Shown here: positions 1-64,000 of the stretch, piece by piece
How positions within the stretch are numbered: the first letter of the stretch is position 1
Layout: each line of letters starts with the position of its first letter
The notes under the pieces: model-generated
What the model was told of the DNA's origin: nothing
The model's database searches: none
Seen by the model: the letters and a program-made list of their open reading frames with translations, nothing else
NCBI RefSeq assembly: GCF_000519265.1
Contig: NZ_KI912608.1
Span: 2,823,313-2,887,312, forward strand
Length of the DNA stretch: 64,000 nt
Direction: 5' to 3'
From: Desulfonatronum lacustre DSM 10312
Lineage (GTDB): Bacteria > Desulfobacterota > Desulfovibrionia > Desulfovibrionales > Desulfonatronaceae
Position numbers and translations under genes: made by a program

Positions 1-2
1 CA

Positions 3-72
3 CTGACTACTGACCTCTGATCCCTGCCTACTGACACCTGATCACTGCCCTCTGCCCTCTGATCACTGATTA
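3..72. repeat. Degenerate heptanucleotide tandem repeat, ten units
   Basis: Ten consecutive 7-base units all begin CTG (consensus CTGAYCN; units include CTGACTA, CTGACCT, CTGATCC, CTGCCCT, CTGATCA). The phase is perfect from the first to the tenth unit. The array may continue left of the window. A shorter array of the same type lies at 4467-4500. Confidence 0.85.
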
Positions 73-489
73 TGGCTTGATTTGTGTGGGTTATTCTGTT
101 CACTTCGCTTGTGAGAAAAAGTGATACCTGGATGAGTTTTGTTCTGTTCTGCACAGGCAGGTCTGTTTGTTTCTGGAAACCGGCTTGAACCCAAAGCATG
201 TTCTGCCTGGTCAGGGATTAGAAAAATACTGATATACCTCCATAGTGATGTAATGAGCTTCAAGTTAACTCCTTTACAGCATATTGTATGAGTACCAAGG
301 GCTATCGATATTCTAAGGCGGGCTGTGCCCGCAACCCAAGCAGCAAGAAAAGAATGCTGCACCACTGAGCTTGTCCAAGGACTTGATCATTTGCAAGTCC
401 CGAACGGATAGGATCGGCTCAGCCCGAACGGATAGGATGGGCGCGTGCTATCAGAATAAAAAAGGAAATACAAAACAAATAAGTTTGAA
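73..489. other. Intergenic region upstream of the PaaK-like gene
   Basis: No gene supported. The stretch is AT-richer than the core genes. It holds a 16-base direct repeat at 399-414 and 423-438 close to the downstream gene. An open frame on the minus strand at 63-365 has no recognisable protein character. Confidence 0.5.
399..438. repeat. 16-base direct repeat upstream of the PaaK-like gene
   Basis: CCCGAACGGATAGGAT occurs identically at 399-414 and 423-438, 24 bases start to start. The pair ends about 50 bases before the ATG at 490. It could be a pair of operator half-sites or a simple duplication; nothing in the sequence decides this. Confidence 0.6.
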
Positions 490-1833
490 ATGAAAACAAT
501 TACCTTACTTACTCAGCTTCTTAAATTCAAAAACGATTCAAAACTAACTGCTCAGAAAGTACAGGAATTGTCTCGTCAAAGGTTTACATCTTTACTGGAA
601 ACGACCTATCACGCTTCGGTTTTTTACCGGGACCTTTACAGTTCTCACGGAATTAAACCCAGTGACCTGAGAGACATTACCCCTAAAGATCTTCCCATTA
701 TTTCCAGAACAATGGTGTTGGATAACTTTGATGCTTTGATTACCGACCCATCCATTACCCGTAAATCGGTCGAGGAATTCCTCAGCAATGACACCAATCC
801 GCAAAACAGATTCAGAGGTAATACGGTGATGCATACATCCGGAACTACCGGTGTTCCAGGAATATTTTTATACTCAAAAAAGGAATGGAGTTTTATAGCG
901 GCCCTTGTAGTTGCCCGGATTTCACAGCCTGTTTTTAGGCCTTTCAATAAACTCCGGCTTGCTTTTCTTGGAAAAACCGGGGGACATTATGGAGGAGTTA
1001 CACTCACCAGTGATGCACCAAAACTTCTTTACAATACCAGTTTTTTTAACCCGGAGGATATTCAAAGCTTGATTTCCGGTTTAAATGAGTTTCAACCTGA
1101 TATCATTTCAGGATATGCAGGCACAATATATCAGCTGGCACTGGCAAAAGCAGATGGCCGGTTAAAAATTAAGCCGGAGCGTTTACAATCCTCAGGAGAA
1201 GTGCTCACAGATAATATGCGGCAGGCAATTGAAAGAGCGTTCAACCAGGATGTAATTGACTTGTATGCCTGTTGTGAATCCATTGTAATGGGTATTCAAA
1301 AAAGTGGCAGTGAGCCTTTTCACCTTTTTAATGACTGGCACCACTTCGAAGTTATTGATGAAAAAGACAACTTAGTTCCGGAAGGTACGCAAGGGTCTTT
1401 GTTGGTCACGCCTCTCTACAAAACATTGCAACCACTTACTAGATACCGTTTGTCGGACACCATGGCAATTAAAACAACTGAGCCATTCATTACGTTAAAC
1501 AGATTTTCAGGAAGAACCGGAGATACGCTCACATATATAGATCCACAAGGCATCAAACATACCATTCATCCTTATGATATGTTAGCGTTTTATGTTCCTG
1601 GATTGCGGCAATTTCAGTTTGAGCAAACCTCTCCCAACACCTTACTGCTTCGTATTTCTGTCCATGATGGTTATAGCGATACCAAACAGGTCGCAGAAAA
1701 AAAACTACAGGACATTCTTGTGAAGGTAAATATCCAAAAGTTCGTTACGGCAAAAGTAGAGCTTGTCGAAACGATAGGCGTGAATCCCAAAACAGGGAAA
1801 TTCAAAACCGTAATACCATATCTTAGCAGCTAA
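490..1833 (+). CDS. PaaK/CapK-like adenylate-forming ligase
   Basis: 447 aa, close to the usual length of phenylacetate-CoA ligase family enzymes, which activate a carboxylate as acyl-AMP. The nucleotide-binding loop TSGTTGVPG is at residues 116-124; a YACCES segment sits where the family has its YG.TE-like motif, and RYRLSD and GRTGD follow in the C-terminal half. The substrate cannot be read from sequence; relatives occur in aromatic acid catabolism and in polysaccharide clusters (CapK). Base composition is clearly AT-richer than the genes after 4.5 kb, and mobile-element remnants follow, which suggests acquisition by transfer. No strong Shine-Dalgarno lies close to the ATG. No neighbouring pathway gene gives a role. 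Confidence 0.85.
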   Translation: MKTITLLTQLLKFKNDSKLTAQKVQELSRQRFTSLLETTYHASVFYRDLYSSHGIKPSDLRDITPKDLPIISRTMVLDNFDALITDPSITRKSVEEFLSNDTNPQNRFRGNTVMHTSGTTGVPGIFLYSKKEWSFIAALVVARISQPVFRPFNKLRLAFLGKTGGHYGGVTLTSDAPKLLYNTSFFNPEDIQSLISGLNEFQPDIISGYAGTIYQLALAKADGRLKIKPERLQSSGEVLTDNMRQAIERAFNQDVIDLYACCESIVMGIQKSGSEPFHLFNDWHHFEVIDEKDNLVPEGTQGSLLVTPLYKTLQPLTRYRLSDTMAIKTTEPFITLNRFSGRTGDTLTYIDPQGIKHTIHPYDMLAFYVPGLRQFQFEQTSPNTLLLRISVHDGYSDTKQVAEKKLQDILVKVNIQKFVTAKVELVETIGVNPKTGKFKTVIPYLSS

Positions 1834-1867
1834 TCATGCGATAATAATTCCATTTTACGTGAGCCCA

Positions 1868-1882
1868 CGGGGTCGGACCGAG
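1868..1882. repeat. Left copy of a 15-base inverted repeat bracketing the RAYT remnant and EamA gene
   Basis: CGGGGTCGGACCGAG here is repeated as its exact reverse complement at 3582-3596. The two copies enclose the MITE-like repeat, the transposase remnant and the EamA gene. The rest of 1834-2075 shows no gene. Confidence 0.6.
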
Positions 1883-2075
1883 CCAACCCTTTGATTAATT
1901 GAAGCAAATAGTTCAAATATGCTTGTTTTTCTCCTTAGAATGCCAATTTTGCCTTCAAAAATGCCATTCCAAGACTCCCTCTGCTGAAAACTGATTTCAC
2001 TGCCAATTCCAAGAGCCAATCGATACTTTGTTCCAGGTCATGTTTGGCACATAACCCATCGGTGTCATAACAGTC

Positions 2076-2224
2076 CGTTGAAAAACTCCCAAGTGCTGCG
2101 TTGCCGCAAAAAGTTCAAACTCTCACGTATGAATAAATACGCTTCAACCTTGCCCTTTTTTTTGCTCCTTGCACTTGAGGTTTTTGAACGAACTGCCGGA
2201 TAAGGACAATTCCAACACTCAGTA
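2076..2224 (+). repeat. MITE-like dispersed repeat, copy 1
   Basis: About 149 bp, closely matching 56876-57023 from CGTTGAAAAACTCCC at the left to CAACACTCAG at the right. It is internally semi-palindromic: GTTGAAAAACTCCCAAGTGC on the left faces GCACTTGAGGTTTTTGAAC on the right. It has no coding capacity. It abuts the truncated 5' end of the transposase remnant at 2227, so it may have inserted into or recombined with that gene. Confidence 0.8.
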
Positions 2225-2226
2225 AG

Positions 2227-2574
2227 CTGGAGTTTCTCATCAAATTTTCCCGTGACAGGCAAAATTGGATCAATTGGCTTTTTGAGGCCAGGAAGCGATA
2301 CCAGCTGAAGATCCTCAACTACACCGTCACCTCGAATCATACTCACCTCTTGGTTTTCAGCGAGGAAGGCGTCACGGCCCTGCCCAGGTCAATCCAGTTG
2401 GTTGCCGGCAGAACCGCCCAGGAGTACAACCAGCGCAAAAGTCGCAAAGGTGCGTTTTGGGAAGACCGCTACCATGCCACAGCCGTGGATACGGACAAGC
2501 ATCTGCTCAAGTGCATGCCGTACATCGATCTGAACATGGTCCGGGCTGGGGTTGTGGAACATCTCCGGGAATAG
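2227..2574 (+). pseudogene. REP-associated (Y1/IS200-like) transposase remnant, 5' end missing
   Basis: The frame can be read from about 2227 to the TAG at 2572-2574. It contains SNHTHLL (the HUH metal-binding motif), AQEYNQRK (the likely nucleophile tyrosine) and the conserved tail with GAFWEDRYH and YIDLNMVRAGVV. These are hallmarks of RAYT transposases, which act on single-stranded REP-type DNA. The N-terminal 30 or so residues before the first helix are absent, replaced by the repeat ending at 2224. No start codon lies near the break; the first in-frame ATG is at 2350, after the HUH motif. It should be inactive. Confidence 0.8.
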
Positions 2575-2636
2575 CATTTCACCGGATCTAAATAACTACT
2601 TGACTTCCTTCCCAAAATAAAAAAGCTCGTTTCCGG

Positions 2637-3581
2637 GTGGAAACGAACAACTCCAAAGAGGTTATTATTATCAAACAGAATGGTGGGGTGAGTACGTCTT
2701 TCGTGGCACTTGCAGCGTTATGCTGGGGACTATCAGGCGGGATTGCCGGCATTCTCACGGCCCAGGGCTGGGATCCGGTTGTGGTGTCGTTCTACTGGGG
2801 CGCCATCGGGTTTTTGGTCGTTATCGTATGGCTATCGATTCGTCCGCGCGGCAGTGGACTAACAAGTCGTCGACTGTGGTTCTGGTCGGCGATTGCCGGT
2901 GTGGGCGTAGCTGGCAACCTGGGATTTTATTTAGTGAGCATCGCGCAGGGCAGTGTCGCGGTTGCGGTGACCCTGATGTACTGTGCGCCCGTGTTCGTCT
3001 ATCTCGTTTCCTTCACACTCAAACTCGAAAGACCGGCTCTGTTCAAGTGGGCTGCTATCGCTCTGGTAATGTTTGGCGTGGTGCTGCTCACTGGCATCTA
3101 TGAGGGCGAAGCGGGTGAGGTCACACCCATCGCCGCCGGTGCCGGGTTGCTTTCTGGCCTGTTTTATGCGGTATTCATCTTTGGATTTAAGTATGCGGCA
3201 CCCCACGGCAGCCCACAAGCAATTCTTGTGATAGCCCTAGCTGTTCTTACAATCATACTGATGTGGCTGAGCGATGCCGATCAAGCCCTGGCAGTACTGA
3301 AAGCGCCGAGTTGGCCACTGTTCGTGGTCTTAGGGGTACTCGGCACCGGCTTGTCGTTTATTCTCTATATCGTCGGCTTGAACCATACTACACCGACGGT
3401 AGCGTCTATTGTGGCAATGGTCGAGCCGGCAACCGCTTCGCTATTCGGCGTGGTGATTTTAAATGAAACCCTGGCCTCACAGCAGATATTCGGCATGGGA
3501 CTGATTTTGGTCACTGTTACTGCCCTGAGTGTATATTCGAGCGCTCAAAACGAGCCTCTTACGACTAAACCGCTTGCTTAA
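2637..3581 (+). CDS. EamA/DMT-family inner-membrane transporter
   Basis: 314 aa counted from a GTG at 2637. It is highly hydrophobic with about ten predicted membrane spans in two EamA halves, each beginning with an ALCWG- or GAGLLSG-like segment, typical of drug/metabolite exporters. The substrate is unknown. The start is uncertain: an in-frame GTG at 2688, just before the first membrane span, is a good alternative, and the 5' part has an AGAGG at 2657-2661. The gene follows the transposase remnant by 62 bases and ends at the right copy of the 15-base inverted repeat, so it may have travelled with that element. Confidence 0.85.
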   Translation: METNNSKEVIIIKQNGGVSTSFVALAALCWGLSGGIAGILTAQGWDPVVVSFYWGAIGFLVVIVWLSIRPRGSGLTSRRLWFWSAIAGVGVAGNLGFYLVSIAQGSVAVAVTLMYCAPVFVYLVSFTLKLERPALFKWAAIALVMFGVVLLTGIYEGEAGEVTPIAAGAGLLSGLFYAVFIFGFKYAAPHGSPQAILVIALAVLTIILMWLSDADQALAVLKAPSWPLFVVLGVLGTGLSFILYIVGLNHTTPTVASIVAMVEPATASLFGVVILNETLASQQIFGMGLILVTVTALSVYSSAQNEPLTTKPLA

Positions 3582-3596
3582 CTCGGTCCGACCCCG
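3582..3596. repeat. Right copy of the 15-base inverted repeat
   Basis: CTCGGTCCGACCCCG, the exact reverse complement of 1868-1882, begins one base after the EamA stop codon. From here to 3850 (about 255 bases) I see no convincing gene. Confidence 0.6.
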
Positions 3597-3850
3597 AACC
3601 AACCGTGATCTTGGTTTTCGTCGTAGCGCATGTTTCTGACCTTTGCCGTTACTGAAACAGAACCCACGTTGGGATTGGAGATGGAGACAAGCCGACCGCG
3701 CCATCCTGACTTCGTCTTCCTCACCCGCGCCCCCGCGCCCCGGCGTTTCCCGCGTCCGCATTACCGAAATCGTGGAAACCTGGCCGCACTTGGTTCGGCC
3801 CGTGAGGTGGAGGAGGTAAGGTTTATCGGGCAGTTGGTAGCGGCACTGGG

Positions 3851-4144
3851 CTATCCAATAGCTCTCCCGATTTCTTGTCTCGAGGAACCGAGACCGATAA
3901 GGGCCCTCATCATCATTTCCAGTGAAACGGAAGGATCTCCATGCTCGACTTTGGCAATCCGAGACTGGCTTGAACCGATTGCTTCGGCCAATTTCGCCTG
4001 AGTCATCTTTAGTGCCTTCCGCTTTTGAACAATGGTATCGGCCAAAGCCAGCTTCATATCAATAATAGCCAAGTCAGCCTGATCAAGATCAAGAAACTCA
4101 TCCACGTCTCCGACAACCCAGCCCTTTGATTGCAGATTCTTCAT
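3851..4144 (-). CDS. XRE-family antitoxin (HigA-like)
   Basis: 97 aa. A Cro/C1 helix-turn-helix spans about residues 47-67 (MTQAKLAEAIGSSQSRIAKVE-like), preceded by an acidic N-terminal segment that could contact the toxin. It lies 32 bases downstream of a RelE/Gp49-type toxin frame on the same strand, the toxin-first order of higBA-type modules. Family knowledge predicts that it neutralises the toxin and represses its own promoter; this is inferred from context. It is AT-richer than hisC next door. Confidence 0.85.
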   Translation of the reverse strand: MKNLQSKGWVVGDVDEFLDLDQADLAIIDMKLALADTIVQKRKALKMTQAKLAEAIGSSQSRIAKVEHGDPSVSLEMMMRALIGLGSSRQEIGRAIG

Positions 4145-4176
4145 TTTTTTTTTGCTTCCATCACACCCTCCATCAT

Positions 4177-4560
4177 TCAGTCGTCATAAGCGGCGAGCCT
4201 GGCTTTGCAGAGATCAATCGTCGCCTTGAGCGTTCTTCGTGTTTTCTTTTGTTCCCAGTGGATCAGCACAATGCAGTCTGCATCGATCCGATAGAAAAAC
4301 CTCCAAGTGACATCTTCATCAACAATCCGTAGTTCATGACACCGCTTGCCGATTGAAGGCATTGGCCTGCTGTGAGGCAGGGACAAACTTTGTCCGGATT
4401 GAAGCGCCGAGGCAATGGCTGATACACCCGTTGTTTTAGTAGCCGGTCCTCGCGCACTTCCGTCTTCTGACCTCTGACCACTGACACTGGCCACTGACGG
4501 GCGAGAAATAACTTTTTGCACCCGACTCAGCCCATCCCGCACGACCTCACCCGCGCACAA
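4177..4560 (-). CDS. RelE/Gp49-like (HigB-type) toxin with disrupted 5' end
   Basis: The C-terminal 75 or so residues match phage Gp49/RelE-type toxins: LPHSRPMPSIGKRCHELRI, then WRFFYRID and a KKTRRT segment ending in LCKARLAAYDD. The upstream part is unlike the family. It is read through a degenerate heptanucleotide array (4467-4500), and the most upstream ATG at 4560 overlaps the 3' end of hisC. The usual N-terminal strand and first helix seem to have been replaced by repeat-encoded sequence. The true start is unknown; a GTG at 4494 is possible. The toxin may be inactive, leaving an orphan antitoxin. Confidence 0.65.
   Translation of the reverse strand: MCAGEVVRDGLSRVQKVISRPSVASVSGQRSEDGSARGPATKTTGVSAIASALQSGQSLSLPHSRPMPSIGKRCHELRIVDEDVTWRFFYRIDADCIVLIHWEQKKTRRTLKATIDLCKARLAAYDD
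4467..4500. repeat. Short heptanucleotide array inside the toxin 5' region
   Basis: CTGACCT, CTGACCA, CTGACAC, then an imperfect TGGCCA and CTGACGG. Units match those of the array at 3-72. Its position coincides with the point where homology of the toxin frame to its family ends. Confidence 0.7.
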
Positions 4561-5659
4561 CCTCTTCCAGCGCCCGACAAAACTCCTCCATCACCGGCCG
4601 TTGCACCAGGCTGACCCGGATCCAGCCGGGAAAGCGAAACCCGGTCATGGTCCGGACCATGACGCCTTTGTGGGCCAGCTTGCGATAGAGCAGGGTGTCG
4701 GAGACCGGAGTGCGGATCATCATGAAATTTCCCTCGTGGCAGACATATTCCAATCCCAGCCTGGCGCATACGCCGCGCAGCAGTTCCTTGGCCTCGCCTA
4801 CCATGGCCCTGGTGTCGGCGATGAACGGGCCGTCGTGCTCCAGGGCCGCGGTTGCCGCGATCTGGCCCAGGCTGTTCACGGAATAGACCACGTGGGTGCG
4901 GCGGATGATGTCCACCACCTCGGGTGAGCCGCACAAATAGCCCACGCGCAGCCCGGCCAGGGCGTACATCTTGGAGAAGGTCCGGAAGACCACGAGATTC
5001 GGAAACTCGCGCATCAACTCCATCCCGTCGGGGTAATCCTCCCGGTCCACGTACTCAAAATAGGCCTCGTCCAGAACCACGATCCGCTCGCCACCCACGG
5101 CCTCCAGAAAGCCGCGCATGGTCGCCGCGTCCCAGTACGTGCCCGTGGGGTTGTTGGGGTTGCAGACGAAAAAGATTTTGGTCCGCTCGTCAGCCGCGTC
5201 CAGCATGGCCTGGGGATCAAAGGCCAAATCCTTTAGCGGCGTCAGCCGGGCCTGGAAGCCGGAAAACTCGGCCACCCATTCGTACACGGCAAAGGTCTTG
5301 TCCGCGGTGACGATATTGTCCCCGCGCTCGCAAAAGGCCTTGATCACGCTGGCGATGACCTCGCAGGAGCCGTTGCCCACCAGGAACTGATCGGCGGACT
5401 TGTCGAATTTCGCGGCCAGAGCCTGGCGCAGATCATAGCAGTCCCCGCTGGGATAGATCGGCGTGCGTCCAGCCTCGAAATCTTCGATGGCCTGGCGGGC
5501 CGATGGCGGAGGCCCCAGCGCATTCTCGTTGTTGTTCAGGCGATGGAGATGATCCACCCCGAACAGTCGTCGCAGCTCGTGATCCGGCCGACTGGGGGTG
5601 TAGGGCTCAAAGGCCTGGATATAGGCGGGGACCAGACGGTCAAGGGGCAGTGTGGACAT
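4547..5659 (-). CDS. hisC: Histidinol-phosphate aminotransferase-like PLP enzyme
   Basis: 370 aa, a normal HisC length. It is a class I/II fold aminotransferase with CNPNNPTG at 166-173, DEAYFEY from 197 and the PLP lysine K230 in TFSKMYALAGLRVGY. HisC converts imidazole-acetol phosphate and glutamate to histidinol phosphate; some homologues act on aromatic or other amino acids, so the substrate is inferred from family only. No other his gene is nearby. Its start overlaps the stop of the upstream ATPase-fold gene by 20 bases, which suggests translational coupling. Confidence 0.85.
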   Translation of the reverse strand: MSTLPLDRLVPAYIQAFEPYTPSRPDHELRRLFGVDHLHRLNNNENALGPPPSARQAIEDFEAGRTPIYPSGDCYDLRQALAAKFDKSADQFLVGNGSCEVIASVIKAFCERGDNIVTADKTFAVYEWVAEFSGFQARLTPLKDLAFDPQAMLDAADERTKIFFVCNPNNPTGTYWDAATMRGFLEAVGGERIVVLDEAYFEYVDREDYPDGMELMREFPNLVVFRTFSKMYALAGLRVGYLCGSPEVVDIIRRTHVVYSVNSLGQIAATAALEHDGPFIADTRAMVGEAKELLRGVCARLGLEYVCHEGNFMMIRTPVSDTLLYRKLAHKGVMVRTMTGFRFPGWIRVSLVQRPVMEEFCRALEEVVRG

Positions 5660-6974
5660 ATTCCATCAGCAGCACGTCGGAGCGGTCGGCCTGCGGCAGA
5701 ACCAGACTTGGTCTGCATCCCTGTTCCAGCAAATCGCCGCACAGCGCGGCCTGCCAGCCTTCGGCCAAATCAATGCGAAAAAGAATGCGCTGGTATCCTT
5801 CGCCGCGGAGCACGCGCAGATGCCGGGCAATGTTCTCGGCGTTGTCCGCGCCGTCCAGGAGCGGGCGGAGCACTATCTCCCCCAGTTCCCGGTTCATGGC
5901 CGCGGCGAACAGCGAACGGTCCCGGGCGTGGCTTTGGGGGCGGCCCACGGCATCAAGAGCCGGTAAAATGGTTCGCGGCAGAAACACCCGCTGGTAGGTT
6001 TCTTCCAGAAAGGGGATGCATCCGGGATGGGCCCAAACCTGCAACCCCTCGTCCTCCCGCAAATGCCGGAACCAGACCGGAATCCGCTGATCGCCGTCCT
6101 GTTCGGTCCGCGTGATCGTTGCCAGCAACTCGAAGCCATGCTTGGACAAGTCCAGTCCTGAAGGCGTGCCGTCCGGATTGCTGAACAGGCAGGAAACTTT
6201 GCTCCGGGCCAGGGCCAGAAGCATATGCTCCAGCAGGGGCGCAAGGCCCTGGTCGCAGGCGTCCAGCAGCCAGGGGCCGCTGAACGTCACGCTTTTTTCG
6301 GACATGTACTCCCAAAAGAGGAGGCCTCGCACCCGGTCCGCATCGTCCAGGGCCACGCTGACCTGGAATTTTCCAGCCGCGATCCTGTCCGTGATTTTGC
6401 CGGGAAAAGCAATCCAGGGCGGCAGCTCCCGGACATGGTAGCGCCCCATAATCCGGGCGCAGCCGTGGGCGATACGGTGATAATCCGTGGCGGCCTCCAC
6501 CCGTACCGGGGCGCAGGGCAGGCCCTCGTCACCCTGCTGGGAGGATATCCGTGCATACACGTGATCCTGGCGCAAGGTCAGAAACAGTTGTCCGCCAACC
6601 CTGGAAACATGCAGGCCGTCGCTCATCCGCGAGGCCAGCAGCAGAGGCAAGGCATGATCATCTTCTTCGCCTGGATCGGCTCCGGCCACGATATTCATGG
6701 CCGAGAGGTCCAGGCTGTCGGCGGCCACGGAAAAAGTGGCCGATACCGCGCCGGGGGCCTGTCCCAGCAAGATCTGCACGGCCTCGCCGGGAAGCACCCG
6801 GGCCAGATACAGGAGCACTTCCTCCATGGACATGGCCAGGCGCAGTCCCTTTTCCCGGGCCAGCCCGAAAATCCGTGCCGCGTTTTCAGCTGCGGATTGC
6901 AGCAGGGGGACCCAGTCCGGCTCGGCGGGCACGGTCACGGTTATGGATGATTTGTTTTGTTGGGTGGCGGTCAT
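5640..6974 (-). CDS. Anti-sigma-factor-like ATPase-fold protein with C-terminal extension
   Basis: 444 aa. The first 140 or so residues look like an RsbW-type HATPase domain: an SMEEVLLYLARV helix (N-box-like glutamate) and a later segment with LPLLLASRMSDG and GGQLFLTL. The remaining 300 residues include a region resembling acyltransferase folds (RVRGLLFWEYMS, then repeated hydrophobic strands), but I cannot name it with certainty. It is probably co-transcribed with the downstream hisC-like gene, sharing 20 bases. Role unknown; a regulatory kinase or nucleotide-binding switch is one option. Confidence 0.55.
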   Translation of the reverse strand: MTATQQNKSSITVTVPAEPDWVPLLQSAAENAARIFGLAREKGLRLAMSMEEVLLYLARVLPGEAVQILLGQAPGAVSATFSVAADSLDLSAMNIVAGADPGEEDDHALPLLLASRMSDGLHVSRVGGQLFLTLRQDHVYARISSQQGDEGLPCAPVRVEAATDYHRIAHGCARIMGRYHVRELPPWIAFPGKITDRIAAGKFQVSVALDDADRVRGLLFWEYMSEKSVTFSGPWLLDACDQGLAPLLEHMLLALARSKVSCLFSNPDGTPSGLDLSKHGFELLATITRTEQDGDQRIPVWFRHLREDEGLQVWAHPGCIPFLEETYQRVFLPRTILPALDAVGRPQSHARDRSLFAAAMNRELGEIVLRPLLDGADNAENIARHLRVLRGEGYQRILFRIDLAEGWQAALCGDLLEQGCRPSLVLPQADRSDVLLMEYVHTAP

Positions 6975-7218
6975 GGTGGCAAGCCCCTTGGAAAAATAGT
7001 CTCAACCAGCCACTGCTTGCCATAAAACCTGCAACTTGCAAAGATAAGAGGCTGGGCTACCCTGGGATAATTTTAAGAAATTCAATCGACCCAACGGGGC
7101 TCCGTAAAACGCCCTAGCGCATGTTTTTCGGTGCGCGTCCGACCGGACGTCACGGCCCCGGTTTTTGACGGACCCCGTCCTGTGCAACGAACCCGGGATG
7201 AATCAGGGTTGTCGCCGC

Positions 7219-7752
7219 TCACTCCAGCAGATATCCGTACCGCCCCCTGACCCGATCCGTTTCCGCGACCAGCACCTCGGCCTCCTGGGCCACCACGTCC
7301 GCGTCCACGAACCCCAGGCGGTCGTTCAGATAGTAGGCCAGCACCTCCCTGGATTCCACGTACCGCCAGACCAGCACGTAGGCCGAGCCGAGATACGGCC
7401 GCTCCGCGAACTGGGGCCGGGTGACCAGGCGCAGGCTGAGATGCTTTTCATCCGGTTCGGCCAGCCGGAACAGAGCGGACTTCTGAAACGTCTCCTTGAG
7501 GTGCAGGGCCAGCCGCATGCCCACCGGGTCGGTCCCCTGGTGCTCCACCAACACGGGGATGCCTTGCTCCTTTGCCGCCTCCAGCGCCGGTTCCGCCACC
7601 GACTCCTCCTCAGGGACCACCTGTATGGGCTGGGCCGTGGGTTGTTCGACCACGGTTTCGCCCTGATCCTGGGCACCGGCCGTACCAAAGGCAACCAGCA
7701 TCACCAACAGCCCCACCATCAGCAATACTCCGAAAAATGATTTGCTTCTCAT
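7219..7752 (-). CDS. Secreted hypothetical protein with signal peptide
   Basis: 177 aa from the ATG at 7752, chosen because a GGGAGG lies upstream and a signal peptide follows directly (MRSKSFFGV, a long Leu/Val/Met core, then AFGTAGAQ). An ATG 12 codons earlier lacks these. A Glu/Pro/Gln-rich linker follows, then a C-terminal domain of about 110 residues with RLALHLKETF and a strand-rich stretch. I do not recognise the family. The protein is probably periplasmic. It ends over 200 bases before the neighbouring start and sits alone. Confidence 0.65.
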   Translation of the reverse strand: MRSKSFFGVLLMVGLLVMLVAFGTAGAQDQGETVVEQPTAQPIQVVPEEESVAEPALEAAKEQGIPVLVEHQGTDPVGMRLALHLKETFQKSALFRLAEPDEKHLSLRLVTRPQFAERPYLGSAYVLVWRYVESREVLAYYLNDRLGFVDADVVAQEAEVLVAETDRVRGRYGYLLE

Positions 7753-7795
7753 CACTTCGGTCCCTCCCTGGGATATGAAGAGTTTCAACCATAAT

Positions 7796-7976
7796 GTAAC
7801 TACTCAGCACAGAGTAATTCTGTTGCCGGGGTCGGAATCGGAATCGGGATCGGGATCGAAAACGCTGGGATGCGTTCTAAATTCTTCCTGTTTCGATTCC
7901 GAATCCGATAGCGAAGCGCCGACCCCGACCCCGATTGCCGGAGCAAGATCGGACACAAAATGTACTGAGTAGTTAC
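7796..7976 (+). repeat. Long imperfect palindrome, element copy A
   Basis: 181 bp bounded by a perfect 12-base inverted repeat (GTAACTACTCAG at 7796-7807, CTGAGTAGTTAC at 7965-7976). Inside, hexamer-like GGAATC/GGGATC units form a left arm (7828-7858) facing a complementary right arm (7891-7938). The centre has GATCGAAAACGC and GATGCGTTC. An inverted-orientation relative is at 33117-33273. No open frame; it lies between the secreted protein gene and the MotB-like gene. Confidence 0.8.
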
Positions 7977-8152
7977 GAATTTCAAATAGCGATCGTCCGA
8001 CCCGCTACGTTCCGCCACTTTCCCGAGCCCTGTCAACTCTTGGCGCACGTTCCCGCAAGCTGATGGCAAGAATTGCCGCCTGGACGGAAGCGAGGCCAGC
8101 AGAATCTTGGGCATTGAACTTGCAAGATATCAGCAAAAACAAGCGAGCTTCT

Positions 8153-8875
8153 ATGCCCCAGCAAAATACTCCCATGGACAGCCAGTTGATCGGCCACCAG
8201 CACCCCTTGAACATCCCGGATTTCGCCCTGGAACGGGGGGAACAGCGGTCCGTGACCTGGGCCGTGCCCTGGTCCGACCTGATGATGGTCATGTTTATTC
8301 TGTTCCTGGTGCTTTTCGTCTTTTCCCTGCGCGAAAAGGATCGGATGGTGATCGGCCATCGCACTCCGGCGAGCATCCAGACCGTTTCCTCCTCTCCGGC
8401 CCAATTGAACATGCTCCCGCTCTACGAGGCGCTCCGGGACCGCCTGCTCGGCCACGAGCGTTCCGTGAACATCGCTCTTCTGGACGACGCCTCCATCGTC
8501 ATTTCCCTGTTCGGCGAGAACCTTTTTCCGCCCCTGTCCCACGAGTTGGATTTTCGCTCCAGGCCCTTGCTGTCAAAAATCGGACACACGGTTGCCCTGG
8601 CCCAGGGCAACGTGGTGATCACCGGCTTTGCCGACGACGCCCGGACATCCTCGGAAGTGGCCGTCCCCTCCTCCGACGGTCGCGCCCGACACCCCGGCAC
8701 TTGGGAGGTCGCGGCTCTGCGGGCCGCCGCGGTGGCCGAACACTTCGTGCGGGAAACCGGCCTGAATCCGGACATGCTGATCATCCAGGCCACCGGAGCT
8801 GAACGCCCCCTGACGCCACGACTGTCCGGACGGGAGCATTTCCAACGCCGCGTGGAGATCCGCATCGAGCCCTGA
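8153..8875 (+). CDS. MotB-like OmpA-domain stator protein
   Basis: 240 aa from the ATG at 8153; an in-frame ATG at 8063 would add 30 residues of unremarkable sequence, and no strong ribosome site decides between them. One membrane helix (about residues 43-62) carries the motif PWSDLMMVMFILF with the aspartate that in MotB conducts protons. A C-terminal OmpA-like peptidoglycan-binding domain (about 130-240) has VVITGFADD and a QRRVEIRI end. A MotA-like gene follows 93 bases later. Together they should form an ion-driven stator; the motor served cannot be told here. Confidence 0.8.
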   Translation: MPQQNTPMDSQLIGHQHPLNIPDFALERGEQRSVTWAVPWSDLMMVMFILFLVLFVFSLREKDRMVIGHRTPASIQTVSSSPAQLNMLPLYEALRDRLLGHERSVNIALLDDASIVISLFGENLFPPLSHELDFRSRPLLSKIGHTVALAQGNVVITGFADDARTSSEVAVPSSDGRARHPGTWEVAALRAAAVAEHFVRETGLNPDMLIIQATGAERPLTPRLSGREHFQRRVEIRIEP

Positions 8876-8968
8876 TCGGCCCGGCACCTCGCCAACAAAC
8901 GTGACATCCAGTCCTCTTTAACCAGTCCTCTTCAACCAGCGCAAATCGCTCCGGCCAAGGAGTTCATC

Positions 8969-9820
8969 ATGAAAAGCAGAACCCTGATTACAGCGGCAAT
9001 ATGCTTCGCCGGCTTCATCGCCGTATTTTTCTTTTCCGGTCAGGCCCAGGTCTACTTCAACCTCACGGCCCTGCTCGTGGTGTTCACCGGAACCCTGGGT
9101 TCGGCGCTTCTGGGCAGCGGCCCGGACGGGCTGCGCCGGGCCTGGCGCTGCGTGCGTGCGGCCTATGCTGAAAACACGGTGCCGGAGCGAATCCTGGTCA
9201 AGGAACTGCTGCGCACGGCCCACGTCTACAAACGCACCCGTCGGCTCGCCCTGGAAGAAAACGCCCCGGACTACCCCCCGTTACGTCGCGGCGTGGAAAT
9301 GCTGGAAGACGGCTATACCGAGGCGGAGATTCGGGAGGTTTTTCAGGCCGAAGCCAAGGCCTTCGTGCAGTACCGGGAGGAAATGGAGCGCATTTTTCGA
9401 AACATGGCCATCTACGCCCCGTCCTTCGGCGTGGCCGGAAGCGTCATCGGGCTGGTGGGCATGCTGGTGGGGCTGGGGGACACGACGCTGATTCTGAAGA
9501 GCATCCCGGTCACACTGATCTCCACGCTCTACGGCATCGTCCTGGCCAACTTCCTGCTGCTGCCCCTGGCCGAAAAGCTCCGGGAGAACACCCGCGAGGA
9601 ACTGGCCCTGCGCCGCATCGTACTCGGCGGAATGGTGGGGATGATCCGGGGAACGGACTTCCTGAAGCTGCAAACCCTGCTTAACGCCATCACCACCAAG
9701 CACGGCGCCCAGGTGGACGGCCTCCAGGTCATCCGCGAAATCAAGGCCAACCTGTCCAGACCGACTCAGCCGACCGGGACAGGTCATCTGGAACTGGCTC
9801 CGGCGGTGAAGCGGCCTTGA
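8969..9820 (+). CDS. MotA/ExbB-like proton channel stator protein
   Basis: 283 aa with two N-terminal membrane helices, a cytoplasmic loop rich in charged residues (about 70-150) and two more helices containing APSFGVAGSVIGLVGMLVGL, the conserved proline-bearing MotA segment. It partners the upstream MotB-like gene. The order, MotB before MotA, is the reverse of the common motAB arrangement. The start has only a weak AAGGAG-like site. The C-terminal 50 residues beyond the last helix are cytoplasmic and unremarkable. Confidence 0.85.
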   Translation: MKSRTLITAAICFAGFIAVFFFSGQAQVYFNLTALLVVFTGTLGSALLGSGPDGLRRAWRCVRAAYAENTVPERILVKELLRTAHVYKRTRRLALEENAPDYPPLRRGVEMLEDGYTEAEIREVFQAEAKAFVQYREEMERIFRNMAIYAPSFGVAGSVIGLVGMLVGLGDTTLILKSIPVTLISTLYGIVLANFLLLPLAEKLRENTREELALRRIVLGGMVGMIRGTDFLKLQTLLNAITTKHGAQVDGLQVIREIKANLSRPTQPTGTGHLELAPAVKRP

Positions 9821-9901
9821 AACAGCTCAAGTGCTAATTTCCCGGAATTTTTGCTAAAAGCCAAGGCTTGGACGCTGTGCGAAAATTCTTGCTGGAGGCA
9901 A

Positions 9902-10321
9902 TTATGGTTTTGAGTTCGTTGGGTCGCATGGACTGTGGCGTTTCATCTCCTTGAGGCAGAAGTCCATCAGTTCGGCATAGCCGACCAGTTTTTCGTAAAT
10001 CCCCTTCGCCAGTCCCTCATGATAGGTGTGCGTCGTCAGGTTGCGGTCATCCACCATTTCCAGGCCGAACGTTGTTTTCTCGTCATCAAGCAGCCCCACT
10101 GCGCGCAATTCCCGCAAAACCTTTTTGGGCGAGGCCGCGTCAATGCCTTCCACCTCCAGCAGGTAGGATCGCCCGGCCTTCCAAACAGCCTCGAAGGTAT
10201 ACTCGAACCTTTGAATGGCCGCGTCCCGCTCAACCGTGTCCACTGGATTCCGTCCGATCAGCTCCGTCAGGGTGACCAGGGCCTTTTCAGCGGTTGCTAT
10301 GCGCCGTGGGTGGTTATCCAT
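9902..10321 (-). CDS. HEPN-domain protein (HI0074/HepT-like), toxin partner of a MNT pair
   Basis: 139 aa all-helical protein with the HEPN RNase motif R93-N-L-T-T-H98 (Rx4H) in DDRNLTTHTYHE. The family is annotated as nucleotidyltransferase substrate-binding; in characterised HEPN-MNT modules the HEPN partner is an RNase toxin that is AMPylated by the MNT antitoxin. Its start overlaps the upstream MNT gene by 25 bases, the normal arrangement. Activity here is inferred from motif and context. Confidence 0.85.
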   Translation of the reverse strand: MDNHPRRIATAEKALVTLTELIGRNPVDTVERDAAIQRFEYTFEAVWKAGRSYLLEVEGIDAASPKKVLRELRAVGLLDDEKTTFGLEMVDDRNLTTHTYHEGLAKGIYEKLVGYAELMDFCLKEMKRHSPCDPTNSKP

Positions 10322-10599
10322 AGCTTGCCGTCCTTCTTGACCTGTTCGTGGAAAGCAGCGGAAGTCGAGGACAAATCCACCACGTCAATAGGAAAGGGAA
10401 TGGTGCTTTCCTCCAGACGTTCCCGAAGCGAGGCCAATAGCCCTGCCGGAAGTTCTCGCAACGGCTCAATCCCCACATCGCAGTCCGAACCGTCCCGGAA
10501 CCTTCCTGTAGCCATGGAGCCAAAGAGATAGACCCTGGACGGGTGGCCCTGGAGGTGGTTCTGAAGAATTGAATGGAGTTGGTTGAGGTACGGGTTCAT
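10297..10599 (-). CDS. Minimal nucleotidyltransferase (MntA-like antitoxin)
   Basis: 100 aa from the ATG at 10599. The catalytic motif GSx10DxD is intact: G27 S28, then D39 and D41 in FGSMATGRFRDGSDCDVG. This is the motif used by MntA antitoxins to adenylylate HEPN toxins. An upstream in-frame start at 10785 would run into the neighbouring aminotransferase gene and adds arginine-rich sequence, so it was rejected. Its 3' end overlaps the HEPN gene by 25 bases. Confidence 0.85.
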   Translation of the reverse strand: MNPYLNQLHSILQNHLQGHPSRVYLFGSMATGRFRDGSDCDVGIEPLRELPAGLLASLRERLEESTIPFPIDVVDLSSTSAAFHEQVKKDGKLWITTHGA

Positions 10600-10715
10600 C
10601 TCTGATTTTCCCAGGCCAGGATGATCGTAAAAGAGTAGTGGTATCCGCAGCTCACAGCGAATCTTGGGATATAAAGATGCGACTACTCTCCAGAACCGCT
10701 TCCTTTCACCGTGCC

Positions 10716-11936
10716 TTACTTGAACTTCGCCGCGGCCCGCTTGAATCCTTCGGCGGAGCGGCGGATGACGGTTTCGTCCACGCAAAAGGCCAGGCGGAAG
10801 TAGCCGGGGGTGCCGAAGCCGCGGCCGGGGACGGCCAGGATCAGTTCTTCCTGGAGGGCCTGGACAAAGGCCACGTCGTCGCCGCCGGGGGCCTTGGGGA
10901 AGAAGTAGAACGCGCCCTGGGGCTTGAAAAAGGGGATGTTCGCGCCTTCCAGGACTTCAGCCATGGCCGTGCGTCGTTGGGCGTAGAGCTGTACGTCGAC
11001 CTGTGCGCCCAGGGCCTTTTGCATCAGGCGCTGTCCGATGGCCGGGGCGTTGACGAAGCCCAGGATGCGGTTGGTCAGGGTCAGACCGGCCAGCAGTTCC
11101 GCCTTGCCGGGCATGGTCGGATTGACCAGAGCGTAGCCGATGCGCTCGCCGGCCAGGGCCAGGCTCTTGGAAAAAGAGCTGACCACCACGGTGTGCGGGT
11201 ACAGGGGCAGGAGCGAGGGCACGGGATGGCCGTCAAAGGTCAGGAAGCGGTAGGGCTCGTCCGAAAGCAGATAGATGGTCCGCCCCGTTTCCCGGCTCTT
11301 GGACCGCAGCAGTTCGGCCAGGGCGTGCAGTTCGGATTGGGCGTAGACCCGTCCGGAAGGATTGTTCGGGGTGTTGATCAGCACGACGCGGGTCTTGGGG
11401 CCGACGGCCGCGGCCACGGCGTCCAGGTCCAGACTGAAATCGTCCGGGTTCGTGGGCACGGGGTGGAGCTTGCCGCCGTGATTTTCGGCGTAAAAGCCGT
11501 ATTCCACAAAGAACGGAGACGGACAGAGCACTTCATCCCCCGGCTCCAGAACGGCCCGGAAAAAGCTGTTCAGCGCCCCGGCCGCGCCGCAGGTCAGGAT
11601 CACGTCCTGATCCGAGACGGGTACGCCCTGTTCCTGGGACAGAAAGGCGGCCAGAGCGGCCCGGGCTTCGGGATACCCGGCGTTGGGCATGTATCCGAAG
11701 CGCTGGTCCCGGCGGGCCAAATCTTCCAGGGCCTCGAACACCGCGTCCGGCGGGGAGAGGTCCGGGTTGCCCAGGCTGAAGTCGCAGACCGCGTCCACGC
11801 CGTGCCGGGCCTTGAGTTCCGCGCCGGTCTCGAACATTTTGCGGATCCAGGAGGACCGTTGGAGATAAGCCTGGATTTGCGGAGCCAGGGCGCTGGACTC
11901 TGTTGTCGTCGCTTCGGGCATGCTGTTTTCCTCCAT
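10716..11936 (-). CDS. Class I/II aminotransferase (AspC-like)
   Basis: 406 aa, PLP-dependent fold type I. Motifs: NTPNNPSG around 188-195, SDEPYRFLTFDG after 225, and the PLP lysine K257 in SSFSKSLALAGERIGY. It resembles aspartate/alanine-type aminotransferases; the donor and acceptor cannot be fixed from sequence. It starts four bases after the stop of the sigma-54 activator gene on the same strand, so the two are probably one transcription unit. Its 3' end lies 116 bases from the MNT gene. Confidence 0.85.
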   Translation of the reverse strand: MEENSMPEATTTESSALAPQIQAYLQRSSWIRKMFETGAELKARHGVDAVCDFSLGNPDLSPPDAVFEALEDLARRDQRFGYMPNAGYPEARAALAAFLSQEQGVPVSDQDVILTCGAAGALNSFFRAVLEPGDEVLCPSPFFVEYGFYAENHGGKLHPVPTNPDDFSLDLDAVAAAVGPKTRVVLINTPNNPSGRVYAQSELHALAELLRSKSRETGRTIYLLSDEPYRFLTFDGHPVPSLLPLYPHTVVVSSFSKSLALAGERIGYALVNPTMPGKAELLAGLTLTNRILGFVNAPAIGQRLMQKALGAQVDVQLYAQRRTAMAEVLEGANIPFFKPQGAFYFFPKAPGGDDVAFVQALQEELILAVPGRGFGTPGYFRLAFCVDETVIRRSAEGFKRAAAKFK

Positions 11937-11940
11937 CCGT

Positions 11941-13458
11941 TCAGGGGACCTGGAGTCCCATTTTTCGATATTCGTTGAGTTTGTTGCGCAAGGTGCGCAC
12001 GGACACCCCCAGCAGCAGGGCCGCCTGGGTCCGATTGCCGGCGGTGTGGTCCAGGCTTTTGAAGATCAGTTGCCGTTCCACCTCGTGCAGCGGCAAAATC
12101 GGCCGCTGGGCGTCGGAAATGTCCAGAGTCGTCGCGTCCGAGGATCTGTCCACTCCGGCGGTTCCAGCATCTCCGACTTCGACTTCCATTTCGGTATCGT
12201 CCTCGTATTCGGCCTCGGCACTGGGCTCGCTTCGCGGCTCTTCAGCGCAAAAGCTCCTCAGGTCATTCCCGACGGCTTGCTCCTGCCAATCGCCGCTTTC
12301 ATCCAGAAGAAAGTGCCTCGGCTCAATGGCCGCGCCGCCGCAGAGCAGCGCGGCCCGTTCCATCAGGTTCTGGAGTTCGCGGACATTGCCCGGCCAGTCG
12401 TGTTCCGTGAGCCACTGGCGGGCTTCCGGGCTGATGCTGATATCGCCCAGGGAGTACATTTTGGCGAATCGGCCGACGAAAAAATCGGCCAAAAGCTGGA
12501 TGTCCTCCCCGCGTTCGCGCAAGGGCGGCAAACGCAAGGGGATGACGTTCAGACGGTAGTAGAGATCCTGGCGGAACTCCTTGGCCTCCACGGAAGCGGC
12601 CAGGTTACGGTTGGTGGTGGCCAGGACCCGCACGTCCACGGGAACCGTTTCGCTGCCGCCAACCCGGTCCAGTTCGCCTTCCTGCAAGACCCGGAGCAGC
12701 TTGGCCTGCAAGCCCAGGTCCATCTCCGAGATTTCATCCAAAAGAATCGTCCCGCCGTGGGCCAGCTCGAACTTGCCCAGCTTGCGGGTGATCGCCCCGG
12801 TGAAGGCCCCTTTTTCGTGGCCGAACAGTTCGCTTTCCAGAAGGTGTTCCGGCAGGGCCGCGCAGTTCACGGCAATAAAAGGCTGGGCCGAACGGTCGCT
12901 GAAGTTGTGCAGGAACCTGGCGAACATTTCCTTACCCGTTCCGGATTCGCCGGAAATCAGGATGGTCGCCTTGGAACGAGCTACCTGGCGGGCCAGGGCC
13001 AGGGCCCGCTTCATGGTGGGATGCCCGCCGATGATCGCGGTTTCCGGGTCGGACCGAGACGCATCAGGAGCTGATTTCTGGGCCTCTTTGGGCTTGGCCT
13101 CGGACGGAGCCGTGAGCAGGGTGCGAACCTTGTCCCAGAGCAGTGGCTCCAGCCAATAGTCCCTGGCCCCCAGATCCATGAACCGCTTGGCGTCCTCCGC
13201 CGAACCGTTGTCCGTGAAAATGATCACCGGCGGCATGGGTTCGCCGGCGTGTTGCATGGCTCGCAGCAGGTCCTCGGCTTGAAAGCCGGTCAGCCGGTCC
13301 CGGCAGAAGATCAGAATCGGCTGCTGGCGCTGGATGAACTTCAGTGCTCCGGGGATGGTTTCGGCCATTCCCACGTCCAGACCGGCGCGTTTGATGGGCT
13401 GAAAGAGCGGGGTGACCACGGAAGTGGGCGCCAAAAAGAGGATGCTCGCTACTGGCAT
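11941..13458 (-). CDS. Sigma-54-dependent transcriptional activator with degenerate receiver
   Basis: 505 aa. Order: receiver-like domain (1-115), AAA+ domain (about 142-370) with Walker A GESGTGKE at 170-177 and the sigma-54 contact loop GAFTGA at 217-222, and a C-terminal Fis-type helix-turn-helix ([21 protein letters not shown]). The receiver keeps an aspartate near 54 (CRDRL), but the usual KP near 105 is EP, so phosphorylation control may be lost. An acidic linker of about 60 residues precedes the DNA-binding domain. It is followed four bases later by an aminotransferase gene, a possible co-regulated partner. Confidence 0.9.
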
Positions 13459-13586
13459 GGCTTCATCTAACTGGAAGACGATTGTTTTTCAATCGTTTCG
13501 TGTTGATGCTCCAGTGCAAAGCGGATATTTGACCAAAGACGGACGACGAATCGAACACGCACGGTATGAAGCCATGAGGAGGACGG

Positions 13587-14327
13587 ATGATTTCCCGAGA
13601 CACGATCCATGATTTCCCGAACGTCGAAGCAGCCTACGCCCATGCGGCCCGGCGCATCGCCACCGCGCTACGCGTGCCCGGCTCACAACGGATCACCATT
13701 GCTTTGAGCGGAGGGCGCTCGCCCATCAAGCTCTTCGAATTGCTCCGCTCCGGCTCCGAGGGCCTTTCCAAAGACATTCCCTGGGAGCGGGTGGTCGTCT
13801 GCTGGGTGGACGAGCGGTTTGTCCCCATGGATCACCCGGAGAGCAACTTTGGTTTGGCCCGGAAATGGCTGCTGTCCAGCCTGCCCATTCCCGAGGAGCA
13901 AATTTTCCCCATGCCCACGGACCGCCCCTCGCCGGAACAATCGGCCCAGGACTATGAACAGACCCTGCGTGGACTGTTCGCCTCGGAGGTGGAGTCAGCC
14001 GCCGCGAACTTCCCCCGCTTCGACCTCGTGCTCCTGGGCATGGGCCCGGACGGCCACGTGGCCTCCCTGTTTCCGGGCAAACCGGCCCTGGACGAGCGCA
14101 AGCGCTGGGTCACCCACGTGCCCGAGCCGGGCATGGAGCCGAACATCCCGCGCATCACCCTGACCCTGCCCGTGCTCAACCACGCCCGCTCCACCGTGGC
14201 CCTGGTCACCGGGAGCAAAAAACAGCCCGCGTTTCAGGAAGCCCTGACCAACCCCCGAAGCGCCCTCCCCGCGGCCCTGCTCGCCCCCCAGGGGGACATG
14301 GCCTGGGTGACCTGCTTCACGGACTGA
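13587..14327 (+). CDS. pgl: 6-phosphogluconolactonase
   Basis: 246 aa, the standard length. It hydrolyses 6-phosphogluconolactone in the oxidative pentose phosphate pathway. Family motifs seen: ALSGGRSP near residue 40, WVDERFVPMDHPESNFG, and LLGMGPDGHVASLFPG with the catalytic-region histidine. It is 177 bases upstream of isocitrate dehydrogenase on the same strand. No glucose-6-phosphate dehydrogenase is in the window, so the pathway link is family-based. The start at 13587 is preceded by GAGGAGG. Confidence 0.92.
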   Translation: MISRDTIHDFPNVEAAYAHAARRIATALRVPGSQRITIALSGGRSPIKLFELLRSGSEGLSKDIPWERVVVCWVDERFVPMDHPESNFGLARKWLLSSLPIPEEQIFPMPTDRPSPEQSAQDYEQTLRGLFASEVESAAANFPRFDLVLLGMGPDGHVASLFPGKPALDERKRWVTHVPEPGMEPNIPRITLTLPVLNHARSTVALVTGSKKQPAFQEALTNPRSALPAALLAPQGDMAWVTCFTD

Positions 14328-16751
<2,424 letters not shown>

Positions 16752-16773
16752 GCTTTTTTGAGCACAATCCTTG

Positions 16774-16821
16774 CATGGTTGAGGGTGCAGGCTGAACACG
16801 AAATGCCCACCCTCAACCATG
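16774..16821 (+). promoter_or_regulatory. 14-bp inverted repeat between icd and a DUF4258 gene
   Basis: CATGGTTGAGGGTG (16774-16787) pairs perfectly with CACCCTCAACCATG (16808-16821) across a 20-base loop. The right arm ends where the ribosome site GAAGGAGG of the next gene begins. No T-run follows, so a classic terminator is unlikely; an operator or a structure affecting translation is possible. Confidence 0.6.
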
Positions 16822-16833
16822 AAGGAGGCGCTC

Positions 16834-17181
16834 ATGCGACAGCCAACCCTCAACCGTCCCTCCCGACAGGACTCCCGCGCCCCTCAGGCATCCCGGGCCC
16901 CGCTGACCCGGCACGCCTGGCAGCGGATGACCGCCAGGGGCATCCCTTCCGACGCCGTGGAAGCCGCCTTGCAGTACGGGCGGATCGTCCACACCCGCGG
17001 CGCGGCCATCAGCGTCATCGGCCGCAAGGAAGTCGAGCAGTGCCACAAACACGGCATCAACCTCTCCGCCTACGAAGGCGTCCAGGTCGTCTGCTCCCCT
17101 GACGGGGCAGTGATGACCACCTACCGCAACCGGGATTTCCGTGGACTGCGCACACCAGGCCGCAAGAAGTCCCGGCGTTGA
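16834..17181 (+). CDS. DUF4258 domain protein
   Basis: 115 aa from the ATG at 16834, chosen because GAAGGAGG precedes it by five bases. After a basic, disordered N-terminus comes a domain with LTRHAWQRMTARGIP, a DAVEAALQYG helix and a C-terminal VVCSPDGAVMTTYRN strand, which resembles DUF4258, a small family often found next to XRE regulators and proposed to be RelE-fold. The end is very basic (RKKSRR). No antitoxin-like partner follows directly, so a toxin role is only a possibility. Confidence 0.65.
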   Translation: MRQPTLNRPSRQDSRAPQASRAPLTRHAWQRMTARGIPSDAVEAALQYGRIVHTRGAAISVIGRKEVEQCHKHGINLSAYEGVQVVCSPDGAVMTTYRNRDFRGLRTPGRKKSRR

Positions 17182-17218
17182 TTTGCGAAAGTGCATCCCG
17201 GCATGACAAGCCCCAGCT

Positions 17219-17495
17219 CTAGCCGAACCGGTAGTGCTTCCGGCGTCCTTGAAGATCTTCCACTGACAGGACATGCCCTGGGGAAACGTGATCAGATCGC
17301 CGGCCCGGATGCGCACGGGCCGGCCGCCGTCCGGCGTGACCTCCACCTCTCCCTCCAGCAGATAACACATTTCCCGCTCGTCATAGCTCCAGGGAAACTC
17401 CGAAGCCTCCTTGGTCCAGATCGCCAGGAACGAACCCCAAGCTGAGCAAGGTTTTCCTCGGTGGGATTGGACGTGACCAGAGTTTCAGATTCCAT
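17219..17495 (-). pseudogene. Cupin (DUF861-like) gene broken by two single-base deletions
   Basis: Reading from 17495, MESETLVTSNPTEENLAQLG continues to VRSW; the frame then shifts and resumes as IWTKEASEFPWSYDEREMCY and on through the cupin core LLEGEVEVTPDGG to KIFKD. A second shift restores RKHYRFG and a TAG at 17219-17221. Each break fits loss of one base. Family members encode the whole as one 90-residue protein. Two lesions argue for decay rather than one sequencing error. Confidence 0.8.
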
Positions 17496-17591
17496 GCGCG
17501 ACCACCTTTGGCTTGAGTGTTGTTCGCGTCGAGATAGCCATCAATCTTTGACGCGGCTAGGAATTTTTCGTAGTTTTTTGAAAAAACGGAG

Positions 17592-17918
17592 ATGACCATG
17601 GAAACCATATGTGAAGTCGCCACCATGACCACCAGGGGCCAGGTTACCCTTCCCAAAACAATCCGTCAGGCACTGGGGCTTGACGCTGGCACCAAGCTGT
17701 CTTTTACCCTTCGAGACAGTGAAATCATGGTTTCGCGTGTCGGGGCCGAAGAGCATAAGGATCCTGCAATCGGGGCATTTCTGCGCCTTCTGGAACAAGA
17801 CGTCGCCCAAGGGTGCAACATTTCAGGGCCATCAAAGGCACTCACCGCGAGCCTGATCGCGGCGCTTGAGCCTACGCAAGAATCCACGGGGAACATTTCC
17901 GGGGATGTGGCCCTGTAA
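17592..17918 (+). CDS. prlF: PrlF-type AbrB-fold antitoxin
   Basis: 108 aa. The N-terminal swapped-hairpin AbrB/MazE DNA-binding domain is seen in MTTRGQVTLPKTIRQALGLDAGTKL-like sequence (residues 12-36), followed by a toxin-binding tail with DPAIGAFLRLLEQDV. Its stop is immediately followed by the YhaV gene at 17919, the standard prlF-yhaV order. It should neutralise YhaV and repress the operon. An internal ATG two codons downstream is an alternative start. Confidence 0.88.
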   Translation: MTMETICEVATMTTRGQVTLPKTIRQALGLDAGTKLSFTLRDSEIMVSRVGAEEHKDPAIGAFLRLLEQDVAQGCNISGPSKALTASLIAALEPTQESTGNISGDVAL

Positions 17919-18380
17919 ATGCAGCGCCACGGATGGACCTTGCTCTTTCATGACTGCCTGCTCCGGCAACTGGAACGTCTTTCGAAAGCCTGTGAGCGGG
18001 CCAGGGCGGCGAACCCCACGGACTGGCAGGATAATGCCAACACCAAGCTTTTCCGCGCACTCTCACGGCTGATGCTGGAAACCATCCCAAGCGACCCAAG
18101 CCGCCCTGCCTACCGTCAGGGCACAACCCTGGGCAAGGCTCATCGCCACTGGCGCAGGGCCAAGATCGGCAGACGCTTTCGTCTGTTCTTCCGCTACGAC
18201 TCCACCGCGAAAATCATCGTCTATGCCTGGGTTAACGACGAAAAGACCATGCGGCAGGCCCATGGGAAAACCGACCCGTACGCTGTCTTTCAGAAGATGC
18301 TTGCCCAAGGCAATCCCCCCGATTCCTGGAACCAGCTCATCACCGATTCCAGGTCCGGCCGTCAATTCGATTTTGATTGA
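17919..18380 (+). CDS. yhaV: YhaV-type ribonuclease toxin
   Basis: 153 aa with typical YhaV features: the N-terminal GWTLLFHDCLLRQLERL, NTKLFRALSRLMLETIP, then HRHWRRAKIGRRFRLFFRYD and the C-terminal VYAWVNDEKTMR. YhaV is a RelE-superfamily mRNA interferase. The gene abuts prlF with no intergenic bases. The protein appears full length and intact. Confidence 0.9.
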   Translation: MQRHGWTLLFHDCLLRQLERLSKACERARAANPTDWQDNANTKLFRALSRLMLETIPSDPSRPAYRQGTTLGKAHRHWRRAKIGRRFRLFFRYDSTAKIIVYAWVNDEKTMRQAHGKTDPYAVFQKMLAQGNPPDSWNQLITDSRSGRQFDFD

Positions 18381-18404
18381 ATTGCATTGGAGTCATGGAA
18401 AAAG

Positions 18405-18752
18405 CTACTGCACCGGACCGCCGCCCCGGAACATGAAGTACACCGCGCCCACCAGGCACAGGGCGGCCCAGAGATAGTCCAGGCGCAGCGGCTCCTTCAT
18501 GTACACGAAGGCAAAAGCGGCGAACACGCTCAGGCTGATCACCTCCTGCATCACCCGTAACTGTCCCAGGGTGTAGAAGTTGATGCCGATGCGGTTGGCC
18601 GGAATCATCAGGGTGTATTCGAACAGGGCGATGCCCCAGCTGAACAGGATCGCCAGGACCAGAGGCTTGGCGGCCATGTGCTTGAGATGGCCGTACCAGG
18701 CGAAGGTCATGAATATGTTGGAGAAGAAGAGCAGGATGATGGGTTTGAGCAT
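18405..18752 (-). CDS. DUF486/DMT-family small membrane protein
   Basis: 115 aa with four predicted membrane helices, beginning LKPIILLFFSNIFMTFAWYGHLK and ending with LWAALCLVGAVYFMF, the signature of the DUF486 family, SMR-like small transporters. It lies 58 bases downstream of the GNAT gene on the same strand and could be the last gene of the KamA/ATP-grasp operon, perhaps exporting its product; that is inference. No function has been established for the family that I can name. Confidence 0.85.
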   Translation of the reverse strand: MLKPIILLFFSNIFMTFAWYGHLKHMAAKPLVLAILFSWGIALFEYTLMIPANRIGINFYTLGQLRVMQEVISLSVFAAFAFVYMKEPLRLDYLWAALCLVGAVYFMFRGGGPVQ

Positions 18753-18810
18753 GGCGGATGCTTCATGAAGGAAAGGGTCGAAGCCAGACCGATAGGTATT
18801 GGCCGACGGA

Positions 18811-19314
18811 TCAGACGCGGATCGCGGGGAGGGATTTGCAATAAATCAATTTGTCGTCCGCCGGAGCGTAAAAGTCCTTGAGCACGGCTACCTGGGCGTA
18901 GCCGCACCGTTCATAGAACCGCTGCGTGGGTTGGTAGAGCTCGCGGGAGGACGTCTCAATGTAGACCCTGGTTCCGCCCAGGGCCGGGATTTCGGCTTCG
19001 GTCGCCTGGATCAGGCGCCGACCCAGGCCGTGACCCTGGCGACGCGGATCGACGATGATCCAGTAGAGGTCAAAGCTGGAAATCGTGCAGGGAATGAGGC
19101 CGAAGCAGGCGTAGCCCAGAAGACCGTTCGCCGCGTCCTCGGCGAACAGAAAATGATACCCGCTGGCCGGGCCTTTGTTCAGGCGTTCCTCGGCCAGTTC
19201 CGCGGCCACGGCCACCTCCTCGGCGGTGAAGAAGCCCGTGGCCTCGGCCATGTGCGCAATGGCCGGGATGTCCGCGGCCCGGACCCCGCGGCGGAGCGTG
19301 ACGAGGTCGCTCAT
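18811..19314 (-). CDS. GNAT-family N-acetyltransferase
   Basis: 167 aa from the ATG at 19314, which has AAAGGAGG four bases upstream and overlaps the stop of the preceding ATP-grasp gene (ATGA). The acetyl-CoA binding motif is RRQGHGLGRRLIQATEAE; the C-terminal YIETSS, QRFYERCGY and VLKDFYAPADDKLIY follow the usual GNAT order. Acceptor unknown. It is shorter than AblB-type beta-lysine acetyltransferases, but its operon position after a KamA-like enzyme makes an amino acid or peptide acceptor likely. Confidence 0.88.
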   Translation of the reverse strand: MSDLVTLRRGVRAADIPAIAHMAEATGFFTAEEVAVAAELAEERLNKGPASGYHFLFAEDAANGLLGYACFGLIPCTISSFDLYWIIVDPRRQGHGLGRRLIQATEAEIPALGGTRVYIETSSRELYQPTQRFYERCGYAQVAVLKDFYAPADDKLIYCKSLPAIRV

Positions 19315-20345
19315 GCGGCCTCCTTTGGAACCGCGGCGGTCCGGAAGATACGGTCCACCGCAGCGTCGAAGGTCAGGCCCGAGGCCGACAGCGCGGCCTG
19401 AAACCCGGCGTCCGGAGACAGACAGGGGTTGGCGTTGACGTCGATGATCCACGGACGCCCTCTCTTATCTACCCGAAAGTCCACCCGAAAATCGATTCGG
19501 GCGTACCCCGCAAGGCCGAAGGCCCGCCAGCAGTCCAGAGCCAGCCCGCTCAGTTCGGCCAGCAGTGGCGCGTCCCGTTCTGGAAATTCCAACTCCCGCA
19601 CAGTGTTCCGGTACTCGAAGCTCTGCTCCAGCCATTTGGCCCGAAAGCCCACCACCTGGGGCTGGTCCTCCGGGAAGTCCAGAAAGCGGATCTCCGCCGG
19701 GGCCAGAACCTGAACCGGCGTTTCGTTCACGTCGGGGTCAGCCAGCAGGGCCAGATTGAATTCCCGGCCCGGAACATAGGCCTCGGCGAACCATTCCCCG
19801 CCCGGATTTCGTTGTCGTTCACCCATGGCGGCCCTGAGTTCCTCCGGACCGTTGACGGTCAGGACGTTGTCCGCATCCAGGCCGTGAGAGGCGTGTTCCC
19901 AGACGGATTTGACGATGTACGTGCCGGGAAAAACCGCGTTGCCTCGGCCCTGGTGGTCCAGCCAGACCGGCGTGGGCAGTCCGGCCTCCGCCAGATCGAT
20001 TTTGGCCAGCAGCTTGCTGGTGGAGCGCTCCAGGGCCCTGGCCGGGCTGCCCGTGCTGGGCAGACCGTGCCGGGCCAGGACGGCCGGGACGTGATGCACG
20101 TGCCGGGCCGAGCCCTGAATGCTCTCCACCAGATTGACGACCAGATCCGCCGCGACGTCCGGGAATGGGCCAGGGCCATTGGAAAAAGCGCCGGGCGTGA
20201 GCGCGAGGTCGGGCCAGGGCCGGACCTGCACGTGATGGCCCAGCCGGGTCGCGGCCTCGGCCAGGGCCCGGACCTGGGCCAAAACATCCGCGTCGTCCAG
20301 CGAGGCCGCCTCTTTCAGCGGGCTGTGCGCCACCAGGATTTTCAT
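19311..20345 (-). CDS. ATP-grasp ligase (D-Ala-D-Ala ligase-like), second of a pair
   Basis: 344 aa. It has the ATP-grasp fold: N-terminal MKILVAHSP, STSKLLAKIDLAEAGLPTP, TYIVKSVWEHASHG and the metal/ATP site RIDF...IIDVNANPCLSPDAG. Such enzymes join a carboxylate to an amine through an acyl-phosphate. A tandem near-repeat gives FRVDFRVD just before the active strand. Four-base overlaps couple it to both neighbours. It is distinct in sequence from the upstream ligase, so the two probably catalyse successive condensations rather than cell-wall D-Ala-D-Ala synthesis; this is inference. Confidence 0.8.
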   Translation of the reverse strand: MKILVAHSPLKEAASLDDADVLAQVRALAEAATRLGHHVQVRPWPDLALTPGAFSNGPGPFPDVAADLVVNLVESIQGSARHVHHVPAVLARHGLPSTGSPARALERSTSKLLAKIDLAEAGLPTPVWLDHQGRGNAVFPGTYIVKSVWEHASHGLDADNVLTVNGPEELRAAMGERQRNPGGEWFAEAYVPGREFNLALLADPDVNETPVQVLAPAEIRFLDFPEDQPQVVGFRAKWLEQSFEYRNTVRELEFPERDAPLLAELSGLALDCWRAFGLAGYARIDFRVDFRVDKRGRPWIIDVNANPCLSPDAGFQAALSASGLTFDAAVDRIFRTAAVPKEAA

Positions 20346-21487
20346 GCGACCCGGACCAGCGGCTGATCGTACTCTCCCATATCCACTTCTGGTGCGTCAC
20401 CAAGTTCCCGGGGATGGAAAGAGTCCGGCGCGAGCCGGACAGTGGATACGATCCCTTGGCCCGGGTCTTGGCCCAGAACTTGGCCCAGAACGTGGCCGGA
20501 CGCCTCTTTTTGCACCTCCAGCCGCTCCAGGGCCGACTCCATGATCATCCGGATCAGATCCCGGTGGGCGATGCCTTGGAAGCCGCACAGAATGGACAGA
20601 TCCGAGCGTATGGGATGCAGGCCGGGCAACGGGTTGATTTCCAGAATATTGGCTATGCCGTGTTCGTCCAGGCGGATGTCCACCCGCCCGCCGTCCCGGG
20701 CTCCCAGTCCGCGCCAGGCTTCCAGGGCCAGCAGGGACAACGAGATTCCTTCCTCGCCTCCCACCAGCCTGTAGCGGACCCGCTCCTCGTACTCTTCCTT
20801 GTTATCCTGGGAGTAGATCAACCGGTCCGCGCCTTCCAGAAGCAGCACTTCCATCACTCCCAGGGACTTGGCCCGCTTCCCCGTGCCGACAATGCCCACG
20901 GTGAACTCCCGGCCGGACAGAAAGCGCTCCACCAGCACCGGCTGGTCAAAGCGACGCAGCAGGTCCGCGCAGGTCCGGAACAGCTCTTCCCGTGTGTGAA
21001 TCAGGCTGGAGCACTCCACGCCCTTGCTGGTGCCTTCGGCCACGGGCTTGGCGAACAAGGGAAACGCCAGGTTCACGGACTCCAGATCGGCCAATGACTC
21101 CACCAGAGCAAAATCCGGCGTGGGCAGCTTCAGGTCCCGAAGCACCCGTTTGGTCATGGCCTTGTGCAGGCACAGGCCCAGCAGCAGCGGATCAGAGAAA
21201 GTGCACCCAATCCCGTTCGCCTCCAGCAGGGCCGGAACCTGGGCCTCACGGCTGAAACCACGTAGCCCCTCGGCGATATTGAACACCAAATCCCAGCGCC
21301 GCCCAGCGGTCAGGGCGCGCATCACCTCGTCCAGATTGCCGACTCGCTCGGTTTCCAGGCCCATGGAATGAATCCCGGCCTCAATGGCCTCAATGGTCTC
21401 CGGGCTGTCGAACTCCGCGGTCTGTTCCAGCGTATAGCCCTGGGCCAGATAGTCCCGGCGCAGATCGTAGGTCAGGCCGATTTTCAT
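20342..21487 (-). CDS. ATP-grasp ligase (D-Ala-D-Ala ligase-like), first of a pair
   Basis: 381 aa. Ddl-like signatures: FNIAEGLRG near 70, FPLFAKPVAEGTSKGV (145-157), and metal ligands D270, E283 and N285 in RVDIRLD and ILEINPLPGL. The C-terminal 60 residues after 325 exceed the family and include GQVLGQDPGQG, encoded by 12-base repeats (20451-20500). It overlaps kamA upstream and the second ligase downstream by four bases each. The family ligates amino acids; the natural substrates here are unknown. Confidence 0.82.
   Translation of the reverse strand: MKIGLTYDLRRDYLAQGYTLEQTAEFDSPETIEAIEAGIHSMGLETERVGNLDEVMRALTAGRRWDLVFNIAEGLRGFSREAQVPALLEANGIGCTFSDPLLLGLCLHKAMTKRVLRDLKLPTPDFALVESLADLESVNLAFPLFAKPVAEGTSKGVECSSLIHTREELFRTCADLLRRFDQPVLVERFLSGREFTVGIVGTGKRAKSLGVMEVLLLEGADRLIYSQDNKEEYEERVRYRLVGGEEGISLSLLALEAWRGLGARDGGRVDIRLDEHGIANILEINPLPGLHPIRSDLSILCGFQGIAHRDLIRMIMESALERLEVQKEASGHVLGQVLGQDPGQGIVSTVRLAPDSFHPRELGDAPEVDMGEYDQPLVRVA
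20451..20500 (-). repeat. 12-base tandem repeats inside the first ATP-grasp gene
   Basis: On the coding strand three units read GGCCAAGTTCTG, GGCCAAGACCCG and GGCCAAGGGATC, preceded by a partial unit. They encode a Gly-Gln-rich insert. A similar set with consensus GGCCAAGCTCGG lies in the adjacent kamA gene at 22201-22262. Confidence 0.65.
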
Positions 21488-22863
21488 GCCGCTCCTCCTG
21501 TTTCCCGCGAGACCAACGGCTCCGGATCATGCACGCGGAACGTCGCCCCTTCGAAGTTCTTGAACACCAGGTCCTCCCCGTCCCGTCCCCGGAGATACTC
21601 CGGACACAGCGGCGTCTTGCCTCCGCCGCCGGGCAGGTCCACCACGAAATGGGGCACGGCGTAGCCCGAAGTGTGGCCGCGCAGACCCTGAATCATTTCC
21701 AGGCCTTTGGTTACCGGGGTCCGGAAGTGACTCGTGCCCACCACCTGGTCGCACTGGTAGAGGTAATAGGGCCGGACGCGGTTGCGCAGCAGGCCTTGAA
21801 ACAAGCCGGTCAGCGCGGGCACGGAGTCGTTCACCCCCTGGAGCAGCACGGTTTGCCCGCCCAGGGGGATGCCGGCATCGGCCAACCGGCCGCAGGCCAC
21901 GGCCGCCTCCGGGGTCAGCTCGTCGGCGTGGGTGCAGTGGATGCTCACGAAAAGCGGGTGGTAGCGTTTGAGCATCTGAACCAGGGCGGTGGTGATCCGC
22001 TGAGGTAGAACCATGGGGACCTTCGTCCCGACGCGGATGATCTCCACGTGCGGGATGGCCCGCAGCCGCTGGAGCAGGTACTCCAGGGCGTGGTCCGTCA
22101 TGGTCAGGGGATCGCCGCCGGAAATCAGCACGTCGCGCACCACGGGATTGCGGGCGATGTAGCGCAAGGCCGGTTCCCAGCGGTCCGGGCCCAGATCCGT
22201 CCCCTGGCCCTGAATTCGGCACCGGGTTTGGCACCGAGCTTGGCCGTGCTCCGTCCCTTGTCCGACGCGCCGGGAGCGGGTGCAGTACCGGCAGTAGGTG
22301 GAGCAAAAGTCCGTGGCCAGGAAGAGCACCCGGTCCGGATAGCGATGGACCAGCCCCGGCGCTGGACTGTCGTGCTCCTCGGCCAGCGGATCGCCCTGCT
22401 CGCAAGAAAGGACATGATGTTCGGCCATGGTCGGGATCACGCAGCGCCGCAAGGGGTCGGCGGCGTCCCGGGCATCCGCCAGGCTGAGGTAGTAGGGCGT
22501 CACGGCCATGGGCAGCATGCTCCCACCCGGGCGCAGAGCCTCGCGCTCCGCGTCGGAAAGCACGAGCTTCCGCTCCAGTTCCTCAAGAGAGGTGACCCGC
22601 TGCTTCAACTGCCAGCGCCAGTCGTTCCACTGGCCGGGCATGGTATGAGGGTAATGTTTGGCCAGAAAAGCCGCGGAGCGAGGATTAAGGGGGAAGGAAG
22701 GTTTTGTGGATTTGCGTGTTGCAAATCCACCCCAGGAACGGCCGAATGTTTGGCCGATCACGCCGTCCAGCAGTCCGGTGAACCCGGACTCCGGTCCAGA
22801 GCCGATGCCCGCGTCGCGCAATAGAGCGGGAGGCTCGCTGTCCATCTCCATGATTTCTTCCAT
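21484..22863 (-). CDS. kamA: KamA-family radical-SAM aminomutase (lysine 2,3-aminomutase-like)
   Basis: 459 aa from the ATG at 22863, with GAGG upstream; longer in-frame starts run through non-conserved sequence. The radical-SAM cysteines are C187, C191 and C194 (CSTYCRYC). PGGGGKTP carries the PLP lysine. Aspartates in YLYQCD and HFVVD align with the two that bind the lysine epsilon-ammonium in clostridial lysine 2,3-aminomutase, so L-lysine to beta-lysine is the likely reaction. An insert at about 203-226 (with two cysteines) is absent from the family and is repeat-derived. It heads an operon with two ATP-grasp ligases and a GNAT. Confidence 0.85.
   Translation of the reverse strand: MEEIMEMDSEPPALLRDAGIGSGPESGFTGLLDGVIGQTFGRSWGGFATRKSTKPSFPLNPRSAAFLAKHYPHTMPGQWNDWRWQLKQRVTSLEELERKLVLSDAEREALRPGGSMLPMAVTPYYLSLADARDAADPLRRCVIPTMAEHHVLSCEQGDPLAEEHDSPAPGLVHRYPDRVLFLATDFCSTYCRYCTRSRRVGQGTEHGQARCQTRCRIQGQGTDLGPDRWEPALRYIARNPVVRDVLISGGDPLTMTDHALEYLLQRLRAIPHVEIIRVGTKVPMVLPQRITTALVQMLKRYHPLFVSIHCTHADELTPEAAVACGRLADAGIPLGGQTVLLQGVNDSVPALTGLFQGLLRNRVRPYYLYQCDQVVGTSHFRTPVTKGLEMIQGLRGHTSGYAVPHFVVDLPGGGGKTPLCPEYLRGRDGEDLVFKNFEGATFRVHDPEPLVSRETGGAA
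22201..22262 (-). repeat. 12-base repeat-derived insert inside kamA
   Basis: On the coding strand units such as GGCCAAGCTCGG, TGCCAAACCCGG and TGCCGAATTCAG are followed by GGCCAGGGGACGG. The encoded stretch interrupts a region that is normally continuous between the radical-SAM cysteines and the next conserved strand. Confidence 0.55.
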
Positions 22864-23389
22864 GAGTTGGCCTCGTGATTCTCCGGAAGATCGTCCCGGA
22901 ATAAAAGTGCCGAACGCTCGACACCCAAAAGACAACCACCTGTCATTCAAGGGGTCTTGACGTCGCCACACGCGACGTCCGAGGGAGTCGAAAAGGAGAA
23001 GCCATTTGAAACGAAATTTCGAAAAACACAAGAGGGGAGGACGGAATGAAGGGGGTGGCTGTCCGTGTCGTGAATGGACATCAACTCGTAGCAATCAGAA
23101 ATAAAAGAAGAAAAATATCGCAACCAGGTAAAAAACAAGCCCGCGCGACCATGATCCAAGGACGATCAGGAGGGGAAAAACGCAAGATGCGGTGTCTTTT
23201 GGAAGCAAAAAAACAAACCCAAAAGGACCGAATGAGAACGTCTACAGCATTTAAGGTTCTGTTTTACAAAGAGAATCGACTTCAAACATTACCTTGAAGT
23301 CGTCGCCAACAGCACCAGCGATTTCCCGAAACCCGATTTTTTTGATTCGAGGCCTGCAATGGCGGAAAAGACTCGGTAAAGTCGGTGGT
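22864..23389. other. Intergenic region between kamA operon and wzt
   Basis: No gene supported. Two perfect small hairpins are visible: GACGTCGC/GCGACGTC with a five-base loop at 22959-22979, and CGACTTCAA/TTGAAGTCG with an eight-base loop at 23277-23302. The first lies about 100 bases upstream of kamA and could be an operator. Neither is followed by a T-run. Confidence 0.5.
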
Positions 23390-24583
23390 TCATCCGTCCG
23401 CCGCTTCCGGTTCCAGCCGCCACTCCGTGTTCAAATGCACCAAACCCGGCGATTCGCTGGCGTCCCGGATGACGAAGGGATACCAGTCCTCCCGGCGATG
23501 GAACTGGGTGGCGTGGTCCCAGGAGTGGATGGAGAGGGAAAGAAAAAAGTTGCCTCTTTTCAGGGTCAACGGCGCGATACGCAGACGCATCGTTCCGCGG
23601 CCGTCGATAAAATCGATGGACGTCTTGGAAATTTGGGTGTTGGAGCCGAAGACGTAGATTCCGTTGCCGGTCTTGATGTTGAAGCCGAAGACCGGCTTGT
23701 CGATCCGCTTTTTGGCCTTGTAGTGCATTTCAATGACCATCTCCCTGCCGGCCTCGAAGATATTCGTCTCCGTGCCGGTATCGTCCAGAAGCAGGGTTTC
23801 CTCGATCTCCACGTCCCTGGTGCCGTGCTCCTCCACGTTGAGCATCCCGATGCGCACCATGTAGGATTTCAGGTAGCTGAGGATCACGGTGGATGGGTCG
23901 CCCTGGTCCAATAGTTGACCCTCGTGGATCAGCATCACATCGTCGCAGAACTCGCCCACGGTTTCCAGGGCGTGGGAGACCAGAAACAGGGTCTTGCCCT
24001 TTTTCTGAAACTGCCGGACCCGGTCCAGGCACTTCATCTGAAAGGCCGCGTCCCCCACGGCCAGGACCTCGTCGATGAGCAGGATGTCCGGGTCCATTTC
24101 CACGGCCACGGCAAAGCCCAAGCGCACGTACATGCCGCTGGAGTAGTGCTTCACCGGGGTGTCGATGAAATCCCGCAACCCGGCGAAATCCACGATGTGG
24201 TCGAAGCGCTTCTGGATATAGTCCCGGGGGATGCCCAGGATCGAGGCGTTGAGATAGACGTTTTCCCGGCCGGAGAGGTCGGGGTGAAACCCGGCGCCCA
24301 GTTCCAGAAGCGAAGAAATCCGGCCATGAGTGCGAAGTATGCCCTCGGTGGGGGTGATGGTTCCGGCTACAAGGCCCAGAAGGGTGCTCTTGCCCGAGCC
24401 GTTGGGACCGACCACGCCCACGGTCTTGCCCTTGGGGATCTTGAAGTTCAGGTTGCGCAGAGCCCAGAACTCCTGCTTGGCCCCCCCGCTGAACACCCCG
24501 GACAGGGTGCTGAACAGGGTCTGCTGGCCCACGCCCTGGACATAATAGCGTTTGCCCACGTTTTCAGCTTCAATGGCGTACAT
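23390..24583 (-). CDS. Wzt/TagH-type polysaccharide ABC exporter ATPase
   Basis: 397 aa. N-terminal ABC domain with Walker A GPNGSGKST, the SSGMYVRLGFAVAVE signature, DILLIDEVLAVGD Walker B and the H-loop SHALETV. Residues after about 250 form a Wzt_C-like beta-sandwich (IDKPVFGFNIKTGNGIYVFG, RGNFFLSLSIHSWD) that binds the polysaccharide end group in O-antigen exporters. The matching permease (wzm) is not adjacent. It follows serS by 22 bases, so it may be co-transcribed with it, an unusual setting. Confidence 0.9.
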   Translation of the reverse strand: MYAIEAENVGKRYYVQGVGQQTLFSTLSGVFSGGAKQEFWALRNLNFKIPKGKTVGVVGPNGSGKSTLLGLVAGTITPTEGILRTHGRISSLLELGAGFHPDLSGRENVYLNASILGIPRDYIQKRFDHIVDFAGLRDFIDTPVKHYSSGMYVRLGFAVAVEMDPDILLIDEVLAVGDAAFQMKCLDRVRQFQKKGKTLFLVSHALETVGEFCDDVMLIHEGQLLDQGDPSTVILSYLKSYMVRIGMLNVEEHGTRDVEIEETLLLDDTGTETNIFEAGREMVIEMHYKAKKRIDKPVFGFNIKTGNGIYVFGSNTQISKTSIDFIDGRGTMRLRIAPLTLKRGNFFLSLSIHSWDHATQFHRREDWYPFVIRDASESPGLVHLNTEWRLEPEAADG

Positions 24584-24605
24584 GTCTACCTTTCATGTCC
24601 TCTGT

Positions 24606-25889
24606 TCACGATGTCCTCGGCTCCACGATTTCCAGCCCACCCATATAGGGCCGGAGCGCGGACGGAATGACCAGGCTGCCGTCTTGTTGCTGGCAGTTCT
24701 CCAGAATGGCCACCAGGGTCCGGCCCACGGCCAGGCCCGAGCCGTTGAGGGTGTGCACGAACCGGGGCTTGCCGCCGGTGGTCGGCTTGAAGCGGATGTC
24801 CGCCCGTCGGGCCTGGAAATCCTCGAAATTGGAGCAGGAGGAGATTTCCCGGTAGGTGTTCTGGCCCGGCAGCCAGACTTCGATGTCATAGGTCTTGGCC
24901 GCGGAAAAGCCCATATCACCGGTGCAGAGGGTGATCACCCGGTAGGGCAGTTCCAGCAGCTGCAAAATCCGTTCGGCATGACCCAGAAGCAGCTCCAGCT
25001 CCTCGTAGGAGGCGTCCGGGTGGACGAAGCGGACGAGTTCCACCTTGTTGAATTGGTGCTGGCGGATCAGGCCCCTGGTGTCCCTGCCGTGGGAACCGGC
25101 CTCGGAACGGAAGCAGGGCGTGTAGGCGGCATAAGCCAGGGGCAGGGCGTCCTCAGTGAGGATTTCGTCGCGGTGGATGTTGGTCACCGGCACTTCGGCC
25201 GTGGGGATCAGGAAAAAGTCCGTCCCTTCGAGCTTAAACAGATCATCGGCGAATTTCGGCAAATTGCCGGTGCCGGTCAAGCTGTCCCGGTTGACGATGA
25301 ATGGCGGCAGGCATTCCAGGTAGCCGTGCTGCCCGGTGTGCTGATCCAGCATGAAGTTGATCAGGGCCCGTTCCAGTCTGGCGGCCCAGCCGGTGAGCAG
25401 GGCGAACCGGGCTCCGGTGATCTTGGCGGCGCGTTCAAAGTCCAGACCGCCCAAACGCAGTCCCAGATCCCAGTGCTCCAGGGGCGGGAAGTCCGGACGC
25501 GCGGGCTCCCCCCAGGTGCGCAACACAGGGTTGTCCGCCTCGGATCGGCCAAAGGGGACGGAATCGTGGGGCACGTTGGGCACGCCCAGCAGCCAGTCCT
25601 GGACGCGCTGATCCAATTCCTTGAGTTCAGCGTCCAGAGACTTGACCCGGTCGGACAGGACGGACAGCTCATTGATCAGGGCCGAGGCGTCCTCCTTGGC
25701 CCGCTTGAGCCTGGCCACCTCGCCCGAAGCCTGGTTGCGTCGGGCCTTGAGCGCTTCCACTTCCTGCAAGAGCTTGCGACGTTGCTCTTCCAGGGCCAGA
25801 AAGGTCTCCAGATCAACCCCGGCCCCCCGGTCCTCCAGGGCCTTGCGCACTCGCTCCGGAGTTTGACGGATCATTTTTACATCAAGCAT
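24606..25889 (-). CDS. serS: Seryl-tRNA synthetase
   Basis: 427 aa, standard length. The N-terminal coiled-coil tRNA arm (about residues 25-100) is followed by a class II catalytic core with [21 protein letters not shown] (motif 2 region) and the C-terminal motif 3 [17 protein letters not shown]. It charges tRNA-Ser in the cytoplasm. MLDVKMIR is the usual start. Confidence 0.96.
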
Positions 25890-25996
25890 GGACTATCCTC
25901 ATAACGGTCTTGTGATCACGGGAAAGACCCAGCATCTACCACCCCGGGCCCCGTGCCGCAACCGCGCCGCCCCTCATGTTCGCGGCTTCAACGCGG

Positions 25997-27247
25997 TCAC
26001 GCTTCCCCCGTTTTTCGCCCTTCCAACCAGGCCCCCATTCTGGCCAGCAACGCGGCAAGTACTGCGCATCCGGCCAGCCACAGCGCCAGAGTCGCGATCC
26101 CAACATGCTTATCCAGAAAGAATCCCAGTAAAATCGGGGATACCGCCGTGGACACGACCATGACCGCCTGGTTCATGGAGCGGATCGCGCCCAGGTGGAG
26201 AATGCCGTAGCGCTCCGCCCAGATCGCGCCGGAAGCCGTGGCGCTCAGCCCCTGGGTGGCCCCGACCATTCCCAGATAGGCATAAACGATCAAGGGGGAG
26301 GGAACCGAGGCCAGCAGCACCAGGCCGGTGACGATCGGGGCCAGGGCCAAGGGCAGGGCTCGGGCCGCGCCCAGGCGGTCCACCAACGGCCCGGCGATGA
26401 ACAACGCACCGAGGTGGCAGGCCGCGTAGACGGAAAACCCGGCGGCCAGCAGTTCCAGGGACCAGCCGAGTTCCTCGGCAAAGGCCATCTGGTGAAAAAA
26501 CAGGGCCGTGACCGTGAACGGGGTCAGCAGCGTAGCGGGTAGGATCAGGTAGTAGCCAGGGTCGCCAAGCACGTCCCGGCGGCTGAACCGGCTGCGATCC
26601 GTACCGGGGTTAGTCCCCGAGTGGTTCTTGGACGCGATTTCATGGGGCGGCGGCGCTCCTCGGGATAAAAGGATCAGCACCGGCAGAATCAGCAGACACA
26701 GCAGCCCCGCGCCCACGACCCAGGGCACCCGCCAGCCGACCCAGAGCAGAAGCAGCGCGGCTCCGGCCGGCAACAACGCTTCAGCCAAGGGAAAACCCAT
26801 GGCGGCCAAGGCCACGGCCCGGCCTCGATGGGCCGTAAAGTACCGGGCCGCCGTGGTCATCCCGATATGCGAAATCATGCCTTGCCCGCCGAAGCGAATG
26901 CAAACGAACCCCGCGGCCAGCACCAGGGCTCCCGGAGCAAATCCGACCAGCAGACACCCTCCGGCCAAAACCCCGATGGCCAAGGCCGTCACCCTGGGCA
27001 AAGTCCATGTGTCCACCAGACCGCCGAACCGAAACAGCAACAGCGCACTGCACAGCGTGGCCCCGCTGTACAGGCTGCCGTAGGCCGTATGGGTCAGGTC
27101 AAAGGCCTGTCGGATTTCAGCGCCAAAAAGCGAGACGAAAAACGTCTGGCCGAACCCGGAAGCCGCCATGGCCCCCAGAGCGAACAGGGCCAGCCGAGGA
27201 TTGACTCGCAAGACGGCTGGAAGGTGGCGGGAGAGAAACTGGAACAT
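25997..27247 (-). CDS. Major facilitator superfamily transporter
   Basis: 416 aa from the ATG at 27247; the longer frame begins with a TTG inside the upstream terminator hairpin and was rejected. It has twelve hydrophobic spans. Resemblance to NarK/oxalate-formate antiporter-type permeases is general only: GAEIRQAFDLTHTAYGSLYSG after helix 1, and a hydrophilic central loop (about 190-215) with a Ser/Asn-rich stretch. The substrate is unknown. It sits alone between serS and the fba terminator. Confidence 0.8.
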   Translation of the reverse strand: MFQFLSRHLPAVLRVNPRLALFALGAMAASGFGQTFFVSLFGAEIRQAFDLTHTAYGSLYSGATLCSALLLFRFGGLVDTWTLPRVTALAIGVLAGGCLLVGFAPGALVLAAGFVCIRFGGQGMISHIGMTTAARYFTAHRGRAVALAAMGFPLAEALLPAGAALLLLWVGWRVPWVVGAGLLCLLILPVLILLSRGAPPPHEIASKNHSGTNPGTDRSRFSRRDVLGDPGYYLILPATLLTPFTVTALFFHQMAFAEELGWSLELLAAGFSVYAACHLGALFIAGPLVDRLGAARALPLALAPIVTGLVLLASVPSPLIVYAYLGMVGATQGLSATASGAIWAERYGILHLGAIRSMNQAVMVVSTAVSPILLGFFLDKHVGIATLALWLAGCAVLAALLARMGAWLEGRKTGEA

Positions 27248-27297
27248 GCTGAAAACCTGTATGCTTGGCCGGACAAAGCGATTTCTCAAAAACGACA

Positions 27298-27329
27298 AAC
27301 GCCGCGCAAACCTTCGTTTGCGCGGCGTT
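27298..27329 (-). terminator. Rho-independent terminator after fba
   Basis: A perfect 13-bp stem (AACGCCGCGCAAA / TTTGCGCGGCGTT) with a six-base loop. Read on the minus strand it is followed by TGTCGTTTTTG. It ends the fba transcript after the small ORF at 27358-27441. Confidence 0.85.
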
Positions 27330-27357
27330 GAAGACTACTCGGATGGAACGTGAAGGT

Positions 27358-27441
27358 CTATCCGCGACGGGAGGTCTGCATCCGGCAGACCTCGTCCCAT
27401 TCCGGGCAGTCGGTGCGAACCGTGTATGTGCTCATACACAT
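27358..27441 (-). CDS. Candidate 27-residue microprotein downstream of fba
   Basis: Short frame MCMSTYTVRTDCPEWDEVCR and seven more residues, ending TAG. A good ribosome site (AAGGAGA, overlapping the fba stop codon) precedes the ATG at 27441; a second ATG two codons later is possible. The frame lies between fba and its terminator, so it must be on the fba transcript. It contains three cysteines, two in a D-C-P-E-W-D-E-V-C stretch. I do not recognise it. Translation is inferred from the ribosome site and placement only. Confidence 0.45.
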   Translation of the reverse strand: MCMSTYTVRTDCPEWDEVCRMQTSRRG

Positions 27442-27447
27442 GTCTCC

Positions 27448-28512
27448 TTACCGAACCAGCGCGGCCAACTCACCCTTGAGATAGCGCTCTTCCATGACTT
27501 CCATGGACATCGGCTTGATCTTGGAGGCGTAGCCTTCGGTGCCGAAAGCCCGGAGGCGGTCCAGACAAATCTGTTTCATGGCCTCCCTGGCCACGCCGAG
27601 GTACTTGCGCGGGTCGAAATCCTTGGGCTTCTGGGCCATGTGCCGCCGGATCGCCCCGGTGGAGGCCAGGCGCAGGTCCGTGTCGATATTCACCTTGCGG
27701 ACCCCGAACTTGATACCCTGCTGGATTTCCTCCACCGGCACGCCGTAGGTCTGGCCCAGATCGCCGCCGTATTCATTGACGATGGCCAGCCAGTCCTGGG
27801 GCACGGAGGAAGAGCCGTGCATGACCAAGTGGGTGTTCGGAATCCGCTCGTGGATTTCCTTGATCCGGCTGATGGCCAGAACTTCTCCGCTGGGCGGGCG
27901 AGTAAACTTGTAGGCTCCATGGCTGGTGCCGATGGCAATGGCCAGGGCGTCCACCCCGGTCTTCTTCACGAAGTCCGCGGCCTGCTCCGGATCCGTGAGC
28001 ATCTGCTCCCGGGACAGCTTGCCTTCCGCGCCCACGCCATCTTCTTTGCCCGCGATTCCGGTCTCCAGGGACCCCAAAACGCCCAGCTCGCCTTCCACGG
28101 ACACGCCGCAGGCATGGGCCATCTCCACAACACGGGCCGTGACCTGAACGTTGTACTCGTAGGTGGAGGGCGTCTTGCCGTCGTCCATCAGTGAGCCGTC
28201 CATCATCACCGAGGAAAAACCGGACTGGATGGACCGGGCGCACACCGCCGGAGAAGCGCCGTGGTCCTGGTGCAGACACAGCGGAATATGCGGCCATTCT
28301 TCAAGGGCCGCCTGGATCAGGTGGCGGATGAACACGGACCCGGCGTATTTCCTCGCCCCGGCGGAGCTTTGCAGGATCACCGGGCTGTTGGTCTCGTTGG
28401 CCGCGTACATAATGGCCTGGACCTGCTCCAGATTGTTCACGTTGAAGGCAGGAACGCCGTAGCCGTGCTCCGCCGCGTGGTCCAACAACTGCCGTAATGT
28501 GATCAATGCCAT
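27448..28512 (-). CDS. fba: Class II fructose-1,6-bisphosphate aldolase
   Basis: 354 aa. It cleaves fructose bisphosphate to DHAP and glyceraldehyde 3-phosphate with a zinc ion. Conserved: [23 protein letters not shown] (zinc histidine and catalytic aspartate), SVEGELG with the glutamate, [18 protein letters not shown] and the phosphate-binding [10 protein letters not shown]. Its length and [10 protein letters not shown] segment fit the longer subtype found in autotrophs and anaerobes. The gene starts after a 334-base intergenic stretch holding a long inverted repeat. Confidence 0.95.
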
Positions 28513-28846
28513 GAGATACCTCCAAAAGGAAAAAAGTTCGGATCAAACCGCCGTGCCGGATTCCGAGCCGATGATGTTTGGTTACGGACCTTGTCGATCC
28601 TACGTCGGTGGGCGGTTAAAGTAAATGCAGGCTGATATTTTCTATCAGGACGGATATGCTCCCGCAGCATATCTGGTCTCCAAATCGAAATCGTGATCGA
28701 AATCGAAATCGATCTTGAACAAGCATGACCCCAAGACATAGTCAAACAGCATTTTTTCGATTTCGATTGCGATTTCGATTTCGATTCGGTTGAAGCTGGC
28801 CGGTCTTGGGCAAAGGCGGGGATACGACTCAGAGCTACGGAGGGGG
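28513..28846. other. Intergenic region upstream of fba
   Basis: No gene seen. It contains two small hairpins (CTGATA/TATCAG at 28632-28648 and GATATGCT/AGCATATC at 28653-28673) and the long hexamer-based inverted repeat at 28682-28787. The fba promoter should lie here but no clear -35/-10 pair was found. Confidence 0.5.
28682..28787. repeat. Long inverted repeat of GAAATC-type hexamers (element B)
   Basis: The left arm (28682-28713) is built of AAATCG-type hexamers with one GTGATCG variant. The right arm (28756-28787) is its near-perfect complement, made of TTTCGA units with one TTGCGA variant. The loop is about 42 bases. The architecture resembles copies A and C, but the hexamers are AT-richer and the ends differ. 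Confidence 0.75.
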
Positions 28847-29647
28847 TCAGTCGCGACGGGCCTGAAGCAGAACCTCGGTCAACTCGACGAAGCCCGCGCC
28901 GCCCCGGGACGGCGTGACCCAGGCCGGTTCGGCTTCCAGTTCTCCGGCGAAATCGAGAACATTGGCCACGCCCACGGCATGGGGGAAAAAGGCGAACATC
29001 GGGGCGTCGTTGGGCGAGTCCCCGGAAAAGACGATCCGGGAAGCCATGGCGTCCAGGTCCATGCCGAAGACTTCGGCCAGAAGCCGTCGGGTCATGGTCA
29101 ACTTGTCCCAATCCCCGAACCAGCCGTTGACGTGGATGGAGCTGACCTTGGCCCGGGCCCCGGCCTGTTCGAACAGGGCCTTGATCCGTCGCACGTCTTC
29201 CGGCGGCAAGGGAGGAACGTCCTCGCAAAAATCAATGGCCAGGTCCGCTTCCCGGTAGGCCTGGTCCGCGGACAACCCGGCCCCGGGGACCTGGGCCAGG
29301 ATCATGTCCCGCAGTTCGGCCAGACGCTTCCGATCCACGGCCCGCTCCGGCTCGCTCTTGAAAAACCGTCGGATCATGGTTCGTTTTTCCCGGTCATACC
29401 GAAAATAAAAGGCCCCGTTTTCCCCCACCACCGCGTCCACGGGCCACATCCTGGCGATCTGATCGCACCAACCCGCGGGACGTCCTGTTATGGGCACGAC
29501 GATCAGCCCGGCGGCCTGGAGCCGCTCAAGGGCAGCATAAGCGGCAGCGCCCAGACGTCCATCGTCGGTCAGGGTATCGTCGATGTCCGTAAGCACGACC
29601 TGGACGGCCCGGGCCGCGTCGCGAGGCATGTGGTTCAGGGGGCGCAT
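28847..29647 (-). CDS. HAD-IIB family phosphatase in the phn transporter operon
   Basis: 266 aa. HAD motifs: I is VLTDIDDTLTDDG (nucleophile aspartate near residue 21), II is ITGRPAGW, and IV is IVFSGDSPNDAPMF. A C2-type cap lies between. Enzymes of this type dephosphorylate sugar phosphates, phosphoglycerates or similar. It starts three bases after the phnE stop, so it is the last gene of the phn operon and may act on a phosphorus compound imported by it; that is inference. The start could be the ATG six codons later. Confidence 0.85.
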   Translation of the reverse strand: MRPLNHMPRDAARAVQVVLTDIDDTLTDDGRLGAAAYAALERLQAAGLIVVPITGRPAGWCDQIARMWPVDAVVGENGAFYFRYDREKRTMIRRFFKSEPERAVDRKRLAELRDMILAQVPGAGLSADQAYREADLAIDFCEDVPPLPPEDVRRIKALFEQAGARAKVSSIHVNGWFGDWDKLTMTRRLLAEVFGMDLDAMASRIVFSGDSPNDAPMFAFFPHAVGVANVLDFAGELEAEPAWVTPSRGGAGFVELTEVLLQARRD

Positions 29648-29650
29648 GGC

Positions 29651-30442
29651 TTAAATAATGCGCTGGCGAATCTTGGTCACTACGATTTCCGCGACGATCA
29701 CGATGGCGAAGATGCACAAGAGGATCAAGGCCACCTGGTTCCATCGGAACAGGTTGATGGCCGTGTCCAGGGCCATGCCGATGCCGCCCGCGCCCACCAG
29801 GCCGATAACCGCGGATTCGCGGACGTTGATGTCCCAGCGAAACAGGCTGATGCCCCAGAAGGCCGGGGCCACCTGGGGCCAGTAGCCCTTGAGAATGATG
29901 CTCGTCCAGGGCGCGCCCGCGGCCTTGAGCGCCTCGATGGGGCCGGGGTTGCACTCTTCCAGGGCCTCGCCCAAAAGCTTCCCGCAAAAGCCGATGGACC
30001 GGAAACCAATGGCGATGGTTCCGGCCAGGGCCCCGGGACCGAAGACCGCCACGAACAAAATGGCCCAGACCAGGGTGTTCACCGAACGGGAGGAGACCAG
30101 GATCAGCTTGGCCAGCCAGTTCAGGGCCGGGACAGGCGTGATGTTCCTGGCCGCCATCAGCGCCACGGGCAGGGCCAGGATCAGGGCCAGAATGGTACCC
30201 ATCCCGGCGATGTGCATGGTCTCCACCAGGGAGCTGTGCACGCCGGTCCAGTAATACCCCGTATCCGGCGGCCACATCCGGGAGAACATGTCCGCCATCT
30301 GCGTCGGGGCGTCGTACAGAAACTCCGGCACGACGTGCACCGTGCGCAGGGACACGGCCAGGGCGATCCCGGCCGCCAGAAAGACGCTGAACCGGGCCAG
30401 ACGCTGCAAGGGGGTGAAGCGCTCCCATTTGCGGCTAGTCAT
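29651..30442 (-). CDS. phnE: Phosphonate-type ABC transporter permease, second copy
   Basis: 263 aa from the ATG at 30442, overlapping the preceding permease by eight bases; a longer frame reads out-of-frame phnE1 sequence. About six membrane spans are seen. The EAA loop region reads EALKAAGAPWTSIILKGYWPQV, and the conserved tail has VGLVGAGGIGMALD. It forms, with the other PhnE and PhnC, the inner-membrane importer fed by PhnD. Confidence 0.9.
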   Translation of the reverse strand: MTSRKWERFTPLQRLARFSVFLAAGIALAVSLRTVHVVPEFLYDAPTQMADMFSRMWPPDTGYYWTGVHSSLVETMHIAGMGTILALILALPVALMAARNITPVPALNWLAKLILVSSRSVNTLVWAILFVAVFGPGALAGTIAIGFRSIGFCGKLLGEALEECNPGPIEALKAAGAPWTSIILKGYWPQVAPAFWGISLFRWDINVRESAVIGLVGAGGIGMALDTAINLFRWNQVALILLCIFAIVIVAEIVVTKIRQRII

Positions 30443-31220
30443 TGAACACCGCCTTGACAATGGAGGCCAGATACTCGCCGAGCATGACCAGGGCGATGAT
30501 GGAAAGCAGAATGGCCGCCAGGAAATCGTAGTCAAAGCGCTGGAACGCCGCGAACAGGGTTCCGCCGATGCCGCCCGCGCCCACGATCCCGACCATGGTC
30601 GAATTGCGCAGGTTCGCGTCGAACTGGTAGGTGGCAAACCCGATGAACCGGTTCAGGACCTGGGGCAGAACGGCCATGAAGATCACGCTCATGAAGGGCG
30701 CTCCCGCGGCCCGGCAGGCTTCCACGGGCTTCAGGGAGATCTCCTCAATGGCCTCGGCGAACAGCTTGCCGATGAAGCCGATGGAAGCGAAGACCAGGGT
30801 GATGATGCCCGCCAAGGGCCCGAATCCCACGGCCTTGACGAAAAGGATGGCGAAAATCACCGGATGGAAGGAGCGGCAGATGGCGATCAACGTGCGCGCC
30901 GGCCAGGTGGCCCAGGTCGGCATCAGGTTCCGGGCCGCGACCAGGCCGATGGGCAGGGAAAAGGCCACGCCGAAGGCCGAGGCGATCACGGCGATTTCCA
31001 AGGTCTCGATCAGGTTGTCCACCAGCATGCGCCACCGCGTGAACTCCGGAGGAAACATGGCCCCCAGAAACCTCGCCCCGTTGTCCAACCCGGACACGAA
31101 GCGAGCCCAACTGAAATCCAGGGACCACGTGGCGTAAACGCAGTACAGGGCCAGCAGGACCCAGCCGATGCGCGCGCCCCAGTTGGCCTTGAAGGGTCTT
31201 CGGACCGCGGCCGCGCTCAT
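30435..31220 (-). CDS. phnE: Phosphonate-type ABC transporter permease, first copy
   Basis: 261 aa with about six membrane spans. The EAA-type coupling loop is [21 protein letters not shown], and [14 protein letters not shown] precedes the last helix. It overlaps phnC by four bases (ATGA) and the second phnE by eight. Two permease genes indicate a heterodimeric channel, as in many phnCDEE operons. Confidence 0.92.
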
Positions 31221-32011
31221 GTCAGCCAGCCCTCGCCGCCGTAAATTTGTTGCAGATGGGTGTCGCTCAGTTCCTTGGGCGGCCCGTCGAAAATGATCGC
31301 CCCCTGGGACATGCCGATGACCCGGTCCGCGAAGCGTTTGGCCAGGTTCACGTCATGGATGTTGATCAGCACCGGAATGCCCTGGGAACTGGAAAAGTCG
31401 TTGAGCAGTTCCATGATTTCCACGGAGGTCTTCGGGTCCAGGGACGACGTGGGTTCGTCGGCCATGAGCAGGGCCGGGTTCTGCATCACAGCCCGGGCAA
31501 TGCCCACCCGTTGGCGCTGGCCTCCGGAGAGGGCGTCGGCCCGGGTGGTGGCGAAGTCCGTCAACCCGACCTTGTCGATCAGCTCAAAGGCCCGGTCGAT
31601 GTCGGCCTGCTCGAACTTGCGCAAAAAGGCCCTCCAGACCGGCACGAAGCCCAACCGGCCGCACAGCACGTTTTCAATCACCGTCAGTCGTTCAACCAGA
31701 TTGAACTCCTGAAAAACCATCCCGATATGGCGGCGCGCCTCGCGCAGGGCCCTGCCGGACAGCCTGGACAGCTCGAGGCCGGCCACGCTGATGGTCCCTC
31801 CGGTGGGATCAATCAGGCGGTTGATGCACCGCAACAACGTGGACTTCCCGGTGCCGGACGGCCCGATGATGGCCACCGTGGTTTGCCCGCCGACCGAGAA
31901 CGAAACGTCGTTCAGGACCGGCTTGCCCGGAACGTATGCCTTGACCAGGTTGGAAACAATCAAGGAAGCTGGGGCCTTGCCCCCGCTTCCTTTCGTGGGT
32001 TGCTCCGTCAC
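31217..32011 (-). CDS. phnC: Phosphonate-type ABC transporter ATPase
   Basis: 264 aa starting at a GTG (32011) with AGGGGA upstream; the longer ATG frame runs through two hairpins and was rejected. It has Walker [10 protein letters not shown], the [19 protein letters not shown] signature, [12 protein letters not shown] Walker B and the PhnC-specific [19 protein letters not shown]. Full-length. Separated from phnD by 129 bases that hold strong hairpins, which may lower its expression relative to the binding protein. Confidence 0.93.
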
Positions 32012-32032
32012 ATTGTCCCCTGCGCGAATTTG

Positions 32033-32075
32033 CGCCGGGAGGCGTTGGCGGGCATTCCGCCAACGCCTCCCGGCG
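32033..32075 (-). promoter_or_regulatory. 19-bp perfect hairpin between phnD and phnC
   Basis: The left arm CGCCGGGAGGCGTTGGCGG and its exact complement are separated by the loop GCATT. No T-run follows in the direction of transcription, so partial termination or 3' mRNA protection of phnD is more likely than full termination. Confidence 0.75.
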
Positions 32076-32097
32076 GCAAGAGTTGATGGGTTTGAGT

Positions 32098-32121
32098 AGG
32101 GGCGGTTCGCGAACCGCCCCT
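32098..32121. repeat. 24-base perfect palindrome between phnD and phnC
   Basis: AGGGGCGGTTCG followed directly by its reverse complement CGAACCGCCCCT. This type of GGGGCGGTTCGCGAACC palindrome is, to my knowledge, a common dispersed intergenic repeat in many bacteria. A partial copy of one arm (GAACCGTCCCTAC) follows at about 32132. Confidence 0.7.
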
Positions 32122-32140
32122 GCAATTTCGAGAACCGTCC

Positions 32141-33091
32141 CTACTTCAGCTCCTCGCCCAGAGCCTCGTTGATCGTGCGAATGATGCCCCAGTCCACCTT
32201 GTAGGTCACGGGATAGAACCGGTCCGCGCCGTCAAAGGCTTCCTTCATCTTGTCGGTATAGCGGTACGTGTGAAAGGCGCCGACGATCTTCTGAACCAGT
32301 TCCGGACAGAGTTCGCTGGAATAGCCGAAGGAGGAGGTGGGGAAGCGCTCGCTGGTGTAGATGGCCCGCAGTTCGCCTTCCTGCACCCGACCGGCGCGGA
32401 GCATCCGTTCGTAGACGTCGGAAGCCACCGGAGCGGCCTCATAGTCGCCATGGGCCACGCCAAGCACGGACTGGTCGTGCTTGCCGGAGTAGACGACCTT
32501 ATAGTCTTCTTCCGGGGTGAGGCCCAATTCCGGGAACAGCACCCGGGGCGCCAGGTTGCCGGAGTTGGAGGAGGCCGAAGTGTGCGCCACGGTCTTGCCT
32601 TTCAGGTCTTCCATGGTCTGGATGGGGCTGTCCTTTTTGACCAGCATGACCAGATTGTAGCCCTGAAATCCCTCGGGGCCGCCCTTGACCGCGATGGGCA
32701 CGTAGCCGGCCAGATTCACGGCAAAGACGGTCGGGCCGGTGGAAAAACCGGCCACGTGCAGCCGACCGGAACGCATGGCTTCCACCTGGGCCGCGTTGGA
32801 ATGCACGGTATAGTAAATGACCTTCTTGCCGGTGGCCTTCTCCAGGTAGCTCATGAAGTCGGCGAACACGTCCTGGTACACCGCGGGATCTTCCACCGGG
32901 GTGTAGGTGAAGACCAGGGTGGAGGGGTCCTTGCACTGCCCGGCGGGCAACAAATCAGCGACCAGGTCCTTGTCGTTGTCGCAGAACCGTTCGTCCAGAT
33001 TGCCGCGGTGCTCGCAGACCTGGGCAAAACCGGGCTGGGCCAGGGCCAGAATCAGGACCATCGCCAAAAAGCCGAACAACTTTCGCATCAT
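32141..33091 (-). CDS. phnD: Phosphonate-type ABC transporter periplasmic binding protein
   Basis: 316 aa from the ATG at 33091, with AAGGAG six bases upstream. The signal peptide (MMRKLFGFLAMVLILALAQPGFA) predicts periplasmic export. PhnD family motifs: VFTYTPVEDPAVYQDVFADF, VEAMRSGRLHVAGFSTGPT and the ligand-site region TSASSNSGNLAPRV. The family binds phosphonates, phosphite or phosphate esters. No C-P lyase gene is in the window and the neighbours are a HAD phosphatase and glpAB, so the ligand could be an ester such as a glycerophosphodiester; undecided. Confidence 0.9.
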   Translation of the reverse strand: MMRKLFGFLAMVLILALAQPGFAQVCEHRGNLDERFCDNDKDLVADLLPAGQCKDPSTLVFTYTPVEDPAVYQDVFADFMSYLEKATGKKVIYYTVHSNAAQVEAMRSGRLHVAGFSTGPTVFAVNLAGYVPIAVKGGPEGFQGYNLVMLVKKDSPIQTMEDLKGKTVAHTSASSNSGNLAPRVLFPELGLTPEEDYKVVYSGKHDQSVLGVAHGDYEAAPVASDVYERMLRAGRVQEGELRAIYTSERFPTSSFGYSSELCPELVQKIVGAFHTYRYTDKMKEAFDGADRFYPVTYKVDWGIIRTINEALGEELK

Positions 33092-33116
33092 GTTCACTCC
33101 TTGTTGGGGGGTTGTC

Positions 33117-33273
33117 GTCAACTACTATGTCCGCTCTTGCTCCGACAATCGGTGTCGGGGTCGGTATCGGAGTCGGTATCGAAGCAGGAAAAAATGAGAA
33201 CGCATCCCGGCGTTTTCGATCCCGATCCCGATTCCGACCCCGACAACAGCATTACTCCGTGCCAAGTAGTTAC
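33117..33273 (-). repeat. Long imperfect palindrome, element copy C
   Basis: 157 bp homologous to 7796-7976 but inverted. Read on the minus strand it begins GTAACTACT, then GTCGGGGTCGGAATCGGGAT, GATCGAAAACGCC and GATGCGTTCTC, and returns through CCGACTCCGATACCGACCCC to GTAGTTGAC. It lies just upstream of phnD, so it may form the 5' leader or promoter region of the phn operon. Confidence 0.8.
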
Positions 33274-33329
33274 TCTCGTTGATGACCGTCCCCCTCTAAC
33301 CGGAATTCAGGCTCAGGTCATCATTTTTT

Positions 33330-34619
33330 TCACCGGCTCCGCCGCAGGGCTTCCACGGCCTTGTAGGCCGTGGCAATGGCCACTCCGGCGCCGCACTTCA
33401 TCCGAATCCAGTCCTGATGCGCCAGGATCGAACCGGCGGCATACAGACCAGAATGGACCGGACGCCCGTCCTCGGCCAAAGGACGAAACATCCGGTCAAC
33501 GACCAGGCCCGTCCTGTGCACCGGGTGGCCGCGTGGATCAAAATAATCCGGATGGTGCCATCCGGAACGGCTCTCCGGCTGCCGGACCGCGAGGTCGAAG
33601 ACGGTTTCCACGATGCCGCGGTCCCGGCGGGCCGCAAGCCCGCCTCCCAGAAACCGGCCCGAGCAGAGCAACACCTTGGCGGCGCGTACCTGGCGCTCCA
33701 CGGGCTGCCCGGTGATCCGCAGGACAAACGGGTCGTCCGGTCCCGGCACGATGCCGGACATTTTTTGCTGGCAAAACAGGGCCACCCCGCGCTCCGGCAA
33801 GGCGCTCTCAAAGGCTTCCTTCAGCCGGATTCCGGGCACTCCCGGGGGCATGGTCGGGATTTCGAACACCGGAACGGCCAACCGTTCGGCCAGGTCACGG
33901 GTCACATCTCCGGGTCGGTGCATGCCCAGTACTGCCGGAAACCCCACGGCTTTCACGCCGTGGACGTGCGGCGCCACCACTTCGGCCAGGGCTTTGCGTG
34001 CCGAAGCCGTCTCCAGCATCCGGGCCGCCTGCTCCGGATACAGCTCGCCCCCCGTGTGGCCGGGCATGGAGACGGACACGGCCTGAAGCCCCGGCCAGAC
34101 TTCGGCGAGGTTCGCGGCGATCTGCCTGGACGAAAAGCCCTTCAAGCCATGCAGGGCGACGATCAAGGCAGGCTGCTTGCTCTCCAGGGCCAGACAGCCG
34201 GCCAGGGCTGTTTCCGGAACGCACCAGGAGTGCTTGATCGTGCCGGCGGGGGTCGGCAGGCTGAAATTTTTCTCTCCACCCGTTTGATACGGCAAACCGA
34301 TGTCCGCGAGAAATGCCAGCGTTTCCGCAAAGGCGGCCCGAATCTCCTCGGGATGCAGCCCCGCATAGGGATGGCCGGGCTCGATCCGCAACAGATCGTT
34401 CAGCGCGGCAAAGGGCCGACGGACCACAGTGGGTCGTCCGTCCGCCGTCTCCGAGGGCAAGGCTCCGAGGACGTCGAAGACGCCGCTGGTATAGGCAACA
34501 GCTCCGGTGCTTCCGGCCTGGACCACGGACAGTCCCCGGTTGGCGGCGAAAAGAGCGGCGGCCATCCCCCCGATGCCCGTTCCAATAATGGCAAGATCGC
34601 AGTGCATCATGTCATTCAT
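33330..34619 (-). CDS. glpB: Anaerobic glycerol-3-phosphate dehydrogenase subunit B
   Basis: 429 aa from the ATG at 34619, which overlaps the glpA stop; internal ATGs three and four codons on are alternatives. The N-terminal nucleotide-binding fold is CDLAIIGTGIGGMAAALFAANRG-like, and the end has the flavoprotein motif GLYAAGSILAHQDW. GlpB is the FMN-type subunit that works with GlpA to oxidise glycerol 3-phosphate to DHAP during anaerobic growth. Three cysteines occur in the last 150 residues. Confidence 0.88.
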   Translation of the reverse strand: MNDMMHCDLAIIGTGIGGMAAALFAANRGLSVVQAGSTGAVAYTSGVFDVLGALPSETADGRPTVVRRPFAALNDLLRIEPGHPYAGLHPEEIRAAFAETLAFLADIGLPYQTGGEKNFSLPTPAGTIKHSWCVPETALAGCLALESKQPALIVALHGLKGFSSRQIAANLAEVWPGLQAVSVSMPGHTGGELYPEQAARMLETASARKALAEVVAPHVHGVKAVGFPAVLGMHRPGDVTRDLAERLAVPVFEIPTMPPGVPGIRLKEAFESALPERGVALFCQQKMSGIVPGPDDPFVLRITGQPVERQVRAAKVLLCSGRFLGGGLAARRDRGIVETVFDLAVRQPESRSGWHHPDYFDPRGHPVHRTGLVVDRMFRPLAEDGRPVHSGLYAAGSILAHQDWIRMKCGAGVAIATAYKAVEALRRSR

Positions 34620-36222
34620 GTGACAATTCAGCCTCCGGGTCCTCCAGGGCCTCTGGCGCTGGGAATTCCAGGCCCAGCAAACCGCAATGCAGGGCTTCGG
34701 CCAATTCCGACTGCACCAGCTGCGCCCCCCAGAGAATCGGACGTTGCCCTTTGAAGCGCTCCTGAAAAAAATCGCGCACGGTTTCAAGCCCGCGCCGTGA
34801 GGACAGTGCTCCGGTGTCGTACAAATGCGAGGCCACGCGCAAACCGCAAAACGCACCCTGACAGGCTCCCTTGCCCACCCGGCTGCGCTTGCCCAGGGGC
34901 TGGAGTTCAGGGTCGGGAAAGTTGCCCCGGCAATCGTCCAAAAGGTCGTCCACCGCGCTGGCCGAAACCATTTCGCACTCGCAAAGGATCTCGTCGTCCG
35001 TGGCATGGCCCATGACCCAGACTTTGGCGGAGCGTCCCGGTTCGGTCCAGGCGCAGCGGTCAATGGAAGGCAGCGACACCTCTCGTGTCCGGCATGGTGC
35101 GGCATTGCCCAGACGACGGCAAACCAGATCGACGGTCTGCTCGGCCATCAGTCGAAAGGTGGTCAGCTTGCCGCCAACCACGGAGCAAAAATTGGTCAGT
35201 CCGTCACGTTCATGGTCAAAGAGCAGGAAACCCCGGCTCACGGCTCGCCCATCCTGGCCCGAATCCGAAGAACCCGCGGCAAGAAGAGGGCGCACACCGC
35301 AATAGGCCCGGATATACCTGACACCGGCCAAAGCCGGGACCATTTCCGCGCCGTGGACCACGTTGACGTCCGCCTCCCGGACCGTGGGCCTGGCCAGGTC
35401 GGGGTCGGCGATGGTCACGCTGGTGGTGCCCAGGATGGAAACCGTGCCTCCGGGAACGAGAATGTCGCCGTCTCCGGGAGGCCTGAGGCGATGCACGACC
35501 CGTTCGGCCAGGCGGTCATGGGTCACCAGCAGGGTCCCCTGGGAGCAAAGCAGAGGGATCACTGCTCCCGCGAGACCGGCCACGCGCCCGGCCCAGGCCC
35601 CGGCGGCGTTGATCACCTGGGAGACGACGACGGTCCGGGTTTCTCCTTGGGTCATATCCTTCAAGCGCACCCGGACAATCCGGCCGCGATCCAGTTCAAA
35701 GCCGTGAACCGCGGTCCGGGTCAGCAGGGTGCTCCCGGCCAGGGCCTTGGCATGGGCCAGGTTTTCCAGGGAAAGGCGGAACGGGTCCAGAGAGGCGTCG
35801 GGCAGGGTGTAGGCGGCGATGAGGTTTTCGCTCAGAGCGGGCTCCATGCTCCGGGCATCGGCCAAAGCGACGCTTTGCGCCTGAATCCCCGCAGCCTGGC
35901 ACCATCCTGGAAAATCCGCGATGTATTGCTCGTCGTCCCCGGCCACGGCCACGTAAAGTCCTCCACATTCCTCGATGCATTGAGGGGCCAGACGTTTCAA
36001 CAGCTCGTTCTCTTCCCGACACTCCCGAGCGGAATGAACGTCCCCGGCCACGTACCGCCCCCCGCTGTGCAGCAACCCGTGATTGCCCCCGGAGGCCCCG
36101 GAATTGATATCCCCGCGTTCGACGACCACGGAAGAAACTCCCCGCAAGGCCAGATCCCGGGCAATCCCCGTGCCCACGGCGCCCGCGCCGATGATCAGTA
36201 CATCCGTTTGCATCTGTTGCAT
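34612..36222 (-). CDS. glpA: Anaerobic glycerol-3-phosphate dehydrogenase subunit A
   Basis: 536 aa from the ATG at 36222; an ATG three codons later also fits, and a longer frame to 36378 is non-homologous. The FAD site VLIIGAGAVGTGIARDLALRG is followed by SGGNHGLLHSGGRYV. Near the C-terminus a BFD-like [2Fe-2S] region has CECE and KGACQGAFC. It is the catalytic flavoprotein of the GlpABC system. The E. coli-type membrane subunit GlpC is not downstream; a GlpC/HdrD-like gene is transcribed divergently at 36408. Confidence 0.92.
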   Translation of the reverse strand: MQQMQTDVLIIGAGAVGTGIARDLALRGVSSVVVERGDINSGASGGNHGLLHSGGRYVAGDVHSARECREENELLKRLAPQCIEECGGLYVAVAGDDEQYIADFPGWCQAAGIQAQSVALADARSMEPALSENLIAAYTLPDASLDPFRLSLENLAHAKALAGSTLLTRTAVHGFELDRGRIVRVRLKDMTQGETRTVVVSQVINAAGAWAGRVAGLAGAVIPLLCSQGTLLVTHDRLAERVVHRLRPPGDGDILVPGGTVSILGTTSVTIADPDLARPTVREADVNVVHGAEMVPALAGVRYIRAYCGVRPLLAAGSSDSGQDGRAVSRGFLLFDHERDGLTNFCSVVGGKLTTFRLMAEQTVDLVCRRLGNAAPCRTREVSLPSIDRCAWTEPGRSAKVWVMGHATDDEILCECEMVSASAVDDLLDDCRGNFPDPELQPLGKRSRVGKGACQGAFCGLRVASHLYDTGALSSRRGLETVRDFFQERFKGQRPILWGAQLVQSELAEALHCGLLGLEFPAPEALEDPEAELSHE

Positions 36223-36393
36223 GGCTCTGATTATCGTGATGTTGAGGTGTTGGTGTTGAAATGAGCCGTGTGTATCCGAGCCGGGGAATATGCACAACCA
36301 TTGCTTCAGGAAAAGGCCTGGGCTAAATTTGCGGGCTGGAGACGCCCGGCGGAATGACGTTCTTCCGTCGAGATACAACGCAATTCTTTAACC

Positions 36394-36414
36394 GTGAACG
36401 GTGAACCATGAATC
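36394..36414 (+). repeat. Three heptamer units across the start codon of the selenoprotein gene
   Basis: GTGAACG, GTGAACC and ATGAATC follow in phase; the third contains the proposed ATG at 36408. The period matches the heptanucleotide arrays at 3-72 and 4467-4500, though the unit differs. No strong ribosome site is seen. Confidence 0.4.
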
Positions 36415-37718
36415 CGGACCCCTCGCCCGAGATCACCTCCTCCGTCTTTCGACGCCGGGCCCACGACCTCCTTCCCCGGGACGGCAACTACACCATGTGT
36501 CTGAGCTGCGGCCTGTGCTCCTCCGGATGCCCGGCATCCGGCCTGGCGGATATGGATCCCCGCAAATTCGTCCGCATGGCCGCCCTGGGTCTGGGCGGAG
36601 AACTGCTCAAGACTCCCTGGGTCTGGATGTGCACCCTGTGCAAACGCTGCCAGCACGTCTGCCCAATGAACATCGACATCCCCAGCCTGATCTACCACGC
36701 CCGGACCTGCTGGCCCCGGGAGCAACGGCCCAAAGGCGTGGTCGCCTCCTGCGACCAGTCCCTGCGCACGAAAACCGGCTCAGCCATGGGAGCCAGCCCC
36801 GAAGATTTCGAGTTCGTCGTCGATGATGTCCTGGAAGAGGTCCATGCGGTTCAAAAAGGCTTTGAACTGTTGCGGGCCCCCATGAACAAGCCGGATTCCT
36901 TTTTCTTCCTGAATCAGAATTCCCGGGAACCCATGACCGAGCCGGATGAAATGGTCCCGCTCTGGAAAATCCTGGACCATGTCGGCGCGGACTGGACGTA
37001 CGGTTCTTTGGGCTGGGCCGCGGAAAACTACTGCATGTTCGCGGCGGATGACGCAGCCTGGGAGCGGATTGTCCGGGAGAAGGTCAAGGCCGTGGAGGAT
37101 CTGGGAGCCAAGGTCTGGCTGAACACGGAGTGAGGCCACGAATTCTACGCGGTCCGGGTCGGGCTGCAAAAATTCGGCATCACCCCGAACTTTCGCCTGG
37201 AAAGCATCATCACCTGGTACGCTCGCTGGATCCGGGAGGGCAAGCTGCCCGTGACCAGCGACTGGAACCGCGACCTGGGGATCAAGTTCACCGTGCAGGA
37301 CCCGTGTCAATTGGTCCGCAAATCCCTGGGCGACGACATCGCCAACGATCTGCGCTTCGTGGTCAAAAGCGTGGTCGGCCCCGAAAACTTCGTGGAAATG
37401 TATCCCTGCAAGTCCAACAATTATTGCTGCGGAGGCGGAGGCGGCGCGCTCCAGGCAGGCTTTCCCGAAGCCCGCAGGGCCTACGGACTCCGCAAGCGGG
37501 ATCAGATCCTGGCCACCGGAGCCACCTACTGCATCGCCCCCTGCCACAACTGCCACTCCCAGATCCACGACCTGGCCGACCACTTCGGCCACAACTGGCA
37601 CACCGTCCACCTCTGGACCCTGATCTGCCTCTCCCTGGGCATGCTCGGCGAAAACGAGCGGACGTATCTTGGGGGGGATTTGAAGGGGCTGGCGGTGCGT
37701 CATGCCCTTCATGACTGA
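36408..37718 (+). CDS. GlpC/HdrD-like iron-sulfur CCG-domain protein, probable selenoprotein (Sec242)
   Basis: 436 residues if the in-frame TGA at 37131-37133 is read as selenocysteine; as a stop it would leave 241. Two [4Fe-4S] ferredoxin motifs lie at about 31-95 ([24 protein letters not shown]). A first, cysteine-poor CCG domain ends NTE[11 protein letters not shown], where relatives have Cys. The second CCG domain is complete ([14 protein letters not shown], then CIAPCHNC). The same frame continues after the TGA with strong family character and no other disruption. A SECIS-like hairpin starts 15 bases after the TGA. Divergent from glpAB, it likely passes their electrons to the membrane or a heterodisulfide-type partner. 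The 3' end overlaps the convergent kinase gene by 10 bases. Confidence 0.85.
37149..37167 (+). promoter_or_regulatory. Candidate bacterial SECIS hairpin
   Basis: In RNA, GCGGUCC (37149-37155) pairs over seven positions (two G-U) with GGGCUGC (37161-37167), leaving the loop GGGUC. The hairpin begins 15 bases after the UGA; the loop starts 22 bases after it. Bacterial SECIS elements are short stem-loops at this distance with a GGU-bearing loop (the E. coli fdhF loop also contains GGUC). A looser outer stem, GCC and GAAUU with AAUUC and GGC, may extend it to 37135-37178. Confidence 0.7.
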
Positions 37719-39370
37719 CTGGGCGTACAGCGCTCCAGCACCATCTGCAGATCCTCCCTGCGCAAGGGCTTGGCCAGGTAGTCGTCCATGCCCGCTTCCA
37801 GGAACTTCTCCCGATCCCCGGTCATGGCGTAGGCTGTCACGGCGATGATGGGGATTGCGGCATTCTTTTCTGATCTGATCTCTCGTGTCGCCTGCACCCC
37901 GTCCATGACCGGCATCTGCACGTCCATCAAGATGCAGTCAAAGCAGTGGGGCTTCATCAACAGGTCCAGGACCTGTCGGCCATTCTCCGCCAGGGTGACC
38001 GTGTGTCCATCTTTTTCCAGTAGCCGTTGCATGGGGATCTGATTGGAGGGGTCGTCCTCGGCCAGCAGGATGTTCAGGCCTGATTCGGGACGCGGCGCTT
38101 TACGGACTGCGGAGCGCGGACTCTCCTCCTCCGGGTCCGCCAGCCCCACGGGCAGGATGACCCGCACGGTGGTCCCCTGGCCCACGGTGCTTTCAATGGC
38201 GGTCGTTCCGTCCAGCAGGTCCACCAGCCTGCGAACGATGGCCAGGCCGAGTCCGGCGCCCTGATATTTTCGGGTGTAGGACCCTTCGGCCTGGACAAAG
38301 GGGTCGAAGATGGCTTTCAGTCGGTCCTGAGGGATGCCGATGCCCGTGTCTTCCACGGTCAGGAGCAGGGGCACGACGTTTCCGGACGCGGGATAGGCCA
38401 GAGCAAGGGTCATTTTGACCTTGCCCTGGTCCGTGTACTTCAGAGCGTTGCCCACGAGATTGAAAAGAATCTGACGCAGCCGTACCTCATCCGTGTTGAG
38501 CAGCCTGGGCAGGGCCGGGTCGATGACGCATTGCAGGGCCAGTCCTCTCTCTCGGGCCGTGAGGGCGAAAAGATCGGTCACGGCGTCGCAGGTTTCCTGG
38601 ATGTCGAAGTTGACCTTATTGATTTCCATTTTTCCCGACTCCATGCGGGAAAGGTCCAGGATGTCCGAGAGCAGGCGGGTCAGGCGGTGGGCTGAATTCA
38701 TCGACAGTTCCACAAAGCGCTGCTGCTCGCCGGTCAGGTCCGTGGTCTGCAGAAGCTGCATCATGCCCATGATGCCGTTCAGCGGAGTGCGGATTTCGTG
38801 GCTCATGTTGGCCAGGAATTCGGACTTGGCCTGGTTGGCCGTCTCGGCCTGCTCCTTGGCCCGGCGCAAGGCCTGCTCGACCAGGCCGCGGCGGGCCAGT
38901 TCCTGTTCCAGTTCCTGGGTGCGTTCCAGCACCAGCGCGGCCAGTCGCTCCTGGTCCCGGCGCTTGGCGTTGTTGGCCGCCTTGATCTTGGCCATGGCCC
39001 TGATCTGGGCGCTCAGTTCCACCTCGTCGATGGGCTTGGGCAGGAAGCCCTCCGCACCGACGCGCAAGGCCTTGATGCGGCTTTCCCGGCCGGTCTTCAG
39101 GGCGGTCAGAAAGACCACGGGGATGTCCCGGGTGTGTTCGTCGTCCTTCAGCCGACGGCAGACCTCGAAGCCGTCCATCCCAGGCATCACGATATCCAGA
39201 AGGATCACGTCCGGATCCCGGGAGCGGGCCAGCTCAATGCCTTGCCGACCGTCCAGGGCGGTGAGCAGCACGCTGTCCGGGAATGCGTCCCGGACCACGG
39301 CCCGCAGCGTGATCAGGTTGTCCTGGTGGTCGTCAACAGCCAGCAGCGTCAATTTTTCAGCATTTTCCAC
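37709..39370 (-). CDS. Hybrid histidine kinase with N- and C-terminal receivers
   Basis: 553 aa, soluble. Order: receiver (about 9-125, phospho-acceptor D59 in [13 protein letters not shown]), coiled-coil linker, HisKA with H191 in [15 protein letters not shown], HATPase with [16 protein letters not shown] and GAGLGLAI, then a second receiver (about 430-550, [15 protein letters not shown]). No sensor or membrane segment, so it is probably driven by phosphotransfer from the upstream kinase 30 bases away on the same strand. Confidence 0.92.
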
Positions 39371-39400
39371 GCAAGATCTCCTGAATGGTTCAACGGACTG

Positions 39401-42025
39401 CTAAGGGTGTTCCTGGTCTTGCCTGACGGCACCGGTCGTCAGCGCGCCGGTCGTGGGCGCGACCATGTTCGCCACGGCGGCCAGGAGGTGTTTCCTGTTG
39501 ATGTCGCCCTTGCGGATCAACTGATGGATGTTGTTGCCGGTAAGAAAATGCAGTTCTTCCCGGGTGACGTGCTTGGCCGTAAGAATCAGCACGGGCAGAA
39601 GCCTGGTCCGATCCTGTCCGCGGATGGCGCGGAGCACGGCAAAACCGTCCACTCCCGGCATCATCAGGTCCAGGATCACCGCGTCGGGTACGGCTCTGTT
39701 GATTTCATCCAGAGCTTCCTTGCCGTTGCGGGCCGTCCGGATATCGTATCCCTGCTCTTCGAGCATGTCCCGAAGCTGGATAACCGCCGGTTCGCTGTCT
39801 TCCACCAGGAGTATGGACTTCCCTCGGCCGTCCTCCTCAGACAGAAGTCCTCGTCCTCGGGTGCGGGATCGGGTGCGGAAAAGGTCCGCCGGTTCTCGTC
39901 CTCCCGTGCCGATCTTGTCCGCGGAAAGGATCAGGGGCAGGGTCACGGTGAAGGTCGTACCCTGACCGGGAACGCTGCGCACGGCAATGTCTCCTCCCAG
40001 CATTTCGGCGTAGCGCCTGGCGATGGACAGCCCGAGGCCGGTGCCGCCGTAATTTTTGGAGGTGCTTTCGTCGGCCTGCCGGAATTCATCGAAGATCACG
40101 GACAGGCGATCCTCGGGGATGCCGATGCCCGTGTCCGTCACGGTGATGACCATTGCCTCCCCGTCCTGTTCGGCGGCAATCTCCACCTGCCCTTGTTCCG
40201 TGAACTTGACCGCATTGGCCGCGATGTTCTGGAGAATGTGCCGACACTTGGAGAAGTCGCTGGCCAGGGGGGGCAGGTTTCGGCCCATGCGCACGACCAG
40301 GGCGATGCCCTTTTCCCTCGCCTGGGGTTCAAGCACTTCCACGACCTGGTCCACCAGGTCCTTGAGCGGGAAGCGTTCAATGGCGACGTCCTCCTTGCCG
40401 GCCTCGATCCGCGCGAGGTCCAGAATGTCGTTGATCAGGGCCAGCAGGTGTCTGCCGTTCCGTTTGATCACACCCAGGTAATCGTATTCCTCCTCGGGCA
40501 CGGCTCCTTGCAACCTGCGTTCAAGCACGCCGGCCAGGGCGATCACCGAATTCAGCGGGGTGCGCAGCTCGTGGCTCATGTTGGCCAGGAAGGTGTTCTT
40601 CAGCCGGTTGGCCTGTTCCAGCTGCCGTTTCTGCATGTCCAGTTCGATGTTCTGCTCGGTCAGCTCGTCGGCCTGCACGCCCAGCTCCTTTTTCTGGGCC
40701 TCCAGCTCGCGGTTCCAGTGCGCCAGCCTATCAGCCAGGGTCCGCGCCTCGCGAAAGGCCAGGACCCCCTCCATGCGCGCGGTGAGCACGCTCCAGACGT
40801 CCTGTACCAGACGCATGGTCGCGTCGTCGTACCCATGGATGGAGGACAGGGAGATCATGGCCATGACCTGGTGATCCGACCCCACGGGGATGGTCAGGAT
40901 TTCCCGGGGGGAGAGTTCCCCGCTCACGGCGATGAAGGCGAAACGGGTGTCGTCGGGAATGTCCGTGATGCGCTGGATGCGGCGGGTGGCCAGGGCCGCG
41001 CCCAGTTCGCCCTCCAGATCCGCGGCGGAGAAGGCGGCGCGGGCTTTTTCGCCCAGGCCGATGGAAACCGAGTGCTCGTAGGCGGTCTTGGCCTCGTTCA
41101 GAAAATAGATCGCGCCCGCCTGGGACCCGGTCTGTTCGAGCAGGACCTTGAGCAGTTCGCGACAAAAGGAGCGGACTTCATTTTCCCGGAGCATGGTCTC
41201 GGAGAGCAGGGCCGCCTTGGCGTGGATCTGCATCTGGGTCTGGATCCCGGCGGCCATGACGTTGAAGGAGGCGGACAAGGCGCCCATTTCGTTGGCGGAG
41301 CGGTAGTCGCTGCGGGCGTTCATGTCTCCCTGATGAAAGCGATCCGTCGCGGCCACGAGCGTCTTCAGCGGCTCCCTGATTCCACGCAGCAGGAACCAGG
41401 CCACGGCCATGGAGCCGAGGATGATCGCGGCAATAGCGAAGGCCAGTTGGCCGTTCAGCGAATTGTGCAGGCTTCGCGCATCCTGGTAAAAAGCCTCGGC
41501 TTTCAAGCTGGCGAAATCGTCGATCACCTGGACGTGCCCCATCATTTCATTCAGATGATCGCTGCCCAGCCCCGTGGATGTATGGATGTCAATCGCCCGG
41601 GCCTGGGCCGACCTGTTGCCCAAGATCAGGCGCCGGACTTCTTCCCGGTTGGTCTTGCATTCCCTGTAGACCTGCTCCAGGCGGTCGATATCCGCACGCG
41701 GCCCGAGATAACGCTCGTAGAGAATGGCGAACTGCCTCTCGACGCTGGCTTCATGGTTCTGGATGAGGCGGGCGAGACGCAGTTCATCCGCCGCGGTTCG
41801 CGCTTCGTGCTGCTCTTCCGCGGCCCAGTGAATAACCAGAATGTCCACCTTCAGTTCGCTCAAGGCCCGGCGGACGGTCAAGGGATGGTCGTACAGGCCT
41901 TCGGTCTGCCGCCAGAGCAGGTCGGAATGGACCCAGGCCAGGGCGGCCAGTCCGACCACCAGAAGCAGGATGAGTCCCAGGCCGAGGCGCAGTTGCCTGC
42001 TGATTTTCATGTCTTCAAAACGCAT
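39401..42025 (-). CDS. Membrane sensor histidine kinase with HAMP, GAF-like and receiver domains
   Basis: 874 aa. Two membrane helices (about 13-32 and 194-215) flank a periplasmic helical sensor of about 160 residues. Then come HAMP (215-270), a GAF-like domain (285-425), a coiled coil, HisKA with H485 in [15 protein letters not shown], HATPase with NAVKFTEQG, DTGIGIP and GGTGLGLSI, and a C-terminal receiver (AVILDLMMPGVDG). The start could also be the ATG five codons on. It lies between cheR and the hybrid kinase in a three-gene unit. Confidence 0.92.
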   Translation of the reverse strand: MRFEDMKISRQLRLGLGLILLLVVGLAALAWVHSDLLWRQTEGLYDHPLTVRRALSELKVDILVIHWAAEEQHEARTAADELRLARLIQNHEASVERQFAILYERYLGPRADIDRLEQVYRECKTNREEVRRLILGNRSAQARAIDIHTSTGLGSDHLNEMMGHVQVIDDFASLKAEAFYQDARSLHNSLNGQLAFAIAAIILGSMAVAWFLLRGIREPLKTLVAATDRFHQGDMNARSDYRSANEMGALSASFNVMAAGIQTQMQIHAKAALLSETMLRENEVRSFCRELLKVLLEQTGSQAGAIYFLNEAKTAYEHSVSIGLGEKARAAFSAADLEGELGAALATRRIQRITDIPDDTRFAFIAVSGELSPREILTIPVGSDHQVMAMISLSSIHGYDDATMRLVQDVWSVLTARMEGVLAFREARTLADRLAHWNRELEAQKKELGVQADELTEQNIELDMQKRQLEQANRLKNTFLANMSHELRTPLNSVIALAGVLERRLQGAVPEEEYDYLGVIKRNGRHLLALINDILDLARIEAGKEDVAIERFPLKDLVDQVVEVLEPQAREKGIALVVRMGRNLPPLASDFSKCRHILQNIAANAVKFTEQGQVEIAAEQDGEAMVITVTDTGIGIPEDRLSVIFDEFRQADESTSKNYGGTGLGLSIARRYAEMLGGDIAVRSVPGQGTTFTVTLPLILSADKIGTGGREPADLFRTRSRTRGRGLLSEEDGRGKSILLVEDSEPAVIQLRDMLEEQGYDIRTARNGKEALDEINRAVPDAVILDLMMPGVDGFAVLRAIRGQDRTRLLPVLILTAKHVTREELHFLTGNNIHQLIRKGDINRKHLLAAVANMVAPTTGALTTGAVRQDQEHP

Positions 42026-42039
42026 GGGCGGCCTTTTTG

Positions 42040-42864
42040 TTATTTTTTTCGGAACACGGGCGCGGGCGTGAGGGTTGTTTGAAAGGCTCCGTACTGCTCC
42101 ACCAGGGACCGTTCCGCTTCGCCCGTGACCAGGTAGCCGCCGGGCTTCAGGCAGCCGTGGAGCTTGTCCAGTATCCGAGCGCGGATTGCAGGGTTGTAGT
42201 AGTAGAGCAGGTTGCCGACGAAGACCAGATCAAAGTCCCCGTAGATGCTCATGGGCGGGCAGACCGAGTCCTGGGCGAGCAGGTCGTACACGGAAAAATC
42301 AACCCGCTCCCTGATCCTGGAGGCAAGGCTGTAGCGCCGGCCATGCTGAAAGAAACAGGCATGGATGTACTTCAGCGGCACGTTGCGTACCGCGGCGAGA
42401 TCATAGCTGCCGGCCCGGGCCGCGGCCAGCTCCGTCTCGTCGATGTCCGTGGCGAAAATGCGAAAATGCGCGACGTCTTTTTGATCCGCGGTCAGCTCGT
42501 CCAGAAGGATGGCCAGGGAGTAAACCTCCTGACCGGCGGCGCAGGCGCAGGACCAGATCCGGATCTCCCCGCGCCCGCGTTTTCCGGCCCGATCCAGAAG
42601 ACCCGGCAGGACAACCTGCTCAAGCAAGGCGAAGGTCAAAGGGTTGCGAAAAAATTCGCTGTACGTGATCCGCAGGGCCGCGCACAAGGCTTGCGCCTCA
42701 ACCACGTCCAGCTCCAGTCGGCGACAATAGGCGTCCGGATTCAGTCCCGCGACCTCCAATCTGGAAGAAAGGGTTTTCTCCAGAAAGGAGTGGTCGAAAC
42801 AGGAAACATCCAGCCCGATCGTCCGCTGCATGGTGTCGATCAGTTGCCTGAGATGCTGATCCAT
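42040..42864 (-). CDS. cheR: CheR-type protein-glutamate methyltransferase
   Basis: 274 aa. An N-terminal helical domain is followed by a SAM-binding Rossmann domain: RITYSEFFRNPLTF, IWSCACAAGQEVYSLAILL, IFATDIDETELAAARAG and DLVFVGNLLYYY. CheR methylates chemoreceptors. No cheB or receptor is nearby; the two downstream kinase genes (gap 14 bases to the first) suggest it serves a dedicated signalling system. The second glycine-rich motif is CACAAGQE rather than the usual STGEE-like form. Confidence 0.88.
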   Translation of the reverse strand: MDQHLRQLIDTMQRTIGLDVSCFDHSFLEKTLSSRLEVAGLNPDAYCRRLELDVVEAQALCAALRITYSEFFRNPLTFALLEQVVLPGLLDRAGKRGRGEIRIWSCACAAGQEVYSLAILLDELTADQKDVAHFRIFATDIDETELAAARAGSYDLAAVRNVPLKYIHACFFQHGRRYSLASRIRERVDFSVYDLLAQDSVCPPMSIYGDFDLVFVGNLLYYYNPAIRARILDKLHGCLKPGGYLVTGEAERSLVEQYGAFQTTLTPAPVFRKK

Positions 42865-42956
42865 GAAAAAGCCTTTAATTGCAACAAACGGAATGCAGTC
42901 AGCGGGTTTTGAGCATCAATAGAAAAAAAGCGTCGTTGCGAATCATGATCCCTGAT

Positions 42957-43412
42957 TCATTGCTTATTTTTGAATGAAAAATTTGACGGCTCTAACTTGA
43001 ATAAGGTTTTTGATATCTCAAATGGAGCGATTTCTTTCCAGTCACATCCAAGACTTTTTCTGATTTTGAAGCACAGCCTCTTGAAAGATTGTAGCTCGCT
43101 CTCTTTTTCAAGTGTTCCTCCTTGCTCCCAAAATCTTGTTAATTCTTCTACAACGTCCTTATCGCCGCATATGCATATTCTAGCTTTAGCGTCATTTAGA
43201 ACTGCAAGGCCTTCTAATTCATTTGTTTCTACACCGAGTCTCCTTGATGCAGCCAACCTTGTTGTCGCATTGATAAAATCAATATATGCTTTCAACCGTG
43301 TTTCTGCTAACTCATTTTTCCTTTCTCTTGCAGCTGTAAAAAAATGGCCTAAGATAGCAACGATTATAGCTGTAAAAAATGCGATTATAGATGATGTGAG
43401 TACGGATATCAT
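42957..43412 (-). CDS. Small single-span membrane hypothetical protein
   Basis: 151 aa. One N-terminal membrane helix (MISVLTSSIIAFFTAIIVAI) is followed by a helical cytoplasmic domain with SRRLGVETNELEGLAVLN and CICGDKDVVEELTRFWEQG. The family is not recognised. The gene is markedly AT-richer than cheR beside it, marking the edge of an accessory island. It could be a membrane-anchored effector or accessory protein of the nuclease system upstream, but 590 bases separate them. Confidence 0.6.
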   Translation of the reverse strand: MISVLTSSIIAFFTAIIVAILGHFFTAARERKNELAETRLKAYIDFINATTRLAASRRLGVETNELEGLAVLNDAKARICICGDKDVVEELTRFWEQGGTLEKESELQSFKRLCFKIRKSLGCDWKEIAPFEISKTLFKLEPSNFSFKNKQ

Positions 43413-44002
43413 TTCTTTCCAATATTAATCATTTATTGATGTCCCTCCTGCATTCCTTCGCGTGGCAGCCAGTGCAAAGTGAGCATGGTTGTGGGATTAA
43501 ATAACTTGTTGAGGTTGGCGTGCCAAGGTCAATGTGGATGCCGAATATGATATCAATCCACGGGCTTTATTTCTTAAGCAAACCATTCCGTCAAGTAGCG
43601 GTACATTTCAACCGGCATTCTAACGCTTTCGAGATTCTCCCCGCGCTCATGAACGCGGTAAGAGCTGAATGTAGATATTACACCAACAAGTTCCCCAATG
43701 CTGCAGAACAGCGGCTGAAGTTGCTTTTTCAAAGGAACCCAAGGGCTGACCATTGTGTTGGAATGAGATTGGTTTGGAAGGGCGGCTCTGAGTCGTCTGT
43801 TGCGGCTTTTTCGTTATTATCATTCAGCAGAGCCGAAATTACAGCATGATGCTTCAAAAAGGATGTCTGGTTGTCGCACCAAACTCGACCCAAGCGAGAG
43901 AGTAAAACGCCGGCTGCGAGCAACACTTCATAGCCGGATTTCTCAAACCGGGAATTAGAGAAATTTTTAGCTTGACCCTTTTTGCTGCCTTTGGCAGCCA
44001 CA
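43413..44002. other. 590-base region without a convincing gene
   Basis: Low-GC sequence. Open frames exist on both strands (43520-43849 plus, 43729-44064 minus) but they overlap each other or the neighbouring gene and lack ribosome sites or recognisable motifs. It may hold decayed remnants. Confidence 0.5.
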
Positions 44003-45679
44003 TCACAGGATCTCGAACATCCCTGGATGCACTCCGTAAATCTGTTCAAAATGACGGTCTGCATAGTTCTTCATATCAGCCTGTGTTCCTGACGATGTAA
44101 GCCAGCGATAATCATATTCAAAAGGCCCAGTTCTTGTGATCCATTGTCGTGTCATGTCGTAGCTGACATTAGTGGCATAGAAATTCTCAAATGTCGCTTG
44201 GATCAGTGTCTGGCTCTTGCCAGAAATTAGACGTGGATAAATTCCCCCGTCGTCTGCTTTGTCGATAAACGGTGCTGAGTGGCGCTCAAATAACCTACCA
44301 GTTTCAAGGGATACTCGCTCCTCGGTCATCCACACACCCGGCCAACAGAAAAATTCTGGTCTCGAAAGCTTGTCTTTGTTAAACTCTAAAAAATGTGAAA
44401 ATAGGAAGTGTACGGGTAGATTGATTGTGGAGTAATCAAAATTTGCATACTCGGCAGCTAGAGACTCAAGAGCTTGGCTGGCGCCTATCCATCGAGTTAC
44501 TGTTGCAGCTACAGTGTGTGGTGAGTCGATTAAAAGCATACTAGAGAGCGTCTCGCTCACCTCGATGTATTCAGCCTTTGAATATCGCTGAATTGTGCGT
44601 GCGAGATCTGGACGCCGCGCGATTGTGCGGCAGAGCGAAAAAAAACGAAAACCCGGATCAATATCTTTTATGAACGTTGTGAAGACCTGCAGAGGCATCG
44701 GAAATCCTGCACCCGGATTCAGCGCGATGTCACAGACCAATAAGAAGAGAGCGACAACGGGATGATCAATGTTTCGCGGCCAGTCAAGCTCGGTTAATTG
44801 TAGAAAAGATTCGAATGCATCCCCGTAGATTCCCTTGATCATCCTTTTGGAGCGTACATCATCCCAGGTGAACTTTCCACCCGAAGCGAAATATAGAAAC
44901 TGCAATTGCGCAAACCGGGCCTGCCCTTCAAATATCTCATCAGCTCCGATTTGCGTAATTGCCACATCAGACCCCCAGTAGTATCCCTTCTCCTTCCGAG
45001 CTCGCATTGTGGCAAATTCCTTCTCCCACCCTCTGGGATCAGGGAATACGCATAAGGTTGGGTCGAGTGTGGAAGCGAGGACAAGGATGACATTTCCATA
45101 AGCGATTTCACACGAGTGACCAACGCAATCAAAGAGCGGGTGTTCGACAATTTGCCGAATTAATCGTGGATTCTTGGTGATGAGCCTAAAAAATTCAATG
45201 TCTAATTGGTTGTTAACAATGACGTTCGCCATTCCGACAGGCGTTTCTGGATCTCCCCCCGGAGCATTTGCCCCCTCAACCAAACGAAGGATTGATTTCT
45301 TTGGCCCAATACGCCTCGTAAGTTCTTTGAGATTATCGTAGTTCAGGTGCGCCTGGGCTGGATAGCTGAGGCTTAGCATCAAGCCTGTTGTTGACCCAAC
45401 ATGTTGCCACCAGTGGATCGTTTCATGAACGTAGGTCGAATACGCCTGTATATTGTCGAAGTCGATCCCGCCACCTACGATCCCTTTAGGCATTGCGGCG
45501 ATTTTGTGGTGGATTACAGAGGATAGGCGCAACACGCACTGAAAAAAATTATAGAGTCCGTGTGCATTTAGGCATGCATTGAGGTCAATAGGTGAATCAA
45601 TCATGCCAATGGAATTATCGAGCAAACCAGCATTCCATTCGATGTGTCGAAGCTTACCGTCACTCGAATTTTGCTGCAC
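44003..45679 (-). CDS. Uncharacterised HExxH-motif protein paired with an OLD-family nuclease
   Basis: 558 aa from a GTG at 45679 with GGAG upstream. The motif YVHETIHWWQHVGST gives zinc-type ligands H85 and H89 with E86 as base. A segment FEGQARFAQLQ (E251) could supply the third ligand, as in gluzincin peptidases; this is inference. The rest, including SLCRTIARRPDLARTIQRY and a tryptophan-rich C-terminal part, matches nothing I can name. No signal peptide or membrane helix, so probably cytoplasmic. It starts 63 bases after the stop of the OLD ATPase/TOPRIM gene on the same strand, and both are in a variable island. A role as a defence effector or regulator is plausible but unproven. Base composition is low GC. 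Confidence 0.6.
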   Translation of the reverse strand: MQQNSSDGKLRHIEWNAGLLDNSIGMIDSPIDLNACLNAHGLYNFFQCVLRLSSVIHHKIAAMPKGIVGGGIDFDNIQAYSTYVHETIHWWQHVGSTTGLMLSLSYPAQAHLNYDNLKELTRRIGPKKSILRLVEGANAPGGDPETPVGMANVIVNNQLDIEFFRLITKNPRLIRQIVEHPLFDCVGHSCEIAYGNVILVLASTLDPTLCVFPDPRGWEKEFATMRARKEKGYYWGSDVAITQIGADEIFEGQARFAQLQFLYFASGGKFTWDDVRSKRMIKGIYGDAFESFLQLTELDWPRNIDHPVVALFLLVCDIALNPGAGFPMPLQVFTTFIKDIDPGFRFFSLCRTIARRPDLARTIQRYSKAEYIEVSETLSSMLLIDSPHTVAATVTRWIGASQALESLAAEYANFDYSTINLPVHFLFSHFLEFNKDKLSRPEFFCWPGVWMTEERVSLETGRLFERHSAPFIDKADDGGIYPRLISGKSQTLIQATFENFYATNVSYDMTRQWITRTGPFEYDYRWLTSSGTQADMKNYADRHFEQIYGVHPGMFEIL

Positions 45680-45742
45680 TCTTTTGCTCCATTGGCTGGC
45701 AGGGACTTGTCTGACACTACCTACAATTCAAGAACGGCACCC

Positions 45743-47527
45743 TTAAAGACTCCTGATCCAGTCAAAGCACGCCTTGAGGGCGGGCATCTGTTCTTCAATC
45801 TCGGCCGCACTCATGGCGCGCAGCCGCTGTTCCTGTTCAATAATGGCGTCTTCGCCCTTGTCGTCCGTATTGGTGATCTGCTCGATACAGCCTTGCGGCC
45901 AAACCCACACCCGTGTCGCCTTCAGTGCCTCATGACTGCTTTGGGCGATCGCGCCACCCTCGTCGTCCGCCGCAAAGCAGGCCCAGACATCGGCAGCCAG
46001 CCACCCTGCCTGCTTGTCAGTTTGTGGTAGCCCGTTACCGTTGAGCCTAAATCCATGCTCAGGTTGCAAGCGGGCAAGTACTTGTGTTGCGGCCTGAATG
46101 TCTGACCCGTCGCACTCCAGCAGCCCGCTTCGTCGCGCATTGGTATATGCAAAATCCAGGTCTGCCACAGCGCAGGCTCGAATCCCCATGGCCGCCAGCA
46201 CCAACAACGCCTTGGGTATATCGGCGCAAGACCCCATCGAGACAAATGCGATATGATCTAGCTCCGGTGGCAGCCCGTTTAGCTGCTCGTAGGCCAGCGG
46301 CAGCAAGCGGCGGTCAGTCTTACCCTCGCAGAGCACAACCCGGTCGGCAAAGTAGATCTCGGCCAGATTGCTAAGTTCAAACAAGGTGCGTGACTGGCTC
46401 TCGGCACTTTCGATGGCCTCTTCTACTGCTTGCCGCAAGGGCTTCCGGACTGTTACGCCCTCCCCGGCGGTCTTGCCAACAATCACGGTGTAGGCTGCAT
46501 TGTCGCGGCTGAGCATTAACGGCGAATGTGTGGAGAACACTACTTGAAAACCAGCACTGGAAAGATGCGCCAGTGCCTGCCGCAAGCGCCGCACCCCTTG
46601 CGGATGCAGATAAAGCTCTGGCTCGTCTATCAACAGCAACCGACGTGAAGGGCTGCCATTATCTTCCTTTCGCGTTTCAGCCAGGTAGCGGATCAACGCC
46701 ATTTGAATCGCTCGCTGCGCACCGGTACCCATCTGATCAAAACGCCGCCGGTCACCTGTCAACTTGTCGGTCACATGCAGGTCTCCCGCCTTGAAAAACT
46801 CCTTAACGTCCACCATCTGCAGATCCAGCTCAAGGGCTAAGCCAGGAAAAAAGTGAGCAAGCGCATCAGTGGCGTCGGTATCGAATTGTTGCAAGTGATC
46901 GGATCGTTGGTCCCCGTTCGCTGTCAGGATGCTGCGGATCGTATCCAGTGCTCCATTAAGCTCGGCGTGTGCTTCAAGTAATGGCTCCATGATTTCGTCA
47001 AGCAGGTTCTTGATCGTCGTGCCCGCCTTGGCCTTTCCAAGGTCTTCGCCTATATCGTGCATTGCTTGAACTATCAGCGGTTCAGGCAAGAGAACGGAAA
47101 CCGCCTGCGGGAGCCCTGTGGGGTAGTTTCGCCAACGGTCAGGGTAGTTACGATCCACACATTGCTCAATATCCCAAACTTCCTTTTTGAGTCCCTTCGC
47201 GGACGTGCCCTCTGCTGTTGCCCGAATCCACAATCGGCCACCACGACAATAGGGCTCTATGGCAGTTCGGTGCCTTTGTTCGGAAATGCGACTCAGAACC
47301 TCGTCCGTGATACCGTCAACACACGCGATGACTTCCACTGGCTGACTTGGATCATAATAATCCTGCTTTGAGAGCGCAGTTGGCTTCAGAACCCACCCAA
47401 TAGCTTGCAGAATCGTTGATTTTCCAGTGTTGTTCTGGCCTACCAAAGGGGTATAGCCTTCAAGCGGTAATGAGACTTCACGGCAGGCACGGAAATTTTT
47501 AATTATCAAATGGTTGACACAATGCAT
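45743..47527 (-). CDS. OLD-family ATP-dependent endonuclease (ABC ATPase plus TOPRIM)
   Basis: 594 aa. The N-terminal ABC-type ATPase has Walker A GQNNTGKST (30-38), FDQMGTGAQRAIQMALIRYL as the signature region, Walker B LLLIDEPELYLHP (297-309) and the H-loop STHSP (332-336). The C-terminal TOPRIM nuclease has VVLCEGKTD (E401) and AVADLDF (D456, D458). OLD enzymes degrade DNA and serve in anti-phage systems; class 2 types (GajA) pair with UvrD helicases. No helicase is here; the downstream partner is an HExxH protein. Confidence 0.88.
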   Translation of the reverse strand: MHCVNHLIIKNFRACREVSLPLEGYTPLVGQNNTGKSTILQAIGWVLKPTALSKQDYYDPSQPVEVIACVDGITDEVLSRISEQRHRTAIEPYCRGGRLWIRATAEGTSAKGLKKEVWDIEQCVDRNYPDRWRNYPTGLPQAVSVLLPEPLIVQAMHDIGEDLGKAKAGTTIKNLLDEIMEPLLEAHAELNGALDTIRSILTANGDQRSDHLQQFDTDATDALAHFFPGLALELDLQMVDVKEFFKAGDLHVTDKLTGDRRRFDQMGTGAQRAIQMALIRYLAETRKEDNGSPSRRLLLIDEPELYLHPQGVRRLRQALAHLSSAGFQVVFSTHSPLMLSRDNAAYTVIVGKTAGEGVTVRKPLRQAVEEAIESAESQSRTLFELSNLAEIYFADRVVLCEGKTDRRLLPLAYEQLNGLPPELDHIAFVSMGSCADIPKALLVLAAMGIRACAVADLDFAYTNARRSGLLECDGSDIQAATQVLARLQPEHGFRLNGNGLPQTDKQAGWLAADVWACFAADDEGGAIAQSSHEALKATRVWVWPQGCIEQITNTDDKGEDAIIEQEQRLRAMSAAEIEEQMPALKACFDWIRSL

Positions 47528-48162
47528 TCAGGTTCCTTGATCCCTTTCGGAAGTAGGCGGATATGGATGTGGTAGATATCGTCGTCTATGCTCGGTAAAG
47601 GCCAGTTGTTTGGCCTCCAACCCAGTTATTTTCTGGAGTTATCACAGATTGTGATTGCAAGGCAGCAACCTCCTCTCGTTCAACTCAAATGAAACCTGCG
47701 GAAAATCTGGCAAGTTTTTTTACCGCCTGCTCGAGGGCGCGGGTTTCAGCGCATCCTGGGTTTAGCCAAATTCGAACTGGATTCCCGCCCTCGTGGGAAT
47801 GACTTGTTTTCCATGTCGCCCCGAACCAATCATACCGCGAAGTCTGTCGTCATGCAGACGGGGAGCGCGTTATCCAGTCTGCTATTCTACGAATTAACTA
47901 ATTAGATTCCCGAATGTTACCAATATTGGCTTGTGCCGTAGCCCAGAGCGGCTGCTTTTGCAAGCACTGTGATCATTAGTGTGTACATTGACGCCAGACG
48001 CGTCAGGCGGGGTCAGTGTAATGAAAAGGCCCGATTCCGCAGGCTGTTCAAAAAACCCGATGGAAAGCGCCAAAAGTTATCCGGACACTTCCTGTGTCCG
48101 GCCCTACGGGCTGTGGCTTCGCCACATCAACTTCTGCCTTCCGACTACCGACATCCCATCCG
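47528..48162. other. 635-base intergenic region
   Basis: No gene supported. Visible structures: a TTCCC...GGGAA palindrome of a widespread intergenic type near 47788-47805, a near-palindrome CGCCAGACGCGTCAGGCG at 47991-48008, and hairpins at 48081-48124 near the end of the next gene. The upstream promoter of the OLD gene should lie at the left end. Confidence 0.5.
48081..48101 (-). terminator. Possible terminator after the ClpP-like gene
   Basis: CCGGACAC / GTGTCCGG with a five-base loop. On the minus strand it is followed by ATAACTTTT, a weak U-tract. A second small hairpin with a TTCG loop (GTGGC/GCCAC, 48112-48124) lies between it and the gene. Confidence 0.4.
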
Positions 48163-48948
48163 TCACCTGATCGTCCGGCTTCTTTCTTCTGAATTTGTCA
48201 GCCGGACAAATTCAACACTTTTCCCCAGGCGCCGATACGGTTCCAGATCCATAAGCTCGTAATCATCCGGAGCCAGCACATCCCGCACGCCAAACTTTGC
48301 CATGTCTTCAACGGAAAGCAGAAAAAAACTCCAGACACCGTACTCCTCGTTCCCCACTCGGCAGATGTACTCGTCGACGCCGATTTTTTCAAAAAAACGA
48401 GCTTGATTGGCCTTGCTGTTCTCCATGTATTCGCGCGTCTGTTGGATGGTTTGCGCGAGCAGAGCTTCCAGGTCAAATTTGTTTTTCGCCTGTTCATCAA
48501 GTTGATCGTAGGCTTGGATTATCTCTGCCCGCACATCCGCTTCGGACATTCCTTCCTTCTGCAACGCATTGCCATGCCACCCCACAATGGCGTTCGCGCG
48601 GATGATTTTGCGCCGCCCTGCCGTGAAGACGTAATTGGCGCAGGACGACATACACATCTTCTCGACCACGACATCCGCCTGATTGTCGAAGACCCACTCT
48701 CCCAGCCGCATGCCCGCATTGATTTCGCCGCCCCCGGAAGCGATGACCAGCGTCTCCACCACGCGCCCTTCGACCGAATCCAAAAATTTGGCCACATTCA
48801 GGTCGGTAATACTGCCGACAAAGGTCGCTGTCGTCCCTTCCAAGCTCATAGAGGCTTCTTCCGCGGAAGGATCGTAAACCGATCGCCCGAAAACCTGGGT
48901 CTGACTGAGCGCGAATAAAACCAAGGACATCATCAAAATATTTCTCAT
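48163..48948 (-). CDS. Periplasmic ClpP/crotonase-fold protein (COG3904-like)
   Basis: 261 aa with a signal peptide (MRNILMMSLVLFALSQTQVFG). The core IASGGGEINAGMRLGEWV, then MCMSSCANYVF and KIIRANAIVGWHG follow the ClpP/SppA pattern: a glycine-rich oxyanion strand, a serine in CMSSC at the nucleophile position, and a histidine. The two cysteines around the serine are also seen in this periplasmic family. Substrate and role unknown. It stands alone between the OLD island and HipBA. Confidence 0.75.
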   Translation of the reverse strand: MRNILMMSLVLFALSQTQVFGRSVYDPSAEEASMSLEGTTATFVGSITDLNVAKFLDSVEGRVVETLVIASGGGEINAGMRLGEWVFDNQADVVVEKMCMSSCANYVFTAGRRKIIRANAIVGWHGNALQKEGMSEADVRAEIIQAYDQLDEQAKNKFDLEALLAQTIQQTREYMENSKANQARFFEKIGVDEYICRVGNEEYGVWSFFLLSVEDMAKFGVRDVLAPDDYELMDLEPYRRLGKSVEFVRLTNSEERSRTIR

Positions 48949-49057
48949 GGTTCACATTCCTTCATGGGTTCAGATCTTTTGCTTGGCTGCCGCCGATTGG
49001 AAGATGACTGATGCCGTGGCTCGCCCGCTGACTTGGGTCTCGACTTCCCTGACTCAG

Positions 49058-49199
49058 ACTTTTTTCGCCGAATCGTCAACACGAAAAAACCACCGTCAAT
49101 TCTGATTTCAGGTTCCGGAAGCCCTGCCTTCCCGCATCGCCGAATCATGTCGCGGATACCGGTTCCCATGCGTTCAACCCAAGTTGGCTGGGGCAAGTT
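49058..49199 (-). pseudogene. C-terminal fragment of an AlbA/RecG-like regulator
   Basis: An open frame reads LPQPTWVERMGTGIRDMIRR and on through LPEPEIRIDGGFFVLTIRR. This is the typical tail of divergent AAA_4/RecG-like transcriptional regulators, whose remaining 300-400 residues are missing. The match begins just past the hipA stop codon, so hipA sits where the rest of the gene would be. The frame runs on to a stop at 48945 through a low-complexity basic tail. Confidence 0.65.
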
Positions 49200-49203
49200 T
49201 GCG

Positions 49204-50529
49204 TCAGCCCTGCCCGTGCGGAGTGTTGCGGACGTCTTCGGCAAGCTCGCGGATCCAGGAGCGCGATCCGCGTAGGTCTTCGAAGGCAAAAGGGTTCAGG
49301 AACTGGCGGCCCCACATCATTTTTTCATCCATCACGCCGCAGCCCGCCTCGTCGCACACAGTCCGCCAATGGCTGCCGATGGCTTTGATCTGCCCTCCGA
49401 TCAGATTACAGGCACTGGCCTCGGACAGCAGAAAAAGGTGCGCGGCATCCAGACAGAGGGAGAGCTTGCTCAGCCGTTGGTTGCCCTGGATGAGCATGGC
49501 TTGGGAAGCTTCCTGGACCGTCCGGCCTTGAGGACAGATGTCGTAGGCCGGGGTGAGGGTAAGCATCCGGCCATCCCAGAAGGCTGAATGGTTGCGGGCG
49601 TGGTCGTCGGTATTGCCGACCAGGATGTTGAAGGTCAGTCGGCCGAAGAGTTCGCGCAAGGTTGCCGAGGCGTTCGTAAAACGGTGTCGGATCAGTTCGG
49701 CGAATTGCTCATAGGAGGCATACCGGGCCATCATCTCATCCAGTTCGAGCATGGTCAGGGCCGTGACCATGGCTTTGCGCCGCCAGCCGTCGGGGCCAAA
49801 GTCCCGGTCAAAGCGATCAATGAGCAGGACGTCCTTGTTCGCGGCCCGGGTCATGCGCACCGCCGCGACGTCCAATCCGCAAAAACGGGCCAGGCGCATG
49901 GCGATGAACTCGGCCTTGAGCACGGCGTAGAGGTCCGTGGAAGAGGCGAACTTGGCGATGCGTTTTGCGTCCGCATCTTCCACCAGAGCCTTGGGACGCG
50001 CTCCGCCGATGGACGTGCCGTGGTGCAGGGCCTGGTCAAGGTCCGGGGTGAGGGCGAGGCCTTTTTCCACGCGTTCGGCAGCTTCCAGAAGTTCCTCCAG
50101 GGAAACCGTTCCGGAGGATCGAGGTTCAAACAACGTGGCCGAATGTTGAAAATCCAGCGCACCGATTCGGTCGGAGCCGGAATGCAGCAGATAGGTCAGT
50201 TCATCCGCCTGTCCGGTATCCGTGGTCGTGCCGGACATCCCGAACAATCGCCCGAGAGTGACCTTTCGCCCCCAGGCGTCCGGTGAGGCGTCACGGATGC
50301 AGCCGGGCATGCGCATGCCCGGACGCGGCGACAAGCGACCGGATTGCAGGGACAGTTCCGGGGCGTAGAGAGAGATGGCATTTTCGCGAGCCAGGTAGCT
50401 CCGTCCGTAATTGAAGACCAGGGTTTCGCCCTGGACGCCGAGCCGTCCGGCGACCACGGGTTCCGTCTCGTCTGGAAGCCAGGTCCAGACAAAAGCTTCC
50501 GTGAACGTGCCGTGCCTAGAAATCGTCAT
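49204..50529 (-). CDS. hipA: HipA-family kinase toxin
   Basis: 441 aa from the ATG at 50529, 14 bases inside the end of the antitoxin gene. Kinase features: the glycine-rich loop SIGGARPKALV, LLIDRFDRD, the catalytic NILVGNTDDHARNHSAFW and YDICPQ in place of a DFG-like motif. E. coli HipA phosphorylates glutamyl-tRNA synthetase; the target here is not known. The protein looks complete. Its C-terminus abuts a remnant of another gene. Confidence 0.9.
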   Translation of the reverse strand: MTISRHGTFTEAFVWTWLPDETEPVVAGRLGVQGETLVFNYGRSYLARENAISLYAPELSLQSGRLSPRPGMRMPGCIRDASPDAWGRKVTLGRLFGMSGTTTDTGQADELTYLLHSGSDRIGALDFQHSATLFEPRSSGTVSLEELLEAAERVEKGLALTPDLDQALHHGTSIGGARPKALVEDADAKRIAKFASSTDLYAVLKAEFIAMRLARFCGLDVAAVRMTRAANKDVLLIDRFDRDFGPDGWRRKAMVTALTMLELDEMMARYASYEQFAELIRHRFTNASATLRELFGRLTFNILVGNTDDHARNHSAFWDGRMLTLTPAYDICPQGRTVQEASQAMLIQGNQRLSKLSLCLDAAHLFLLSEASACNLIGGQIKAIGSHWRTVCDEAGCGVMDEKMMWGRQFLNPFAFEDLRGSRSWIRELAEDVRNTPHGQG

Positions 50530-50866
50530 GGACGTCACCTGACCCCAGGCGCACGGATTGTGGCAAGAGCGCGATCCTGGCCTCGATGTGCTCCCGCAGG
50601 TCATGCGGCGATTGGGACGTGTTCGCGAACAGGGGGACGCCGACCAAAGCCGCGACCTCGAACACGAGACCAATTTCACACTTCATGTCCCCGGATTCGA
50701 TCTTGCGCAGCGTGGTCCGGGAGATCCCGGCCCGGTCCGCCAAATCCTTGGTCGGCATCCTGCGTTCAATCCGGTGCAGGCGGATCAGCCGCCCCAGGAG
50801 GCTCGCGGCTTCCTTACTATACAGCGAATAGGCCCTTGGAATCCGTCGCGTGCCTTGCGTGACCAT
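50516..50866 (-). CDS. hipB: HipB-like XRE antitoxin
   Basis: 116 aa. The helix-turn-helix is seen in MPTKDLADRAGISRTTLRKIE (about residues 37-57), followed by a C-terminal segment with FEVAALVGVPLF. It overlaps hipA by 14 bases, giving the antitoxin-first order of hipBA modules. It should bind HipA and repress the operon. AATCATTCTAATGATC, a near-palindromic AT-rich site just upstream (50889-50904), could be its operator. Confidence 0.88.
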   Translation of the reverse strand: MVTQGTRRIPRAYSLYSKEAASLLGRLIRLHRIERRMPTKDLADRAGISRTTLRKIESGDMKCEIGLVFEVAALVGVPLFANTSQSPHDLREHIEARIALLPQSVRLGSGDVHDDF

Positions 50867-50967
50867 TATACTGTCCTTAAAGTTGATTCAAGATCATTCT
50901 AATGATCACTACCTGGGGCACTGCGTCCTGTCAAACCACGGCGCAATGGGGCGTGGCCTGCCCGGGC

Positions 50968-52479
50968 TCATTCCACCCAATTATACGTCCGTTCCACGGC
51001 TTTCAACCAGCCTTTATACCCGGCCTCGCGGTCCGTCGCCGACATCCCGGGCTCCCAGACCTTGTCCACGGACCAGTTCCGGCACAGCTCCTCCTTGCTC
51101 TGCCAGTAGCCCACGGCCAGTCCGGCGGCGTAGGCCGCGCCCAGGCAGGTGGTTTCCGTGACCATGGGCCTGATCACCGGGACGTCCAGGACGTCGGCCT
51201 GGAACTGCATGAGCTGCTCGTTGGCGACCATGCCGCCGTCCACCTTGAGCTTTTTCAGGTCCACCCCGGAATCCTTGTTCATGGCCTGGACGATGTCCTT
51301 GGTCTGGTAGGCGCAGGCTTCGAGCACGGCCCGGGCCAGGTGATACTTGTTCACGTAGCGGGTCAGGCCGACGATCGCACCCCGGGCGTCGGGCCGCCAA
51401 TAGGGCGCGAACAGGCCGGAAAAGGCCGGGACGATGTACACCCCGCCGTTGTCCACGGCGTGCTTGGCCAGGCGTTCGATATCCCGGGCCTGCTCGATCA
51501 ACCCCAGATTGTCCCGGAACCACTGGACCAGCGACCCGGCCACGGCAATGGACCCTTCCAGGCAGTACACCGGCTTCTCCGCGCCGATCTGGTAGGCCAG
51601 GGTCGTCACCAGGCCGTGCTGGGAGGGCACGGGGGTCTGTCCGGTGTTCAGCAGCAGGAAGCACCCCGTGCCGTAGGTGTTCTTGGCCTCGCCCACTTCA
51701 AAGCAGGCCTGCCCCACCAGGGCGGCCTGCTGATCTCCCAGGGCCCCGCAGACCGGCACCCTGTCCCCCAACGGCCCGTCTTCCATGGTCGGCCCCCAGG
51801 ACTCGGCCGCGCTGCTGGGCACGATCCGGGGCAGGCCCTGGCGGGGAATGCCCAGGACGGACAGGATTTCGTCGTCCCATTCCAGGGTGGCCAGGTCCAT
51901 GAGCATGGTCCGGGAGGCATTGGTCACGTCGGTGACGTGCGCCCCTCCCATGGGCCCCCCGGTCAGCCACCAGATGATCCAGGTCTCCATGGTTCCGAAC
52001 ATGATCCGATCCCGATCCACGGCCTCGCGGGCCTCGGGAACGTTGTCCAGGATCCACTTGATCTTCGGGCCGCTGAAATACGTGGCCACGGGCAAACCGG
52101 TCCTGCTCCGAAACCGGTCCACGCCGCCGTCCGCGGAGAGTTCCTTGCAGATCTCGTGCGACCTGGTGCACTGCCAGACAATGGCGTTGTAAAACGGCTC
52201 ACCGGTTCGTCGGTCCCAGGCCACCACGGTTTCGCGTTGATTGGTGATGCCCAGGCCAGCCAGGTCCCTGCCCCGGATTCCGGCCTTGCGCAGCGCCCCG
52301 GCGATCACGTCCTGGGTGTTGGTCCAGATCTCCAGGGGATCATGCTCCACCCATCCCGGTTTGGGGAAGATCTGGGCGTGCTCCTTCTGATCCATGGCCA
52401 CGATTTCCCCATTCCTGTTGAAAATGATGAACCTGGATGACGTGGTCCCCTGGTCCACGGCGCCGATATACTTGCTCAT
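50968..52479 (-). CDS. glpK: Glycerol kinase
   Basis: 503 aa from the ATG at 52479, with AGAGGAG upstream. Standard FGGY kinase: N-terminal [42 protein letters not shown] and [20 protein letters not shown] near the end. It phosphorylates glycerol to glycerol 3-phosphate, the substrate of GlpAB encoded 15 kb away on the same strand. No glpF is adjacent. Transcribed alone between hipBA and a strong terminator. Confidence 0.96.
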
Positions 52480-52589
52480 TGCGGACTCCTCTTGCCGATG
52501 GCGGTGTTTGCTGTCACTGGTTGCCATTCGGAACTCATTTCTGGCGCGAAGGCCGCGTGCGCCAGACGCACCGACAACCAGGCAGTAAC

Positions 52590-52627
52590 AATAAAGGGGC
52601 CGGGAGAATTCTCCCGGCCCCTTTATT
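52590..52627. terminator. Bidirectional terminator, 38-bp perfect palindrome
   Basis: AATAAAGGGGCCGGGAGAA followed directly by its reverse complement, with A- and T-rich flanks on both sides. It separates the coiled-coil gene (minus strand, ends 52765) from glpK. Confidence 0.85.
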
Positions 52628-52683
52628 TTACTATCAAAATTCGGGCTATGCAGACCGGCTGGTTCGACGACTCAGACGCTCCG

Positions 52684-52760
52684 CAAGGTGGAGTTGGGTT
52701 CGATCACCGACCCGGCCTGTTGCGGGCCATAGGCCGAAACAACGGAGACGACCATCTCGT
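52684..52760 (-). pseudogene. Fragment of an FKBP-type isomerase gene
   Basis: On the minus strand this encodes SAYGPQQAGSVIEPNSTL, nearly identical to LAYGPQQAGPVIEPNSTL in the intact FKBP gene at 53494-54273. At DNA level the match is over about 75 bases. It lies just after the stop of the coiled-coil gene, so it is a relic of a duplication of the FKBP 3' end. Confidence 0.75.
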
Positions 52761-52764
52761 TTTC

Positions 52765-53244
52765 TTACGCAGCCCGTTGGTATTCGTACTTATTCATGCG
52801 CATTTCCAGGGTTTGCACCTGCTGCCGCAACACCGCATGCTCCGTTCTGCCGACGATGACTTGTTGCAAACCGTCGATCCGCTTGTTGGTTTCGTCCATG
52901 CGCAGCGTCAGATCGGTGCGGACCTGGTCGATACGTTCGGTCAATTCGGTGCGAACCATGTCGATACGTTCGGTAAGATCGGTGCGGACCATGTCTATAC
53001 GTTCGGTCAGATCGGTGCGAACCATGTCGATACGCCCGGTCAATTCGGTGCGGACCTGGTCGATGCGTTTGTTGGTGTCATCAATACGCCGGCTCTGGTC
53101 GACCAAGACCTGGAACATGTCGTCCAGGCGTTTATTGGTCATATCCATTTTTGATCGGAGTTCGGCGTTTTCCAGATGAATTTTTTCCAGTTCCGGAACG
53201 ATCCATTCCTTGATCAATGAACGGAGGGCTTCTTTGACTTCCAT
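52765..53244 (-). CDS. Coiled-coil protein with five 11-residue repeats
   Basis: 159 aa from the ATG at 53244, with GAGGT upstream. It is fully helical and charged. The middle (about residues 60-114) consists of five units of RIDMVRTDLTE type (variants Q for M, E for D, G or L at the end), giving an 11-residue hendecad coiled coil; upstream TNKRLDD and downstream RMDETNKRIDG continue the pattern. No membrane span or signal. The family is not known to me; a structural or oligomerisation role is a guess. It ends next to an FKBP gene fragment. Confidence 0.7.
   Translation of the reverse strand: MEVKEALRSLIKEWIVPELEKIHLENAELRSKMDMTNKRLDDMFQVLVDQSRRIDDTNKRIDQVRTELTGRIDMVRTDLTERIDMVRTDLTERIDMVRTELTERIDQVRTDLTLRMDETNKRIDGLQQVIVGRTEHAVLRQQVQTLEMRMNKYEYQRAA
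52903..53067 (-). repeat. 33-base tandem repeat, five units
   Basis: Five in-frame 33-base units inside the coiled-coil gene, differing at few positions. Some neighbouring units are almost identical at DNA level, so the copy number may vary by slippage. Confidence 0.85.
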
Positions 53245-53436
53245 GGCTGACCTCGCTTGAAGAGCTTGGTGAGGGAAAGAGTCACGATCGCCGACGAATG
53301 GCCTGGGCAAACGGCGGGGTGGCGCTTCCCCTCAGGACGGCTCCAGGGAAAATGCTCGATAATCACACAGCACGAACTGTTGAGAATTCCCCGCGCCATG
53401 TCAAGGGTCTTCTTTCCAAGGCCCCGTGCTCCAGAA

Positions 53437-53470
53437 ACAAAGCCCCCGCCATGCATGGCGGGGGCTTTGT
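53437..53470 (-). terminator. Rho-independent terminator after the FKBP gene
   Basis: ACAAAGCCCCCGCC and its exact complement flank ATGCAT, a 34-base palindrome. On the minus strand TTTGTTTC follows. It lies 23 bases after the FKBP stop. Confidence 0.85.
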
Positions 53471-53493
53471 CGTTTTCAGCACGAGGAGAGCGT

Positions 53494-54273
53494 CTACTCC
53501 GCGCCCTGCTCTTGTTCGGAAGCTTCGGCCCGGATGACGTCCAGCAATTCGATCTCAAAGACCAGGGTGGAGTTGGGCTCGATCACTGGTCCGGCTTGTT
53601 GCGGGCCATAGGCCAGATCAGCGGGGATGACCACTTCCCATTTCGCGCCCTGGGGCATGAGCTGCAGGATTTCGGTCCAGCCGGGAATCACGCCCTGCAA
53701 GGGGAAGGTGGCCGGTTCGCCGCGGTCCACGGAACTGTCGAACACCGTTCCGTCCACCAGAGTACCGGTATAGTGCACCGTGACGATGTCCTCGGCCAGC
53801 GGGGTTTCTCCTTCGCCGTCCGCGATTACCTGGTACAGGATTCCGCTGTCCGTGGCCTGGACCCCGTCCCGCTCCCGGAACTCGGCCATGAAAGCCTCGC
53901 CCTTGGCGATGTTTTCCTCGGATTGCTTTTGAACCATCTCCATCTGCTTTTGCATCAGTTCCTGCTGCAAGGTCATCAGCACCTGCTGCTGCTCTTCCTG
54001 GGTCATCAGCGGTTCCCCGCCCAAACCCAATCCGTCGCGCAGTCCCTGGGCCAGCGCGTCCACGTCCACCTCAAGCTCGCCCATGGCGATATTGGTCCCG
54101 ATATCCAGACCAATGGCGTAACTGGTCTTTTGGACCTGTGTATCCAGGCTCCGCACCGCGGTGGGTTCGGAAGCGGTCTGGGGCGCAGAAGCCTGTTGCT
54201 GGCCGCAGCCCAGGATGACCAGAGTCAAACCAACACCAAGACAAGACGCGATTGTCGTTTTTCGGAAGCTCAT
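53494..54273 (-). CDS. FKBP-type peptidyl-prolyl isomerase lipoprotein (FkpA-like)
   Basis: 259 aa from the ATG at 54273 with AAGGAG upstream. A lipoprotein signal ends LTLVILGC, so it is probably envelope-anchored. A helical dimerisation domain (about 45-135, Gln/Met-rich) precedes the FKBP domain with VTVHYTGTLVDGTVFDSS, FPLQGVIPGWTE and LAYGPQ, the usual active-site strands. It assists proline isomerisation in periplasmic protein folding. A promoter is visible at 54316-54344. Confidence 0.92.
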   Translation of the reverse strand: MSFRKTTIASCLGVGLTLVILGCGQQQASAPQTASEPTAVRSLDTQVQKTSYAIGLDIGTNIAMGELEVDVDALAQGLRDGLGLGGEPLMTQEEQQQVLMTLQQELMQKQMEMVQKQSEENIAKGEAFMAEFRERDGVQATDSGILYQVIADGEGETPLAEDIVTVHYTGTLVDGTVFDSSVDRGEPATFPLQGVIPGWTEILQLMPQGAKWEVVIPADLAYGPQQAGPVIEPNSTLVFEIELLDVIRAEASEQEQGAE

Positions 54274-54315
54274 GCAATCTCCTTGAATCAAAAGAAAGTT
54301 TAATGTTAAAATGCC

Positions 54316-54344
54316 AGTATAGGATAGCCGTTCCTGCTTGTCCA
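54316..54344 (-). promoter_or_regulatory. Sigma-70-type promoter of the FKBP gene
   Basis: On the minus strand, TGGACA (54344-54339), a 17-base spacer and TATACT (54321-54316) differ from consensus at one position each. The -10 ends 43 bases before the FKBP ATG. The rest of 54345-54737 shows no gene. Confidence 0.6.
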
Positions 54345-54737
54345 TGAGACATCCATGAACTGAAGCGGGAAGCCGGCGGGGTTCCTTGGTGGCGCAACCA
54401 TCGCCGACACCCTTCAAAATACGGCAATTATTGCAATAAACTAAGGCTTTCCTTGCAAATTCCATTGACAGCGCTGTTTTGTTCATGGCATTGGCTTCTT
54501 TGTTCCATTCAAGGATTCGATCTCTGGTCGAGGCGATTCCTTATCGGGAGCCGCTTTTACCGAAACGTCATTTCAGGGTCCATGGTCAACCTAAACGAGG
54601 CTTGATTTGGTCATGCCCCTCGACGTTCGCCCGACGTTCGCCCATGTCCGGAAGGTCCTCGGGAACTGTTTTTTTGCTGTATTATTCGACTCTGTTCGGT
54701 TCAAAACCCCCAATCAACATCAACGTGGAGGAATGCA

Positions 54738-55892
54738 ATGCGTGCAAAAAATTGGACCAAGGCCGTCCTGGCCGCCTGTCTGCTGGTTCTCGTCTGTTCC
54801 CCGGCCTGGGCGCAGAAGATCAAGATCGCCGTGGCCGCTCCCCTGACCGGCCCCGCCGCGTCCTACGGCGAAAACATCAAGTCCGGCGTGGAGACCAAGG
54901 TTGAGGAAATCAACGCCGCCGGCGGCATCAACGGCGTGATGGTCGAAGTCGCCTATTTCGACGAACTGTGCGAACCCCGCGAAGCCGCGGTCGTTGCTCC
55001 GCGGATCGTCGGCGACAAGGACATCGTCGGCGTGGTCGGCCACGTCTGCTCCTCGGCCCACCTGGCCGCCCTGCCCACCTACGTGCGCATGGGCATGCCG
55101 GTGATTTCCCCCACGGCCACCAACGTGACCATCAGCCAGCAGAACAAGGACAACCAGGGCCGCGTCTGGTCCTTCCGCAACGTGTATCTGGACGACTACC
55201 AGGGCTACTTCCTGGCCCATTACGTCAAGGAGATCCTCGGCCTGGAGCGCATCGCCGTGTTCTATGAAAACAACGACTACGGCATCGGCCTGAAGAACGC
55301 CTTCGTGGCCGAAGCCAAGAACGTCGGCCTGGCCATCGTCGGCGAGGAAGGCTACGTCAAGGGCGCCACGGACTTCGCCCCGCAACTGACCCGCCTGCGC
55401 GGCGGCAATCCGGACGGCCTGTTCATCTCCGGCTATTACAATGAAGGCGCGCTCATCGCGGCCCAGGCCGAGAACCTGGGCATGAACGTGGCCAAGTTCG
55501 GCGCGGACGGTCTGGACAACGTGGACTACATCAATCTGGGAGGCGCGGCCGCCAACAACACCTACATGACCGTGCCCTTCCTGGCCGAGGCCGCCCCGGA
55601 GCAGGCCCAGGACTTCATCAAGAAGTTCGAGGAAAAGTATCAGCGCGACCTGGACTGGATGAGCGCCAATGCCTATGACGCCGCCGGCAAGTTCGCCGCC
55701 GCCGTGGCCGCCGTGGGCACGGACCGGACCGCGATCCGCGACTACCTGGCCGGTATCAATTCCATGGAAAACGCCTACATCGGCATCACCGGAGCTACCT
55801 ATTTCAGCGAAATCGGTGATCCGGAAAAGAGCGCCTTCGTGAAGATGGTCAAGGACGGCGCCTTCACCGCCGCCCCCAAGCAGATGCAATAA
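54738..55892 (+). CDS. livJ: Branched-chain amino acid ABC transporter binding protein
   Basis: 384 aa with GGAGG six bases upstream. Signal peptide (AVLAACLLVLVCSPAWAQ), then the type I periplasmic binding fold: KIKIAVAAPLTGPAASYGEN, VVGHVCSSAHLAALPTY and SPTATNVTIS. It binds leucine, isoleucine, valine or related ligands in the periplasm and hands them to LivHM. First gene of livJHMGF. A terminator-like hairpin directly after it implies more livJ than permease. Confidence 0.93.
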   Translation: MRAKNWTKAVLAACLLVLVCSPAWAQKIKIAVAAPLTGPAASYGENIKSGVETKVEEINAAGGINGVMVEVAYFDELCEPREAAVVAPRIVGDKDIVGVVGHVCSSAHLAALPTYVRMGMPVISPTATNVTISQQNKDNQGRVWSFRNVYLDDYQGYFLAHYVKEILGLERIAVFYENNDYGIGLKNAFVAEAKNVGLAIVGEEGYVKGATDFAPQLTRLRGGNPDGLFISGYYNEGALIAAQAENLGMNVAKFGADGLDNVDYINLGGAAANNTYMTVPFLAEAAPEQAQDFIKKFEEKYQRDLDWMSANAYDAAGKFAAAVAAVGTDRTAIRDYLAGINSMENAYIGITGATYFSEIGDPEKSAFVKMVKDGAFTAAPKQMQ

Positions 55893-55908
55893 AGATCAAA
55901 ATAACAAC

Positions 55909-55950
55909 GAAACGGAAACAGGCCGGGCGCTCCCGGCCTGTTTCCGTTTC
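55909..55950 (+). terminator. Attenuating terminator between livJ and livH
   Basis: A 19-bp perfect stem: GAAACGGAAACAGGCCGGG, loop CGCT, and its complement. The 3' arm ends in GTTTC rather than a long T-run. Located inside the operon, it probably stops only part of the transcripts. Confidence 0.8.
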
Positions 55951-55987
55951 ATCCAGCCCTTCCCCACCTCGCCGGCAGGAGTCCCAC

Positions 55988-56875
55988 TTGCTTGAACAAC
56001 AACTGATCAACGGTTTGACACTGGGCCTGATTTATGCCCTGATCGCCGTAGGCTACACCATGGTCTACGGAGTGATTCAGCTCATCAATTTCGCCCACGG
56101 TGAAATCTACATGCTCGGGGCCTTTTTCTGCGTGACCTTCATTACCGCGGCGGGCCTGCCTTTTTACGCGGCCATTCTGATGGCCATTCTCTGCTGCATG
56201 CTTTGCGGCATCCTGTTGGACATCATCGCCTACCGCCCCTTGCGCAAAGCCCCGCGCCTGGCCGCGCTGATCACGGCCATCGGCATGTCCATCTTTCTCC
56301 AAAATGTGGCCCTGATCATCTGGGGCAGCCGTTCCCGGCCCTTTCCGCAGTCGGCCCTGCCGCCCTTTTTCCGGGAAAAGGCCCTGGTAATAGGCGACGT
56401 CAGCCTGACCTGGCTGCAACTGTTCATCTTCGCCGTGGCCATCATCATGATGATCGGTCTGTATTTGACCATCAACAAGACCCGGATCGGCACGGCCATG
56501 CGCGCCCTGGCCCAAAACAAGACCGCCGCGTCCCTGATGGGCATCAACGTCAACTACGTCATCTCCTTCACCTTTGCCCTGGGTTCGGCCATGGGAGCGG
56601 TGGCCGGGATTCTCGTCTCGGTCTACTACAACACCCTGTACCCGACCATGGGCTACACCGCCGGGGTCAAGGCCTTTGCCGCGGCCGTGCTCGGCGGCAT
56701 CGGCTCGGTTCCAGGGGCCATGGTCGGCGGGGTGGTCCTGGGCGTGGCCGAGGCCTTGGGCGCGGGTTACGTCTCGTCTCTGTACCGTGATGGAGTGGCC
56801 TACGCGGTGATGATCGCCGTGATCATCTTCCGGCCTTCGGGCATTTTGGGACGATCCGTGGTGGACAAGGCGTAA
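55988..56875 (+). CDS. livH: Branched-chain amino acid ABC transporter permease LivH
   Basis: 295 aa from a TTG at 55988 with GCAGGAG upstream. About eight hydrophobic spans. LivH motifs: INGLTLGLIYALIAVGYTMVYG, INFAHGEIYMLGAF and AAVLGGIGSVPGAMVGG near the end. It forms the channel with LivM. The MITE-like repeat copy 2 begins at the base after its stop codon. Confidence 0.93.
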   Translation: MLEQQLINGLTLGLIYALIAVGYTMVYGVIQLINFAHGEIYMLGAFFCVTFITAAGLPFYAAILMAILCCMLCGILLDIIAYRPLRKAPRLAALITAIGMSIFLQNVALIIWGSRSRPFPQSALPPFFREKALVIGDVSLTWLQLFIFAVAIIMMIGLYLTINKTRIGTAMRALAQNKTAASLMGINVNYVISFTFALGSAMGAVAGILVSVYYNTLYPTMGYTAGVKAFAAAVLGGIGSVPGAMVGGVVLGVAEALGAGYVSSLYRDGVAYAVMIAVIIFRPSGILGRSVVDKA

Positions 56876-57023
56876 CGTTGAAAAACTCCCAATTGCTGCG
56901 TCGCTGCAAAGAGTTCAAACGCTCACGTATCAGTAAATACGCTTCGACCTTTCACTTTGCTTGCTCCTTGCACTTGTGGTTTTTGGACGAACTGTCGACT
57001 TTAGGACTTTCAACACTCAGGTA
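56876..57023 (+). repeat. MITE-like dispersed repeat, copy 2
   Basis: About 148 bp, same orientation and near-full-length match to 2076-2224 (shared CGTTGAAAAACTCCC, GCTCCTTGCACTTG and CAACACTCAG). It fills the gap between livH and livM, so it is transcribed with the operon and may fold as a hairpin in the mRNA. Confidence 0.85.
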
Positions 57024-57091
57024 ATCCTTATCAAGATGCTTCTCGTCGCCAACAACGCACCTCATATACAGCTAATATTTCGGGGAATTTC

Positions 57092-58144
57092 GTGAATATC
57101 GGAAAATCACTCACCCTTCTGATCGTCGCCGCGGCGCTGACCTATCCTCTGGTGCCGCAATCCAGCGACTACATCATCCACGTGATGACCTTGGCCATGG
57201 TGTACATGATCCTGGCCATGGGTCTGAACATCGTGCCCGGATTCTGCGGCCTGCTGGACCTGGGCTACGTCGGCTTTTACGGCATCGGGGCCTATACCGC
57301 CGGCCTGCTGACCATTCACTACGACATGTCCTTCTGGGTGATCGTGCCCTTGGCCGCCCTGAACGGAGCCTTGTGGGGCGCGTTGCTCGGCGCGCCGACC
57401 CTGCGTCTGACCGGGGACTACTTCGCCATCGTCACTTTCGGCTTTTCCGAACTGGTGGTGCTCTTTCTGACCAATGAAATCTGGTTGACCCGCGGCCCCC
57501 TGGGGCTGCCCGGCATCCAGCCCATCACCGTGAACCTGACCTGGCTCAACGAGGCCTGGTACTTTCAGTTCTACGACAAGACCCCCAACTTTTATGTCGT
57601 GGCCCTGCTGGTGGGTCTGGTCTTCTTCATCATGCGCCGAATGGAGGACTCCCGCCTGGGCCGGGCTTGGTACGCCATCCGGGAAGACCCCCTGGCCGCG
57701 GCCAGTTGCGGAGTGAACATCCTCAATTACAAGGTCATCGCCTTTGCCATTTCCGCGGCCATCGGCGCGGTGGGCGGCTGTTTCTACGCCCGTTGGTCCA
57801 TGTTTCTCTCCCCGGACATGTTCAAATTCTGGGAATCCTTCCTGGTTCTGTGCATGGTCGTGTTGGGCGGCTTGGGCAACATCAAGGGCGCGCTGATCGG
57901 CGCGGTGATCCTGGTCTGCCTGGGCGAGGTGCTCCGGGAAGTACTCACTTCCTTCGGCCTGCCGCCGGAGACCCGGTTCATGGCCTACGGCTTGATCATG
58001 GTCCTGATCATGCGCTTCAAGCCGGCCGGCTTTTTTCCGGCCATCGCCTCCAGCGGCCGATCAAACCCACTGCTGCTCGACCTGCAAAAGCGCTTGACCG
58101 CCCGAAACGCTCCCAAGGAAGAACCCCGTGACGCCGCTGCTTGA
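57092..58144 (+). CDS. livM: Branched-chain amino acid ABC transporter permease LivM
   Basis: 350 aa from a GTG at 57092 with GGGGA upstream. Eight to ten hydrophobic spans. Motifs: GLNIVPGFCGLLDLGYVGFYGIG-type entry, LRLTGDYFAIVTFGF and the coupling segment AWYAIREDPLAAASCGVN. It overlaps livG by 17 bases. Partner of LivH. Confidence 0.93.
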   Translation: MNIGKSLTLLIVAAALTYPLVPQSSDYIIHVMTLAMVYMILAMGLNIVPGFCGLLDLGYVGFYGIGAYTAGLLTIHYDMSFWVIVPLAALNGALWGALLGAPTLRLTGDYFAIVTFGFSELVVLFLTNEIWLTRGPLGLPGIQPITVNLTWLNEAWYFQFYDKTPNFYVVALLVGLVFFIMRRMEDSRLGRAWYAIREDPLAAASCGVNILNYKVIAFAISAAIGAVGGCFYARWSMFLSPDMFKFWESFLVLCMVVLGGLGNIKGALIGAVILVCLGEVLREVLTSFGLPPETRFMAYGLIMVLIMRFKPAGFFPAIASSGRSNPLLLDLQKRLTARNAPKEEPRDAAA

Positions 58145-58913
58145 AATCGACGGAATCAGCAAACGTTTCGGCGGGCTTCTGGCCCTGACCGACGTCTCGT
58201 TCAACGTGATCGAAGGTGAGATCCTCGGCCTGATCGGTCCCAACGGGGCCGGAAAGACGACCATGTTCAACTGCATCGCCGGAGTGTACAAGCCCACGTC
58301 CGGCAATCTGGTCTTCACCCGGGACGGAAAATCCCTGCGCACCAACGGCCGCAAGCCTGAAAAGATGACGGAGTTGGGCATTGCCCGCACCTTCCAGAAC
58401 ATCCGTCTGTTCAGCGCCCTGACCGTCCTGGACAACGTGCGCATCGCCCGCCACTGCCGGACCACGTCCAACTTTTTTCGCTCCGTATTGCGCACGAAAT
58501 TTCAACGGGCCGAAGAGAAGGACATCGTCGACGCATCCATGCGCTGGCTGGATTTCGTCGGCTTGGGCCATCAAGCCCTGGCCGACGCCAGCAGCTTGTC
58601 CTACGGCGATCAGCGCCGCCTGGAGATCGCCCGGGCCTTGGCCACGGAGCCGAAGCTGCTCCTGCTGGATGAACCGGCCGCGGGCATGAACCCCAGGGAA
58701 ACCCGGATGCTCGTGGATCTGATCCACGCCATTTTGGACGCCGGGGTCTCCGTGATGCTCATTGAGCACGACATGAAACTGGTGATGAGCATCTGCAAAC
58801 GACTGGTGGTCCTGGATCACGGCACACTGATCGCCGAGGGCGGCCCCAAGGAAGTCCGGGAAAATCCCCAGGTCATCGAGGCGTATCTGGGAAGGGGGGC
58901 GGCCCATGCTTGA
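58128..58913 (+). CDS. livG: Branched-chain amino acid ABC transporter ATPase LivG
   Basis: 261 aa from a GTG. Walker A GPNGAGKTT, then GIARTFQNIRLF, the LSYGDQRRLEIARALATEP signature and LLLLDEPAAGMNP Walker B. The AAGMNP form is typical of LivG. Its start lies 17 bases inside livM and its end overlaps livF by 8 bases, so translation is coupled. Confidence 0.95.
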   Translation: MTPLLEIDGISKRFGGLLALTDVSFNVIEGEILGLIGPNGAGKTTMFNCIAGVYKPTSGNLVFTRDGKSLRTNGRKPEKMTELGIARTFQNIRLFSALTVLDNVRIARHCRTTSNFFRSVLRTKFQRAEEKDIVDASMRWLDFVGLGHQALADASSLSYGDQRRLEIARALATEPKLLLLDEPAAGMNPRETRMLVDLIHAILDAGVSVMLIEHDMKLVMSICKRLVVLDHGTLIAEGGPKEVRENPQVIEAYLGRGAAHA

Positions 58914-59613
58914 GTTGCGGGACGTACAGGCCTACTATGGCAACATCCAGGCCTTGAAGGGCATCAGCCTGAATGTCCGGGCCGGCGAGATCGTCACCCT
59001 GGTCGGGTCCAACGGCGCGGGAAAGTCCACCACCCTGATGACCATCTCCTCGGTGGTGCCCGTGCGCTCCGGAAGCATCACCTTCCTGGGCAAGGACATC
59101 ACCAAGACGGCCACGGACAAAGTCGTGGCCATGGGCATCACCCAGGTTCCGGAAGGCAGAATGATCTTTCCGGCTTTGACGGTGCTGGAAAATCTGCGGA
59201 TGGGCGGTTATCTGCGCAAGGACAAGGCCGGATTGAAAGAGGACGAGGAGCGGGCTTTCGAAATGTTTCCGATCCTCAAGGAACGCCGCAAGCAATATGG
59301 AGGCACGCTTTCCGGAGGCGAGCAGCAGATGCTGGCCATCGGCCGTGCCTTGATGGCCCGGCCCAAGCTGCTCCTGCTGGACGAACCATCCCTGGGACTG
59401 GCGCCCATCGTGGTGGAAAACATCTTCGAGGTCATTGTCCAGATCAACAAGGAAGGCACCACGGTCCTCCTGGTGGAACAAAACGCCCAAATGGCCCTCC
59501 AGATCGCCCACCGCGGCTACGTCCTGGAAACCGGCCTGGTCACCATGTCCGGAAAAGCCTCGGATCTGTTGGAAGATCCCAAGGTTCAGGCCGCTTATCT
59601 TGGTATGGATTGA
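58906..59613 (+). CDS. livF: Branched-chain amino acid ABC transporter ATPase LivF
   Basis: 235 aa, the usual length. Walker A GSNGAGKSTT, PEGRMIFPALTVLENL, the signature LSGGEQQMLAIGRALMARP and Walker B LLLLDEPSLGLAP (typical LivF form). Last gene of the liv operon; a toxin-antitoxin pair of different base composition follows 34 bases later. Confidence 0.95.
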   Translation: MLELRDVQAYYGNIQALKGISLNVRAGEIVTLVGSNGAGKSTTLMTISSVVPVRSGSITFLGKDITKTATDKVVAMGITQVPEGRMIFPALTVLENLRMGGYLRKDKAGLKEDEERAFEMFPILKERRKQYGGTLSGGEQQMLAIGRALMARPKLLLLDEPSLGLAPIVVENIFEVIVQINKEGTTVLLVEQNAQMALQIAHRGYVLETGLVTMSGKASDLLEDPKVQAAYLGMD

Positions 59614-59647
59614 GAACTTATTATATGCAACAACTAGGTTGGCAATC

Positions 59648-59851
59648 ATGGAAGACACGATCCTGGATGTGAAAGAAGCGTTGCACATCATTGCGGAACA
59701 ACTTCCAGATGATGCGTCCTGGAATGACGCTCTAGACCGCATTCGTTTTCGCATGGCGATCGCAGAAGGGAAAAGAGCTGCAATTTCTGGAGAATTTGCT
59801 ACAGATGAGGAAGTCCGTAGAGTTTTTGCAAAATATGGGGTTGAATGTTGA
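59648..59851 (+). CDS. Small antitoxin of a RelE-type pair
   Basis: 67 aa: helical and acidic, with LPDDASWNDALDRIRFRMAI and a C-terminal FATDEEVRRVFAKYG. It resembles short antitoxins lacking an obvious DNA-binding domain that precede RelE/ParE toxins. It overlaps the toxin gene by 7 bases. An upstream in-frame start would lie in livF and was rejected. AT-richer than its neighbours. Confidence 0.75.
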   Translation: MEDTILDVKEALHIIAEQLPDDASWNDALDRIRFRMAIAEGKRAAISGEFATDEEVRRVFAKYGVEC

Positions 59852-60174
59852 TCCTTCGATGGACACTGATAGCTCTAGCAGATTTTGAGCATGCACACGA
59901 CTATGTAGCGCAAGACAACTCTGAATCCGCGAGACGCATTGCGCAACGCATAATGGATGCGACAAAAAAAATATTACGTTTTCCACGAATAGGTCGAGTT
60001 GGCGAAGACGAAGAAACACGTGAATATCTGGTTCCCAAAACACCCTATATGCTCATTTATTCTATCAATGGCGACACTATAGAGCTTCTTCGGGTTTGGC
60101 ATATGTCACAAAAATCAAAGGACTTCCAGCATCCGCCGCTTGACTCAAAAAGAACGAATCCTCCAAAATCATGA
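59845..60174 (+). CDS. RelE/ParE-family toxin
   Basis: 109 aa. ParE/RelE fold: WTLIALADFEHAHDYVAQDN at the N-terminus, RRIAQRIMDATKKILRFPRIGRVG in the middle and PYMLIYSINGDTIELLRVWH in the C-terminal strands. Family members are ribosome-dependent RNases or gyrase poisons; which applies is not clear. Together with the preceding gene it is a compact type II module inserted between livF and guaB. Confidence 0.85.
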   Translation: MLILRWTLIALADFEHAHDYVAQDNSESARRIAQRIMDATKKILRFPRIGRVGEDEETREYLVPKTPYMLIYSINGDTIELLRVWHMSQKSKDFQHPPLDSKRTNPPKS

Positions 60175-60200
60175 CTCAATAACTCAAGGATACCTTTTCC

Positions 60201-61667
60201 ATGCATCATGAATCAGAAATCCCTTTCGGCCTGACCTTTGACGACGTGTTGCTGGTTCCGAGCTATTCGGAGATTTTACCGGACAAGGCGGATGTGCGGA
60301 CCCGGATCACGCCGGAGATCGAGTTGAATATTCCGTTGGTCAGCGCGGCCATGGACACGGTCACGGACGCGCGGATGGCCATTTCCATGGCCCGGGCCGG
60401 AGGCATGGGGATCATTCACAAGAACATGCCCATCGAGCGTCAAAAGATCGAGGTGGAAAAGGTCAAGAAGTCCGAGAGCGGGATGATCATCGACCCGGTG
60501 ACCATCCATCCGGACGACAGCGTGGCCAAGGTCCTGGAAATGATGGCCGACTACCGGATCTCCGGCCTGCCCGTGGTGGAAAACGACCACCTGGTGGGCA
60601 TCGTCACCAACCGGGACGTGCGCTTTGTCACGGACATGGAGATCAAGGCGCGGGAGATCATGACCAGCGAGAATCTGGTCACCGTGCCCGTGGGCACGAC
60701 CCTGGACCAAGCCAAGAACCTGTTGCACGAAAATCGGATCGAAAAACTGCTGGTGGTGGACCACAATCAGAAACTGCGCGGTCTGATCACCATCAAGGAC
60801 ATCGAAAAAGTCAAGAAGTATCCCAACTCCTGCAAGGATTCCGTGGGGCGGCTGCGTGTTGGCTGCGCCGTGGGCGTGGGCGCGGACGGCGAGGCCCGGG
60901 TGGCTGCCCTGCTGCAATCCGGGGCTGACTTGTTCGTCGTGGACTCGGCCCATGGGCATACGAAGAACATCCTGGAAGCCGTCCGGAGGATCAAGGGCAG
61001 CTTTCCCCATTGCCAGCTGGTTGCCGGAAACGTGGCCACCTACGAGGGCGCCCGGGACCTGATCCGGGCCGGCGCGGACGCGGTCAAAGTGGGCATCGGC
61101 CCGGGCTCCATCTGCACCACCCGGATCGTGGCCGGGGTGGGCGTGCCTCAGGTTACGGCGATCATGGAAGCGGTCCGGGCCTGCCGCGAGGCGGACAAAT
61201 GTCTGGTCGCGGACGGCGGGATCAAATTTTCCGGCGACGTGGTCAAGGCCATCGCCGCGGGCGGGGACTGCGTGATGATCGGTAGCCTGTTCGCCGGAAC
61301 CGAGGAAAGCCCCGGAGAAACCATTCTGTACCAGGGCCGTTCCTATAAAATCTACCGGGGCATGGGTTCCATCGACGCCATGCGGGACGGCAGTTGCGAC
61401 CGCTATTTCCAAGAAAAATCCTCCAAACTGGTTCCCGAGGGAATTGTCGGCCGGGTGCCCTTCAAGGGGCCGGTCACGGAAAGTATCTACCAACTCGTGG
61501 GCGGCCTGCGCTCCGGCATGGGCTACCTGGGCAGCCCGGACCTGAAGGCCCTCCAAACCCAAGCCAAGTTCATGCGCATTTCCCCGGCCGGGCTGCGGGA
61601 AAGCCATGTCCACGACGTCATCATCACCAAGGAAGCCCCCAACTACCGCGTGGAGAATTTTTCATGA
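60201..61667 (+). CDS. guaB: Inosine-5'-monophosphate dehydrogenase
   Basis: 488 aa. It oxidises IMP to XMP with NAD, the committed step of GMP synthesis. The barrel begins [17 protein letters not shown]; two CBS domains lie at about 95-205; the catalytic cysteine is in [17 protein letters not shown]; the flap region has [10 protein letters not shown] and SEGIVGRVP-like sequence (here PEGIVGRVP). Its stop overlaps the guaA start by four bases. Confidence 0.97.
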
Positions 61668-63214
61668 TCGATACCGACAAGGTCGTCATCCTGGACTATG
61701 GTTCCCAGTACACCCAGTTGATCGCCCGCCGGGTGCGCGAGGCCGGAGTCTATTCCGAGATCCACCCCTGCACCATCACCACCGAGGAACTGCGCGCCCT
61801 GAACCCCAAGGCGCTGATTCTCTCCGGCGGCCCGGCCAGCGTGATCAACAACGAAGCCCCATCCCTGGACCCGTCAATCCTGAACTGGGGGCTGCCCATT
61901 CTCGGGATCTGCTACGGCATGCAGCTTCTGGCGCACATCGGCGGCGGCAAGGTTGTGCCGTCCCAAGACAGGGAATACGGCCGAGCCGAGTTGTTTCTCA
62001 CCGCGGACTGTCCGCTTTGGGACGGACTGACGATCACGGAAGGCCTCAAGGTCTGGATGTCCCACGGAGACAAGGTCCTGACACCGCCGCCGGGATTCAC
62101 CCCCCTGGCCCGGACCAGTCGGGTGGACGTGGCGGCCATGGCCGACGTTTCCCGCAAGATCTACGCCCTGCAGTTCCATCCGGAAGTCGTTCACACCGAG
62201 GACGGCGACACGATCCTGCGCAATTTCCTGTTCCGGGTGGCCGGCCTGAACCCGACCTGGAACATGGCCTCCTTTCTGGAAGAAAACCTGGCCCGACTGC
62301 GCGATCAAATCGGTGACCAGGAACAGGTAATTTGCGCGCTGAGCGGCGGCGTGGATTCAACCGTGGTGGCCGTGATGCTGCACAAGGCCATCGGACGCCG
62401 ACTGCACTGCGTCCTGGTGGACAACGGCCTGCTGCGCCAGGGCGAGGGCGAGGAAATCGTGGCGTATCTGCGCCAACATTTCGATCTGAACCTGCACTAC
62501 GCCCAGTCCCAGGATATGTTCCTTTCCCGGCTCAAGGACGTGGAAGACCCGGAGCAGAAACGCAAGATCATCGGCCACACCTTCATCGAAGTTTTTGAAC
62601 AGGAAGCCAAATCCCTCACCGGCATCAAGTACCTGGCCCAAGGTACCCTGTACCCGGACGTCATTGAAAGCATCTCCTTCAAGGGGCCTTCCGCGGTGAT
62701 CAAAAGTCACCACAATGTCGGTGGGCTGCCGGAGATAATGAACCTGTCCCTGATCGAACCTTTGCGGGAGTTGTTCAAGGACGAGGTGCGCAAGGTTGCC
62801 GTGGAACTCGGCCTGCCGGATTTTATTGTTTGGCGGCACCCGTTCCCGGGCCCGGGGCTGGCCATCCGCATCCTGGGAGAAGTCACCCCGGAACGGCTGC
62901 ACATCCTGCGGCAGGCCGACAAAATCGTGCACACGGAACTCATGGCCGCGGGTTGGTACTACAAGGTCTGGCAAGGCTTCGCCGTGCTTCTGCCCCTGAA
63001 GACCGTCGGCGTGATGGGTGACGAGCGGACCTACGAGCACGTCATCGCCCTGCGCATCGTGGACAGCATCGACGCCATGACCGCGGACTGGTCCCGAGTG
63101 CCCTCGGAAATCCTGGGCCAGATATCCAACCGGATCATCAATGAAGTCAAAGGAGTGAACAGGGTTGTCCTGGACATCTCCTCCAAACCGCCCAGCACGA
63201 TTGAGTGGGAGTAG
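61664..63214 (+). CDS. guaA: GMP synthase (glutamine-hydrolysing)
   Basis: 516 aa from the ATG at 61664, coupled to guaB by ATGA. N-terminal class I glutamine amidotransferase (cysteine in [11 protein letters not shown], later [10 protein letters not shown]), then the ATP-pyrophosphatase P-loop [16 protein letters not shown], and the C-terminal dimerisation domain ending KPPSTIEWE. It converts XMP to GMP. Confidence 0.97.
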
Positions 63215-63218
63215 GCAC

Positions 63219-63812
63219 ATGTTCGGCATCGGCACAACGGAATTGCTCATTATCATGCTCGTGGCCCTGATCGTCCTGGGTCCGAAGCAGCTTCCCGGCA
63301 TTGCCCGTTCCCTGGGCAAGGCCCTGGGAGAATTTCGGCGCGTGACCACGGATGTTCAGCGGACCTTGAATCTGGAAGCGGCGAAGATCGAGGAGGACGA
63401 ACGGGAACAGAAGAAGGCCGCGACGGCCGTCAAAAAGGCCGAGGAACCTCAGGCGAAATCAGAGCCATTTTCAACGCCTCCTTCGGCTGCCGGCGAGGAG
63501 AGTATCCCGCCTTCGAAACACGCGGATTCAAATCCCTATGTCGCCGCGCGGGGCGAAACTTCACCAGAAAAAACTTCACCGGACGAAACTTCACCGGACG
63601 AAACTTCACCGGACAAAACACCAGCGGACAAAACACCAGCGGACGAACGTCAACCCCAACCAATGACTTCCCACGCTTCGTCCCAGGAATCGACTGCCTC
63701 GACGCAAACTCCCTCTGCTTCCTCCGTGGCGAGGGAGACCTCCCCGGCCGGAGAATCTGAAAAAGAGGCATCTGATTCGTCCGAATCATCACATTCCAAG
63801 GCCCAGGCATGA
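63219..63812 (+). CDS. tatB: Twin-arginine translocase protein TatB (TatA/B family)
   Basis: 197 aa from the ATG at 63219 with GGGAG upstream. An N-terminal membrane helix (MFGIGTTELLIIMLVALIVLG), the GPKQLPGIARSLGKALGEFRR hinge and amphipathic helix, then a long hydrophilic tail. The tail has five-residue repeats (TSPDE, TSPDK, TPADK) encoded by 15-base units at about 63558-63645. Overlap with tatC by four bases supports TatB rather than TatA. Confidence 0.88.
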   Translation: MFGIGTTELLIIMLVALIVLGPKQLPGIARSLGKALGEFRRVTTDVQRTLNLEAAKIEEDEREQKKAATAVKKAEEPQAKSEPFSTPPSAAGEESIPPSKHADSNPYVAARGETSPEKTSPDETSPDETSPDKTPADKTPADERQPQPMTSHASSQESTASTQTPSASSVARETSPAGESEKEASDSSESSHSKAQA

Positions 63813-64000
63813 ACGCGACGACCCAGAATACGGAGCAGCAAAAGGACGTCGCCGGGGAACTGAAGGAAATGACCCTCATGGACCATCTGGGGGAGTTGCG
63901 GTCCCGCCTGACCCGATCCGCGGTGGCCGCTGTCCTGGGCTTTCTGATCTGCTACGCCTTTTCCAAACAGCTCTTCGGGATCATGATGCTGCCGCTGATG
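63809..64000 (+). CDS. tatC: Sec-independent translocase TatC, 5' part only
   Basis: The first 64 codons; the gene runs off the window. After a hydrophilic N-terminus comes MTLMDHLGELRSRLTRSAVA, the typical TatC beginning, and the first membrane helix. TatC is the receptor for twin-arginine signal peptides and works with TatB. It starts inside the tatB stop (ATGA). Confidence 0.93.
   Translation, partial: MNATTQNTEQQKDVAGELKEMTLMDHLGELRSRLTRSAVAAVLGFLICYAFSKQLFGIMMLPLM

Follow-up and report, generated by a model that had tools for sequence, protein, structure and literature searches.

Two copies of a long palindrome built of hexamers lie in opposite orientations in the 64 kb stretch of DNA analysed here (the window), which comes from a genome of 3.76 Mb in one contig (G000). 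The question that they raise is whether they are simply copies of a mobile element with an odd interior, or whether the interior is something in its own right. A sequence-only reading had placed the copies at 7796-7976 and 33117-33273, and coordinates, orientations and sequence all proved correct. The copies, here A and B, belong to a MITE family that we call F1, and the window holds one further hexamer hairpin:

7796..7976, + strand: F1 MITE copy A, complete at 181 bp, without target duplication
7796..7807, + strand: left terminal inverted repeat of copy A, GTAACTACTCAG
7829..7858, + strand: left hexamer arm of copy A, (NNRTCG)n, from the array scan
7859..7893, no strand: 35-nt loop of copy A, beginning AAAACGCTGGGATGCGTTC, of the usual F1 loop length
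7894..7935, − strand: right hexamer arm of copy A, (CGAYNN)n, broken by GCGAAGCGC
7965..7976, − strand: right terminal inverted repeat of copy A, CTGAGTAGTTAC
28682..28787, no strand: hexamer hairpin of AAATCG type, the third in the window, intergenic, terminal repeats not recognisable
33117..33273, − strand: F1 MITE copy B, in opposite orientation to A, with a decayed left end
33146..33181, + strand: hexamer arm of copy B, from the array scan
33217..33246, − strand: hexamer arm of copy B, from the array scan

The ends of copy A (GTAACTACTCAG and CTGAGTAGTTAC) form the perfect 12 bp inverted repeat that had been reported for it. In copy B the right end, AGTAGTTAC, is intact and the left end is damaged, reading GTCAACTACT with the CAGTACATTTTG segment gone; target duplications are absent at both copies. 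Folding, which had been proposed as a check, gave structures far more stable than those of shuffled sequences, with −81.7 kcal/mol for copy A as RNA (z = −7.1; z = −7.4 as DNA) and z = −7.0 for copy B as RNA. When copy A was used to query Rfam, no rRNA match was returned, and a single match, to mir-3718, fell below threshold and was judged to be due to chance. A copy at position 3193088 of the same genome is 99–100% identical to copy A over 180 bp, and such near-identity at different sites suggests that the family has been active recently. Elsewhere in the window, a 128-aa open frame contains a match to Y1 (IS200/RAYT-like) transposases, at about 2257-2529 (+), with no hexamer array nearby.

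Each search of the genome for F1 returned at least 40 strong matches. Among the loci fetched, 45 elements had both ends, of which 41 contained the hexamer core and four had other interiors. F1 elements are 149–207 bp long with 12 bp terminal inverted repeats (GTAACTACTCAG), and no transposase gene is found inside them. Genome-wide copy totals rest on similarity searches and on an 864 kb sample consisting of two 400 kb stretches and the window; extrapolation from this sample gives about 74 copies of F1. An exact 8 bp target duplication flanks 23 of 41 F1 elements, where 0.6 would be expected from shuffled flanks, and three more have a duplication with one mismatch. The match between the flanks ends at 8 bp, apart from a single case of 9 bp. 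When the flanks were joined with one duplication kept and used to query genomes of the same genus, empty sites spanning the junction were found for six loci, in G001, G004, G005 and G007:

Copy L014: empty site in G001
Copy L015: empty site in G005
Copy L019: empty site in G007 and G005
Copy L023: empty site in G007
Copy L024: empty site in G007
Copy L027: empty site in G004

At the base level, the single 8-mer is intact in G007 at the L019, L023 and L024 sites. We conclude that F1 is a MITE-type mobile element that generates an 8 bp duplication. The sequence-only reading had proposed a non-autonomous mobile element, with a search for target duplications as a check, and had set the lack of further copies in the genome and of empty sites as the finding that would refute it. 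The dozens of copies, the duplications and the empty sites in same-genus genomes bear the proposal out. Two F1 copies lie in other repeats: L006, by reading of the sequence, lies within a hairpin loop of another family, and the target of L008 (query positions 516-648) is a repeat that is abundant across the genus, with dozens of matches.

IS66 elements in genomes of the same order have the ends GTAAGCGTYCA and are flanked by exact 8 bp duplications in L156, L160 and L164, and thus resemble F1 in their GTAA ends and in the length of the duplication. The remainder of the end differs: GTAACTACTCAG and the IS66 end in L156, GTAAGCGTTCAG, are alike at 8 of 12 positions, and F1 and IS66 ends have only GTAA and TCAG in common. 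F1 also differs in that the element contains no transposase gene and its genome no match to an IS66 transposase. No match was returned when G000 was searched for an IS66 transposase, which rejects a resident IS66 as the mover of F1; IS66 copies are present in G001 and G003. The genome sequence searched contained no gene-carrying element of 0.6–4 kb with F1-type ends, and no element with F1 ends was found in viral contigs, phages and plasmids. With no IS66 in the host and no gene-carrying element with F1 ends seen, we infer the mover from the ends and the duplications: F1 was most likely mobilised by an IS66-type transposase that this genome no longer contains.

Hexamer arms are much more frequent than chance would allow, and the notation RTCGNN/CGAYNN describes their units better than GGAATC/GGGATC, the form used in the sequence-only reading. 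Genome-wide, the three-unit array ATCGNNATCGNNATCG was counted 997 times and the reversed pattern 0 times, and RTCGNN arrays of at least three units are found in the window only at the three hairpins (reversed control, 0). The 864 kb sample contains 49 forward and 46 reverse arrays, which make up approximately 40 hairpins; NNRTCG always precedes CGAYNN, with 0 cases of the opposite order. Extrapolation to the whole genome gives about 174 hairpins, the approximately 74 F1 copies among them. By a crude gene caller, which makes these figures approximate, 35 of 40 hairpins lie outside predicted genes (coding fraction 0.76–0.85), their orientation relative to neighbouring genes resembles background, and they are found between predicted protein genes and not in the 23S rRNA gene. 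The median fold z is −4.9. Variation in the arrays is limited to NN and the R/Y position, and of the units between intact neighbours 209 are intact and 12 broken. The lengths of F1 elements step by six (161, 167, 173 and 179 bp), with 21 of 41 in one class modulo 6. The NN dinucleotides of the two arms match no better than chance (70 matched, 73 expected), and pairing therefore comes from the invariant RTCG/CGAY tetramers; compensated stems were rejected, as NN does not co-vary. The stems contain 43 A.C mismatches where 51 would be expected, a small deficit. Across 348 genomes of the order, at least five four-unit arrays were found in 14 and at least ten in 11, with three or fewer elsewhere.

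The core and the shell around it proved to be separable. A second MITE family with a hexamer core has the ends CAGGGCNATTTTGTTCTC (CAGGGC...TTGTTCTC), duplications of approximately 10 bp and a 16-nt loop. Examples of its loci in the window's contig (G000:C1) are:

209322-209533: second-family element
219830-220034: second-family element
2329413-2329618: second-family element, with duplication TCGTCACACC
2516146-2516358: second-family element

Conversely, 69 bp F1 shells without the hexamer core are present in the same-genus genomes G001 and G007 (L175, 1467-1535; L177, 1013-1081), and the four elements with F1 ends but other interiors include some that are REP-like. The hexamer core is thus found in at least two MITE families that have unrelated ends and duplications of 8 bp and approximately 10 bp, respectively. 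In L179 (783-1006) and L180 (646-825 and 1017-1181), F1-type ends enclose unrelated palindromic interiors, some with the REP-like CCCGCGAAGGCGGGAATCCAG type. A possible third family, at 2174613, 2317367 and 2334749 in G000:C1, has a hexamer core between flanks that resemble GCGAATAACGCATTGCCGAAGTAGAAT.

The arms are also found around a gene. In one subfamily of four-helix-bundle (4HB) proteins (MGFGHEKLDVY...), which match PF05635/TIGR02436 (23S rRNA intervening sequence type) and PDB 2gsc, hexamer arms flank the gene, one immediately upstream of the start codon and the other at the 3′ end. Both arms are present at five of the six loci of this subfamily in the order and at none of 24 other PF05635 loci. 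Among 23 relatives of the subfamily from across phyla, at least one arm was found in 20 and both arms in 12. Wherever an intact gene has a right arm (13 of 13 genes, which are related rather than independent), translation of that arm in the frame GAY-NNC gives (Asp-X)n. Purifying selection on the protein is strong (dN/dS 0.03–0.08), and as synonymous sites are near saturation, the arms have persisted over a long divergence. In genome counts that take no account of kinship, close members (at least 58% identity) occur only in hexamer-rich genomes; the hexamer-rich G004, G012 and G009 have no close relative. Hairpin loops in G009 (L376, L377, L378 and L379) begin, by eye, with GGATATGTCATTTGG or AAAGGATATGTCATTTGG, and the GGATATGTCATTTGG start resembles a ribosome-binding site, ATG and the MxFG start of the 4HB protein, which suggests that these loops may be remnants from which the ORF has been deleted. 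The order of units in F1 arms shows no significantly greater likeness to that in 4HB arms than shuffled units do (P = 0.12–1), and this measure gives no support for descent of the former from the latter. No 4HB relatives were found on viral contigs and plasmids. By eye, 4HB genes in a Verrucomicrobia genome (L189 and L196) adjoin sequences resembling integron attC sites. The arms, singled out as unusual in the sequence-only reading, thus belong to a dispersed, genome-wide module that is common to unrelated elements and a gene subfamily.

A different account would be a plain MITE whose palindromic core grew by replication slippage, with its likeness to arrays elsewhere that of a simple repeat unit and not of a shared module. 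The lengths that step by six, the unmatched dinucleotides of the two arms and the unlike order of units in F1 and 4HB arms would all be expected, and an internal minisatellite in a MITE has a precedent in Porphyromonas gingivalis (PMC4596501). We nevertheless consider this account unlikely. It sits poorly with variation confined to NN and R/Y (209 internal units intact against 12 broken), with the fixed NNRTCG to CGAYNN orientation and its 0 reverse pairs, with the restriction of arrays at ten or more matches per genome to 11 of 348 genomes of the order, and with arrays that bracket one gene subfamily across phyla.

The very stable folds, and the 35 of 40 hairpins outside predicted genes, could also be those of stationary functional elements, namely transcription terminators or attenuators at operon edges. 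Against this, the target duplications and empty sites demonstrate that the elements inserted, and the orientation of hairpins relative to neighbouring genes is like background; we give it very little weight. Marginally less probable again is a REP/RAYT-like system in which a Y1 transposase moves the hairpins themselves. The palindromes are dispersed and intergenic, and the genome has five matches to Y1 transposases, of which one is in the window, but no hexamer array lies near that gene, no REP-like GTAG tag was noticed, and 12 bp ends with 8 bp duplications misfit single-strand transposition by Y1 enzymes. For F1, mobilisation by Y1/RAYT was rejected on account of the duplications.

The explanation that we consider probable is a MITE with a separate hexamer stem module; elements with this module have spread by means of two or more unrelated transposition systems, and the module has a coding form with the 4HB gene. 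F1 would rely for its movement on a DDE transposase acting in trans, which recognises the GTAACTACTCAG ends and makes 8 bp duplications, and its interior would be the module, with inverted arrays of RTCGNN hexamers as the stem and a short loop. Array length changes by whole hexamers, probably via replication slippage. Elements with other ends that have the hexamer core would owe their spread to at least one further, unrelated system. The coding form would have the 4HB (PF05635/TIGR02436) gene in the loop, as in 23S rRNA intervening sequences, and the F1 core is most likely an ORF-less form. Transcribed copies would produce long RNA hairpins of the kind cut by RNase III.

Parts of this arrangement have parallels in known systems. 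Bacterial MITEs are short and non-coding, with terminal inverted repeats, fixed-length duplications, many intergenic copies and stable folds (PMC10969869), and F1 is alike in all of these features; it differs in its periodic hexamer hairpin interior, which recurs in MITE families with unrelated ends. The P. gingivalis MITE resembles F1 in containing a tandem repeat, but there one minisatellite is reported in one MITE (PMC4596501), whereas the F1 core consists of two inverted arrays that form a stem and is found in several families and with a gene. In 23S rRNA intervening sequences with an S23p ORF, an inverted-repeat stem holds a four-helix-bundle gene in its loop (PMC4990558). The 4HB elements with hexamer arms share this ORF-in-loop layout, and F1 itself differs in having no PF05635-type ORF in its loop. 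The hexamer module differs further in its location outside rRNA genes, its hexamer arms, the translation of the right arm and its many ORF-less relatives. REP/BIME sequences and their RAYT or TIRYT genes (PMC3733652) likewise combine dispersed non-coding palindromes with a gene that has these palindromes on both sides, but the gene of the hexamer system encodes a four-helix-bundle protein and not a transposase, the GTAG/CGTC tag was not noticed, and F1 makes 8 bp duplications. A literature search found neither the F1 end sequence in a relevant context nor the hexamer strings, and the hexamer hairpin module seems not to have been described previously.

F1 is most likely an ordinary MITE whose interior is a hexamer-armed stem-loop module in an ORF-less form. 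As to the module's putative function, one possibility, offered tentatively, is a two-part system on the lines of REP/RAYT, made up of the hairpins and the 4HB gene. In it, the protein would bind RTCGNN stems or arrays, as DNA or RNA, and its own message would form one of these stems, whose right arm would double as the coding sequence of its acidic tail; the ORF-less hairpins would be non-autonomous members, carried along by various transposons. For the widespread PF05635/S23p-type proteins, hexamer-armed stems are a testable candidate ligand, as hundreds of matching non-coding arrays share genomes with the 4HB subfamily that is set in such a stem. A palindromic module common to MITE families with different ends bears on the origin of bacterial dispersed repeats and on why so many of them are palindromes.

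Follow-up and report, generated by a model that had tools for sequence, protein, structure and literature searches.

Between the aldolase gene fba and a terminator-like hairpin, Desulfonatronum lacustre DSM 10312 carries a very short open reading frame (ORF) that is probably an internal-deletion derivative of a zinc-ribbon-like gene, with little or no function left. It was found in a window of 64,000 nucleotides, the whole stretch of DNA that was analyzed. What began as "maybe a microprotein" thus gains a concrete history, that of a small zinc-ribbon-like gene that is whole in two species and cut in two, always in the same place. The copy in the window holds modest interest. The by-product of use is the group of proteins as such, with members in several families of the phylum.

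The locus and the start of the ORF

All of the genes concerned lie on the minus strand. fba encodes a class II fructose-bisphosphate aldolase of 354 amino acids (27448..28512; Pfam F_bP_aldolase, E 1.5e-95). Downstream of the ORF comes a terminator-like hairpin of 14 pairs with a T-rich tail (27298..27329), the one hairpin found by a search in which shuffles gave a mean of 0.5 (sd 0.8). An MFS transporter gene follows (25997..27298; Pfam MFS_1, E 4.1e-30), which more likely starts at ATG 27247 than at the TTG given for the listed ORF. Upstream of fba are two short arrays of 6-bp units, AAATCG at 28682-28712 and TTTCGA at 28755-28786; they are mutually complementary, and a hairpin could form between them (28682-28786).

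The preliminary description placed the ORF between fba and its terminator, behind a ribosome site overlapping the fba stop, and both points stand: the hairpin lies downstream at 27329-27298, and a Shine-Dalgarno-like AAGGAG, read from the sequence at 27449-27444, overlaps the stop codon TAA. The frame itself is present, from ATG 27441 to TAG 27358 (MCMSTYTVRTDCPEWDEVCRMQTSRRG), but comparison suggests that the 27 residues and three cysteines ascribed to it probably do not hold. The AAGGAG lies 8 nt from a second ATG, at 27435, versus a very close 2 nt from ATG 27441. The first ATG is absent from the short homologue in a sister genome (G015), where the second is present, and the full-length homologues (G010 and G030) begin at a position that matches the second. 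On these grounds 27435 was taken as the start and 27441 was rejected as probably wrong. The third cysteine of the 27-residue reading falls upstream of ATG 27435. The likely product, judged from the sequence, is therefore a peptide of 25 amino acids with two cysteines (MSTYTVRTDCPEWDEVCRMQTSRRG; 27358..27435, stop included). Its description as a truncated zinc-ribbon ORF is based on these same homologues, one short and two full length, in the same place.

Counterparts behind fba in the genus

Is the peptide conserved? Searched against a sample of 199 genomes of the order, the 25-residue query matched 80 at E <= 1, and four fell below E 0.005. These were the window's own genome (G000), G015 (E 5.4e-10, 84% identical over 25 residues), G010 (E 5.5e-7, 73% over 22 residues), and G030 (E 5.1e-6, 75% over 20 residues); the next best match had E 0.007. 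All four stand directly behind the same fba, and the first residues of the same MFS gene also follow in the three sister genomes. The short form recurs in G015 (MSAYTVRTACLEWDEVCRMRTSRRG), with the tail CLEWDEVC where the window has CPEWDEVC. In G010 and G030, the slot holds a 70-residue frame with six cysteines in the arrangement CPxCG...CxxC...CxEWDxxC (MKTYTVHTTCPDCGTQQEQTHTAQDMEQRYGSGDNVTATCPQCIKEYENEMRTACLEWDDVCQMQTSRRG in G030). The conservation after fba in related genomes that the preliminary description named as a check is thus found, in short form in one sister genome and at full length in two.

Within the genus sample of eight genomes, the tally is two short forms, two full-length forms, and four genomes without a good match, so that a small-protein gene occupies the slot after fba, in full or cut form, in half of them. 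In the four others, G004, G020, G025, and G035 (the last an 84% complete genome), a profile search gave best E-values of 0.47, 0.52, 0.0086, and 0.14, respectively. The weak match in G025, which lies in a longer frame, and one at a second place in G010 (E 8.5e-4) were judged by eye to be other CxxC-motif proteins and set aside. In G004 the aldolase is present (91% identical), and no homologue follows it. As for the remaining aldolases of the genus, a second copy in G030 (L120, C1:307240-308289) is 85% identical and lacks the small gene; downstream of both this copy and that of G004 (L117) lies a gene that, judged by eye, resembles one for glyceraldehyde-3-phosphate dehydrogenase. G020 and G025 have a distant aldolase alone (51% and 49%), and G035 has none at E 1e-30.

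The six-cysteine group in the order and phylum

The full-length form belongs to a wider group. With the 70-residue query, matches at E <= 0.01 came from 29 of the 199 order genomes, which belong to three families. Strict core-plus-tail proteins account for 26 of these matches, another carries D in place of E in the tail, and the short forms make up the remaining two, which puts full-length relatives in 27 of the 199 genomes, G010 and G030 included. In an alignment of 12 members, chosen from the matches and leaving out the one with D for E, the invariant positions are C10, P11, C13, G14, C40, C43, C55, E57, W58, D59, and C62. From the sequence, the full-length protein would bind zinc.

A profile search of the phylum at E <= 1e-4 found matches in 52 of 395 genomes, among them the window's own. 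The best 30 phylum loci outside the order comprise 7 with the CxEWDxxC tail, one with an altered tail, and 22 that encode a four-cysteine core with no tail. These tail-less proteins may represent a broader relation; one family for all is not claimed. Since the core without the tail is common further out, the CPxC/CxxC core looks like the working part. Another four-cysteine group recurs among the phylum matches (L171-L191), with the pattern KKYxVRAECPxCACGDVSFLGPEKLREKFIG...CPxCGxKHKG; the one member scanned (L176) fell below every Pfam and NCBIfam cut-off.

Where does this leave the window's ORF? It lacks the core cysteines C10, C13, C40, and C43 and keeps the C-terminal CxEWDxxC tail, and with its alignable ends and shared locus it has a common ancestry with the group. 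The 30 best loci from the 25-residue search include 10 with the tail; in 8 of these the core is present as well, the exceptions being G000 and G015.

Probable origin of the short form by deletion

The window's ORF corresponds to the full-length protein with 45 residues taken out. The opening MxxYTV and the CxEWDxxC tail remain, and the CPxC/CxxC ribbon is gone. The difference of 45 residues is the C10-C55 spacing of the full-length protein, and comparison of the sequences and of an internal repeat places the approximate joint, where 45 ribbon codons are missing, at codons 7 to 13 (RTDCPEW; 27397..27417, minus strand). In both full-length genes, the best 21-nt internal repeat, an imperfect in-frame direct repeat, has an offset of 135 nt and lies at this joint (15/21 identical positions in G010, 16/21 in G030). 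Codon shuffles reached a repeat as good anywhere in the gene in 61 of 300 cases for G010 and 15 of 300 for G030, so the repeat by itself is a weak argument; what counts is its coincidence with the joint. No intact copy turned up elsewhere in G000 or G015 by profile search, the next matches in the window's genome having E 0.6. The direction of change follows from the distribution above: core-plus-tail is the widespread form, and the short form is therefore the product of deletion.

The following history is proposed. The ancestor would have been a 70-residue, six-cysteine, zinc-ribbon-like gene behind fba in the genus. Loss of 45 codons in frame, between short imperfect direct repeats at about H-T-T-C-P-D-C and R-T-A-C-L-E-W and possibly by slippage at the repeat, would have taken out the CPxC/CxxC ribbon and fused the first strand, MxxYTV, to the CxEWDxxC tail. 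A single deletion before the split of G000 and G015 is presumed. The short form would now be a remnant that does little or nothing, cotranscribed with fba merely because of its location.

Remnant or miniprotein

How firmly do substitutions speak for a coding role? Between the full-length genes of G010 and G030 there are 9 synonymous and 6 nonsynonymous differences (P = 0.0009 by site counts when tested against neutrality), which shows the full-length gene to be coding and under constraint, in the form of purifying selection. Here the coding constraint that the preliminary description looked for at synonymous sites is clear. For the short pair, G000 and G015, the figures point both ways, with 4 synonymous and 4 nonsynonymous changes (dN 0.073, dS 0.276) and P = 0.089 given only 8 changes in all. 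Measured against a synonymous rate of 0.22, the 4 nonsynonymous changes fall short of the 12.7 expected (P = 0.002); measured against the local noncoding rate (9/78, hairpin left out), they are not significantly fewer than the 6.7 expected (P = 0.19). All of this rests on simple binomial tests with a small number of changes from a single pair of species, under the assumption that the deletion preceded the split.

The same figures can be set in favor of a functional miniprotein, in which the CxEWDxxC tail alone is under selection, perhaps holding metal as a dimer or binding the partner that the full-length protein binds. The frame, start, and stop are open in both species, at an fba dS of 0.25 between them; the cysteine pair and EWD are kept in both, and there is a ribosome site in the window. 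Moreover, the neighboring MFS gene has a dN of 0.075 and a dS of 0.269 between the same genomes, and this agreement speaks for a frame in use. However, 8 changes are too few, the local noncoding sequence is about equally conserved, and the ribosome site of G015, as read from the sequence, looks weaker. In the 199-genome search, G000 and G015 stand alone among the 30 best loci in having a tail without a core, and half of the eight genus genomes match neither form well. A functional miniprotein is accordingly regarded as doubtful, and it is unlikely that a 25-residue, tail-only peptide made from the fba transcript works alone after loss of the metal core. The preliminary description's suggestion of metal binding divides in the same way: the full-length form has a predicted metal site, but in the window's copy the four-cysteine CPxC/CxxC core, which would be expected to hold the metal, is gone. 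For want of this core, the idea that the window peptide binds metal through a classic ribbon was rejected.

Two further readings do without a protein of this kind. Could the stretch be conserved as the 3' untranslated RNA of fba, in the context of its terminator? Between G000 and G015 there is 1 difference in the 28 positions from the stop to the hairpin and none in the 32 of the hairpin itself, as this would predict. Upstream of the stop, however, the sequence fits the ends of a protein family, and Rfam gave no match at the gathering threshold in 26900-28900, which makes such a reading improbable. A chance ORF without homology would be in keeping with a length of just 25 codons, yet three sister genomes match at the same locus with E-values from 5.4e-10 to 5.1e-6, so that the ORF is more than chance and this explanation is very improbable indeed. 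The probable reading is thus a product of deletion that retains little function, if any.

Is there a link to the aldolase?

The preliminary description also raised the idea that the peptide might regulate the aldolase. Linkage of the small gene to fba was found in the four genus genomes and is not consistent beyond them: tblastn detected no class II aldolase beside any of the 25 order matches outside the genus, over a flank that was usually 1.5 kb (250 bases on one side of L126). A role as an aldolase regulator thus has no support, and nothing points to it. Flanking genes, recognized by eye, vary among the 15 homologue loci with neighbors inspected, and no partner is therefore proposed.

Exchange of the aldolase gene itself is possible. 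A search of named genomes with fba yielded, in the best 80 loci, no homologue of the 70-residue protein at E 1e-3 within 2-kb flanks. Those 80 aldolases are 74-79% identical and mostly from Gammaproteobacteria by title, and the best five loci include a Desulfobacterales bin and a Deltaproteobacteria bin.

Comparison with known families

None of the libraries tried gives the group a family name. Seven members compared with the cut-offs, the G030 protein and six others, all scored below the listed Pfam and NCBIfam values, and the best E-values for the remaining scanned members were 4.9e-5 in Pfam and 3.3e-5 in NCBIfam. A literature search of titles and abstracts found no description of such a protein. 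When the profile was compared with solved structures, Aart, a zinc-finger protein, came first (E 1.4e-6), followed by other zinc fingers and ribbons; these were not taken as relatives.

The nearest named family for the full-length G030 protein is YnfU (PF23499 / NF038384), its best weak match, located around the first CPxC. The YnfU cut-offs are not reached, with 20.9 versus 27 bits in Pfam and 23.4 versus 36 bits in NCBIfam, and the window's ORF has no match to PF23499. PHROG 6504, a phage protein family of unknown function, is matched by 10 of the 12 aligned full-length members (best E 9.6e-6, in a library that has no curated cut-offs). A further comparison is with the C(P)XCG microproteins of Haloferax volcanii, of which 9 of the 14 produced bound zinc (PMC11241148). 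Those proteins are archaeal, and the window's ORF has lost the CxxC motifs. The closest likeness remains that to the six-cysteine CPxCG-CxxC-CxEWDxxC group itself. The window's copy is 45 residues shorter, with CPxCG and CxxC gone, but it shares with the group the MxxYTV strand, the CxEWDxxC tail, and, with G010 and G030, the slot behind fba.
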